Shown here: positions 1-64,000 of the stretch, one piece after another
Numbering within the stretch: the first letter of the stretch is position 1
Layout: every line of letters starts with the position of its first letter
Assembly (NCBI GenBank): GCA_020055645.1
Contig: CM034549.1
Span: 19,737,930-19,801,929, forward strand
DNA length: 64,000 nucleotides
Source: Tomocerus qinae
Lineage: Eukaryota > Arthropoda > Collembola > Entomobryomorpha > Tomoceridae
Direction: 5' to 3'
Translations under genes and position numbers: made by a program
Notes under the pieces: model-generated
Databases searched by the model: none
Seen by the model: the letters and a program-made list of their open reading frames with translations, nothing else
Told to the model about the DNA's origin: nothing

Positions 1-244
1 ATGCTTTAATGTACTATTGGAAATTGTCCTGCAAACAAAACCTTTCCTCTCCCTTTTCCGTTCCTGACTTAAAATTCTCAAAATCTTTTTGTGAAATCTT
101 TTTTGGTTAGCTTGATAATTTTCGAATTTTTGACCAAATTGTCATTTGGAATATTTGGGAGGATTTTTTGAGTTCTAATTTCTACAGAGAACAGAATAAA
201 AAAGGAAACAGATGAGTAAGGTGGGTTAAAGAAAATGAACTTAC

Positions 245-3200
245 AAGCAATGCATCCATCTCCATCCCGTAAAACGCCGAGTCTCTTTTCTTCCTCTCTC
301 CAAATTTCGCACAGAAGGGCAGAAAGAGTTTGATCTCTACTAGTTATGTAATCGCCAATTTTATCTCCTTGGTCAGGTTTCATAGTTTTGTTCAATATTC
401 CTTGTCTAAAGGAATAATTGAATCTTTCGTCGTGGGAACTTCGTTGCAGATGTCTTCTTCCTGTTCTTTGCCAGAAAAGAAGTTGGTCCATGCATCTTGA
501 ATATTCACATAGTTCCAACAGACAAGTTATAATCTTCATAGATGCAGATGGACCAGCTGCTACCTAAACGGAAATGCAATAATTTAAATAATTTCATAAC
601 AAGAATGTTTATGTAATGTTTGGTTTGTTATTGAAATTGAAATTAGAAATACCTCGAGTAAGTCCAACATAACCAATACACCTTCGTAAGCGAGGAACAT
701 CTCCATTGCTGAAGTAGAGTATGCCACACACTTAGCCACACATTCAGCCATCGCAATATGCAATCTTTAACACAAAATATGCTTAATATAGCGAAATTGA
801 CATTTTTATACAAAAAAGCACTATTAAAACATACAAAGGATTCATATGCCTATCCTTGGCTGGATGTATGACAAGCTGTGTTGTTAATCTGGTAAGAATT
901 TGCACTCCTTTGGCTTGTATGAAAGAATTCTTTTCTGCTTCATCATATTCACAGATAATTGCACAACTAAGAAGAATATTGCAGATAGTACTTTCTTCAA
1001 AAATGTCGAAGAAACTGACACTCATTTCTTTCAGTACATCTGAAAATCAGATACAAAAAGCATTTATAACAATTTCGCCCTGATTTGATTTACATAAAGT
1101 TGAAATGTTGAATTTATAAGTTAGCAACTTAGTATTACTAGAAAATGCGTCCATAGCATGCTGTTGTTTGAAATACTGCAAGATATCTGTCATAAAACTT
1201 TCTTTTTCATGTGACAGAACCATTCTTAGTATATGCGATAATTTACAGAGGCTGTGTTTAAAATTTAATTGTTCACCGACTGGAGTAAGACGAAATTTGG
1301 CCATTACTTTCAAATGCTCAATCAACCTAATAATGAGTGGAAATTCTTAAAACAATTTTAGGAAAATTGGAATAGATAAATCTGGAGTTTTTATGTAAGT
1401 TACCCAACATCATCCTGACGAGTAAATGCAAGGGGTTCTTCTATGGCGATAATTTCCAATGAATTCCATGCTGTGTCAATTAATTGTGGTTGGAGTTCTG
1501 GATTATCATAGAGAACATCTAGCAAAGGTGTGTCCACTTTGAGAAGAACTATTTTTGCAAAGACTTGAACCAATTGGAAATCGTAAATCAACTAAAATTT
1601 AAAAAATATCAATTGGTAATTGGTAATCGTGATAGGGGAAATTAAACGAAATTTTTATACCTTTTTGGCAAAACTGGAGTGAATAGTTATTCCGATCCAA
1701 CCTATTAGATAATTCAGCATTTCCCAATCTTCAGGTATTGCATCCAACTGCAGAGGAACGGGCAACTGAGGCAAATCGTCTCTTTGAGGTACCAAAATAT
1801 TGGCGTCTAAAATCTCACAGATATCTACAAACAGTTGATATAACCATAATCTGCAGATTCTATTTCACAAATTATTACAGTCTGAATCATTTTCTGCTCA
1901 TAGACTTACAAGTGGCAAAATTATTATTGTTGTGCTTTTGCAATCCGGGAATTTGCTTCGTCATGAAGAAAATAGTAAATGCAACATCATTTCTTAGCTC
2001 TAAAAGAAATTTTGAGTCTGCAGAAATCATCAGCTCTCCAAAGCGGAGAAGAAGAATTCTGGGTAGAAAACAAATATCTCAATAAAAGTGAAAATAAAAG
2101 CAAAACAGCAAAGCTTGAAAAATCGATCATGGTTTAGCTTTTAAACTTACTGAAATGACCGATGACTTGGAGTAGGTATCGTTTTCAGGCAATCTGGTTT
2201 AGCATTTGAATCCACGCTTTCAATTTGCTGTTTTTGTATTAGCTTGGAAAATAAAGAGTACATAAAATCAATTGATCGGGTTAAAATGATTTTCGAATCG
2301 TCTTCCTTCCCCATCTTTGTTAATAAGGGTTCCAGAATCGGTCGTTTAATCATTTTGTCAGCTTTTACAAGAAAAGTTTATTTTACGCTTTTATCATGGT
2401 CTTCATTAATTTAAAAGTATTTTCTTGTCTTACCGATCAATTGAGAATTTTCGCATGCAAATTTTAAAATATCCAAAGTATCAAAGTAAAGATTTTCATT
2501 AAGTTGAAATTCTATAATCTCCATTGTCAGTGTTTTGCAGATGCTACTTCTTTCCATAGCACTAATAAACAATTTCAATGACAATGGTTTAGTGGTTATC
2601 GATTCTCTGTTTTCGGAGAGACTTTTTAGGAATTTTTTCTTTGTCCTTTCTTCAAATATTGTAATCCAATTTAATAGGATTTGTGTAAGTCCTATTTGAA
2701 ATTCCTCACTCCCATGTGCTAGAATATCTCCTATTCATTATTGAATATAGATATTACAATTAGATAGAATTATCATGGATAAGAAAAAATTGGACTGTAT
2801 TTCTTTTCTATAAGAGAAATAGCTTTTTTAGTTACCGAGAATATTTAAAGCGACTGCGAGACATTGAATCTCAAGGCGATCGCTTTGTGCTTGGAGCTGA
2901 ATCATTTTCTTCATGTGCGAAAAGATCATCTTAAATACAGAGGAACCAATTTCAGTATTTGGATGTTCAGTGGCCAAGGTTTGAATGATATCCATAACAC
3001 TTGTGATTTCTTTCAAGAATATTCCTTGAGGAGATTTTCTTAAATAAAGATTCCATAGTCTGTAAATTTTGTTTTGAGATTCTGTTGAACTTGTTATATT
3101 TTTTGATTTCAACAAAGCATTTATTCTGACAAGGCATTCGGTTCCTGACCAAACTAATCCAGTAGTAATCACTCCTTCCACAAGATCATTGCACAAACCA

Positions 3201-3484
3201 CAAGAGTCATCATCTAAAAATAATTTTGCCTGTTTTTCTGAATCCTCATCTTCGCATTCATCCGCAGTTTGCCTCTGTTGAGGATCAACGTAGTACACGT
3301 AAGGATTATCAGCAGGCGAATCACTGATACGTGCACCTGACAGTTTGGTTTTGCCGGACCCTTTCAATGGGTCTTGGAAATAGCATTTTCCAGACCCTTG
3401 GCGATTGCGACAATTATCAGTCTCAACTTCTTTTGCCAAAGTTTCTATTGCCTCTTCTGCTTCATCCACATCAGATGAATCCAT
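245..3484 (-). CDS. CFAP69: CFAP69-like cilia/flagella protein, partial at its 3' end
   Basis: Nine exons join with matching phases: 3484-2836, 2730-2434, 2361-2151, 1850-1661, 1591-1404, 1326-1094, 1039-835, 764-653 and 563-245, about 801 codons. The best family evidence is near the C-terminus: EGVLVMLDLL followed by LLCEIWREEEKRLGVLRDG, which parallels the recalled vertebrate CFAP69 stretch EGIFLLLDLL ... LLIKLWRKEEKELGVKRDK. The rest is Leu-rich and helical, as expected of an armadillo-type protein. CFAP69 proteins act in sperm flagella and olfactory cilia. The N-terminus (from ATG at 3484) is acidic and poorly conserved, so an additional upstream exon is possible. The last exon ends in phase 1 at 245; the next exon is not resolved in 1-244 or lies off the window. 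The 563-245 exon carries about 35 extra residues between the two conserved blocks. Splice sites are read by eye. Confidence 0.75.
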
Positions 3485-3751
3485 TTGTGAATCTTTAGAT
3501 ACCTTCGGCTTTGGAAATAAAAGGTTTATCTTTGTGTTTCTGTCAAGGTTTCTGTCAACTTACTTAATAAAGCCAAGAACCAATATCAAAGTGTGATAGA
3601 AAATATTTATTTGTACAGAAAGTTTCGAATAGGGCGAGTGCTCAATGTTCAAATTCTGACCACATTGCCTTGCATTGCATTTGCATCTGTCTGTGATAGA
3701 TTTCTAGGGATTTTGCGTTTTTCTTCGCATCTCGATGGAAAAATACAAGTA

Positions 3752-4161
3752 CAGGGTGGTCCAGAATGAACCGGAATTTTAACTTTGACTCTTAATAATT
3801 CTGCAGTAGGTAACTGTATTGAGACTAAAATAGTAGCATCTGAAAGAGCATGCGTTTCTTAGTCAGAATTAAAATTATGGACACAATTGTACCACAAAAA
3901 CAGGCTAAAGAAGGGTGAGAAAAAATTAAAAACGACAAAATCTTGTAAAATTTACATTTTTTAAAATTTAATTTTCACATTTAATGCTTGAAATGAAAAT
4001 GGCGAGATTGACGATTGAGCAGAAAGTGTAAGAATGAAGAGGTAAAAAAAGTTCCAATTCAATTTCCGCAAAAGCTGAACTTTGTTCCCAAGTTTGACAC
4101 GTTCCCAAGTCGTTCCCTTTTGTGTGTGGGCTGGCGTTTAGTCAGGAGGCATCTTAGGTCC
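3752..4161. repeat. Left 410-bp arm of the foldback element
   Basis: This arm pairs with 4453-4862. It contains a short plus-strand reading MKMARLTIEQKV then stop at about 3994-4032, which resembles a mariner transposase N-terminus. The inner end (about 4125-4161) repeats the piece that reads as transposase in the opposite arm, so coding DNA has been included in the inverted repeat. Confidence 0.88.
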
Positions 4162-4500
4162 ATCTTCAATTTTGAACCATAGTCTTCGGCTTTCTAGCAT
4201 TAATTCTATCCTTCATCGAACCCCATACTGGAACAAATCCATTGGGCTCAAATCAGGGGAACTCGGGCGCCATGAAATTGGACCATCTCTACCTATCCAT
4301 TTATCCCGGAAATGTTCATCCATAGCCATGCCCGGACATCCAGTCTGAAGTGGGAAGGTCTTGCATTAGCATAAAGTTTTCACATGAATTGCTGGCCATA
4401 TTTTGTTGTTTACCATGTTTTACTGCAGTTGCATGTTTATGTAAAGAAAAACGGACCAAAAGATGCCTCCTGACCAAATGTCAGCCCACACACAAAAGGG
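4162..4500 (-). pseudogene. Decayed mariner-type transposase fragment
   Basis: Minus-strand translation across the loop gives broken pieces such as NARPSHFRLDVRAWLWMN and PEFPLSPMDLFQYGVR. These match the general pattern of the DDE/D transposase C-terminal half (target-aspartate region NGAPAH-like, then RSPDLSPMDFFLWG-like). Several in-frame stops interrupt it, and the N-terminal half is mostly deleted. This supports the Tc1/mariner assignment of the surrounding element. Confidence 0.75.
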
Positions 4501-4862
4501 AACGACTTGGGAACGTGTCAAACTTGGTAACAAAGTTCAACTTTTGCGGAAACTGAATTTGACCTTTTTAACCTCTTTATTCTTACACTTTTTGCTCAAT
4601 CGTCAATCTCGCCATTTTTATTTCAAGCATTAAATGTGAAAATTAAATTTTAAAAAATGTAAATTTTACAAGATTTTGTCGTTTTTAATTTTTTCTCACC
4701 CTTCTTTAGCCTGTTTTTGTGGTACAATTGTGTCCATAATTTTAATTCTGACTAAGAAACGCATGCTCTTTCAGATGCTACTATTTTAGTCTCAATACAG
4801 TTACCTACTGCAGAATTATTAAGAGTCAAAGTTAAAATTCCGGTTCATTCTGGACCACCCTG
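4453..4862. repeat. Right 410-bp arm of the foldback element
   Basis: Reverse complement of the left arm with few differences. On the minus strand its inner end reads FVCGLTFGQEASFGPFFF across the arm/loop boundary, similar to the central part of mariner transposases. The next frame element is a stop, so the reading is not functional. Confidence 0.88.
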
Positions 4863-4864
4863 TA

Positions 4865-5351
4865 CATGAATTCATGTAATTGTGGAACACCATAGTAATA
4901 CTAAACCCAAACTGACCTAAATAAGCTTGCGATTGTGATCTTTATTGTTCCCAATCCGAATACATTGATGAGAGTTAGATGATGAGAGTGAGAATTGAGT
5001 GTTTGCCTATTCAGGGTACCTTTCCGATTTTTGGTCGCTCATCTGGCAGATTTTGATAGTGGATTGTCATTTCATCTCTTCCCATAAATAAATAGTACGT
5101 ACTGTGCGTAGTTTTCCAAAACAACTAGCTATTCTTAAATGGGATTAGCGTAAAAAATAATGGGTTCATTATTATCATCCTTTGTGACTGTGATTTCATC
5201 ATTCATAGAACGTGCTTCATCTTGTACTGTCTATTTGGTACATCCATTTCAATTTGTGCGAACATTTGATCATGATGCCTGCGGTTGGTCATTAAAAAGC
5301 TATTATTAATAGTTAATTCTTACTATCTTCAATTTTCTCTTCAATCAATAA
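4865..5351. other. Intergenic stretch before the EF-hand gene
   Basis: About 490 bp between the foldback element and the EF-hand start codon. It should hold the EF-hand gene's promoter and any 5' UTR exon, but I see no clear TATA box, coding exon or repeat. Confidence 0.4.
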
Positions 5352-6212
5352 ATGGTTACTTGTACAATAGGTGAGCCACGGGCATGGGTACCAGAGTATT
5401 GGAATGCAGCGTTGATAACTCTTGGAAAACTGGAGATGAACGAAAGGACGAAATTAAAATCCATCATAGAGAAACGGATGATCCGAATGGAAGCTGCTAT
5501 GAAGTATACCCACTGCAGATCATTGCGAAAGCAATTGGCAGAGTTTCCAGAATGGGATGCAGACAAACTCTTCCGAGTTTACGATCTCTTCAAACTATAC
5601 GAGATGGATGGCGATGGTGTCATAGAAGTTGCAGAAATGTAAGAAAATGCTTGAATTAAGGAATTTTACGCATTCTTTTATTTTTATCCAGGAATCAAAA
5701 TTGTTATAACTAATTAAAGCAGATAATGAGATTTTATATGGAAAATTAGTTGACATGATTTACAAGTGTGATGTTTCTTTACGTTATTGGTATATTTAGG
5801 AGTGTTGGAATGGATAATATGGGCGACCATACGGAAGTCGCTGAGAGAGTTCGGATCTTGTGCTTATTCGACGAAGATAAAACTGGCTTCATTGATTATG
5901 AAGAATTCATGAATGTAAGATATTTTCATATTTATATATATTTATTACCCATCTAAATGCAGATAGATACAAGGAATTGGAGTTGCTTCATCTGCAGTTA
6001 ATTCTTAATATGTAATATGTGCATGTAACAGTTAATATAATAAAGCGTTGAAATGAAATAATTCTTGTGCTTTTGTGTAGATCATTTACTCACTGCAAAT
6101 TCAAGACCATAATAAGCACAGCATTGGAAAACACTACCAAAGAGTGGAGAATGATTATGAATTCTTGAAAAGTATGACCTACATTCAAAGATTGTCTATT
6201 GGTGTCCTCTAA
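5352..6212 (+). CDS. Small EF-hand calcium-binding protein
   Basis: Three exons, 5352-5638, 5800-5914 and 6081-6212, join in phase to give 177 residues and a TAA stop. An in-frame TAA lies directly before the ATG, supporting this start, although an alternative 3' splice site at about 5370 would allow an upstream first exon. Two EF-hand loops are visible: residues 84-95 (EMDGDGVIEVAE, with Glu in place of the usual first Asp) and residues 120-131 (DEDKTGFIDYEE, canonical). The N-terminal half is charged and helical (KSIIEKRMIRMEAAMKY) without a third clear loop. The protein has no signal peptide, so it is probably a cytosolic calcium sensor; I cannot name an ortholog. It is convergent with the gustatory receptor gene. 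Confidence 0.8.
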
Positions 6213-6228
6213 ACATTTCCTCATGCTA

Positions 6229-6234
6229 TTTATT
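6229..6234 (-). promoter_or_regulatory. Candidate AATAAA poly(A) signal of the gustatory receptor
   Basis: TTTATT on the plus strand, about 118 bp past the receptor's stop codon on the minus strand and only 17 bp from the EF-hand stop codon. Confidence 0.45.
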
Positions 6235-6314
6235 ATGCAGAGTCCAAAGTGACATCTTTAAATTATCATGTGTGTGCTATATACAAAACTATGTGCATTT
6301 GTTGATCCGATTGT

Positions 6315-6320
6315 AATAAA
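6315..6320 (+). promoter_or_regulatory. Candidate AATAAA poly(A) signal of the EF-hand gene
   Basis: AATAAA lies about 100 bp after the stop codon at 6212. The matching minus-strand signal for the convergent receptor gene is the TTTATT at 6229-6234, so the two transcripts would overlap by roughly 100 bp. Confidence 0.5.
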
Positions 6321-6351
6321 CGAAGCTCTCTGTTCGAAAAGTGATATGACA

Positions 6352-7896
6352 TTATGCACCAGACGATTCCAGTTGAAACATAAATATCACATACGTTAAA
6401 ATGGTAGCACAAATCTGTAAAGATAGAATATGTATTCAAGTATTTTCCTAAAAATATTTCAACAAGCTAAAATAAATTACACCAAAAAAATAAATAAAAT
6501 TGTAAAATTACTGAAGGTATGAGTTGGTAGTCCACGTTAAAAAGCCCATGTCCAGTAAGGGTAAATTTCCAATTGATAACCCACACTGCTGTTTCGTGGA
6601 GCTGTAAGATTATTTGCTAAAATTAAACTAATTTGTCATTTACGTAGAATGTATAATATAGCTAACTACAACATTACATTATCAACATTTGTAGATTCAT
6701 GTCCATTCTCGATTCGTCTCTGGATTAACAAATCCTCCAAACGGTCCCCTCGAAATTTTATCTGTGTAACGTTAAAAATCATAAAACCAAAGATGGAAAC
6801 AAGATATTTTAGTTTTTTTATGGCCAAGTCTAACCTGTGTCTTCATTCGCTCTCCCAAATGAGAAAAAACCCAGATAAGCAAACTATTTGAAATAGCCAT
6901 CGTTATTTTCGACTCCTGCGAAACGAATTCAGAGAACTGTTGATACTTTTGAGTAATACTAACTATTTGTTGGATAATGAAAGATGTAGCCGAAATCAAA
7001 ATCACGACGATGTAAACTCCTACAATATCCGAGTATAACAAGAAACTTTTTTTCAGTTGCGAAAATCGATGCAAGAAATCTTTTATTTGTAATGTTAAAT
7101 GCGTTTTACTTTCGTCTCCAACTTTCTCAATACTGATAGGAGCCAAATTACTTTTTCTTGTCGAACCTGCCACGACGAAGGATACCCAATTCTTCAAGCT
7201 GATGTCGTGGACTAAATAATTCTCAATTTCATCACATAATCGCTCATAAATATCAAGTAGATTGACTCCAAATACAACTGTGAACGAAAATGCAAACATG
7301 GGAGGAATCATTGAAAAGAAATCGTTTATAACTAATGCGATCCACTTCACCCACTCACCCTCTGGTAGAAATGAATATTTTATATTTTGATCAGTGACAC
7401 TCCTACTTGATATTACGTAGTACGATACAATACGGAGGATATTGTTGTTCATGTGAAATATCCAAGTACACATAAAAACAAGAAGCTGCAAATGCTTTGC
7501 TCTGATCCTTCCACAAAAGTTCTTATTTCTTTTGTTAATGCAATAGTATCTGGATAGGTCATTTAAATATGAAATCAACTGTACTCCTTTCTTACAAGTT
7601 ATTAAAGACCAAAGTCGGATTAAAAAGTCACTACCAAAACAAGTTATCAAGGTAGTATAAATCATGATGCCTCCAGATAGCTTTTTGCCTACCCAAGTCC
7701 ACAAATATTCCAGATTCCCCGTAACAAAGTCAATAATAATGGCAGGATTAAACACTAAGAAGAATATCATATAAACCATTATAGGGTGAACCCATTTCAG
7801 ACGAAAATTTGTCGAACTTATTATGGGACTTGATGATGGAAAACATCCAAAAATCCATCCTAGGAAAATTGTAACGGAAATAAAAAGATCACCCAT
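6352..7896 (-). CDS. Gustatory receptor (insect chemoreceptor superfamily)
   Basis: Four exons, 7896-6835, 6761-6678, 6616-6512 and 6414-6352, join in phase into 437 residues. The long first exon carries most of the predicted membrane segments (for example ISVTIFLGWIFG near the start, then MVYMIFFLVFNPAIII, AFSFTVVFGVNLL and VGVYIVVILISATSFII). The three short C-terminal exons with phase-0 introns are the classic arrangement of arthropod Gr genes. The last exon ends TYVIFMFQLE, a form of the TYhhhhhQF signature in the last membrane segment, with Leu after Gln. Such proteins form ligand-gated cation channels in taste or other sensory neurons with an intracellular N-terminus. The gene looks intact. 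Ligand and subfamily cannot be judged from this. Confidence 0.88.
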
Positions 7897-10800
7897 TTTA
7901 CCTAATCAAAAGAAAATTATATCCCTTTACATTCAATTGAAAAACTCAAAAATCTACTACGTTATAATACTATTGTGTTCATTTAACGAAGTAATTCACT
8001 TGGATGACGAGATAAACTTCGAATATTATTCAGCCAAGAGTAAATGAAGAATGGGTAATAAAAGACACTAATTAGCTTCCGAATTAATTTTTCCGAAACC
8101 AATTTTACCTTTACCTGTCAGAAATCATTATAATACATGGCAATAATAATTCTGTTTGCTATGTAATAGAATCTTCTGTCAAATTGATGTTTATTCTCGC
8201 TATTTCATTGTCGATTTCAATTCAATATTGTATTTTTATTAGTCAATTAAAGAGACACTCTTTTAATACGTCTATCCTAATGTACTCAACTTATGTAATA
8301 GTATAGTTTTGTTACGTAATTAATAAATAATACATAATCCTAATGTAGAAATAAAATGGCAAGTCCCAGAAATGTAAACAAAGGAAATTAAAAATACAGC
8401 CCTTGATCAATATTTACATGCTACTAATTGCTAATTATTATTAGTTGGCTTTTGTAAATTCCCATTATCTAGCTAAGTGTATTATTAACTTAATTACATT
8501 TATTAACCTAAGGATACATATCTGTTTTACTATTTCAGTACATAATGATTATTCTACTTATGTAAAACTTTCTTATGGCAATTCACAAATATACTTTAAT
8601 ATTATAACATTTACATATAACTACGTCATACCTAATACAGATAATGTAACATTATAGATACATTGTATATACAACAACCCTAGAAAGTATTATATATTAT
8701 ATTTAAACAGATACTCACTGAGTGGATCCTAACATTTTGTTAAATGCATATTAAAGTTTCATTAGCTGCATTTAGAGAGTACTGTATCTTACACTTTATA
8801 ACAATTACAATAGCTGACACGAAAAATCTTATTCTCACAACATTTTTGTCTAAATTAATAAGCTATTTTATGCACTGTATTTTACCTACATAGATATACT
8901 ATTTATTTATGTATACACATCGTAGTATTTACTATTCCACAAAATTTGACAATTAGCAAAGATAATTTTTTCGGTATAGCATTAGTATAGTTGTTACATG
9001 ATTATTTCAGTTTATATTAAAGTAATGCAGTATTGTACATGAACATCTACAGTAAGTAGGACAAAAAAAAACGTCTTAGTATTGTAAAACAGTTAAACAA
9101 TTACACTGACAAAAGAGATTCTAAGTCTCCAGCAGTATTTTAATTATTACTTTTAGCTTTTAGTATTTATGTATTCGATTTTATCTTTATATAATCTTGT
9201 TCTTTCAATGTAACTGTATCCTACAATGTCAACATCACCCGCATCCTTTATTTCATAAATGTTCTTAGTCAAACATTTATGTAGTTTACTAATGTAACTA
9301 TGATTCTAATGTTTACCTGAATTTCGTTAAGGTAATAGCATTTGAGAAATCATAGTAAATTGGTGATAATACTAGTCTACACTCGTCACAAATTCTACAT
9401 GTGCTTGTCGAATAAGTTAATTTTCCTACATACGAAACAATGACCATACAAATCTATTATTCTAATAATGCTTCGGAAATTATCAAATTGTACAATACTC
9501 TCGGGTCACTTTGATAAATACAATACTTGTCCTACCGTGCCCTTTCGGATACTACTGTCAATTTTACTACAGATTTACTTATCATACTTATTTATTTGTT
9601 TCAGGTTCCTTATGTAAATCGGTACAGGGTTTCGTTTTGAACATTTTTAAGTTTGGAGACTAATTTGTGGTAATTTGTGACAAAAAAGGGGCAGAAAAAG
9701 TTTAAAATTAAATTCTTGTTCTGAAAAGGTAGAATATACAAGTCAATATAATATTAGCATGTGCATAAAGTGCAAATAACCTATACTCTACACATTCACT
9801 ATACGCAATGCACATACTTGCTATTACCTAACGATGAGTAAGTAAAGCAATAGAATCAACCATGCATGAAATAAATGAACACAATTTGTCAATGATGATT
9901 AATGGATTTGACAACTGAGTATTAAAGTCATTGATTGATTCGCCAAGTAAAAGTACGGAAAGTGGTTTACAAACTTATATGCATGCGTATGTAGTGTTAG
10001 TTGTGTATAAGTACTAACAGCATAGCTGACAATGACATCAGTTTAATCAGACGTCACCGTACAATCAGATGTAAAAGTAAGAAAACACAGTAACTAATTA
10101 TGGATCTGACAGATACATAAACATAACTATTACGCGAGGCATAGCTCAAGACTAGAACTGTTGAGTTATCCATACGGTACTAATTAATAGCGAGAGTACA
10201 AATGCTCTGTATGTAAAGTAGCTAATACAGCTGAATATAAAAGCCTGAGATAACGGAGGTTTACTGTACTGGACTGGATGTATATTTATATGTGTATTGC
10301 CAACAATTATGCAGGAATGTCTTGTACACAGACATGCCTGTATAATAATTATAAGCTAATATAGCTACTATTGCAATTAGTATTGCAGTACTAATCAAGA
10401 GTTGCCATTTGCCATGTAGTGATAGTTGCCCAGTCCAAAAAGTTAATACATTATTAGGTAATCTGCTTGTATTTTGCATTGTGTCAAAAAGTCTGCGTCA
10501 TCGCTTCAGTAAAATAAGCTTCCAGCTAATACGTACAAGTTAACGATTCCCTCTTTGCATTAGCATTTCGTTGAAAGAATATAGAACAAAGATTATGATT
10601 ATGCAATTCTTACGTTATCAATGTTTAAAATCCCTATCTAAATTGTAAGAGAACTTGTGTCAATTATAAAACTCCCACCTAAATATACTACAAATTAATT
10701 TTTGAATGCTCAGTGATGCAATACAAACTCTTTCCAATCATCTTCATTAAATTCCTCACTACTTCTCCTTACTAGTGTAGTAGGTATTTATAATATGAGT

Positions 10801-11263
10801 ATGCCTATTTTTGTTTTGCATGAATACTTCATTTGCAAATCTACGGACAGAAAAATAAAACCGACCGACACAACTACAAACCTTTGTCAGGCTCAGAACT
10901 CTAAGCTTATAAAGTAGATCAAAGTATACTCATTCTCTTTGTAAAAGTAAAGCTAACCTTGTTAAACATTTTTTTAAATTAAAACCTAATCACCACCTAC
11001 GACATAACTTTTATAACATGTAACAGGAAAGCAAGAGGTATAAACAGTACGACTTAATTATTGTATTGTTTTGGTTTCACTCTTGATATTTCAGATTTGG
11101 GACGGTAGTTGGTCTTTGATTTCTGGTTTACTAGATATTATTTGGCTGCGACTGTCCAGTTTTTCCCAACTGATATTTACTACAAGTAACCTTTACGCGA
11201 AGAACAATTAGATCGTTACTACGTAGATATAAGTAGGTACGCCTTATAATACACTATATAAGT
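7897..11263. other. AT-rich intergenic DNA
   Basis: About 3.4 kb between the receptor's start codon and the inverted-repeat element below agrin. It is very AT-rich, with many short TA-rich runs and no RNA gene I can recognise. The only open frame of note is 10479-10261 on the minus strand (72 codons), which has one hydrophobic segment; see findings. The stretch may include the receptor's promoter. Confidence 0.5.
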
Positions 11264-12795
11264 ATATGAGCGTTTCGGACGAAAAAGGAGGAATATAAAG
11301 TTTTATTTTATGATTATTTAATCCATAGTTACAATTAAGATAAAAATTAAATATCAGGGGTAAAATTTTTCAACTATGGAATTGCGACAAATGATGGACG
11401 GGCACTAGGGGTATGAATTTTATTACAGTCGTCAAGACGCCGATTTCTACGTATCGGTTCGACGATTGGACGTCTTGAGAAGCCCTCAGCACTTAAGACG
11501 CGGTTCCAGTTCATAATACAACACTTAACATAATGGGTTTTTTAAAAACTAATACAAGATTGGTTTTACTCAAGAACGAAGTCGTAATAACTACCTAAGT
11601 GACTATTATTGGGACTGGGATCAGGTAGGTTGGTAGTCAAATGCAAAAAATTAAAATCGATTTTTTTTCATTTTTTTAAATTCGACAATTTTGTGCCAAA
11701 ATGAATGCTAGTAAGCAAAGGGCAGGGTGAGATAGGGAGAGTAGTCCTACTGCTGCATATGAAAATAAAATAAGAAAGAAATTGAAATTTTAATTCGTTT
11801 ACTCGGACTATCAGCTTACCTGATCCCAGTCCCAATAACATGTAAGAAATTATCTAGGCTTAGGTACTTAGTTTTCAAGTTATTGATGTCATACAGACAA
11901 AATTATTTCGTAGTTAACACAAATACCAATTACTTCAAAAGCAAATAAACAAAGTGAAAAGTTTATATTCCCTCCTTTGAACGTGCTTTGCCTGCATTTT
12001 CGGCTAAAATTGACATCAATTTTATTGTGGGAATATTATGTTTTCATTATTTATTACCAACAAGCTGAACCGCTCTTTTAGCGTGAAAATCTTTAACTCC
12101 ATCGCTATATAATAAAACTGTACATAATGCATATTTCATAAAACAAGGAAGTCCAATATGAATGATTAGCTTATTTCGAAAATTAAACATTGTTAATATG
12201 CCTAATCATTTTGAAATTCAACATTAATACTGGGGGCTTAGTTAGTTATAAAGTATTATATTATATGATTATCTACCGCCAATTCAATGGGGTGCTTAAA
12301 TATTACCAAAATTTAAAATTGACATCGTTTCTGTCAATAATGCAAAGTATTGTCATTATTGAAAGGATGTCATTGAAACAACAGTAACCTGTGCTACACA
12401 CACTATAAAGCAGGTCAACCGAAATTCGCGGTTTTTAAAAAATAGACAAAATCATTACACTAGTATTTGTAATACTACTTCCTTATTTAGAAAATTTAGT
12501 TCCCAATGTTTAAGTTAATTTCAAGCGACTTTAAATTGAACTGATGAAGAACAAAAGTGCACAATACTTAAACCGATCTGACACCATATAAGTTTCCTTA
12601 CTTGTTTTTACACACGCTCCCTTTAATTGCATTGCAGGAAAGACGGTTTACTTTCATTGCAATTGCTAACTTATCGTCGGTAAATCCTACCCCTGACTTT
12701 TCATTATTATCAAAATTGACACATTAGTAACTATGGATTAAACTAAATAGTAAATTGATTTTATATTCCTCCTTTTTCGTTCGAAACGCTCATAT
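11264..12795. mobile_element. 1.5-kb element with terminal inverted repeats
   Basis: The left end reads ATATGAGCGTTTCGGACGAA and the right end is its near reverse complement (TTCGAACG in place of TTCGGACG). Matching continues inward through AAAAAGGAGGAATATAAA, TTTAATCCATAGTTAC and a shared TCAGGGGTA block, so the arms run about 100-120 bp with increasing divergence. The interior has no transposase frame I can recognise. Flanking GT (before 11264) and GT (after 12795) may be a 2-bp target duplication, but this is weak. It is probably an old non-autonomous DNA transposon. It ends only 25 bp from the agrin stop codon, so it lies in, or forms, the agrin 3' UTR. Confidence 0.65.
11606..11838. repeat. 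Nested inverted repeat (MITE-like)
   Basis: Arms of 33 bp at 11606-11638 and 11806-11838 start TTATTGGGACTGGGATCAGG and match at 30 of 33 positions by eye, around a loop of about 167 bp. It lies inside the 1.5-kb element, so it is either a second small insertion or an internal hairpin. Confidence 0.6.
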
Positions 12796-12820
12796 GTACA
12801 TTAACAATCTCTAGCTGTTT

Positions 12821-15601
12821 TTAATCTTCATCTTCGCAGAAAGGTGTCCCAGTAGCATAAGCTATTTTGGAGAGCGGCAGTCTTCTTTTCTCAATTCGGA
12901 CGAGGTCGACACATCCGACAAAACCTTGGTGATAACTAGCAGGAACTTCACCAGGCAAAACCGATGCGGCCACACCACCTGTTCATCAAAGCATACAATT
13001 TACTCCTATACAAAGACCATTCACACTCGAGAAAATCAATTTACATAAATAAATTAACGTCCTCGGTAGAGAATAGTTCAGGAATTGAGGCAAATGGAAA
13101 TTGTGCACAAACTTACCAATCCAAAATCGTCCATCAGAGACGAGGACATTACTGCCGACGGGAGCAGTGGCTCTTTGTGGTGTAGAGCCATCCACCTGAA
13201 GAACAATTAATCTCCTTCGTCTTGCAATTAGCACCTGATGCCATCGGCTATCCGTCACTTTCACCTGTGCATTCATCATCAATTATTACTATTATTCTAC
13301 ATATCCATAATCCACTGGCAGAATAAATATGACTGACTGAGTATTCATTCTCCAAGTGTGCAAAATGCATCAATATTGTATTAAGGACTAGCTGAATACA
13401 TGACATGAGGTATAATTATATGCACATTATAGTAAGTGCATAAATAGAAGCTTTAGAACCAGGAAATCTATTAATTCATTTGCAAACAGTCCAAGTGCCG
13501 CTATGTGCAATAATGCAGCTTGCAAAAATGCAAATTTCCTCGCGTGATCAAAACATGTTCGTGTTGATAGATATGTCTGTCCTATCTTCTTTTCAATTAC
13601 ATACAAACATAGCCTCATTATAATAAAAATAACCTTAGTCATGCATGACTAGTAGTCTGTTTACAGTGACATCACTCCAACAGAATCAACAACTCAAAGA
13701 CACTGCTCGGCCATAAAAATATAACAATAAGAAACCTAATAAAACTACTCCGTATTTAGAACACACGAACAATGACCGGCAAAGGCTTCAAGAGAAAATC
13801 ATAATCTATCAACCCACTCACATTTATTATTCCGAGAAGAATCTTACTAGTCTTCCTTATTAACACGACATACCTACGCCTACATAAATTCTATGCATTG
13901 TGGGCAATAATTTACATATTTTTAAGCATTAATATCTTCATTCATATTGTGTAATACACCTCTTGAACATTTTTTTTAGATTATAATGATCAATGAAAAT
14001 TACATCATTTAATCTGCAATCCTATTACTAAATTATTAATTTCGATTTAAGTACTCGTAAAAGATGTAGAGCCCAAGAATATTGCATATTGTAAAATAGT
14101 TATTGCAGTGAAAACTGTGTGTGTAAAATATATTTTTTATAAAAGCTACGATGAAAACCATAATAATCTTATGACTACTTATAAGTTGTAAGAAACTATA
14201 CATTTAATGTAATCTCAAAGAGCAGTGGTATGAATTACTTTTTGGAACATTGCCCTTTCACTATGTTTATGAGTTGTCCGACATAGGAGTGAAATAGTAA
14301 AGTGTTTTTACTTTTTGTATATCTATTACTCTGTTGCAATGCTTGCTTAATGGACCACAAAATGCTTGAAATAACGGAACGCAATAACTCTTTCAAATAA
14401 ATTCAAATGAAACTTGCACTTAAATCTAGAGACAAGATTACTGGTAACATGAATGACCCAAATATGAATAATGGACTAGTTCCTGTACATATCATGCCAG
14501 AATCTAAAATAAATGTAAGTTTTTATTGCTTACGAGGCAGGGATGATAAAAAAGTAATACTTCTCAGTAGACAGGATGATATTATTAGCGTACCTTGGAT
14601 CGGATGATGACAGGTCGTTTATTTTTGGCAGCACCCAAATCAATTCGGAGTTCCGGAAAACCATCGACAATAAACAGACCTAAATAGCCCCTTCGGGATT
14701 GTGAATCCCGATGTGAATTTTTTCCTGTCCAAATGACCACACCAGTTGTCTCACTAGTAGTTCGGAAGACTATCTCGATACGGTTTCGTCGCTGTGCTTT
14801 TACTCTGAATATCAAAATAACAAGAAAAGTTAGTAAAGATCCAAGCATGCAGAAACGAATGTCGGGTCAAATTATGCTAATAAAAATGAAGCAACTAATA
14901 ACATTGTTATATAGTACAAGTTGTTATAATTATTAACAAAATCACCCCATAAAAGCACAGAGAGAACTTTGAAACAAATGTCACAGAAGAGTTAGTGAAA
15001 AGCAATCAAAATTAGTATAGAGTTAGTAAGAGAAGAACCTTTCCACAAAGTCATGCTCAAGCAGAGGGACAAAGTCCTCTTCGTCAACAAAATCTTCGTC
15101 TGGCAAGGAGTCCACGAGACTTCCTTCGTCGTCCTTATCAACTTCCCCTGACTCATCCCCGAACAACTCATCAAGTTGAGAGTCAAAATGTTCATTATAG
15201 AAATCATCATAGTCGGAAAAGTTGAAAGACTCGCTGGAAGTTCATTTGAAGAGGAGGCACAATGACAAACAAATATAGCAACAGCATTAATTAATGAAAT
15301 CGCAATGAGTGGGAGTGAAAAGAGAAACATTAGAGACATTAGTATACGCGCAGACATTATTTTCATCTCATTCAAAAGTATCGTAAGACAGTCACAAGTT
15401 TCATTCTTTCTCATACAATCAGTTCTTAATAATATTAATTTCCGGAACACATTTTCATTATTTTAATTTACGTCATCACTAATGTTAAAGTAAAGCATGT
15501 TATGCGCAAAATAAAAGAATTAACTTACTGTTTGGCAACTTTTCTGGGAAACTTAAGAAAATTCTGCCCATCAAATCTGACTGGTCCGGGAATTTCCTTA
15601 C
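12821..15601 (-). other. Agrin LG domain 3 and stop
   Basis: Exons 15601-15529, 15233-15039 (acidic, see separate entry), 14804-14594, 13264-13117 and 12978-12821. The fold begins [12 protein letters not shown], continues [38 protein letters not shown] and ends [18 protein letters not shown] with a last Cys and EDED before TAA. In vertebrates this domain binds LRP4 and holds the z splice site. Confidence 0.88.
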
Positions 15602-18600
15602 CTACAAAAATGTTACGAAAATACTGGCTAATTTACTGAATTACATACAAATGTTCGTAAAATAAATAAACTTACGACTTTCACAAGATTTTCCCGAGAA
15701 TTGTGGAGGACAAAGACAAACAAAAGACTCAAGTCGAGGGAAACAGGTACCACCGTTATTGCAAGGATGGGATACACTACTTCCACAAGGAGGTCCTTCA
15801 TAACGGTGTACAATTCTTTCCTTGAGAGCACTTGCGATTTCTCTGTAATATGTTTCTCCGTTAACTCGCACATATTGCAGTGCTCCATCAAAAGGAGTTA
15901 AAATACCCAGTTCTCGATGTACCATGTTCATATCCCTTAAGGAATTCGAGAAGATTATTATTAGATACACTCACAATTATTACATCGGTCAATAAGACAA
16001 AAAATTCTTGTGATTACTGTGCTTACCTGATACCACCTATATATAATGGAAGCTCCAAATTCAGTTCAGATAACGTTGGCGGAGATTTTGTTGTTTGTGC
16101 AGGTAAGCCATCAACCTGAAGTTTTCCTTCACGCCCCTCTCTAGAGGCGACAATCCAATGCCATTTATTCAACGAAATAGGCTGTGGCCACCTGGAATTC
16201 ATTTAGTACTGAATTTAATACCTCAATCCAAATATTTGCAGATGAATCTTTTTTAACTAATTTGTTGTGTCATATTATAATGATAAATTATGTAATTTAA
16301 TTGCACGTGCGTAAGTATGTAACTCGAATACTTAGCTGTTATTATGCAACTAAATACAACCTAATGCGTACGCATAATGTTTGAGTAATAATGAGGATTT
16401 TCAAAAAGTACGTAAGATAAATGGAGAAGAAAAGATGTTGGGAATGTAATTACGTGATATTGGCCATTCCAGAACCCAAATCAAAAAGAAATTGAACATG
16501 TCCCCTTGATACAGTAAGACTGATGTAGTCTCCTTTCCCACTCTCTTGTCCATTGTATATAATGAGCCCATTCCGTTCACGGATCATCACCCACAATTCT
16601 ATAGAAACATGTCTCGCTCCATTTTCTATCTTCGGCACTTCTAAATAGGAAAAGCCTCGGAAGTCGAGCATGGCTCCAGTTTCGCCAATAATACTCGTTC
16701 TAGACTCACAATGTCTTCCTGTAATTTCAGACATGAAAAAATGTTAAGCGGAGCTAATTACCAAGAATAGAGAGAAATGGGAGGTTTGGGGAAAGAATTC
16801 GAGGAAGGAAACGAGTTTTTAAACCTGTGTATTCTGGATGGCAAACGCATTTGAAGCCGCTTGAATGGCCTCGATCATTCCAACACAAGCCATGGTTTTG
16901 ACACGGATTTTTTGAGCAAGGATTTCTGTTTGTGGGCTGATTGTTGCTGTTTGAGGACGATTTGGAGAGATCACTGTCATGAATACTGGGATTGGGTGTG
17001 GTTGTTGTGACTGCCAGATGAGTGGGACGAGCCGGGATTTTATCTTTAATCTCTTTCTCTTCGTCCAACTCATAAAGGGTGTACATAGGAGTTGTGCTCA
17101 AACGATGAGACGGACTTATCACAGGACACTGAGAAACTTTATGAAACGAACTAATTAATGGATCTTTCTTCTCCTCAAACTCTATCGGACGACGGCCAAC
17201 TTTCATTTTGTGAATGCATCCGACAAAGCCTTCTGAAGTACCAACAGTTTCCCAGACTCTATATCCATAAAAACAAAAACCCAGATTAAAATAAGCACCA
17301 AACATAAGGTTATTGTAATTCACATTCATAAATAGAATTTTAACAAAGACTCCCTTACTTTGTCGAATTTAATGGTGTAAAACCCATATAACCTCCATGA
17401 TCAAGATTAAGGGATTTCATTGTGCCTGGCGAAGTTCCCTTTACGTCTTCTTCTCCATCAACACGAAGAAGTCCGTCCCGGTTGTACCGTTTCGCCACAA
17501 TATGGTAATTTGATCCTGAGTTCAATCTGCTCGCAGATCTAAGAATTGCTGGCCCATCTCCCAAGTCGAAACGAAATTCCACATATCTTCAAGCCATTAC
17601 GTAGAAAATTAAAACCTCATCCTCCCGTCAACCAAATCCGGAAAATCGACTTTTAAATATAGAAAATAAACATACCCGTCTATCAGGGACAAAGACAGGA
17701 AATCTCCAGATCCATTTCCATGTTGAGAGGAAAACACTAAGATCCCATGAGCGTAATTCATATACGGCGTGATTTCCAATTCCAAACTCAGTTTGTGATA
17801 CCCTGCTATTTTTCCTAACGCTATTGAAGAACGACCAGCGAAAAACGGGAATGGGTATTCTGGAAATGATAGAAACAGGAAACTCTCAATCATTCCCTTT
17901 TCCTCGCCCTTTATATTTACTACAGAACAATCCGAAAGCAATGAAGACTTATTGTGATAGTTGACTGTCCTCGTTTACCTTTTTTCAAACAGGCTTCACT
18001 AGGTGTGGATTTCCCCAGGGGACAGATGCACGAATAAGATCCGTTTCGATGGTCAAAGCACGTTGCTGGAGGTTGACATAATGCACCAGTTTTACTGCAG
18101 CTTAGGACACCAGACAAATGAGAATCTAGAAAGAGGAAATAGAGAAAAAGGTCAATAACCAGTCTCCAAAGATTCCTACTTCTATAAAATTGAATTGGAA
18201 AGAAGGAAATGTCACAAACACACGAGTAAATATCTGCAAGCTAAAGCAGACGGGTAAACTTAATTGCATAGCTAAAATGCAATCAAGCAAACTAACGTAA
18301 AAATCAATGTAAAATTAATTTACATTTCTGTTCCCACGCACATGAAGGGGAAATCATAATTGGCTACACTTACACACATGTAAATGTTCATTTTTATAGG
18401 TTTTATGAATGCGCACCTATTAAATGTATAGCAATTCGGGAAATACAGAAAGACTGTAAATAATAGACTCTCTTTGAATAAACTTATGCTGTCCTTTTGA
18501 AAAACGTGTATAAAATCCTCGGTGCAAAAGTAGCAAGACTATATTGCAGAGTTAAAGCATAGAATTTTTTGCATAAAAACGAGCTCTGGTGATATCATGC

Positions 18601-21600
18601 GTGAGATAGGATGAAAACTTTATATCTTTGGAAGAGATCATACGCTTCACTGTGTCTTTTCTATGCGTGCACATCTCAACCTATAAACTTACATGCATTC
18701 ACGACATTCCTCTCCTGTTTCAACTATACTATTATTTACATAGGTTTCCTTATAAATTTCCCAGATTATGAAGCGAGAAAAGACAAGAGTCTTTAAAACA
18801 CCCACTTGCTCTACAGTCTCACTTTTATGAGGGTATTTTATATAACAAACAAGATTATACTCATATCTTCTCTAATATTGTAAACTTTCACAGACAAGGT
18901 TCAAGAAACCTAATGTAATATACAGATAATCTAAGACTGATCTGACTTGGAGGAATTCCCACGATGATCTATATGTACAGAAGGCCATAAAGACTTACGC
19001 AATAAACTTGCGTATACTCCTTATACAAACAATACCAGAAGAATCGTTATCTACTTATTGTTACCAGTACTTTCTCCACCATGTGTGTTATTATTACAGG
19101 AAATATTATACGAATTTTTTTTCCACTGTAATTCTTACACATATACTTCCCGTAACTCCACAGAGCTTTTTAGACTCATACTCATCTTCTTGGAAGACGT
19201 ACTAAAACAGTTTGTGAATAAGCAACCGTAAAATAAAGATATTCATATGCACATCTCTTACGAATAGGTTTGCACTGAATTCTCTCGGAGTCTTCATAAA
19301 AGCCTTCCCGGCAGATACACCATCCTCCTAGGCAAAGACTATGAGCCGTCACACAGTCAGATGTCCATTGGCATGAATCTCCCAAGTAGCTTCTCAACTG
19401 AAAAGTTTATCAATAAAATTTTACTTTTTTGAATACAAACGCAAGGATTATCACCTTATAAATCCGTTTGACGGACCAAACATCTTTACCATCTACTTTT
19501 CATCCAATAAAACACTTATCGTTACTTGCCTCTATCTAAAACTATTTTATGTCATAATTCACACTGTCAACTGTCAACCAATGGTCTATAAGACGATAAA
19601 CAAATTTTAACAAAATTCGATCATTCCATTTCCGCTGAAAAGTATAATTTGCGCATATTCAAACTTCTTAATTAATAAATGTAGGTATACTGTAGACTTA
19701 GGCTTGTGTAATTAGAACTAAATTACTCTTAATGATCACTTACCGTTTACATAATTATGTAATTCGGCCATTTTGAAGCTTAAAAACATTTCATTTTAGT
19801 TCAGATAGTAAATACCGAAAACTCAGCTAAAGATTATCTACCACAGAACCAATAATGGCTCTTGTGTGTAGCATATACGTTTTGCTACACTGTATTTAAT
19901 AAGGGAAAGGAGTACTGACAAGTAAGTTCTGAACAAATCCAGCAATTTGTGTATTAAAGCAGAGGAACGTAAAAGTTGAGAAGTAGGAGCATCATAATAT
20001 CATTAAGTACTTGTTCAGATTCCCGTCAGTAGCAAAAATCCACTTATAGTATGTAGGTATTAGGAATTCCATTGGGTAAAAGTTGATTTTTGAGAAGATA
20101 AAGGGGAATTCGAAAGGAATTTGGAGTATAGAGCATTACCTGAACAGTGGCAGAAGTAGGAGATCGATGACTGTAGAAATTCTTGTGGAAGTTGTCGTGG
20201 TATTTGGATTGGGGTGGGAGATGTCTAGTTGATTTCATGCCTGAGGAGGTAAACCCAGGTCCCATTTGATCTCGCCATATTTCTCCATTACTTCTGCCCG
20301 AGTCGCCCGCTCCAATCAGATCCACTCCGTCGTCTCCTGGTTCTGTGTAATGTAGACCTGTCCACCGACGAATCGGACTTTCCGTTCCATCGGATTCACC
20401 TGTACACCCATACATTATGTAAATACTAAGAGTGCATAGCAACATTCATAAAAAGTTTACTTCCATCCTGTCATGCAACGCTTAGAGCAAGCCGCTCACT
20501 TGCCTCGTTTAAGAACTCTCGTCGAGTTGCATACTTGAGTAAATAATAAGGTTCATACAAAATACAAATAAAGTAGGGAGCTACAACATAATTTGCATCA
20601 TATAGGCATGCCATTGCTCTGGAAATAAATATCTATGCTTATACGAAGAGAACATTGACCAGAATTCCCTTTTTAAGTAGGTACATCCATAAGCAGTTGA
20701 CAACAGACTCCAAAATATTTTAACAATGTACTAGATGTACCAAAATCTAGAAAACGTACAACATGTTCTGTTATTCTGCCCGGGTACTACACTAGGTCAT
20801 TTCTGTACTTGTTCATAACTTGTGCATGAAAATGATATTTGCTCCAAGGTTGAGAAGCAGATGTAAAAATAGATATTTCACTTACAGTATCTTTAGGAAA
20901 GAAAAAAGGTTCAGGTATATTCTTATGAAATAGAAGAAACATTTCTACTCACTTGAATCTGGACAAGGGCCTTTGTGCACCACCCAAATTGGTTTCTGAT
21001 TCCGGCAAGATTGCATCCTGACTAAACATTCGGACTCATATGTAAAGCCGTCACTTGCACAAATCTCCTGAGAAAGAGAAGAAAGTGGAAATCCAAGATG
21101 AAATAAAATATTTATGTACAATGAATGCTAAGCTGATTGGATGTTCTCATACATAAGACAAGTTTCATCGCAAAAAGCAAGTAACATTCGTTTTATCCGG
21201 ATGCTATCTTATCATTGACATTATTAAGAACGGAGTAGGCAGTTACATCCTCGCACCGAATGTTATTTGCGTCACTATCGTATTCACATAGTAGGTATAT
21301 AGGTAGGGCAAAGTTAAATGTACCTCGGTGTCAGTTTGATCGGAACAAACAATATTGCAGATACATCCAGCCCGATTGCCATCCTGTTCGCAATCCGCGC
21401 CGAAAGTGCAGACGACCTCTTCACAAGTCCGACCCAGATTTATGGGGTCTATAAAAACCAATAGGAAATAGAATTCGACACAATATTTGATACGAGAAGG
21501 TAATAATGGTCATTTCTGTCATGCTTCAACTCTAGGACAATGTTACATTATTACATCAGATAGCTCACATAAAGCACACCCATCCAAGCAAAGGAAACCG

Positions 21601-24600
21601 ATACTCTGCCAAAATCAAATATTGAAGCAAATCTTAACCTCTTCTCCCTCACCCACCACACAAGAACACACTTTCTTTATCAACTTCTTATAATATTAGG
21701 AGTAAGTACTTTACCATATAGACATCCCTATCTCTAAACTAAACTTGTTACTATATAATAAGAATACACATCCGAGTCTAACAGAAGTTTGTTGGCTGAC
21801 ATACAAATACATATCTCTACCCTCTATATAGCGTTATTATTATTACTACTTAATAGTTATCACTAGAATATACTGAGAAACAGTTAAGCGTAAAAAAGAA
21901 AGATCTCCGATCAGATCTCACATTGCCCACAGACATAGCAAATGAAATATATTGGCTTGGGGGTCAATAGTTCTTTCTCTTTTTTATCTACGATTTCCTT
22001 TCACCAACAAAAGTTGGTTGAAAACCAATAATCATATAATGGCTCGGGTCGTTTTATGAGTGCCGTTGGGACTCTAACTTCTGTTCCCCTTTTCTAATCG
22101 TCCACTACTGCAAATACCTACTTCATACTATATAATATTTCATATCACCTCCTAAGTGCGTATTAACCTTCTATATAAGAATTACCAATGCATATACAGA
22201 TAAATACTTCCTTTCACTTAACTGCACTAAAACTAGTAATACCTACCATTCCCCATTCACTACTATTTCTACCCCAAAACTATCTTGTTGGATGCAGAGT
22301 AAAAGATGTTTGTCCCTATAGAAGTCTTAGGGCATAACTATAGCCACAACCTTCATAATTCTTTTAAGCAGCAACAGAAAAGAAACTGTGAAATAGCTCT
22401 GACATGACATACCCGAAGTACACCCGTAAGGTCCGAGGAATTCTCCTTCGCCACATGAATCACATTTATGACCCAATACCCCTGGCTTGCACACACAACG
22501 TCCTGTCATTTGCTCACAGTCGTCTCGAACTGACCCGAATTTTGAACATCCGCAAGCTGAAATATTTAAACAATTGCTCTATCAAAATTATCATTTTGTA
22601 TAATTTTCGCAGCCATTATTAATGGAATAGATGCAACAACAAATTGTTTTGAAGTACAATTAGGTAGATTTGATTACAGATAATAAACGATGAGCACACA
22701 ATGGAAATGACAAATCGTAAAGTGTCAGCTTTTTTGTCACGTATTGTCACTTCAAGGTTGTGACTTAAATTGTTTTCTGGGAATAAATAGCTGACATAGG
22801 AAGATAAAGAAAAACTGGGAATGGATTGACTTGCAAAAAATGGTAATACCTATATACAAAACATTGCAGAACTCAAGTGTACTAGATTTAAGTCATACCG
22901 TTTGTGTCTACTTTAAAGTAGCGACAGTTGCAATTCGCAAGGATAATCCGCTATAAAATGACCACATAAACTCTATTGTTTCATAGTGTTATATACTCCT
23001 AAGTTTAGTCCCAGGCGGTGAGCTACATTCGCGAATTATGCTCACGACTCTAGTTTATGGGAAATAAGTAAATTCCGCCGAAATATTGAGAGTCTATTTC
23101 TCAAAGAGTGAGCATATGTGTTAAATGATGTAAGGTGCAGTGGAGCGGCAGAGTGGATTGGAAAGCGGGGAAGTGTGCTCAGAAGAAAATGGTGAAAGCA
23201 AATTGAAATAAATGAGTTGCCGTACGCATGCAGCCTTGATGTCCCTCGATGGCAATTCGGGGAAGTCCCCAAAAGCCAGGCAAACATCGATCACATTTAG
23301 GACCACCGACTCCAGGACGACATTGACATTCTAGAGTGACCGGATCACACGTATCCCCTGCTGAGCCTAATTTGTTACATTGACATACTGAAGGGCATCC
23401 TCCATGCTTCGGTCCTAGAGCGGATGTCACTCCGTCCGGGCAGCAGCCATGAGTTGACTGTTCACACTTTGCAGCTGCTTTCGGTGTCGGTCTTCTCGTT
23501 GTTGATCGCTCTTCATCTGCACGTCAAAAACAGCCTCACTTACTCATTTATTACTCTTCCTCTTACAATAATAACCTAAAACATCATTTTCTTCAACACC
23601 ATCACCCCACTTGTGATTGTGATGCATTTTTAAATTATCAATCATGTCTACATTATTCTTTTATTTTTAATTCTAGTTGCATCATAAGCATTTTTCGTCA
23701 CTTTGAAGATTATTTCCATTTCTGTAGTTTCAATTATTTTTATCCGCTTTTGCCATCATACTGTGTGTCAATACTAACTATTTTCTACAACATTACTTTT
23801 GAAAAAATTATGTTCTTTTTATCAAAGGTTAAATTCTTTCTGAATGGCAATGTGGTCTTTTAGAGGGATTTGAAATACTCTTGTATTGTGACATTCTACA
23901 GCTTTGCCCCAACGTTGTATAGCCCTATGGAAACAGTTTGTTGTGTACATAGGATGAATTTTGAAGCTCTTTTCATTATTGTAGATGGAAAATAGATAGT
24001 GTCCTCCACTCCCTATGATTTCGAAAGAAGCGAATTAAAAAGTCGACAAGATGGAGGGAGATGTACCCGTAATTAAAGATTCAGCTACCCTCGAGGAGGA
24101 GCAAAAAGAACGAATGCTATCAGAATTGATGAGAGCATCAAATATAAACAAGGCAAAAGTGGAGAAAGACAATAATATTGGCAAAAGTGGGGATAGTTGG
24201 AGAACTGATTTACACAAAACCTCATCTCTTCGTTGGTACGGGAAGGTAAATTGCGATGAATTATGCATAAATTACAATAAATAGGTATCCAAGTACAAGG
24301 ATGCATATCTAGATGACATTAAATTGTTCATGTTAATAACAGCTTCCAGAGAATCCAGAGGAGGCGTTGACGTTGCGATACAAAGCTCCAGAGTGGCCGC
24401 ATCAAAAGCCTCTTTGGCATACACTTATTCAAGTTCCAAGATTAACATATTTGATCCTAGATCGAAGTGAGTTGAGTAGTCTCCGTGAACTCGGAAGTAC
24501 ACTTCAGTCTCTCCTCACACTTTCCATCTGCAATTGTGGTTTGAAGAACCTAGATGGTACTTTTGCGTTTCCCAATCTGAGGACGTTAATTGCAGCTGAT

Positions 24601-27600
24601 AACAAATTGACGGACCCGTCGCAATGCTCCTACTTGGAGGAACTTCAGCACTTGGATTTATGTGCGAATCCTATTAGCAGTCATGATGGCTTCCGTCATT
24701 TGTCTCTGTGCACTAAACTTCGTAGTTTGCATTTAAATGGCACACCAATAAGTAAACAAGAGAACTTTCAGAAAACATTGAAAAGTTTCATCCCTCAGCT
24801 GAAAGAGCTTTTTCCTGGTGGCTATCGTGACAACCCACTCAACCCAGACGATGAGACTGCAGATTTAGATGCATTCATTCAGAGGAATAGACTTATAATT
24901 GGGAGTTCCTACGACGAAATGGAAAATTCAAAGGGCAGTGCAGACAAGAAAAAGAAAAGGAAGAACAAAGAGATCGAAACACAAGAGACGAGTTATCAGG
25001 ATGTTCCACCTGAAGGTTCTACTGACACCACTGTTCAAGTACATCTTAAACCCAGCCATTTCCCTTCCAATGTTTCTGAACAGAGTGAGAGTGTAACCAG
25101 TTCCTGGTCAAATGACGCTGTTACTCCTATCTCTGATCTCAATTTGGACAGAACAGACGAGGAAAAGGAATGATTCCTCTATTCATCCTCTTTATCCTTC
25201 ATTTTCTTCACTATTTGTCTTTCAACCAAAGGAAACTTGCTCTATACAAACAGTAATACCAAATCTCAGTGCGTAGTCAGTCATGTGTCTCAGGCCAAGT
25301 TTATATTGATTTGAAATCATATCAGATAACAATAAATACGTAATTTTATGTTACAAACGAATTACATTGTCCCAAAAGTTGATTTTCATTTGAGTACGGT
25401 GCAAATCTTTCCGTAATATTCCTACATTACCTACCTGAAATTATCATAAAAAATTTTCGCCAAAATGCATTTCATTATCAACGGAATATTATCTAACGGA
25501 ATACTATGCAAAAGATGGAATACTTTTCAAGATGCATTGCCCGATACTACAATTCGTTCTGTAAATATGCTTTTTAAACTTCGCCATCTTCTCTTCAGCT
25601 TTTTCAGGCACACATTGACACATCGCACAGACAATTAAACTTTATTGTAATCTGAAGTACAATAATTTTATGGTCCATTGCTAACTCAACTAATGTATTG
25701 TGAGATAATATTAAATATTAAGCATGTAGATCGTCCTTCGGGTTGTTGTGTTTGGCATTTTCAGTTCCTTTCCGTTTTCCCCGATGAGTGAGTCCTCATG
25801 CGATGGAAAACAACTTGTACATTTAGAAATATTTTCTACTACTTAAGGTTTGCCTTTGCCTCAAATTCTTGAAGTCTTTTCGGAAAGAGTACATACGAGT
25901 CCGTGCAGGTAAAGTTACCTTGAACAAAAGCGACCCGTGTAAAAAACTGCTGGGAAATCCTAATAATATTCCCATTCTCATTACACTTTTGGAAATAGAA
26001 GGTAGTAATCATGTTGTGCGAAGGGTTAGATACCAGTAATGGGAAAGAGGGAGACAAAACAGAAGAAACCAACAGTCAGGGAAAGTTTGCCCGTTTAGAT
26101 GTTGAAAGGAGCAATCATAATTCATAGCAAAAAGAAGAGATTTCAGGAAAGTGGTGATTATTAGAGAGAGGGAATGGGACAGTACTGGTAACATTACTTG
26201 TAATACTAAAAATAACATAGTTCCTCTAGACAGTGTTATACTATATACTTTCTCCGGGAGACATAGATAGACAAAATGTTTTTAATGGATATGTTTTCTC
26301 TATCCAGACTCTGGGAACAAGTGACCGTGTTTGAGTTGCGTAAACGCGTGATTCCCTTTCAACTATTTTGTGAGAAAATGTAATTACAACTTTCACGAAG
26401 ATGTAGGTACGGATATTGCTGGTGGGAAGTGGGGACTAGCTGCGTAGAGCAATAACGCATTTTTAGTCTATCTTTATTTCCTAGCATTCTTTTGTCAACT
26501 TTTACTCTGAGTGGAGCCAGTATGATAATACTTTAGCTCTTTAATAAAACTATTTACTATTCTTTAGTGCTACCAAGATACTAGATAGAAGCACTATCTC
26601 GGTTTTTAACACGAGAAAATGACACACGGCAGTAGCAGACTCATAATATTGGTTTTCATTTGTATACAATAGATTTCTCTAATGGAGTAACTGCAGATAA
26701 GTAAATAGTTGTAAAGTATTCTAACAGAATGATTTACATTTTCTGCAGCACTTTGCAAAGGCTGCACTGCGATGACAGAAGCTTCCTACTGGGCAATTAG
26801 TTCTGCTCGGTCCATTTCCACAATTTATGTCTTCGTCAGTTCCGGGGATTCTAAGCGGTTCGTCGCCATTGCAAGGTCTTACTTCAAGTTCTAGTGCAAG
26901 AAAACGAAAAGAAAATGACAGGGATTATAAAGGAAACTAATGAATCACTGAAAATTGTGATGGAAGAAAGTAAACAAGGAATTAGAACGCAATGCTTAAA
27001 AATGCGGGAATATCAAAGCTAGAAAATAAATGATTATGTACCTTCACAAAGTTCCATGGGTCTTGGGCGAAGTTCAGTTTGGCGATGACACGCTTCTCGC
27101 CTCATCTCACATTCAGTAGAGTAGAGTTTCAAATCGGAGGCACAGACTGGATTTCCCGGAGCTGAAGTGCAGTTAAACTGACAGGTGCATCTTGGAAAAC
27201 CATCTTCACCCAACTCACACATTGCCCCGAAGTCGCATCGAATAGATTCACACATTTTCGGACGTGGCGGTGTATATCCTAAAGGGGCTTCTGTTCCAGA
27301 TGCCACGCTGCTGCTTAGAGCTGTTCCAAATCCGCTTAGAGTTCCAGAAGACCCGCCGCCGCCTGCTGTTCCACAAAGTCCAACTTGAGTTTTAGTCGTT
27401 CGAACATAACATACTAGATAACTAACTTGAATGAAGAAGTTGAGAAAAGTATTATTCACAGGAATAAAAGAATGTTAGTAGTACGATATTGACAAACTCA
27501 ACAACAGTCAAACAATGAGGAAGATACTTATCGCCAGCATCAGCACAGAAAGTAGGATAATGAGAAAGATCCCATTAAGATTGCATATTCAACTTGGAAC

Positions 27601-30600
27601 GAATAATAGCATCATAGCAGTGCAAAGTTTAGAATTGCAAATTGCAAATGCACAAAGTGTCAATACAAAACAAAGAGCTTCATGTCAAAACTTGTAATGT
27701 CTGGGAAATGCGTAACTTGAGATATTTGCTTTGGGAAGTGAAAGTGAAATGTGATTGTTAAGGATGTGAAATAGTAGCATGAGTAGCATGCTTAGAACCC
27801 TGGCACGCTCAACGACAGACAGGCACTAAATTTCCAACCCAATAATATTAGAAGAGAGGAAAATATAACACGAACTTTAAAACTAATATAACGCATTCTT
27901 TTCTCACAGACTAAACATAACATAAATCATCAAAATAAAAATACGAGCACTCTGAGTATGTCTGTACGCAGTAGGTGCAGTGCACGTATTTTCCATATAT
28001 AATAACAATATGACTACATACAATTCTGCCACTGCCATTTCCAGTCTGAATGTAGCAGTTTCTATATACTATACCAACTAAAGGGAAAGTTTCTGGAAAT
28101 TACACTTATTTTATGCCTTCTTTAACTAGAAAAATAGTAGATTTTCATACAAATACTACTAAAATGTCGCATTCAATGTCCAAAGAGTATGTTCTGGAAT
28201 TGTAATGCTTCCCTCTATATTATTCTATTGTATATGTTGGGATATAAAGAAAGCAAACAAAAGTCCCGGAGGAGAAAGTACTTTGGAGAAATCAGAGATT
28301 GTATGTAAAAAGGTCTTGGATTAGAATGGTTTCCCTCTAAACTTTCACCGAAGTATATTGACTTAAATGAATGAGAGAATAGGAGAAGGGAATATGTAGT
28401 AGGATGAAATGGATCGTTCCGATTAATCTTCATGGAGTAAATAAAAAGAACTAAAAATAGACAGAAATAAATGGGAGAAAATCTTTTGAAAAACTTTCTC
28501 TTTTCCCTATAGGCAGGAGAAGCATGAGTTTATTATTTTGCATTACTATCGCTCTTTTCCTCCATCCTTTAACTTCCTCCTCTCTATGAAACTGAATTCA
28601 TACCAACAGCAGCAGCAGCGTCAAGTCCATCGCTACAGTCCCCGTAGAAATGGACATTCAGCGGGCGTCCGAGTCTGCAGGCAGCTTTCTGGAGCTCACA
28701 CTCATTCGTATATGTCACCAAATTAGAACCGCACAGAAGTTCTTTACTTGCTGGACAATCCTTCGGACAAACGCACACTCCATTCTCACACCTGGCTCCG
28801 AATTTGCATTGCACGTTTGCACAAAGATCTGCAGAAGTATCATATCAAGTTCCCTAAGTCGTGTCAACCATTCATCTCACAATAGACAACTCTACATCCT
28901 ACATTATTCATCAGAATTCTAAAACTACTTTCTCCTACTTTCTATATTATTTTCATTGGTTTTATGATTTAAATACCCGGATTATCTGAGTGTGTAGTAA
29001 GTATTTTATAATGTATGCGTATTAAGTCTGCAGCAGTCGCAGTGCAACACTCTACTCGTTAATACTAATGTGTAGCACTGCAGTGACCACTATTTATCAG
29101 AATTAGTAGAAACTTCGTAGTACATTACATTGTGGTTGGCAGTTTACATTGCAGTTGTAGTTTTCACAACGGAACACAATAACATAATATTATGACATAT
29201 GACACATATTACATTATTGCTATGTGTGAGTGTATACACGTATAATTTCATGTTCATAGACATTCAGGAATAATTAAGCTAAGCCAAACCAGGCCGTTAG
29301 GTACATATAGTCATACAATAATGCAATGAAATAGTGCATTTGCTTTTCGAGCAGGGCATGCTTGACATACTACAAATGTAATAATAACGAGTGTAATATT
29401 TATTTATCTTCCGTAGTAGCTTATGCATAATGCTCAGAGTCATTATGGAATTACTGCAGTTGTATATCGGGTACTGTTAAAATTAAGGGATGAAAGGATG
29501 TTAATGTCAACTCATGTCTGTAGTACTGTAGGAATAGGAGAGAGTTGTATTTGCACTAAAACACATGTATCTATTATGCATGTAGCAACTACTGTTATAT
29601 TATTCTTGGAGATGTAGTTAATGTAGTAGTCACTTCCACTAAGTATGCTAACGTTAATATGCAGATTACAAGATCAAACAAAGGAGCTAGGATAGTCTAT
29701 TGCTTTGTCATAAATATTTGAAAGAGACGTACCACAGTGTCCTTTCGAAGCCACGACGACAAATTTCTGCAGTCGACAAGCGGATTTACGCAGCTCACAT
29801 TCAGTGTCGTATGTGATGTGATCCGTTCCACAGACGACCGGAGATGATGATGATGAAATCTTTGCAAATGGGGAAAAAGAACATTTATGTAGAACAAAAA
29901 GGAACATAAATCACGCTTTTTATACTCTAACAATGCATTACACATTCAAGATGACGAGAATTTGTCTTTTCCTGCTTATATCTCAAGATTAGAAACAAGC
30001 TGAAAACGAGTCTCCGTGTTAATAGTGCACTCTTCAATTACATATACTTATATACTTGTAAAACACAAAATTACAACTATAACCTGTGTTTTTAAAATTG
30101 TACTATATTAGAAGTAAAGTAGCTTAATAACTGTATTTATTACATAGGAAAAGCTTAAGAGATCATTTAGTACATTCATAGGGGAACCCATTATTAAGTA
30201 TGAGCTGTAAAATATAAATTCTACCTCCACGCTACAGTTTTCCGGACATACGCAACGAGTGCCAGCCAAATCCGATTCGCATACAGAGTAAAAGTCGCAC
30301 TGTTTGTGATCGCAACCATCTGTCAAATTCAAAAAGAAAATTAACTTGGGGATATCATGACTGAAATCACTACTACATCCAGTCAGTCTACGTTTCTAGG
30401 TATATCATAATCTACTGTAGAACTGAACTGATCTACATTCTATATACATACACATAGTATAGGTATACAATTAGTTAGTGATATACATTTATTACATTAA
30501 TTGTTCACACCCAAGTAATTAAATAACTTGAACAAAGAAATGAAATGAATTGCGTTCATTGAATACACATTACGTACGCTTGCAATTTTAGTTAATCAAA

Positions 30601-33600
30601 CTAGTCAAACGGCTCGGCTCACATGGCACAGCGGGCAGAAGCATAATAATAGTACATAATTACATAAATAACAGACAAAAGTTATAATTACACGTACATA
30701 ATAAAAGTGATTTAGTATACACATAAGTGTCTATATACTATAGTAAACATTCACTATTATTATAGAAAAGAAAGACAACCACGATACCTAAGTAAGAACA
30801 ACATTTATGACATCACAAGTGATAAATATGTATAATAAGAACATATTTTCATGGACGAATTGAATGAAGCGCAAGAAAATCAAGTCAATGATTGTTTTCA
30901 TTAAATGTGACAAGGTGGATGTTTTTTATGTTCAGCATTACGTCCTGTTATTGTACAAGATAGATTATAAGTACCTGTTTCAAACAAATATTTTTGCTTT
31001 GTTCAAGCTCATCACACATGAATGAGTGTTTATTGTTCTCTTGGCTTGCTTTCTCCTGATTTAACAGTCAAATTGTTTCATAGTGTGGTTGTGGTTTTGT
31101 ACCACAATAGTTTCATTGTTTGCGAATCATATAATGCTATATGCTCGCAGGGTATTTTTTTGTTTTGGGAATATGTATTTGTAGTATTTGTGACATAGAT
31201 ATAGATTAATATTGAATACCACAACTTATGATATACTATAAACAATTAGAAGGTTATATTAAACATTAAAGGTGCTGCATCACAAATTGAAAGTGCTTAG
31301 TAAAAGACTCGCCCATTTTTCTGGTAGACAACAGATTTGAAAAGGGGCAATGAATGCAGTGGGTATAAATAGAAGTATAGTATTTAATTAGGAACATAAA
31401 GCAATGGGTCAATTAAGCAGCTATTGTCTTCCAGAAAATGTGTAGGTGCAAAACGGCTGAGATGCTAGCTGAAAACAAAGCACTCATTCATTCATTCGAT
31501 TCTGGGGTCTCAAAATATGTTCTTACCGTCACGGTTAAAATCGCGAATTAGATCTGCAAATGGAATAAGCAAAGAGGAGAGACATTACAATACAATTCTA
31601 CTACTTTACATTACATTACGTACATACGGTACATTACATTACAAAGACATGAACAGACTCAACTGTTCAATTCACTTGACAAAATGGGAAAATGGATTCT
31701 AATTCTACTGGAGCTACTACTATGCAGTGTCACAGGAAAAACGGAGACAAGGGCGACTGTACTATATACAGCGGAGATTCTACGTGACTACTAAAAACGA
31801 GATAGACAACTACAAAACTACAATCATTACTGGACAGAGGAACGAAATAATTTACTCAAAGAGGTAATTTCTCGTAGTATTTTTACGGAATGATCTACAA
31901 AATCAACAATGTCACCTTGGATAGCATAAAATATTGGCCATGGCCTTTTTGATGCATAGAAACTAGAGTTTTACTGTTAAAGTAGGTCAGTTTGTATTTT
32001 ACTTAGTCATCAGTAGTTTATGAATGATTGTTAACTTTAGTTATACCTTTACAGGGTGGTATTACAGAGCAAATTACAAAAAAAATAATACTGTCTCTAA
32101 TATTTCCTGGGGCTCGTTTCAAGAGTTTGGACTGTAATAACAGGAAGTAGAAGGAACATGGGACGAGGTTACTTTGAGTAACAAACAAGGGCAGGTAGGA
32201 AGTTTTTGCATAGATTTAATTGCCAGTTCGATTTACTACAAATTCATGTTTCTCGCACGAAAGACTTCTTTTATAGCCTGCTTCTGCTGGACTATAGCGA
32301 ATTATCTATGCACTGATATAAGCACTTTGTTATGGACCCGTTTTGTTATCGCTCCTCTGCAGAAAATTCAACTTGTAGATTCAGTAGGAGCGTAAGTCAT
32401 AGTTATTGCACTTAAGAAGTGAGCAATTATATAGAAATCTATGTCGAGCTTTACCCTATCTCAATTTTGCTGCCTTGTATACTTACTTGCATGATATGAA
32501 ACCTAAAGCTGGAGTCCGACCCGACTCCAACTCACTCAGCTCAGTCACACTCGAACCTTTGAGCACTCGGCCGGCATAACTCAAAGTGTAAGTCAAATAG
32601 AAAGGTTGAGTCAAAGGTCCGTAAATAAGTATATGGTGAAAGTAGTTAAAACATGACCATAAAAAGGTAGGGCACTCAAACTAATGAATCATAAGTAGAA
32701 GGAGTAGAGGCGGAGAGGAGAAAGATATTATGCATAATAAAGAAAACTCAGTAGCCGAAACATGCAAACATTTCCCATGGATTTTTATGTACACTTCCCT
32801 TCTACATAACCAAACAACTTATCTAACTTTCTCTGCTCTGATAACTTCCTATACAATGCTCTCTCCATCTTACATTCCTAACTAACCATATTGGAATTCG
32901 AAAATGGAGCAACTTCCGAGATCTGAGCAGAGAAACAAATTATTTCTCCATATGCCATTTTCTTTCTCTAATTTTATTACCGTATAAATTGGCAGGTATT
33001 TTAACTTACTGCCTACAGTTATAGTTATCGTTCTCATTTATCTCTGAACACCACTTATCTATTTGCATACACCTTTCTAACGTACCCATTGAGTTTTTCA
33101 ATTATTCACCTGAATAAATAATACCTCAAGGTAATACTAAATATGTTATGCAATTGAACATGGTACACTAATTCTCGACATACTTAGATTAATAATGTAA
33201 GCTTCGAGACTTCAGAATTACTGAATGTGTGCTGTACCATAAAGTTAAAGATTTTAATAAGAGGAGGGAGAACAAAACACACCAAATGCAAAATAAAAAC
33301 AAACGAGTACTTACTGCAAAGACCTGAGTACATAGCTTGAATATTTGTATTACTAATACACGACTCCAGGCGTAGTCTGCAATCATTTTGGTAGGAGACT
33401 CCATCGGAACCTAAAGATTTCATTATTGAATTATTTTAATAGTTTTCGTTTCAATTTTTAATTTCTTTATCTCGGGCTTCTTTTACCCGGCTCCTCTAAA
33501 CAATCAAATAAGATTATCTCCTAAGTTGGTTATGCAAACAGTGTCTTGCTTTAGTTTCGAAATAATAACACAAAATAAACAAAAAATTAAAATTACCATA

Positions 33601-36600
33601 CAAAACATTTTCAGAAGAACTTGTAAATCGAAAAAAACAATTTTGGTAAAAATTAAAATACAATTAATAGACTTTATAATGTAGATCTCTTGAAGCTTTC
33701 ATAACTATAGTAGTTTATTTGTGGTAGTAGGGAGAAAGATATTCATGTATGATAAAAGTATGTAGCTAAAAGAGATGGTTAAACTAAACAGCAGGAGGTA
33801 TAGCTTAACTGCGGATAATTATGTGAATATGACAGGGAACCTTACCACACACAGGGTCATAGTCGGACGGACAAACAGGACATTCACAAACAGCCTCTCC
33901 ATTTTTTTCCGAGCAAGTGGCTCCAGGTTGACAAGTATGCTTCGCACAGGCACTGCCTCCCTCTGCTTACATTCAAAAATAATAAAGCAATCATTAGTAT
34001 ATTTTTTATCCTTCTTGGTCTTTGTCAGCTAAATATTTAATGTGATATCCGTAACGGCTAACTACGACTTGGTTTCTGCAAGCAGTAATGGTTTTGGGTA
34101 CTATTCGATGAAATGAGTGTAAATCGTCTAAATAGGTACTAACTGATATTCTCGTCATTAAGCACAATTGTTAATCGTTCAAACCTTCGATTTAGAAGTG
34201 CTTACTTATGTATCAACCCAATTATTAACAAAATCCCATTGCGGTGGCTCTTTTACGATGAAAGAATTGTCGTTTGTTTTGGTTAGGAATATAATAATGC
34301 TTGGAAATAAAGATTAGAATGCAAATACAGATTATATGTAATGTGAAAGCATTTTTCTGGTCACAGAATGCCAAAATTGTAGTTTGCTTTGTATTAAAAG
34401 GAAAATGGGAAAAGAACTGTAGGCACAGAATGAAAGTGACGGTTGTTGACAGGATGATACCTTGTCATAATTTATCCAATGGCTTTTTCATTGTCATTTC
34501 GACCCCATTTATACATTGTCAATGTTAATGACCGCCCATACTCCTATTACCCTTGTCAGTTGTCACTATATAAAAACTACAAGTTTTACAGACATTGATT
34601 GCAAGAGAAATAACGTCTAAGTATAAGTAGGTATACGTTTAGCCTCTATTTATGTGATATCCTGTCGTACGTATAGAAGGAACACAAAGTGGGTTGTTTT
34701 TCTCCTATCAAATCAGCCCACCCACCTTATGTTAGGAAGCAAGTGAAGTTTCTCTTGAAGTTTGTTGTGGGTTGCCTACTTCTCTTGCTTGCATGTTCTG
34801 TAATTTATATGTCTTGAAAGATGTACAGGAAAAGTTTCACATGAGAGTTCTTCAATGACGAATTGCCTTGCCATACCATCATAAGTAATAGGGAATATAG
34901 TCGAAGATTGAAGGGGTTTGCTTTCTTAAGTTCATAGTACATGAAATAAGAGAGCGTCGGTTTTTGGATACTTGACTCGAATTGATATATCGACACACCT
35001 GTCATGTCAACTTATTTTTTGCTCATTCCCTCACATAACAGTTTACTGCATCGTGTCTCCGTCTTTTTTATTTTATCAACTGTTTTATAGTTGAAAGAAT
35101 TCATGTAACTACCTTACAATATTATTGCAGGGATAAAATAAAAGGAAAATTATTTTTAACTCATATGATTGTAAGAAGAGAATTTTGACCTCAAAACCCG
35201 TGTTCAACTCAGCTGAAAGATTTCGTCACATGCCTCATAAAATGAGAAATAAATATTTCGGCAATAACAATATATCCCAGAGCAGAACAGAGAAAAGTCG
35301 GGAGCGAATTGCGACTTTCTCCTTTTATAAAGGATAAAGTGTCCTAGCTTTCCACAAGGATATTTTATATACAGAAACAAAGCAGGAACATGATGTAGGG
35401 ATATAGTTGTGGCATTATTGTAGCCATTTTCAGTTAGCTTACACAAGTACTTGTAACTATAAGATATACAGTCACATTCAATCAATATGAATGAACAACA
35501 GTAGTGAAAGTAAAAGAAAATAAAGAGAAAGTCCACTGAGTAAGAAAGTTAACATTTCCTCGTCGTCTCTATATAGAAGACAAGAAAAAACAGTAAAGGA
35601 CAGCGTAGCCATTAAATTTTCTTTCTAATAACGTTTCTCATAGTGTGGAGCAGAGCAAATACTAGGCTTAGGGAGAGGACATGGACAGACATTCAATTCA
35701 ACGTATCTTGTAAATGTATCTCTGTGTGTTACACATTGTATTACATTAGAAATTGAAGCCGAGCACACTATCTCCAATTTCATACAACTTCATAAGAAGG
35801 AAGAGCTTTAAAACTCTTCCAACTCAGCTCCTCGGCTCTCCTGAATTTTTCTCGCAGCTCTCTTCTGTCTCAATCTCCCTTACAACTAAGAATATAAATC
35901 CCAAATCCCGAACATAAACATAAAATTCGAAAATAATGACTTTAGACTTCCTCCCGCTACTAAAAATAGCTACTGAGAAAAGTGCACGAAGGGAAATCAT
36001 GAGATGTTATTACATCACTAAATATTACTCATTATACACAGGAGGTCTTGTCACAAAACGACACTAAGGCCACCAGCCACATGTGCGCCATCAATATCCT
36101 ATAATGAAATATTATTGAGAAATACTGCTATAATAACAGTAATAATATGTATCTTCCTGATAACATCCTACTTATAAGTTTAGTGCATGAGACTGTATAT
36201 CAAGACTCAATCAGTTTTCTTCCTATATGCAATAACATTCATTACAAGCGATTTTTCACTTCAATTTATCTGAGTCGACTTCTTTAGAATCGCTTTCATA
36301 TGTATTTTATAGCCTTCCAAGAAGTAGTAGGGTATAGTAGTAGTAGTTACAAAAATTTATTGCAAAAATTATCTGGGTTTTAATTGCTTAAATAATAGGA
36401 ATGGTGAAAGCTTTTAAAAGATAAATACATGTTATAAATATGTACAATCTGTTTGTACAAACATAAATATTTCAAAGGAAAAGAAAAATAAACTTTTATT
36501 GCCTTCCTCCCTTATCAAAGAGAGTAGAGGAGAGTGTTTGTACTATGTCCGAGAAATCTTATTGTTGGTAGGAGGAAGTATATGTATGTATGTTACAGTA

Positions 36601-39600
36601 AAAGATTACAGATAGGCGGGAACCCAGGAAGAAATAATGCCTTCGGTTTAAACGCTCACGGTATAAATTTTTGGAATTGACAGAAGAACATATGAAATGT
36701 AAATCCCGAGTCCATAAGACCAAAGAGAGTCTGACATATAAAGTAAGCTAATATGCACATGAAAGGAGGAGAAACAGACTGCGGAAACGACAAGTGTCAA
36801 ATATAATGTGCCAAAGTCGCAAATCGTCTCGTAAAAATAAAGTGGCCGTTTATGCCTGGTTATTCCAGCATGCATGGCGAATAATCTGGACGTAACAGTA
36901 AAAGTAAGTCAGTCAGTTCACTTCACTCACATCAACTCAACTCGATTCCTCAGTAATAGTTGGGAAGAACAGTTGAGAATAGAATATCCCTGCCATGTGA
37001 TGTTACCATGTTATGTTAGGATGAAAGTCAAAGTGAAAGCTAGCCAAGCAGGAAAGGAAAGCAAAGGAACGCACTGCCCCATATCTCCCTACCATCACAC
37101 AAGAATTCAAAAGGAACCAAAATAATGTCTTTCATTTCCCAGCATACAAATACACATACTCAAACCAAATACTACTTACTTATTCACACTTGGCTATATA
37201 GAAAAACATATCCAAAACTTCCTATATAAATATTACATACTAAATATATAGTATATATAAGAATATTACATTCTGTACATCTACAGTATACTTGACCAAA
37301 TCAAAGTAAAACAGAAAACCACGAGTATGCATCTGTAATTGTATTACTCTGTCCCTTCATCTCGTCTCATATTGCACTCCTATCTATTATCATGTGAAAT
37401 GATATTTCCTAATGGATTCATTACATCTGGGCAGTATGGATCTATCCTTTAGCATATCATATTGCATATTGGAGGTTGGATATCCAACTTAATAAAACCC
37501 AAACATCAAATATCACAGTTTCTTATTTCTGTTTTCTATCCATCCCTATCTCACTTTCCTCATCACAGCCCATTCAAATGCATATGACGCTTTCCCATCT
37601 CTGACATTAAGGCATGTACCTTCCTGTCCTCGTTCAATTGCACGCATTTAAACATCCTGTAAATATTTCCACTACAATGATAACCACAACTCCTTTGCCG
37701 CAACACACTTTCGCATGTACTCACTGCATCTGTACAATACTACTTCCATATTATACGTTGTAGTACAATATCAACAGAACCAAACCACTATATATGGCTC
37801 TAGAGTCTAGACCATCATAACATTAACAATAAATGATATTACACTGGAACACCTCTAAAACTCAGACATGCATGCAATGCAACAAAATACTAAAATATGA
37901 TGACTACAGCATGCAGCATCCATGAACCACACACAGCCTCACTTTCCCCCTTTTTCTATGCCTATCATCTGCTAACTTTATACTTTAGATATGCAAAAGG
38001 TCTGAAATTATCACCAGATAATATGCGGTAGCTATACCTGAATGCGCAAATTAATTTCAATTTAATTCAAACCGGTCTTTCCATTGTGTTCTCTCAATTT
38101 TTAGTAAAATTCAAAGCAATGAGCTTTTTTATATTTTGTCCATCAGTTATCGACTCTCAGACACTTCATCTGTTCCATAAATTTTACTAAACCATGGTGA
38201 AACAATTTCAATCTACAATATTATAGTATATTCAATTATTTTTCATTTCTATAATTTTTAGCAACTGGAATATTTATCCAATATTGGAATACTACTCTTA
38301 TGAAATTAGTAGGTGCTCATCCACTTAGAAGAGTCAATATTTGCCTTTAATGAGTGTTCTTTGTGGAGTTTCAACTTCAGCACTATAAGTACCTAACTAC
38401 GCATCGTAAAATTAATGTTAAAAAGTATTACACAGTTTACTCATTTACTTCCAATTGAAAATTGAAAGCGGTCTACGGATAGCCTAACTATTTAGTGCTC
38501 CTAAATTGGTGGAAGTACAGTTACTATATACGCAGAAACGTGTGTAGGTGTGTGTTTACATATTTAAATCGCTACCAATTATTGACAGAGTTCTCTGATT
38601 CTGCATAAAAGTCATATATACTTGGTCTATTTTAGTACTAGCAGCTGGCTGTAATAAACTATTACTCCTTTCATACAGCTCCCATTTATGCTCCAACAGT
38701 CAAAGGGAAGCAAGAGTAGATAAATGGATGGACAAAACCATTAATGCGATTAAGGGATTGCGTGCAATTGATCTGCACGAAACAAGAAGAAACTAAATCA
38801 ACGTAACAAGTAAATACCAGGAAAATATGAGCAGGTACCCATGCGAAGGTAAATGCTATACTACACTTCTCCGGGGTAAATTGTGGCCGAAAGTCTACAG
38901 GAAGCTAAACTATCGCCAGTAGAAAAATGTGTCTAGAAACGTTACGGCTGACTACCAACTACTTCCATACGCAGTGGATTATTTTGGCTAACTTAATTTA
39001 ACCTTTTAACGCTATAAACTTGATTTGTCTACTAAAGCAATAGTAATAAACTGAAATAATTCGTCAAGCATGGAACTTCCCTACTTACATTGCTCACGAT
39101 TCACAGGAAAACCTTCGCCAACGACCACTTTCACAATCTTAATACCACTTCACTCGGTTTTTAGTAATTTATTCTCATGACCATGATGCAATTCTTCAAA
39201 AAATACCGAAAGCTGGATATTTTAAACACGCAACGAGAAATGAGACAATTTTAACTCTGAATGTAGTATAGTGTTTATGCACTAGCAGTGTTGGAGAAAT
39301 TGATGCCAAATGAGGTAAGGTAATCAAATATCGAGATTGTTTTTATAAAAATGGCTTTGTTTAAGTTTAGCCCGCCCATTTAATCAGAACTCTTTTTACA
39401 GATATGATACGTAGAACTACCTTTTATATCAGTATACTCCCATTATTCGGGGTAAAATGAATTCTCCCTTCTCGCAAGTGTACATTGAATGAGAACGATG
39501 ACATCCTTTGGTTCTCCGGATGGTCTTTGTAGAGAGACATGAATGTATTCTCCTGAATGTGTTGCTAATGAGATTTTCGGTAGTAATGTAAAGCAACATG

Positions 39601-42600
39601 AAGTGATTAGAAAATAATCATGTTTTTATTCAAATCGTTTCACTAGTGTTCACTTCAACTGCTTTAACTCTCATTAATCTTAAATTAAGTCTTTCATTTT
39701 AATTCTATCGTGCTTAGCTTGCAACAAACAAAGATCCAAGCTCTAAATTGTGAATGTGCAGCATAGGTATACAAAAGGATTTCAATGTAGGGCAGAGCAA
39801 CCAAAATAGTTTACTCCACCCAAATTTTTCCACGATACAAGAAAACTCTTAGAAACACTCTCACGAACAAGGAGGAATGCAACTAAAATTCTTTACATTT
39901 TAGCAGGATTACATCCTTAAGGAGTACCTAAATGTAAGTTGGAAGTTGAGCCAACATCAAACGTATAGAGGTGAATGCTGTGGCATCGTGTTCATACAAG
40001 ATGTATGTACACGTACTAACTAGGGTCTAAAACGGGCACACACAACAAAGACTTATCTATAGCTAAGTTGGTAAAAGCAGAAAGCAATAGTAATATTAAT
40101 AGGGCTGTGTAAACTTGTGCAATCCAAAATGTTAGCTTAAGGTAACTCATGGTTTATAGATTAATGTTACTACACGACTTGTTTCGAAATCCTGGAAAAT
40201 AGGAGCAAACCATAACCATAGCCAAATTCAGTCCATTCCTATGCACCAGTCAAAGTCTGAAACATAATTGGCGAATTCTTGTACAGTGCACAGCATATGA
40301 AATACAATCTGGCTATTTGTTACAGTTTGGTAGCATAAGTCATAAAGATCTCTCGTCCATCAACATTATTATTACACGATGACCTTTCCAGGTAATGTCA
40401 AGGTTTCAGATTACAGTGATTTCGGATTTTAAGCTAACTCGCTGGTTTGCACACACAGATTTTTTGTACTTTTGTTCTATATTGTAACACTGGAGCTTGT
40501 TTTTGCACATTGGCTCTCAAGTTTCTTCTGTTTTAATTTCGCAGCACCAATTCACTCATTAGCGTACCTGTAATTACACTAATTAAGCATTAATGAGAGT
40601 GTCTCATGTTTGTAATGCGGATTATGTAAACAATTACGTAGTATGCGTGCTACGCTCGGGAAACCAATAGGATTAGAAAATCAATTTCCCTGCTTGTTAC
40701 ATTTACAAGCTGCATCCACAAAGTAGTAATTTCCAGTAATGTTAAGCATTACAACCAACTATGTCTACCTGAGAATCTTATATTACCTGGAGAGTGGGAG
40801 TCAGAAAGTCTGAAATATAGTTGTGAATCACACGCAAGAGAGAAACAATCTGGAAAACATGAGAATAATTAAAGTTGTGAAATCAGATTATAACACGGAA
40901 AATTATTCCGCCTTCGGCTCCACTACTTATTAGATATTCGTACAGGTAGTAAAGAATTCAAAGATAGTAATTTCCTACGGAGGTAAATGGAGAAAAAGCT
41001 ATCGCCAGAAATTTTTCGATTTTTCCCTTTCCTTCCTGGCTGATTGTATTACTGGCTCTCCCTTCATTTCCGTACACGTCTGTAATTTCCGTTTCTCATA
41101 CACTATACACACAGACTATAAATATAGTGTAGTCACTCCATTTTCTCATGATGAGGCAGACGAAAGGATGAGTAATAAGTAGTCACTCGCAGCAGAGTTT
41201 TATCAGTGCAGCTGAGCTTAGCGAGAAGATAGTAGATACTAATAAACGAAGTTCTCAGGGATGTATAGTAGTTAACGTGGTTTATACTTACTAGGAATAG
41301 TTGAGCTCGGTCGGGTTACAGTTTACAGATCAGCAGTTCTTAAGCCGCATACTTAAGACAGAGTGAGGAAAATGAGCAACTTGCACAGAGTGCATCTCAC
41401 ATAATATTATTTCATACGTATGATACGTGTGAAGCATCGTAGCCAAACATGACCTTTGATACCCACTTAAAGTCTTGTAGGGAAAAATATCAAGGAGCGT
41501 AAGTCGACTAAAAGCCTCTTTCTCTTTGATGTGGAGCCGGAGGGGAAATCTTTTACAAGATCCACATCCACCCAGCACACCACACCACTAATATCTCTAT
41601 TCCCTAATGCAATCTTATAAAAAGTGTGCGTTTTGTGACGGAGTTCAGAATGCTATTATGCTCTGCGTTCTCAGAAAAGGATCCTAAGTAGCTCCACTAT
41701 TATTTAGTAATCGTCTTTAAGAATCTTAAGCCTTTTCCTCTTCATAACCTCTCATGCATTTATCTACTGTGCTTAGGCCATGATGACAGTCTTGTCTTCT
41801 ACGTGTATTTACAACGCTCTCAACCAAGCTGTCAAGCAAACACCCGCTAATCGCAATCACCTAAGGTTACTCTTACATAAACTTCCATTTTCTTCCTGTG
41901 AGGTCAATGTAATATACTAATTGCAATTAATTACACTAATTAAATAACTACCGAGCATGTGATTAAATCCTTATGTGTAACGAACGTAAATATTATGTGA
42001 CCTGGGGACGGAGAAAGTTCTGCTAGACACGGATCTACAAATTACGAATTGTAAACACAACCGAGCTAAAGTTTATTTAGCAAAGTCAATTTGTAGGTAT
42101 GCGTTGTGTCTACTGTATGAACATTCGTGGCATAGCTCAATTAAATTGCCAATATGCGTGCCATTAATAAACATCCCCGTGACTCGTAGTTTCCATAATG
42201 GAAATGCATGGCCATGGATATTGACGCTCTTCAAAGAGGAAAAACTTTCACCTTGAAAATAACGGGTCGAGTATGGAGCAGTGTAAATAAATGCATGAAT
42301 CTTAAGTTTGGAAACTGGACTGACAGCTGGGAATTACGGGTAAACTTTAATATTTACTTAAATAGTAGGTTTCTCAAGAAATTTCTACGCGCTCGAGAGA
42401 AATCACGGAAAGATTGAATGTGCTAGTTAGAACGCGTGTGTGCGGTATAGGAGTATGGGAAGGCTAAGGGGATAATGATTAATATAACTTCTCAAGACAA
42501 CTGTACCATCTACAGACACTCAATCAGAATAGTCACTACAGGTTTTGAAAATGGATAAAAGGGGAGCGCTTTGCATTTAATGCTTTTCATATGGTGTACT

Positions 42601-45600
42601 AAAACCTTGTGTTGAGTTGTTAAGAACATGTAAAGGACTCAATTCCATGTCTCGCCTAAATATAAACTCAAGCAGAGGAAGTTGAATGGAAGTACCCAAT
42701 AGTTTTCTTTCGTGGTCATGAAATACTACATTTGAGATAGGAGACTACGGAAGAAAAGCATAATTTAACGCCAAAAGTTACACCTTCACCCACCATGAAG
42801 AAGAATAAGAAACATTTGTCAGAATCAAAAAATTACATTCATTCGGATGAAGGTGAATTCCCCCTGGGCATCACAAAAGCAAAAGAAAAGCGAACCTTTT
42901 CTCTATTACATTTTTGTGTTATGTTCTTTTACTTCTTTTCCTCTTGGTTATGCACTTATGTACTAGAAAATATGTTCTTGCCCTAATAGTATGTACTTAC
43001 TAGTAGTTGTGTGCAAGTGTAAGCTAGTTATACATTAGGTTACGTTTTCTAGTAACGTCTAACATAATAAGGAAACGAAAGGAACCACAACCAAGGAGAC
43101 TTTCACCAGCTTCCTAAGACCCGCTACTCGATTTACTTTCCTTTCACTCTCTTTGGCTACCACTTAGATATTACTGGGAATTGTAGTTTTACGTATGTGT
43201 GTACACATACTACCTACTTAGTTTAGTTGACTCTGCTAGAAATAATATACATTAAGTACCTACTGTGCTATAAAATATATATATACCTAATTCACAAAGT
43301 ACACTCTAGTCCTACAAGGTTGAACTGTTGAGGTTACACAGGGAGCAAAGGAGTAAAACGAAAGACGCAAAGTTAGTCTAAGAAAAAAGGAAAAACCAAA
43401 CTTACGTATCTGGACTGATTGTGAACGTAACGTAGAGATCGAGGAGATGAAAGGAAAAGAAAGATGATGTAAAAATGGAAAAGTCAATAGATTTGACGAG
43501 TGGTTGTGAGTAGAGTAGTTCTCTAATGTAACTACATTCAACTGTAGCATTTCATATCTTAATGTTGTAGCTCTGTATATAGGTAGCTAGCTCGTACCTA
43601 TTCTATATACTTACATACATGTGTGTACATTCTACATAGTTACATGTGTGGTATGTCTCTTCAGGAAAATAACTAGTGAGTCTGTTAAAGACAGAACTGT
43701 GGAACAGTTGGAAATGTGTCAAAACCCGACCCACGTCATATTTCATTCCATTTTCATCAGTTTTTCAAGCAACACGACGACGACTAGGTATGGTACTCCT
43801 CCACACAGTAGTAACATAGTAGAAAAGGAGCTAATCCAATTCAATTCAGCCAACCCGAAGAGAAAGAAACTGGCTGAGCCTTATCCTCAAAAATATATAT
43901 TTGATAAGAACTCAAAAAACCAAAGAGCTTCTCAAAAGCCTTCTTATTCTTTTTAATTTACTTAGGAGAGCTTAGCAAAAGTCTTTTGTCATACTTTCAC
44001 TTCCAGAAGCCTTGCCTGACAGGACTTGTACTCAAGTAGACAAACATCACCAAACTAAGTAGATACATACATCCGCTACTTCTCTTTTTTTGCCTGGATA
44101 ATATCAAATTAGCTCACAGCTCATACATAGTAATGTCTACTATACAGTCCCTTCCAATGTGCGGTCGACGTTCAAATTCGTTTGCTAATCAACTTGCCAT
44201 TCTGTAAGAAATGTTTTTAAAGCGCCAGATGCAACTTCTACGGATAAGTTATTAGCTTTTCCATTTCATTTAATATTTGCACATCTGCTTTGTGACACAT
44301 CGGTCAAGAGGTTATCAACCATGTCCAACTACTTACCACTTATATCCTCCTCTACAAACAACAAAAACTATTGCCAACCACTTTGCTAATTGTTACTTGT
44401 TCTCTCCATTTGATCCCTATTACAAACTACAGATAAAAATACTGATAGGATTTTAACGAGTTTTATATAGCTAATTTTACCTAGGGGGTTTATTTGTTTT
44501 TCAGGTATCATTTTTTGATAATGTAATGATTGATATAGACATTCAGTATCCTCATTATAATCTAATCAGAGAAATGTATTTTGTATGCGTGAATACATAT
44601 ATAGAGAACAAACGATTTATTAACCTATTGCTTAGTACTCAATAATGCCATTCTATTATTAGTAGGATTTAGATTATCGGACTCTCAAATAATAGAAATG
44701 GAGATTGATTTTTTAAAGTAAAATCGTACCTTACTGCCTTGCCTGTTTGCTTAGTGAACGTTATACTGTTTACCGTATGCTTACTAATAACTATCGCAAT
44801 TCAATGTATATTCAAAACCCGATTCCAAGTGGATATCTTCAGCTTGTAGCGTACTAAGTATTCCACCAGCTGGATTGGATGAGAATTAAATAAAAATGTT
44901 TAGTTACTTACCGCAGGTTCCCTTGTAGGCAAGAGTGATTTGCTTTGCTTCTTTACAGGCAGAGAGAGTCAGTTCACAAAAATTGTCGTATGTCCTTCCA
45001 TCAGATCCTAATAAATGAGTAATCAAAAGAAAGAATGATTGATGTAGCATACATTCAGCATTGTATGTACATTGTTGCATAAATTGATTGGTTATTTGTC
45101 AACAATGGCATGAAAAAGAGAGATTGTTTGTAAATTAATGTAGACATTTATTTAACGATGAAACATTGAATTGATTGTAAATAAAGAATTACCGCACACA
45201 GGTTGAATCACCGGGTCACAGACCATGGCACAAGTACATTGTGCGATTCCAAATCGATTTATTGCACAACTTTCATAGCCCCGGCATGTACGGCTTTCGC
45301 ATGGGTTGACTCCTGGAAGGACAAACACAAATTGAATCCCGAGATAGAGTGAGAACCAAATAGGTGAACATCCGATGAAATTGTGGAAAGTAGACCACAC
45401 ACCATACCGTAGAAGTAGTAATACACTTTATATAATAGTAATTGATACACATAAAGGAGCATCTAGTATCCATGTGGTAAGCCATTACAATTTCGCCTTT
45501 ATTATTAAGCATAAGTAAGTGCTGTGTGCTTTAGTGGGTTGGTTTGAGGAGTGCAAATGTAGTGAGTGTATGTCTAGAAAGTATAGTATCTCACTTGTCG

Positions 45601-48600
45601 AACTCCTCCAGGCAATTTACATTCACTTAATAGAATTTTTCATCCGATTGACAGTTGCGAATTGAAATGTTCTGAGAATGTTTGAAGTTGCCTATACGTG
45701 AAATGTTAGTGAACTGCCTCGAGTGTTTTGGATCAATAGCCTGAACAAGATTAATAACAGTTTCGACATTTTTCAAATACAGCCACACTTCAACTTCAAC
45801 TACAAGGCTTTTTCACTCCAGAAGATTTCTTATTGTACGCAAATATGTACAAAGTCTACAATGCATCCTGTTAAAACTGAAAACTATATCACAATATCGC
45901 ATTATCTTTTCGCGCTTATTGCAGCAGTGCGTCTTTTTCATGCGTTCCTTATAAAACGGCTCTTTTGAATTCTCACAAAAATATTCATGGGAGAAGAGAT
46001 AAGATGTTGTAATAGTTCTATAGATGACATTGTGACCGACTCCCTAGCCGTAACAGGCACTCACGTTCACATTCTGAGTCTGAGTCTCATGAAAATCCTA
46101 TTTTCACATCAAGATCTCATTTTCATTTGCATAACTACGCGCTTAAAAAACTTCTCATGAAGCTGAGCCTATCGAACCACTTCTAGATGTTATTTATTAT
46201 CTTCTTTTCTTAGCCAACATAAAAGAAACGCAACTATCAACCCTCTCATTTAGTGATAACCTACTTAAAACAAACCTATGTGACATGATAAGCCTTAAGT
46301 ACTTATAACAATAACTTTGTCGGAATATTATAAGTTCTGATTGCCTGCATGTACTTTAGTCACATCAAAGGGAGTGCATGTGCAATTTATTCGGGAAAAA
46401 GATAAGATTTCAGACAAGACTTTTCATGATTTATTCATGATTTTCTTTTTACACTCATAAAAGGTACAAATAAGGCTGTAAAGTTTAGTAGTGGTACACA
46501 TAGGTAGCTAAATTCAGTAAACATACAATTACCAGTTGGAGCAAACATGGCTAAAAACTTTATCATTTAGTTTTTAGCCCCCTAGGGAATATAAAGTACA
46601 CGCATGAGGAAAGGATCCTTCCGAAATCCCGTTTTATATTCCTTCACATAACACGAGATAGGTTCTGTGTACTTTTAGATAAGTGCATTGCATCTTTGAG
46701 CACAACACAGACAAGACTGTTGTTAGGGAAAGAGATCCTTGCAGGTAGCTTCCTCAGCAATTTTACTAGAAACGGGTAAAAACACTGTCGCTATCTCTAT
46801 TTTGTTCCTTATATACTTAGTACAAAGTAAAAGTAAAAAAGTCACAGCAAACTTTCACCACGTGTGCATATATTACCATAGTTAAACCTCAAAGGAGTAA
46901 GGAGAGTATCTCTGATAGACACTTTTGTGCCACTACCATCACATCACATCACATCAATGCTATTTTACCTATAAGTATTATACACACATGAATGTTCTAT
47001 AATGTACGGATGCTAAGGATGCAAAGTTCAAACTAGAGCCCCTCCTTTCCTTCTCCCATAAACTTTTACGTCGTTCTTGTAACATGATCGACTAAGAAAT
47101 CCTCAGTCTGATTTTCCACGTTGAAAATCTCAAAAGCGCCTTCTCAATAAATATTTAGTCCGAATTGAGAAATGTCAAGATACTTTATGTGACTTGGATG
47201 GAGGAAAGAAAATCTTTAGGAAAAGAAAATCCGATCGTACTTATGTGATGCGATAGGAAGACGAAAAAATGAGATTGTATTGAGAAAAGATAATATCTAA
47301 GTAAGTATATGCTCTCCTTCAGCTTTACAGTCACACAGCCAAAGTGGAAAATGTATTATCGTATCTTATGCACACTGCAGCCAGCCTACTCTACTACATT
47401 ATTACATAAACGACAAGAGGAGCCTCTGATGTGGTATGTCTACGATATGGTGCTGCATTAGATATATTACCCCATCTAATACACAGACCTACTCCCCACA
47501 ATATATATAAGTATCTATAGCATAAAAATAAGTTTACAAACCCGAGGAACATTTGCCACGGTAGATGATTCGTAGATCACGCCGAGTGCGACAAGCCTCC
47601 TGTCTCATAACACATTCGTTCGAATATGTGCGGCCATCAGAAGCTAAAACAAAATAAGTATTAAAAAAGTATAATGTATGTATCACAAACATATAATACG
47701 AGTCTTTAATACAGATATATATTACTCTAATGTAATAAAATTCTTCCGCATAAAAGTAAACTGTTGCTAGTATTTCTGGTCCCTTGCAGTGTAATTGACT
47801 GCCAAATTTATTACAACTCAGCTATTACTCTTGACCTTCAATGACATTGGCAACAACAATCAGATCCGCGTAAAAGAAAATTCAAGGACACTAAAAATGA
47901 TCCTTAATTATGCCGTTTTCTTATATTTTATCATACAAATATTTGTACTACAAATACATTTCAAAAAGTTTTAAAAAACTTATAATGTAAAATGAAGAAA
48001 AGCAACATATTTAAGAAGTTACATCGAACGAATCATAAAAATTATGTAGAGTTTACCTCAGCTAAACTATTTCCGCACTCACATAAGCTAACCATGTGTG
48101 TTTAACAACTAAGAATACAATATCCCTTTTAATATTAAAAGTCATGTTTTTCATTTACCGCATACTGGATTGAAATCCATGGTGCACATTTCACTGCAGC
48201 GACAAATCGGTCGTCTTCCTTCGTCCAAGTGACACACCTGAGGTTGTGTGCATAGAATATCTTCGCATGGATCTACATAAATGAATACCAAAAAATAGAT
48301 TTCAGTTATATCACCGAAATATTGTTGTCATATAATAGAGAAGATGAAAAGGAAGGATAAGGACAGGACACTACGATAAGAGATAAAAAGCCCAGGGAAG
48401 AACCATTCTTTTTCAATAGTGAGTATCTATTGTCATTGTACTGAACTTCGTCACCGTAGTAAGACACCTATTGCAGAATTTCATTACCACCAACCACAAC
48501 CTAAAATGCAGCTACATGCATTGGTTTCATTTTATAAACCAGGTTTTCATTATATTTTTGATCTAGTTTTCTCTTATGTATAGGGAATTTACATGTAACA

Positions 48601-51600
48601 TGTGATTTTAAATTGTGTAAGTGTATTTTATCAATTATTATCCATGTTAAATTATTGTAAACTGAAACATCTTATAAAACTAAATCTAATTTGAGTTAAT
48701 TTTGCTATACTATTATATATAGATGTATTAGTCCTCCGTCAAAAATTCTACACGTTATCAGTCTATCAATGTGTAATCAATATTTATACTAGTAATCACA
48801 ATAAACTGTGAAAACATATTGGAGCAGGAATTGGATGTTAAAGTTCACAAAATGGTCCAACTAGAACGAAAGAAGTGGTTAGAACTGAAAAAAGTGGTTA
48901 AAACACGATCGAACATCATGTAGTAGGCTGTCCTCTTTCGAAAGAGCTATTATACGACTTTATACGATGTATAAAACCAAAGTTACCCTCTTCCCCAGAC
49001 GGGGGTGCTCGATCTGTGTTTATGTTATGTTTATGATCTGTGTGTGATTAGCGAACTCGATCTGTGTTTTGGCATTGGTTTTCAAAATTCGAAGACAGAT
49101 TTCAAAATTTTTTCATTTTTGGATCTTTTAATGCATAGAGAAACTGGTAGGTAGATACACAGTCAGACAGATACACAAAGTACTCCCATACAGGAATTTC
49201 TCAATTCCTGAATAAATAAATAAAGTTCGTTGTACCTATGTAGCATCTATGTCTCTATGTTCTATGCCATGGACAGTGTGCCTCTTTGTTGAAATGCGCA
49301 AGCGTGTATATGCATATTACTAAAACAATTGAGTCTATAACGGGTTAACAATATAGCGAATTTCGAAATTAAACTAAATGTTAATGCCTAGTCATTTTGA
49401 AATTCAGCAGCTGTACTGGTAGCCTAGTTTTGTATATTAATCGTTGGATACAGAAATTTTCTACTTGTAAAAGTTTACAATACCAGTAGAATCTGTTTTA
49501 ATTTAAATCTACTTAAGCAAAGAATTTCGTTATCTAGTAAAAGCTTTTAATACTAAAGTGTCACCATCTTTTGCGATGTATAAACTTGTTTTTGAAAGGA
49601 AGAAATGTGAGTGGTTGAATATAAGGAGATAATAAAGGTTTTGGTAAAATATTGATAAACAAAGTATAGGTGGGAAGAGAAAGAGGCGGAGGACCGCATG
49701 ATGTTGAGTGGAAGACGAAAATCAAAGATAAGGATAGGGGTAATTTAAATTTGAGGAAGCGTAGTGAAGTGAGGTTAGGCGAAGCGTGTAGGGCAAGGGA
49801 AAGAAGGAGTACAAGTGAATCAGTTATAAAGAAGTACATCTGTCTGATTGTGGCTCTCGGTGGAATCTGGTTTAGTAAGTGGGTTTGAATAATGAAGTTG
49901 GTATTTAGGAAGGAAGAATGGAAGATATTAGTGTGATCTGGCACAGCAGACCTACATGCGTTCGTTAATGTCTATTTGTTACGTCACACAACAAGCAGTC
50001 CACTAACTATACGAGTCTACAACGGAGTTTTAGAATTTCAGTAGGTAGTAAATAAATAGTACATCAGATCAAACTATTCATTCAACATTCTATCTCGTAG
50101 AATTTCATTCCACCATTGTATTTCTATTATATATTCAACCATAACAGGCAAGTCTAGACAAAACCATTCAACCATGATATTAAGAAAGCTAAAACGCGTG
50201 CTTTATTGCTATACAGGCTCATCTTCATATAGACATGTAGCAATTTCACTAAAATATATATATGCAAACCATATTAGCACACTAATAGAATCCACTATAC
50301 GGTGAATTTACACTTTCCTTCCAATTACTACAACTATGTGTATGTACTATATTGTCTCTCTCTATAATATTCAGTGAAAGTAATCGGGTCACTTTCCTTT
50401 ACTTTGCTATATAGAATTATCAACGTGAGCAGAGAAATGGCACAATTGTGAGACTCGATGACTTTAATGAGATCTTATTTTGTGCTTTGAACTAAAACCC
50501 TACTTTTATCGTATTAGTTTTCCATGCCTTCCTATCTAATACCCCAACTCACAATACAATACTTATCGTACAATGAAATTCTCCATCCATGCACATGTAA
50601 CACTCCATTTTCTCCAATTCATATATTCTTATTGCGAATTTCGACAACTTACATTGTCTCTATGGCAAGTGTCTAAGAACTTCTTTGTACTTCTACTATG
50701 CTAGTATCAACTCATTATCCCTTCTTATTATAATACAATAAATAAAGGGCACTTGCATGAAAACTTAATACAAAGCAGTTACTTTGTCCTAGCATTAGGT
50801 ACCCACTTGTAAGACAATTGAATAGTATGTAAAATGAAACTACTAAAGTAATATCCCTAAAAGCTATTCAATACAAGCTAAATTACAGTCACAGAAGATA
50901 ATCTTATTTACAATAGGATAAGACATAGTGTGGATCGCCTCTAATGCTCTTGTAATTGTAATGAACAGTTCCTGGGTAGATATTGTAGACCAATATAAAT
51001 GTATTTCAGTGCAAATGCTTTACCACAGTTTTGACTATAGCATTCATATCTAATCGTAAAACATAGTATGCCATAGACACTATAATTATTATTCTTTATT
51101 ATATAGCGACTTATGTATACCCAGTTTAGATAGATACATTTGGTAGGAAATGTGAGTGAAGGAACAAGCAGTTACTACTTTACTACAACATACATTGATT
51201 TACCCGGTAAAGCAAGTGATGCGAATATCTGGAGGATTACAGAGCTTTAGATTCAATGGCCACTTGAGGAGATTACAATCTGCTGTTATTCCTTGTTCTA
51301 GTGCATCTTAAAGGATTCTAATGCCTTCCAACGGGCTTCCTACATAATTTATTCCTTTACTTTCCAACCAAACTACCTATACTTTACAAATAGACATCTA
51401 ATGACGTTCATATTCAAAGTATGTGACAAATTCTATACCTAGACTTACAATTTTACTACCTATGTCTACATTGTTGTGACAGAAAGATAAAGCATCAATT
51501 TTACATGCCAGATTACTGGCCTACACAAATCTTCTTTGGCTAAAGAATCACTGCGATTAATTCAATACCTACAACAAATAAACTCGCAAACCCTATTTTA

Positions 51601-54600
51601 ACTTCACAATTCTGTGGATACATACTTCACTTATAGGTTGTATCATAGTATTAAGATGTTAAGTAGATTGATACTACATTTGACTCTATGAGCTATAAAA
51701 AAGAAAATTCAATTTTCACTTCCAGTTTTATTATATGTAAACACTACCAAAAGTATGCTCTTAAAATTGGAATTTATTTCAAAATACAAACTGTACACTA
51801 CAATTTTCCAATTAAACCAAATCGCTGATTAGTCTTTACTACGATACGACGAAATATGAACTGTTTCGAAACCCATTACTAATAACTTGAGAATTATCAA
51901 CTAGACTGGTAGCCAATTAGATAACTACTATGAAGACAGTATATGACAGAATATTGAAAGCTTATATGCTAAATCTCAAAATAACATACGTCGAGTAGAA
52001 ATGGTTGGGTACCTTAATATTTAAGAATGGAGACTGATTGAGTTTAATGGGGTTTATAAATTGCGATACGACTATCAGACTGTCTATTGTGCCTATATAT
52101 TGAACACATAAAACTTGTGAATGAATTTAATTCGATGAAATTATGTTGGCTGGAAGGAGGCGAAGAAAAATTTTGGCGAGATTTCCCTAAGCACTTCCTC
52201 GTGTACACATTTCTAAAAATACACATACAAGTAGTAACAAGTATAGTAGGAATAAAGGGATAGGGAATGTTCACCTTCTTATCTTTAATGTTGGAGTCTT
52301 CATGTGCACTAATGGTGTATAACAGAGTCCTGTTCCTCTAAGAAGAACAATCCTTTTACTACTTTCTTTTAGTAGTTATAAAACTGGATGGAATATTCAA
52401 TTTGGTGGAAGAAATCTATTATGAAACTCTAATGGTTTTCGTCTTAAATTTTGCTACTAGCAAGTAAATCCACGTTGCTCGTCCACGCATCGTATGAGAT
52501 GCAAATCTAATCTCCTTTTTATCAATTCATCTGTAAAATTTCAGGAAGAATACTTTCTTCCCTTTGTAGTCAAGCGTAATATCCGTCTTACGATTGAGTC
52601 AGACTCTCGGAAATGAATCAGCAGACTATACTCTATTACTTCAACTACTTGCATTACGCAATATGACTATCTTTACTATATATTACCTGAACTGAAGTGA
52701 ACTGATGCTTTAAGCTCATTCAAAGAAAGCTTTGAAATTTTAATGTCATCTTGTTGTACTCTGTTATCCTTCTTACAATACTATGTACGTAAGGAGCCCA
52801 TTTTTCTTCAACTAGGTACCTGGAAGATTGAGTTTTTGCATGTCTTCTATTGTGAATAGTGACTGTATGTCACTAAACACAGTACGTACATGTGTAAATG
52901 TCATACATGACAAAATTGGAATTTTTAGTGCACATTTTGTACAAACCTAAAGGTAAATATGCAACTATTGTATGTACAAAGGTTTCACTGTCGTCTATCT
53001 GTACAGCATTGGGAATTATAGGAAGTATACTAGTACTGTAGGTTGTACAAAAGGCATTAAAACTCCAGTTAGTTTGTGCATAGTTTTATTACCATATTTG
53101 AGCACAAAAAATCGTATGTACAATTTACTACTGTCTAAATAGTACAAGATTCAAGTAGTAGTCAGTAGTAGTACTGCAAGCGTACTCTTTCATGTCTGGC
53201 TTGACAAAATAATTCACTCATTCATATTTAAATTTTTATTTAAGCATTCAGAATAAAGGAAGAGATTGCATCAAGACAATTCAGCCAAAATTTATTATCT
53301 GTTAGCATAGTAAATTGCGTTACGTAATTCTTTGCTAGATCATAGATACTATATTCAATTGCTCAAGAGAAGTGTGTATTTGCTTTTCCTTGATAGTAGG
53401 ATGACTTTGAGACAAAGGAATAGGGTATGTTTTGTTATATACATAAATAGTTTAGATTTAGACGGCAATCTAAATGCATATTTCTTAAGTAATTTGTTCA
53501 AGAATTCTCTGGGTAGACAATGACAGATAAAGGAAAGGAAACCAAAGGAACGCAACTTACAATTCTGTACTTTACTCTAGATTCTACTGTGTACTGTTGG
53601 TGTTAGGAAAGATACATAGTTGTAGGAAGGCTACTTAAACGGTAAAAAGAGATTACGTAATGTAGACTAGAGTATTTATGTAGAATGGACTACAATGGTT
53701 GGTATGTGTATATAGTGGGTGTGCGGAAAGATGTATATAGATTACATAATAGAGAGTTAGAGTGATTACTAAAACAAACAGACAGCTGAAGATACTTTAC
53801 AAATAGAGAGAAAAAGGAGGAGAAGTATTCATGGTAAGAGAGAGTGAGTGAGTTAGTGAAAGAAGTGAAGAACAATGGAATGCAGATAGTAGAGAGAGCG
53901 GGAATGGAAGCAACTTTGGGCTTTCACTTGAGCAATAGAATAGAAAACGACCCGACAAGAAGAGGAAGACCAACAGAGCGGATCAAATGGTTTAGGAAAG
54001 CGGCCGAGTGTTAAGCCGACTATGAGAGAACTAGAATCTACATTCAACTCAACCCAAATCCGGGTACACCAACCAGTTCACTTCAGTTTCCAAACATCTA
54101 ATACACTCCCAACTCTACTTATATAGAGCATCAGGAAATACTTACTTTATACAGTTTTCCCTCCTCTTCTATACACTTTTGTCATTCGGTTGTCCATTTC
54201 TATTTTATTATTATTTCTATTTGCTTACTTCATTAGTACGTGATTTCGACATCTATATACAGTAGCAGCGCTTATATACTTTCAAAGAGAACATAGATAA
54301 ATAGTCAATATGTATGTATGTATTACTTATTTTTGCAATAAAAGTAACAAGGAGGTGAGGTAGTAGGATTGATTGTGCAAATAGGAAGGAGTTAGATTCT
54401 CATATAAATCCAACTGCTGTTACAACTTTCTTTATTTCTTAGTTCTTTTAAGTTGTTTCTTTGCAGTCAGTCCACTGTGTCTGTGTATTGTATTAATAGG
54501 ATTGGGTGTGTGTTGTGTGGGAAACTCCATTTGAGAGTTAGTGGGAGAGATGGGTGCATGCATTGAAAGAACCATTATAGGCAGTCGAGTAAAACCATCC

Positions 54601-56147
54601 GGGAAAATAATGGAGAAGGACGCAAGAAGGGAAATGTCAAAAGACAAACAGACAGAACACAAGAGTCAGAGTCAAGTCAACTCAAGTCATGAGGAATTCA
54701 CTGAGAAGGTTCAGGTCATAAAAGATTCCTTTTCTTTGTTCTGTCTGTCCATCCGCTGCTACCTCTATTCATCCACATCCAAGACCAAGATCAAACTACC
54801 ATCCGAACATTCCACTCTCTCATATCTTTTCTTTTTTTAAATAGACTATCGGTCGAGACATTCGGTTTCCTGTCAGACAGTCTCTTCCTTAGACGTCCCT
54901 TCCACTCCAATAGCTACCCTCAATATCCCTTTTTACGTCTATGTTAATGTGTTACATATTATATCTATCATACACTCTATCCCATTTCCTCTCAAACCCT
55001 AACAGTTCTCCAACACTTATGGATTTACTAGCTACTTACTTATTCTATTAATTTATCATCATCATCATGCAAATCCATTTTATCTATTTATTACGCAAGT
55101 AATATATAAGATATTGTATGATACAGATGATATTGGAATCTAATAATCTATTTTTTAAGATATACCACAAAATATTTCTCTACAACATGATTTTGTAAAT
55201 GCAATCGTAGTTAACACTTGAAGTAGCAATATTTTTTTTAAATACTCGTGGATGCATAATTTCAATTGTTATTGGTAAACACTCTTATTGTGTATTTTTT
55301 GGAAATACCTGAAAGCTATGTGAATGAAAGTTTTATGAATGTGCATGTTGTACACGTCCTAGCGTGCAACGCACATGTAGGTAGACATGCTCTGTTCTGT
55401 AAGTAACGTCGTGCTAAAAACCAGTAGTCAGTAAGTAACTGTAAATGGTGCTACTTATAGTAGACACTATTGTAAGTAGTACTATGCCCTTGAAATGACT
55501 ATAATGCTAAAAGGAGATGATGCGAAAGAAAAGAGAGGAAGTGTAGTATAAAAGGGGTAGATGAAAGTGCATATATATTAAAGGAAGGAAAAGGCAATCA
55601 ATAATTGAATTGAATTCATCGAGTGAAATGTAATGAAATGATGTGAGGAGGAAGTTACCGCATTTGCCGATGTATTTGACGGTGATATTTCTTGCCAAAC
55701 GACAGGCTTGTCGATCCAACTCACATCGATTACGATGATATCGACCATCAGACCCTGTTTCAAAACATAAAACCATTTCATTCAAATAATTACAGATTCC
55801 GAGTGTCTTTTTCCACAGAACAAACATAGTGCATAGGTGATATTATTATTTGAATAGGGTATAGTAAAGTATAGGTAATAAAAGAATATGTAAATACCGC
55901 AGACAGGAACAGAGTCGTCACTGTCTCCGTAGTTGGGACAAGACGCCGGGCATTCACACGTGGCTCGGTGACCATCAGATGAGGGGACACACCTCGATCC
56001 GTAAAGACACGCTTTGTCAGCACATGGGTCGGGCATATCTGCCGGATACAAGTAACAACACGAACTTAGTTCCATTAATTCCCAACAAGTTAGTAAAACG
56101 ATGGTTATTGACAATGCTGCCGAAGCAGCCCGCGGATTTCTATTCAT
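12821..56147 (-). CDS. agrn: Agrin, complete secreted proteoglycan-type gene
   Basis: Thirty-two exons join in phase into 1826 codons. The ATG at 56147 has an in-frame TGA eight codons upstream and starts a signal peptide ([11 protein letters not shown]). Exon ends: 56147-55898, 55754-55659, 48272-48159, 47643-47542, 45312-45193, 45007-44912, 33962-33846, 33410-33315, 31553-31527, 30319-30225, 29859-29733, 28828-28604, 27365-27042, 26890-26738, 23516-23226, 22556-22413, 21448-21324, 21067-20953, 20399-20140, 19397-19262, 18125-17979, 17859-17676, 17586-17359, 17258-16825, 16718-16454, 16191-16027, 15935-15676, 15601-15529, 15233-15039, 14804-14594, 13264-13117, 12978-12821. Kazal, laminin-EGF, Kazal, then EGF/LG order identifies agrin rather than perlecan. 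Agrin is a basement-membrane heparan sulfate proteoglycan that organises synapses in vertebrates; its role in arthropods is poorly known. NtA and SEA domains are not seen. Vertebrate agrin is about 2000 residues. Confidence 0.92.
15039..15233 (-). other. Acidic, frame-neutral exon inside agrin LG3
   Basis: 195 nt, phase 2 to 2, adding 65 residues of which about 26 are Asp or Glu and only two Lys or Arg. It interrupts LG3 after FPRKVAKQ. It contains [12 protein letters not shown], a Ser-Gly flanked by acids as in glycosaminoglycan attachment sites. Skipping it joins the flanking exons with CA plus A (Gln) and restores a normal-length LG strand order. The donor (AAAG then GTTCTT) is weak, which fits optional use. 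Confidence 0.7.
15676..16718 (-). other. Agrin LG domain 2 and EGF-3
   Basis: Exons 16718-16454, 16191-16027 and 15935-15676. The LG fold is seen in [31 protein letters not shown] and [19 protein letters not shown]. At the C-terminal end the usual GC motif reads [12 protein letters not shown], so the disulfide typical of LG1 and LG3 appears absent. EGF-3 ([19 protein letters not shown]) follows on the last exon. Confidence 0.88.
16825..18125 (-). other. Agrin EGF-1, LG domain 1 and EGF-2
   Basis: EGF-1 is on 18125-17979 (six Cys, ending [17 protein letters not shown]). LG1 covers 17859-17676, 17586-17359 and the start of 17258-16825, with the [12 protein letters not shown] motif and closing Cys at VSQCPV. 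The third exon continues through a long Thr/Ser/Asn-rich spacer and EGF-2 (NPCQNHGLC ... [10 protein letters not shown]), finished on the next exon. The donor after EGF-2 (GTTTAA) is weak but the phase fits. Confidence 0.88.
19262..19397 (-). other. Agrin EB-like Cys module
   Basis: One 136-nt exon coding [10 protein letters not shown] ... [15 protein letters not shown]. The closely spaced Cys with the CxCxxGF motif resembles the EB module of nematode and insect extracellular proteins, or a short EGF variant. It sits between the linker and the first true EGF. Confidence 0.6.
20140..20399 (-). other. Agrin Ser/Gly-rich linker exon
   Basis: Eighty-seven residues with no Cys, rich in Ser, Gly, Asp and His. 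It contains [11 protein letters not shown], a Ser-Gly next to acidic residues, a plausible glycosaminoglycan attachment site. It lies where vertebrate agrin carries its Ser/Thr regions around the SEA domain. No SEA fold signature is visible in it. Confidence 0.7.
20953..21448 (-). other. Agrin Kazal module 8
   Basis: Exons 21448-21324 and 21067-20953, split in phase 0 just before [14 protein letters not shown]. It follows the laminin-EGF pair, matching the position of the last Kazal module of vertebrate agrin. Confidence 0.88.
22413..23516 (-). other. Agrin laminin-EGF modules 1 and 2
   Basis: Exons 23516-23226 and 22556-22413. The first has a basic, Thr-rich lead-in ([14 protein letters not shown]), a short [12 protein letters not shown] Cys stretch, then [13 protein letters not shown] ... 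[10 protein letters not shown]. The second has [13 protein letters not shown] ... [11 protein letters not shown]. The eight-Cys laminin-EGF pattern with the C-x-x-C-x-x-G-(F/Y)-(W/L)-G ending is clear. Two such modules before a further Kazal module is diagnostic of agrin. Confidence 0.9.
23517..24050. other. Agrin intron part and LRRC56 5' region
   Basis: AT-rich intron sequence on the left of the nested gene. It should hold the nested gene's promoter, but no clear element is seen. Confidence 0.4.
24051..25173 (+). CDS. LRRC56: LRRC56-like leucine-rich repeat protein
   Basis: Two exons, 24051-24245 and 24343-25173, join in phase 0 into 341 residues. The N-terminal 65 residues are charged. 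Leucine-rich repeats run from about residue 96 to 210, with the LRRC56-type features [33 protein letters not shown] and [15 protein letters not shown]. The tail is polar and has a Lys-rich stretch near residue 265 (KKKKRKNKE). LRRC56 (ODA8 in green algae) is needed to load outer dynein arms onto motile cilia and flagella through intraflagellar transport. The gene is nested antisense in the agrin intron between 26737 and 23517, so it must use its own promoter. An AATAAA lies near 25330. Human LRRC56 is longer, about 540 residues, mostly in the tail. Confidence 0.8.
25174..26737. other. Agrin intron right of the nested gene
   Basis: About 1.6 kb with a candidate AATAAA for the LRRC56-like gene near 25330. 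No other exon or repeat is supported. Confidence 0.4.
26738..26890 (-). other. Agrin lustrin-like Cys module
   Basis: One 153-nt exon, phase 1 to 1, placed between Kazal 7 and the laminin-EGF pair. Its Cys pattern, with [18 protein letters not shown] at the end, resembles the lustrin-type Cys-rich repeat (CP-G-xC ... CC) of extracellular invertebrate proteins. I do not recall this module in vertebrate agrin. Function is unknown; family assignment is by motif only. Confidence 0.6.
27042..33962 (-). other. Agrin Kazal modules 4-7
   Basis: Module 4 (33962-33846 and 33410-33315) follows the same phase-1 split as modules 1-3. Module 5 (30319-30225 and 29859-29733) is split in phase 0 before the PVVCG motif, and its second exon opens with a Ser run coded by a TCA repeat. 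Modules 6 (28828-28604) and 7 (27365-27042) are each on a single exon. Module 6 ends in four Ala (GCT repeat). Module 7 begins with a Gly/Ser-rich stretch of about 35 residues before its first Cys. The exon structure therefore divides the array into groups. Confidence 0.88.
31527..31553 (-). other. 27-nt agrin microexon between Kazal 4 and 5
   Basis: Flanked by a strong 3' splice site (pyrimidine-rich tract then TTTGCAG) and a strong donor (GACG then GTAAGA). It is 27 nt, phase 1 to phase 1, coding about nine residues (LIRDFNRD core). It keeps the frame whether included or skipped: the preceding exon ends TGC A and the following starts AT GGT. Nothing else in the intron between 33314 and 30320 looks like an exon. 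Confidence 0.65.
33963..44911. other. Largest agrin intron (10.9 kb)
   Basis: Separates Kazal modules 3 and 4. No convincing exon, RNA gene or transposase was seen on either strand. Composition is AT-rich with short TA/TAG-rich tracts. Confidence 0.5.
45313..47541. other. Agrin intron between Kazal 2 and 3
   Basis: About 2.2 kb, AT-rich, with no exon or repeat I can support. Confidence 0.4.
49008..49069. repeat. Short direct repeat
   Basis: CTCGATCTGTGTTT occurs at about 49008 and again at about 49056, with a partial third copy (ATGATCTGTGTGTG) between. It may be the edge of an unrecognised element that ends in the AATAAATAAATAAA tract near 49210. Confidence 0.35.
49361..49430. repeat. Dispersed repeat copy, related to 12175-12244
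   Basis: Shares TCATTTTGAAATTCA and flanking AATTAAAC, GTTAAT and TAATGCCTA-like blocks, in the same order, with 12175-12244 inside the 1.5-kb element. It is probably an old fragment of the same transposon family. Confidence 0.5.
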
Positions 56148-59100
56148 AGTGTCTCTCCTTCTTCCAAGTCACACACACTAAAACTTCCGAGATGAGAGCA
56201 AGAAAATAGCACACTACACTTCGATTCTGTCTTTCGCTCTGGCTTTTCTTTTCAACTTGAGCTTACTTAGTCCGTTCTACATACTTCTTTCTCTCCTTTT
56301 TCACCACAGTGGAATTAAAAGACGATTACGACAATTCGATTACATCACTTGGACTAATCTTTCCCGTAATCTTTACCCTTAGCTTTAATTTACTGCTTTA
56401 AGACAATGATGGATTGCTTGGCTGTAAAAAAACTACCTAAATACTAGTAGTACATACCTACGTGTGATATTAAATAGCCTATATACTCATACAGAGTGTG
56501 TTTTCCTAGTAAAATGGGATATATCGACAATTCAGTCTTAGTCATAACCCATTTTTGAGAATAATCGAGTGATAAGCTAATTGCGTAGCACGTACTAGTA
56601 GCCACTCTTAATAATACGCTTGTCTAGATGTCTGCGCTTGAGATGGATGGATTCCTGTTAGAGAGAGAAGGAAATTAATCTGTGACTCGTCTACTTGTTA
56701 GTCTTTTGCCCTAATGGGTTTAATGGGGCTTTCAAAGTTTTGCTGTCTATAATAGGTACCTCTTTATATTGGCTAATGATAAGTATCCAATTATCTTTCT
56801 ATTGCTCCACTTAAGTCTGATAGTTCTTCTAATCTTCTAATTACACTAATTTTCTACAAAGTGAAATTTACAAGGATTATTGATGTCTTTCCCTCCTCCA
56901 TGTCTAAACACTACCTATATTTCCCCTAATCCTTCCGTAGTAATTGATAACCCATCCTCCTCCTATTTGTATCTATTATGTATATAGTAGCAATAGGAGG
57001 TGACCAACAAGTGTTAGACGAAATAAATAATGTATGTTTATCGACAAACTGTAAAATAGTATATTTTTAGTAGGTATAATGTGCAGTGTCTCTACTAAAG
57101 AACGTAGGATGACTGTTTCTGTATAAACTAGCTGTATGTAAAGTAGGGTAGGGATGTTTAGAAAAGCACGTGCTTGTGCAATGCCCAGCAATCCAATGGG
57201 ACCGGGTGAAAAATCCGTTGCCTGAAAGCAGTAAAGTTATTATTGTGAAAAGTAGGAAAGTGTAGCTAGCGTGAGGCTGAGACTCCTGACAAGACGCAAT
57301 TCACAGAGCTGAGTAAGAAAATTCAAATAGGTCCTACCTACCTATGTATGTATGAATGAAAAAGGATAAAGAATGTAGCAGGTGGAATAGAGTGTCTTCA
57401 CAAGGTAGGTGAGAGTAAAAAATTCGCCGAATTGGAGAGAGGCAAGGAGTGGTGTTCGCTAACTAGGTGATCTAAATGAGAAAGCTGAGATTGTTTGTAA
57501 GTAGTGTAGCGTGGGCTTCTTGGACAGAATTGAGTGGACTAGGTTAAGGAGCGTTCCGAAGGAATAGAATCAGAATTGAGAATGGTTGATGGTTGGAATC
57601 TGGGCTGGCGTGGCAGGCGGGTAGGCAATGAGAGAAGCACCAAGTAGAGAACAGAATAGACTAGTATAATAGTAGTATGTAGTAGTCTCTGGGAAGAAGA
57701 CGAAGAAGGAAGGAGCGAAGGCTAAGCTGCACATAGTAGTAGTAGTAGCTCAGAACAGAATTTTCTGAGTGTTGAAAACATTAGAACTGTTAAAAGCAAC
57801 ACGCTTGCCTACTCTTCTTCTTCTTTCTGTTATGCACCAGTAGGTACAACTATAATATAACCTTTCTCCCTACTACTCTACTAATATCTTAGGATGCTGG
57901 GAACAGAACCACCACTAATACATAGTTCACTAGACTTGACTACATAATACACACAAAAGACACTATATAATCTCCTCCTGCTACTATCCATGTCTGTTTT
58001 CTGTGTACCACTCTATACCATGCATGGGTGTGTGACTTTGTTGGCGGAGTTACACAAGGCAAGAGAAAGCAACGGGTCTTTTCATCTTCTGTGTTCTCTT
58101 CACTTTCTGTCCTGTCTCATGCTTAACTACACTACATTATTACTACCTAGTACCTCAACCTATTACCATTATACTCCTGAATTTGTTACTTGCCTTCAAC
58201 CGGCACTTCCTAACGAGACACACTACACTCCTTAATGCACACTGTACTAGGTACACCACATACAGAAATAATACATACATACAAGCAGAATAATATCCAC
58301 TACAACATACACACAGTTATTCCTGAAATATTCATCCTCCGCTGTCTACAAACCTTTCCCTGGCAATAACTACTTACTTACTTTCATTCTACTTAAGGTT
58401 AACTCAACTGAACCCTTTCTCTCCCAAATTAATACTGGCTACTTACTCCTCATTCTTTCCAACAAAAACACTAACTCCTCAAAAATGTCATCGTCCCCTT
58501 TGTCTTCACTACCCCAAAAAGCCCAAATACGTGCATACATACTAATAAACTATTTACCAGTCCAGCTCTAATTTTCTCTATGTACATATCAGTCTCATGC
58601 ATCAACTTATAATACTCTACCACGTACAAACTCTCAGCATCACAGATTTCAGTCTTATTTCCATTTGCATATTTGTTCAAAGGTCGACATGTGCTTCCTA
58701 GCTAGACTTTCACATACCTAACGACAATGCAATCCTAACGGAAAACGCATGCAGGAATTTACCAACTTTAATTAATTTCACTGTTGGGGAACTTGCCGCA
58801 AAATTAGAAAAAGACGCATAAATTATTTTCACTTTCTCTCAGTTTCTACTACTACCAACTTTCTTCTACCGGAAACAATGATGATGATGATGTTAATAGT
58901 GAAGAGCATGATAATCGAGTTGGGCAAAACTTTTTTTACCTCTCAACTCTACTCATATGTGAAAACTTTACTATAATATCCTGCCTCCGAGAAACTGCAA
59001 ATGTGACCTAAAAACTAATCGGGTATTTTCATTGGGAAACAGATAAACATCTGCATACTCCCTCTGAAATTTCAATTAAACATTCGAGAAATATTTACCT

Positions 59101-62100
59101 ACATGCAACTAATTTTACTGATAATATAGTAGTATATACAAAATGCTGACTGTAATTACTTAAGTTGCATAAAAATTATTACTATTGAATGAGCCTGCCA
59201 AGTATAGCTGTTCCAAATCTTCTTAAAAGACCCGTCACATATAAACCACCGTAGTAGTAAGTAGTGTCTTGAGCCTATCCCTAGGGAACATCAATAATAC
59301 ATTCTAAATCTTTTCCCTTGTCCCAGCACTATAGAGTCATCATCACCTTTTCCAAACCATATCCCTTCTGCGTCTCCTCACAATATCCCTTGTCTTGTGT
59401 TTAAGTTTTTCATAGAGCTCCTGTCGTATTTCACTAAGTCCTTTTGGTATACTGAATATGTGTATTATAGAGTGGCAAACCAAACCGACGCAGTTCCATT
59501 ATCTTTTGGCCAGGCTCTAGCTACTTCGAGTCCACCATACATACTTAAGACACATCGTAGTTACATCAGCATCGTATAGCAAATGTCTTTTTCCTCTCTT
59601 CATCATCCCTTGCTCAAATAGAACTGAGAAAATAGATATAATGGAAAGCAATACAATGGAGAATATCAGCTCGTTCACTTGAATGCCATCATTTTACTCT
59701 GCGTAAGTCCTTATAGTACTAGTACTCTGCTAAATACAATATTATAGGTTATATTAGCTAAAGCAAATAGTATGTTATATAGTGAGAATTCTGTACGGAA
59801 TGATAATAAGTATTTATGGAGCAGAGTAACGCACGTAGTGATGCCACACACGCGTTTGTTCGTACGTTACTTTAGTTGAATGTTACTTTACATTACTAAT
59901 CCATTCAACATCACTTCCTTCTTTCCCTCTTCATTTTATTACCATCTTGCATGATTCTTTACATCTGATAAAGAGTTTTGAAGACTTAACTGAAAAACTT
60001 GACTCCTGCTTTCACTTTACGTACTTTCACTCCCATTTACCATTCTCCCTTTTTACTGCTCATTCCATTCTACATTTTGTAATATCATAGAAAAGTATTA
60101 ACATACAAATGATAGGAAAACGGGTACTGGTATGTACACATTACGTTTATTGTTGAGAATTCATGGTGAGCAGAACTCGGTTGCGTTTCACATACCACTT
60201 ATATTAGTCAGCACAGAATAAAACCTTGCTACTATTAAACTCATTGTATTCTACTTGTCCCCTGCTAAATAGCTTTCACATGTCATTATGAATACTTAAA
60301 TTTTAATGGAATTTTGTGGCAGAGAATAAAAGTGAGATTTGCATTTGCAATTTAGAAAAGTCAGTGTAACTTTTAGTCCTCAACTTTCCTGTCTTGTTCT
60401 CCTTGAGATGAAAATGTAATACTCATATTGCCTTTAAAAGGAGGTACTACTCTGCTACTGTAGGAGAAGAGTTATTAAATAAAGTTGACAGAATCCTTGA
60501 AATAGTAGCAATTTGAATCTCTTCCATGTACGTATAAAAAGTGATGGAAGTATTGATAAAAAAATTCATTACATAAATAGAAGGCTTTTATCTCATGAAT
60601 GTGTGTAGGCAGCTGAGTAGCAGCAAAGAAGAATGTCTAAGAATAAGCGCTAGTCATGCTTCCAAGTGGGGGTCAAGTCTATCGATGAAAAGAAGCTTCA
60701 GGAGGGAAACTAACAAGAAAGATTCCCCGTAGAGACTGACAGTCGGAAAACCTGAAACTAAATTTCATTAAGTACCTGTCTACAAAACCACTATACTTAG
60801 AATGCACTGTAACTTTTTATTATTGGCAACAGTAAGGAACGTTGATGTTGATAACAAATCAATAATTGTACTAAGATCCGGATCTGGCATTTGTGAATAA
60901 CGTAAAGGAATTACATTAAACCCCACATACCTATCAACATACTTTATAAAATTCTTTAAGATAGGTACTTATAGAGTAGTTTTTAAAGATTGTACTATGT
61001 AGAAACATTAGTAGTTGCAAACAGGTTTGTGATTTGTCCTGCAGACTTTTTTCATTACACTTAAAATTTAAGTGCCATTGCAGTTGGTTTGAAATAAATG
61101 TCATTGAATACAAAACGGGAAAGGAAAAAATGAAAAGAGAAACTTATTGCAGGGACTACTGTATGCAGTCGGAGGTACTTTAACTTAGGCAAAGAAAATC
61201 TTAGCAATAAACTTTTGCTCTTTCCGCCTCGTCTTCAATTCGATTATACATGATGCTGTAGTTTAGTTCGTTGAAGTGAGTGTGTGTATTGTATTTTATT
61301 TATTCTGCTCTCCGTTTGACTTTACTCGTGTCTACTCAACCTCAACCCGTTAGAAACACAATGAGAAAGGCATAAAGAAATGCTGTCATTTGCTTTAGCC
61401 TTTATACACTTTCTCACAACAGAGAAATCAAAAAGGGAAAATATCAGGAAGGAAATACTAGGGACTTGGTAACTGTAACTGTCATAAACATTTGCCCATA
61501 GATTTCCTTCCACTTATCTACGTACTTGTATATATTTGTACACATATGTATAGTTAACATAATATATACACATAAATATGTACTGTCTCTTAAAGATGTG
61601 ACTGACTGCCTATAAACTACATACTTTGTATCTGCACAAATATATCATTTTGCCAACCAAATGCACATAGGAAGAATATATCTGTATAAAAATCTGTATT
61701 TTAGCAACGTATCTCGACCTATCTCATCCATTTGTTCCGCATTCAAGATCTATATCTCTATATAAACATTTGTTACACTCTTACAGATGTAATACTGTAT
61801 TGTACATATAGGTACAGCTATTACTTAGATGTATGTAGTAGATAGCAATACATATATTACAATACATAATACCCTGTACACATTCACGTACTTATAAGAC
61901 TCTGTTAACTTCTTTCCTTCCTAGTCATTTTTCTTGTTTCATCTCCTTTGTGTTTTCTACATGAGTTTTCTACGTCGATTCATTTCCTTTGATCCGATTA
62001 CTTTTCTTTGGTTTTTAACTTCCAGTTTCTTTCTCTCTTTCTCTGGTTTCCACATTTTTATCGATGATTAATGCACTTATTTTTACAACTTCATCTCCAT

Positions 62101-64000
62101 ATGCACATAAATCCCATACGTTTCTACGATCTTTCTTCTTTACAGAACTACTTACTTTCGTACGTTCTTTAATTCGTGTGTAACATTATTTCCTTTATTC
62201 CTTATATCATATTCCACTGATATCTAACCCCTTTCTATACCACAAGATCTTCTGTCCATTACTGTACGGTATGCCAGTATACCGCATCAAATATAGGGCA
62301 TTCTTTTCAAACAATATTCAGTTCTTATTCTACTACAAATTGTATAAATAGGATTAAGGTTTCTCTTCCTCGAATTCTTATATTCTTATCACTAAATCCT
62401 TTATTCTTTTTACCACTATTATTATACTTTCTACTATTACACAAATGTTTCGCAATATCTCATCAAAGACCTCCTACATTCGAATTCACTAACAAAATAA
62501 TTGAAGTTACTCTTCATTCAAAAGAACTTATTGAATAAAAAAGTAATTTATTTTACCAAAAAATCTTTTAAGCCGACTAACAGCATTACATTCGCCATTT
62601 ACAATCCTATTTCATTTACCAAATCACAAACCATTTCAGTACTAGCGCATACATACGTTTTACTACCAGTTCCTTATTTTCCTGACATTTTCATTTTCTA
62701 ACATTAATAAAATAGATATAATCTATCATATTGTAGATCATAGCTTGATTTAATCCTACAAAAATAAATTAAAGGTCAAGCAACTCATTCATTTATTAAC
62801 GTTTCCAATTTTTCCAAGAAAATTCCATGCTGTGAAAATACGTCGGTAGAAGCCATAAAGTAACCTCTAAGCTAATCTGTTTACGAAAGCTTAGAAATTC
62901 CTATTACGGGTATTCATATAAAACACAAATTGCAGTTTTATTACCAAAATAAACCGTGGTACCTTTTGAGAGTATGTTTTACGTACACTAAATTTTAAAT
63001 TGAATATGTTAGGTACATGTATAAGTCTGAAGAACTTAGATGGAAAGTATTCCAAAAAGTCTAGAAAACTCTTCAATTCGCATGCAGCTGCACTTTTAAT
63101 AAGATGGTCTACAGGGATCCTAAGTTTAATAACTTTATGTTCACTCAACGTGGAAAGGGAAAATTTTATATAGCCTATCAAAACGGAGGTATGTCCCGCA
63201 AAATCTTTGTGTGCGTAAACTAACGTAGTAAATTCAATTGGATTTCTAAAAATTCTTGTTGCTTATTAAAGAAAGGATCGCATCATATAATGTATAATGT
63301 TAGTACAGGGTACCATACCCTTTGATATAGGAATATTATATTAAGCATTGAAAACATGAGCTGAGCGTAAAGAAGTCCACAACTTTCTGTACACAAAAGT
63401 TTACTAATAAATTCTAGAAGAAGACTTTGAGATTTCACCCGTAATACGATGCGCACCATTTGATGCTTGCTGACGAAACAGAAATAAATGTTTTCTGAAA
63501 AGTGGAGAACATGAATAAAGTAAAAGGGAAAGAAAGTACATAATACGCATCACTAGTTCGTCTCCTTTTCCAAAAATAAAAGTTGTATTATAGGATTTAC
63601 AATGCAAAGAAAAGTACATACAAAGCAAGAACATATAAATACTCACGTACACACAATACCAAGACTAATATTGTACTTTACAACTGGTACTACAAGTATT
63701 TCAACATTAATATCATGTCGTTGAGAAGAAAATGATCAAAAGTTTTACTGTGCAAAAGAAAGTTTAAAAGTTTTTCAGATCACACATTGAAAAGAGAGGT
63801 AAGTTGGCAGACAAATCGCAAACGAATAGTCAAAACAAAGTACATAAATCTTGATTACTCCCTATCAACATCCAGAAACAAAGACAAGTTTTACTAATGT
63901 AAAGATTTCCGATGTGATTTAAAATAAACCTTCACGATGTGCTATTTGTTAGTCTACCACTATGTACATCTCTGCTTCTTCTATCTACACATCTTATGCA
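56148..64000. other. Upstream region of agrin, no gene supported
   Basis: Includes the agrin 5' UTR and promoter just above 56147, but no TATA box is clear. Small open frames occur, all with composition expected by chance. There is a strand-composition switch near 57.75 kb (purine-rich to the left, pyrimidine-rich to the right), and simple repeats such as TAGTAGTAG (57740) and GATGATGAT (58870). Confidence 0.5.

Follow-up and report, generated by a model that had tools for sequence, protein, structure and literature searches.

In vertebrates, splicing at the z site of agrin decides whether the protein can build a neuromuscular synapse. The z exons have been called chordate-specific after checks in nematode and sea urchin (PMC12445529, in the portion drawn on here; the words "arthropod", "insect" and "Drosophila" are absent from its text), and the C. 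elegans study, as far as the excerpted sections go, found no z exon and took the y and z sites to be peculiar to vertebrates (PMC1939731). In the excerpts of a comparison of invertebrate agrins, Apis and Tribolium included, the z motif is given as missing, a statement that concerns the motif; the same excerpts describe invertebrate agrin architectures as varying, and practically nothing as known about invertebrate agrin function (PMC2874008). Dystroglycan and LRRTM bind neurexin LNS domains only when these lack splice inserts (PMC4183798, in part), and honeybee neurexin I has 12 alternative-splicing sites, mostly in LNS regions (PMC2570956, in part), so that LG-domain splicing as such exists in insects. 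Among the literature matches listed, which comprised titles and starts of abstracts from outside subscription journals and genome annotations, no exon at the z site of an arthropod agrin was reported; an annotated isoform with such an exon, unremarked, may well exist.

We analysed a 64,000-nt stretch of the genome of the collembolan Tomocerus qinae (the window), whose minus strand carries the 3' part of an agrin gene. Eighteen exons were modelled between 23516 and 12821 from splice signals and reading frame; joined, with exon 15 included, they form one frame that is free of stops until a TAA at 12823..12821. Pfam found two laminin-EGF, one Kazal and two EGF domains in the modelled protein, and laminin-G in the LG2 and LG3 stretches, while LG1 was placed by alignment alone; the Kazal, laminin-EGF, EGF and three LG domains stand in agrin order. 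Six more Kazal places lie upstream of the modelled exons, out to about 56 kb, and three of these were pieced together visually. Compared with solved structures, the last LG domain matched full-length agrin best (8s9p, phmmer E = 4.5e–40) and neurexin-1-alpha next (E = 1.5e–29), both being whole-chain E values that add up several domains. No NtA or SEA domain was seen among the stretches submitted to Pfam, which covered parts of the window. Searches for relatives of LG3 gave 5 pattern stretches in viral contigs and 51 in prokaryote genome contigs, none confirmed, in collections that are uninformative on animals; a tRNA search found none.

Several other features share the window. A leucine-rich-repeat protein (24340-25173, plus strand; a 277-aa open stretch with Pfam LRR_4) seems to sit within an intron of agrin. 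A Cys-rich stretch (26724-26924, minus strand), situated between agrin's Kazal exons and its laminin-EGF exons, weakly resembles Lustrin_cystein, at 23.8 bits, below the cut-off of 27, and with a query that had one residue not in the window; we know of no Lustrin_cystein-like domain in vertebrate agrin. At 55510-56168 (minus strand), a Met with a signal-peptide-like start leads straight into the first Kazal domain, with no NtA domain seen in that stretch, an arrangement that could represent either an alternative first exon or the start of an agrin without NtA. Further downstream on the minus strand, at 6775-7905, a 377-aa open stretch without Pfam match is membrane-protein-like, perhaps of gustatory-receptor type.

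LG3 is encoded by the last exons of the model. Exon 14 (15529..15601; this and the following features are all on the minus strand) runs from the LG3 start as far as the codon that is split at the z site, ending in FPRKVAKQ with the donor ACA/GTAAGT (the slash marks the junction), and exon 16 (14594..14804) continues downstream of the z site with VKAQRRNR, both exons resting on alignment and model; exon 17 (13117..13264), which contains a basic ARRRRL stretch, and exon 18 (12821..12978), with the LG3 end and the TAA, rest on the model. Between exons 14 and 16, flanked by intron 14 (15234..15528, 295 nt) and intron 15 (14805..15038, 234 nt), lies exon 15 (15039..15233), which a sequence-only reading had described as a 195-nt exon of phase 2 to 2 placed after FPRKVAKQ in LG3, a description that our model reproduces. 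Its borders are cttccag on the acceptor side and gttcttct on the donor side, with the junction codons AAA CA/C ... GAA AG/A GTA, so that it sits between FPRKVAKQ and VKAQRR and the split codon reads CAA (Q) when the exon is skipped and CAC (H) when it is included. The same reading had held that removal leaves the frame intact and a standard LG domain, and indeed both forms translate uninterrupted to the TAA; the Pfam Laminin_G_1 match on LG3, which begins past the insertion point, has E = 9.1e–22 without exon 15 and 2e–21 with it. The insert (HESFNF...DFVE(R)) has 26 Asp and Glu in 64 whole codons (40.6%), close to the 40 percent previously estimated; elsewhere in the modelled chain, windows of 64 residues reach at most 21.9%. 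It has a single Ser-Gly and a single NFS sequon, eight Phe, no Cys, and two Tyr, which have 3 and 5 acidic residues no more than five positions away. No second copy of the exon was detected in the window, the remaining tblastn matches having E = 1.2 and 5.8. The latter, a chance-level match at 5813-5911 (plus strand), is an EF-hand-like stretch (DEDKTGFIDYEEF) that probably belongs to another gene.

An open frame of this size might arise by chance in an intron, and such an origin would fit the lack of any Pfam match to exon 15 itself, its weak donor and the better unused GT sites close by. Controls drawn from introns point the other way. Of 4359 ways to place 195 nt, in a given frame, within the other 15 introns, 32 were free of stops, and the most acidic of these reached 7.8% Asp plus Glu, against 40.6% in exon 15. 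AG..GT pairs exactly 195 nt apart number 226 on the minus strand and 218 on the plus strand of the window; 8 and 3 of these, respectively, are open, and exon 15 alone is at least 35% acidic. The codon log-odds of exon 15 in the gene frame is 0.285, a value matched by 0 of 625 intron windows (mean –0.276, maximum 0.093); an alternative frame of exon 15 is also stop-free and scores –0.154. Synonymous choice taken alone gives 0.077, where the coding mean is 0.062, and 0.4% of 3000 simulations under intron usage attained the exon 15 value. The G+C fraction is 0.441 in exon 15 and 0.330 in introns. Since exon 15 surpasses the intron controls in its length, its frame, its composition and its codon usage alike, it is very probably a real coding exon; the chance frame, rejected on these controls together with the synonymous codon choice, is a remote prospect.

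The place of the exon was compared with vertebrate agrin by phmmer. The skip form aligns with chicken LG3 without insert (1q56) gaplessly from residue 11 past the junction, with 10 identities in the first 33 residues and query Q28/V29 opposite Ser/Glu of the chicken chain. In human agrin 8s9p, V29 stands opposite residue 1908, just past the 19-residue insert 1889-1907 (ELANEIPV...), which carries the B/z motif named in the excerpted part of PMC2874008. Judged by these alignments, exon 15 coincides, to the residue, with the vertebrate B/z site, and the earlier suggestion of an insert independent of those at the vertebrate y and z sites thus fails as to position. The vertebrate y-site place, KSRK of human LG2 in the alignment, falls inside exon 12 (16027..16191, an LG2 stretch placed by alignment and model), where there is no intron. 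When the insert was kept in the query, phmmer laid its end against human z19; the domain score was 76.7 bits with the insert and 75.3 bits without, a difference that we rejected as evidence of homology.

Sharing this site in LG3, exon 15 could be a chordate-type z exon, that is, a neuron-specific insert that binds LRP4, of which arthropods have homologues (PMC8006230, in part). We searched the insert and exon 14 for NxI, NxV and NxF and found none of them, chicken NAV standing opposite RKV, and on this ground we rejected a chordate-type LRP4 motif in exon 15 as likely. The exon is also no microexon: z exons of that size have 5 to 11 codons, a range in which 195 nt does not fall. In the 234 nt of the intron that follows, YCAY occurs twice, less often than the rate in the window would give, against 18 occurrences in Ciona (PMC12445529, in part). 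Taken together these points make a chordate-type z exon highly improbable.

The splice sites of the exon bear on whether it is optional or always used. The exon 15 donor, AAG/GTTCTT, is the second weakest of the 17 in the gene model, and three unused GT sites (15472, 15348 and 14946) within the same 724-nt interval between exons 14 and 16 outscore it; the acceptor is the second best in that interval by a matrix from the gene's 17 other acceptors. These matrices are rough, with 16 to 17 sites each. Weak donors are frequent in optional exons. In this gene the weakest donor (CAG/GTTTAA) belongs to exon 10, whose loss would break the frame, so donor weakness does not by itself prove skipping. Candidate Nova-type and Rbfox-type splicing-factor sites are possible weak clues: intron 14 has four YCAY in 25 nt at 15318-15294 (minus strand), 64-85 nt upstream of the exon 15 acceptor, and intron 15 has one TGCATG at 14851 (minus strand), downstream of the exon, where 0.08 are expected in 234 nt. 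The minus strand of the window holds 6 such four-YCAY clusters, giving an expectation of 0.05 per 529 nt, and 2 of 2000 shuffles had one; these motifs were picked from knowledge of neuronal splicing and the cluster size was set after the sites had been seen. The upstream cluster is the sole one nearby, none lying downstream of exon 15.

It could be that the exon is real but constitutive, in which case agrin of this lineage would have no splicing switch here and every copy of the protein would bear a long, acidic z loop. Splicing could use both junctions without a shift of frame, the excerpted part of PMC6966886 portrays the z loop as flexible and accepting of inserts, and DNA alone cannot separate optional from constitutive use. 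The skip form is nonetheless a complete LG3, without gaps against chicken LG3 across the junction, and the exon has that second-weakest donor. Constitutive use is, on this evidence, unlikely though a serious alternative, and exon 15 is most likely optional.

The rest of LG3 has a charge that is not seen in its vertebrate counterparts. Past the z site, LG3 has a net charge of +15 (27 Lys and Arg, 12 Asp and Glu), against –1 in chicken, +2 in rat and –1 in human, and the sixteen residues around the z site have +7, against +1 in chicken; LG1 and LG2 have –1 and –2. With exon 15, whole LG3 passes from +15 in the skip form to –9 in the include form. The Ca2+-binding residues of chicken LG3 are Asp1820 and Asp1889 (PMC6966886, in part), and their positions here hold Gly and Val in LG3 and Asp and Asn in LG1 and LG2, with the positions placed by counting and the first adjoining a five-residue gap where the alignment is less sure. 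LG3 of this agrin thus looks like a charge-driven rather than a Ca2+-driven binder. Agrin has been grouped with LG proteins of basic surface (PMC4183798, in part). Since LG3 here is strongly basic, unlike that of chicken, rat and human, the earlier idea that the insert adds an acidic surface gains support.

We tentatively propose that an optional acidic z loop gates the access of glycans or a receptor to a basic LG3. Skipping of exon 15 would give a complete, strongly basic LG domain, and inclusion would add a probably flexible acidic loop of 65 residues between the basic flanks RKVAK and VKAQRRNR, turning LG3 net acidic. The loop could then fold back on the basic face of LG3, or repel ligands from that face, and so control electrostatically whether LG3 binds a receptor, heparan sulfate or another sulfated glycan. 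With eight Phe and two Tyr, the insert may also bind a protein partner and not just mask charge.

Rules are known for the attachment of glycosaminoglycan chains, sulfate on tyrosine and N-glycans, among them a preference for Ser-Gly flanked by acidic residues. The gate might perhaps be strengthened by a glycosaminoglycan chain on the Ser-Gly or by sulfate on the two tyrosines. The Ser-Gly noticed in the sequence-only reading does stand out, with 7 acidic residues among its 14 neighbours, where the other nine Ser-Gly sites of the modelled chain have at most 2; it fits the acidic-flank rule and is a candidate attachment site. As agrin is a proteoglycan (PMC2874008, in part), the exon could even serve mainly as a chain carrier, a reading that we regard as improbable: it leans on a modification rule, and one Ser-Gly in a 65-residue insert leaves most of the insert unexplained.

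Returning to the optional acidic gate, we advance, more tentatively still, the wider view that the agrin z intron is a splicing switch outside chordates too, filled here, in a protostome, with a large acidic cassette as an on/off gate that would be independent of the LRP4 NxI/V motif. If that is true, the site at which splicing is regulated would be ancient or a product of convergence, with chordate specificity confined to what the intron contains. An arthropod z-site exon would make the z intron a reusable place for altering LG3 binding, and exon 15 would give invertebrate agrin a concrete, testable isoform difference.

Among known systems, a mechanical likeness is offered by heparin cofactor II, in which an acidic, Tyr-containing segment is held on the protein body and freed by glycosaminoglycan binding, the acidic extension being N-terminal and sulfated on tyrosine (PMC3601010, in part). 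It differs in being an unrelated serpin whose segment is terminal, not internal, and involves no splicing choice. Neurexin inserts SS2 and SS4 occupy a loop position that differs from the agrin z loop. They are likewise splice inserts in LG/LNS domains and block ligands such as dystroglycan, but in another protein, and the excerpted sections describe no reversal of domain charge (PMC4183798). The Z microexons of Ciona and amphioxus, like exon 15, occupy the z intron of an agrin from outside the vertebrates; they are microexons with NxF or NxI (6 and 5 residues in Ciona), whereas exon 15 is large and acidic, and Ciona has YCAY clusters in the following intron where exon 15 has 2 YCAY after it and a small cluster before it (PMC12445529, in part). 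The vertebrate z exons (z8, z11 and z19; the chicken B site), whose splicing is demonstrated while exon 15 is known here from DNA, encode inserts of 8 to 19 residues with the NxI/V motif for LRP4, in contrast to 65 acidic residues without it, and yet they are alike in protein, LG domain, residue position and the keeping of the frame.
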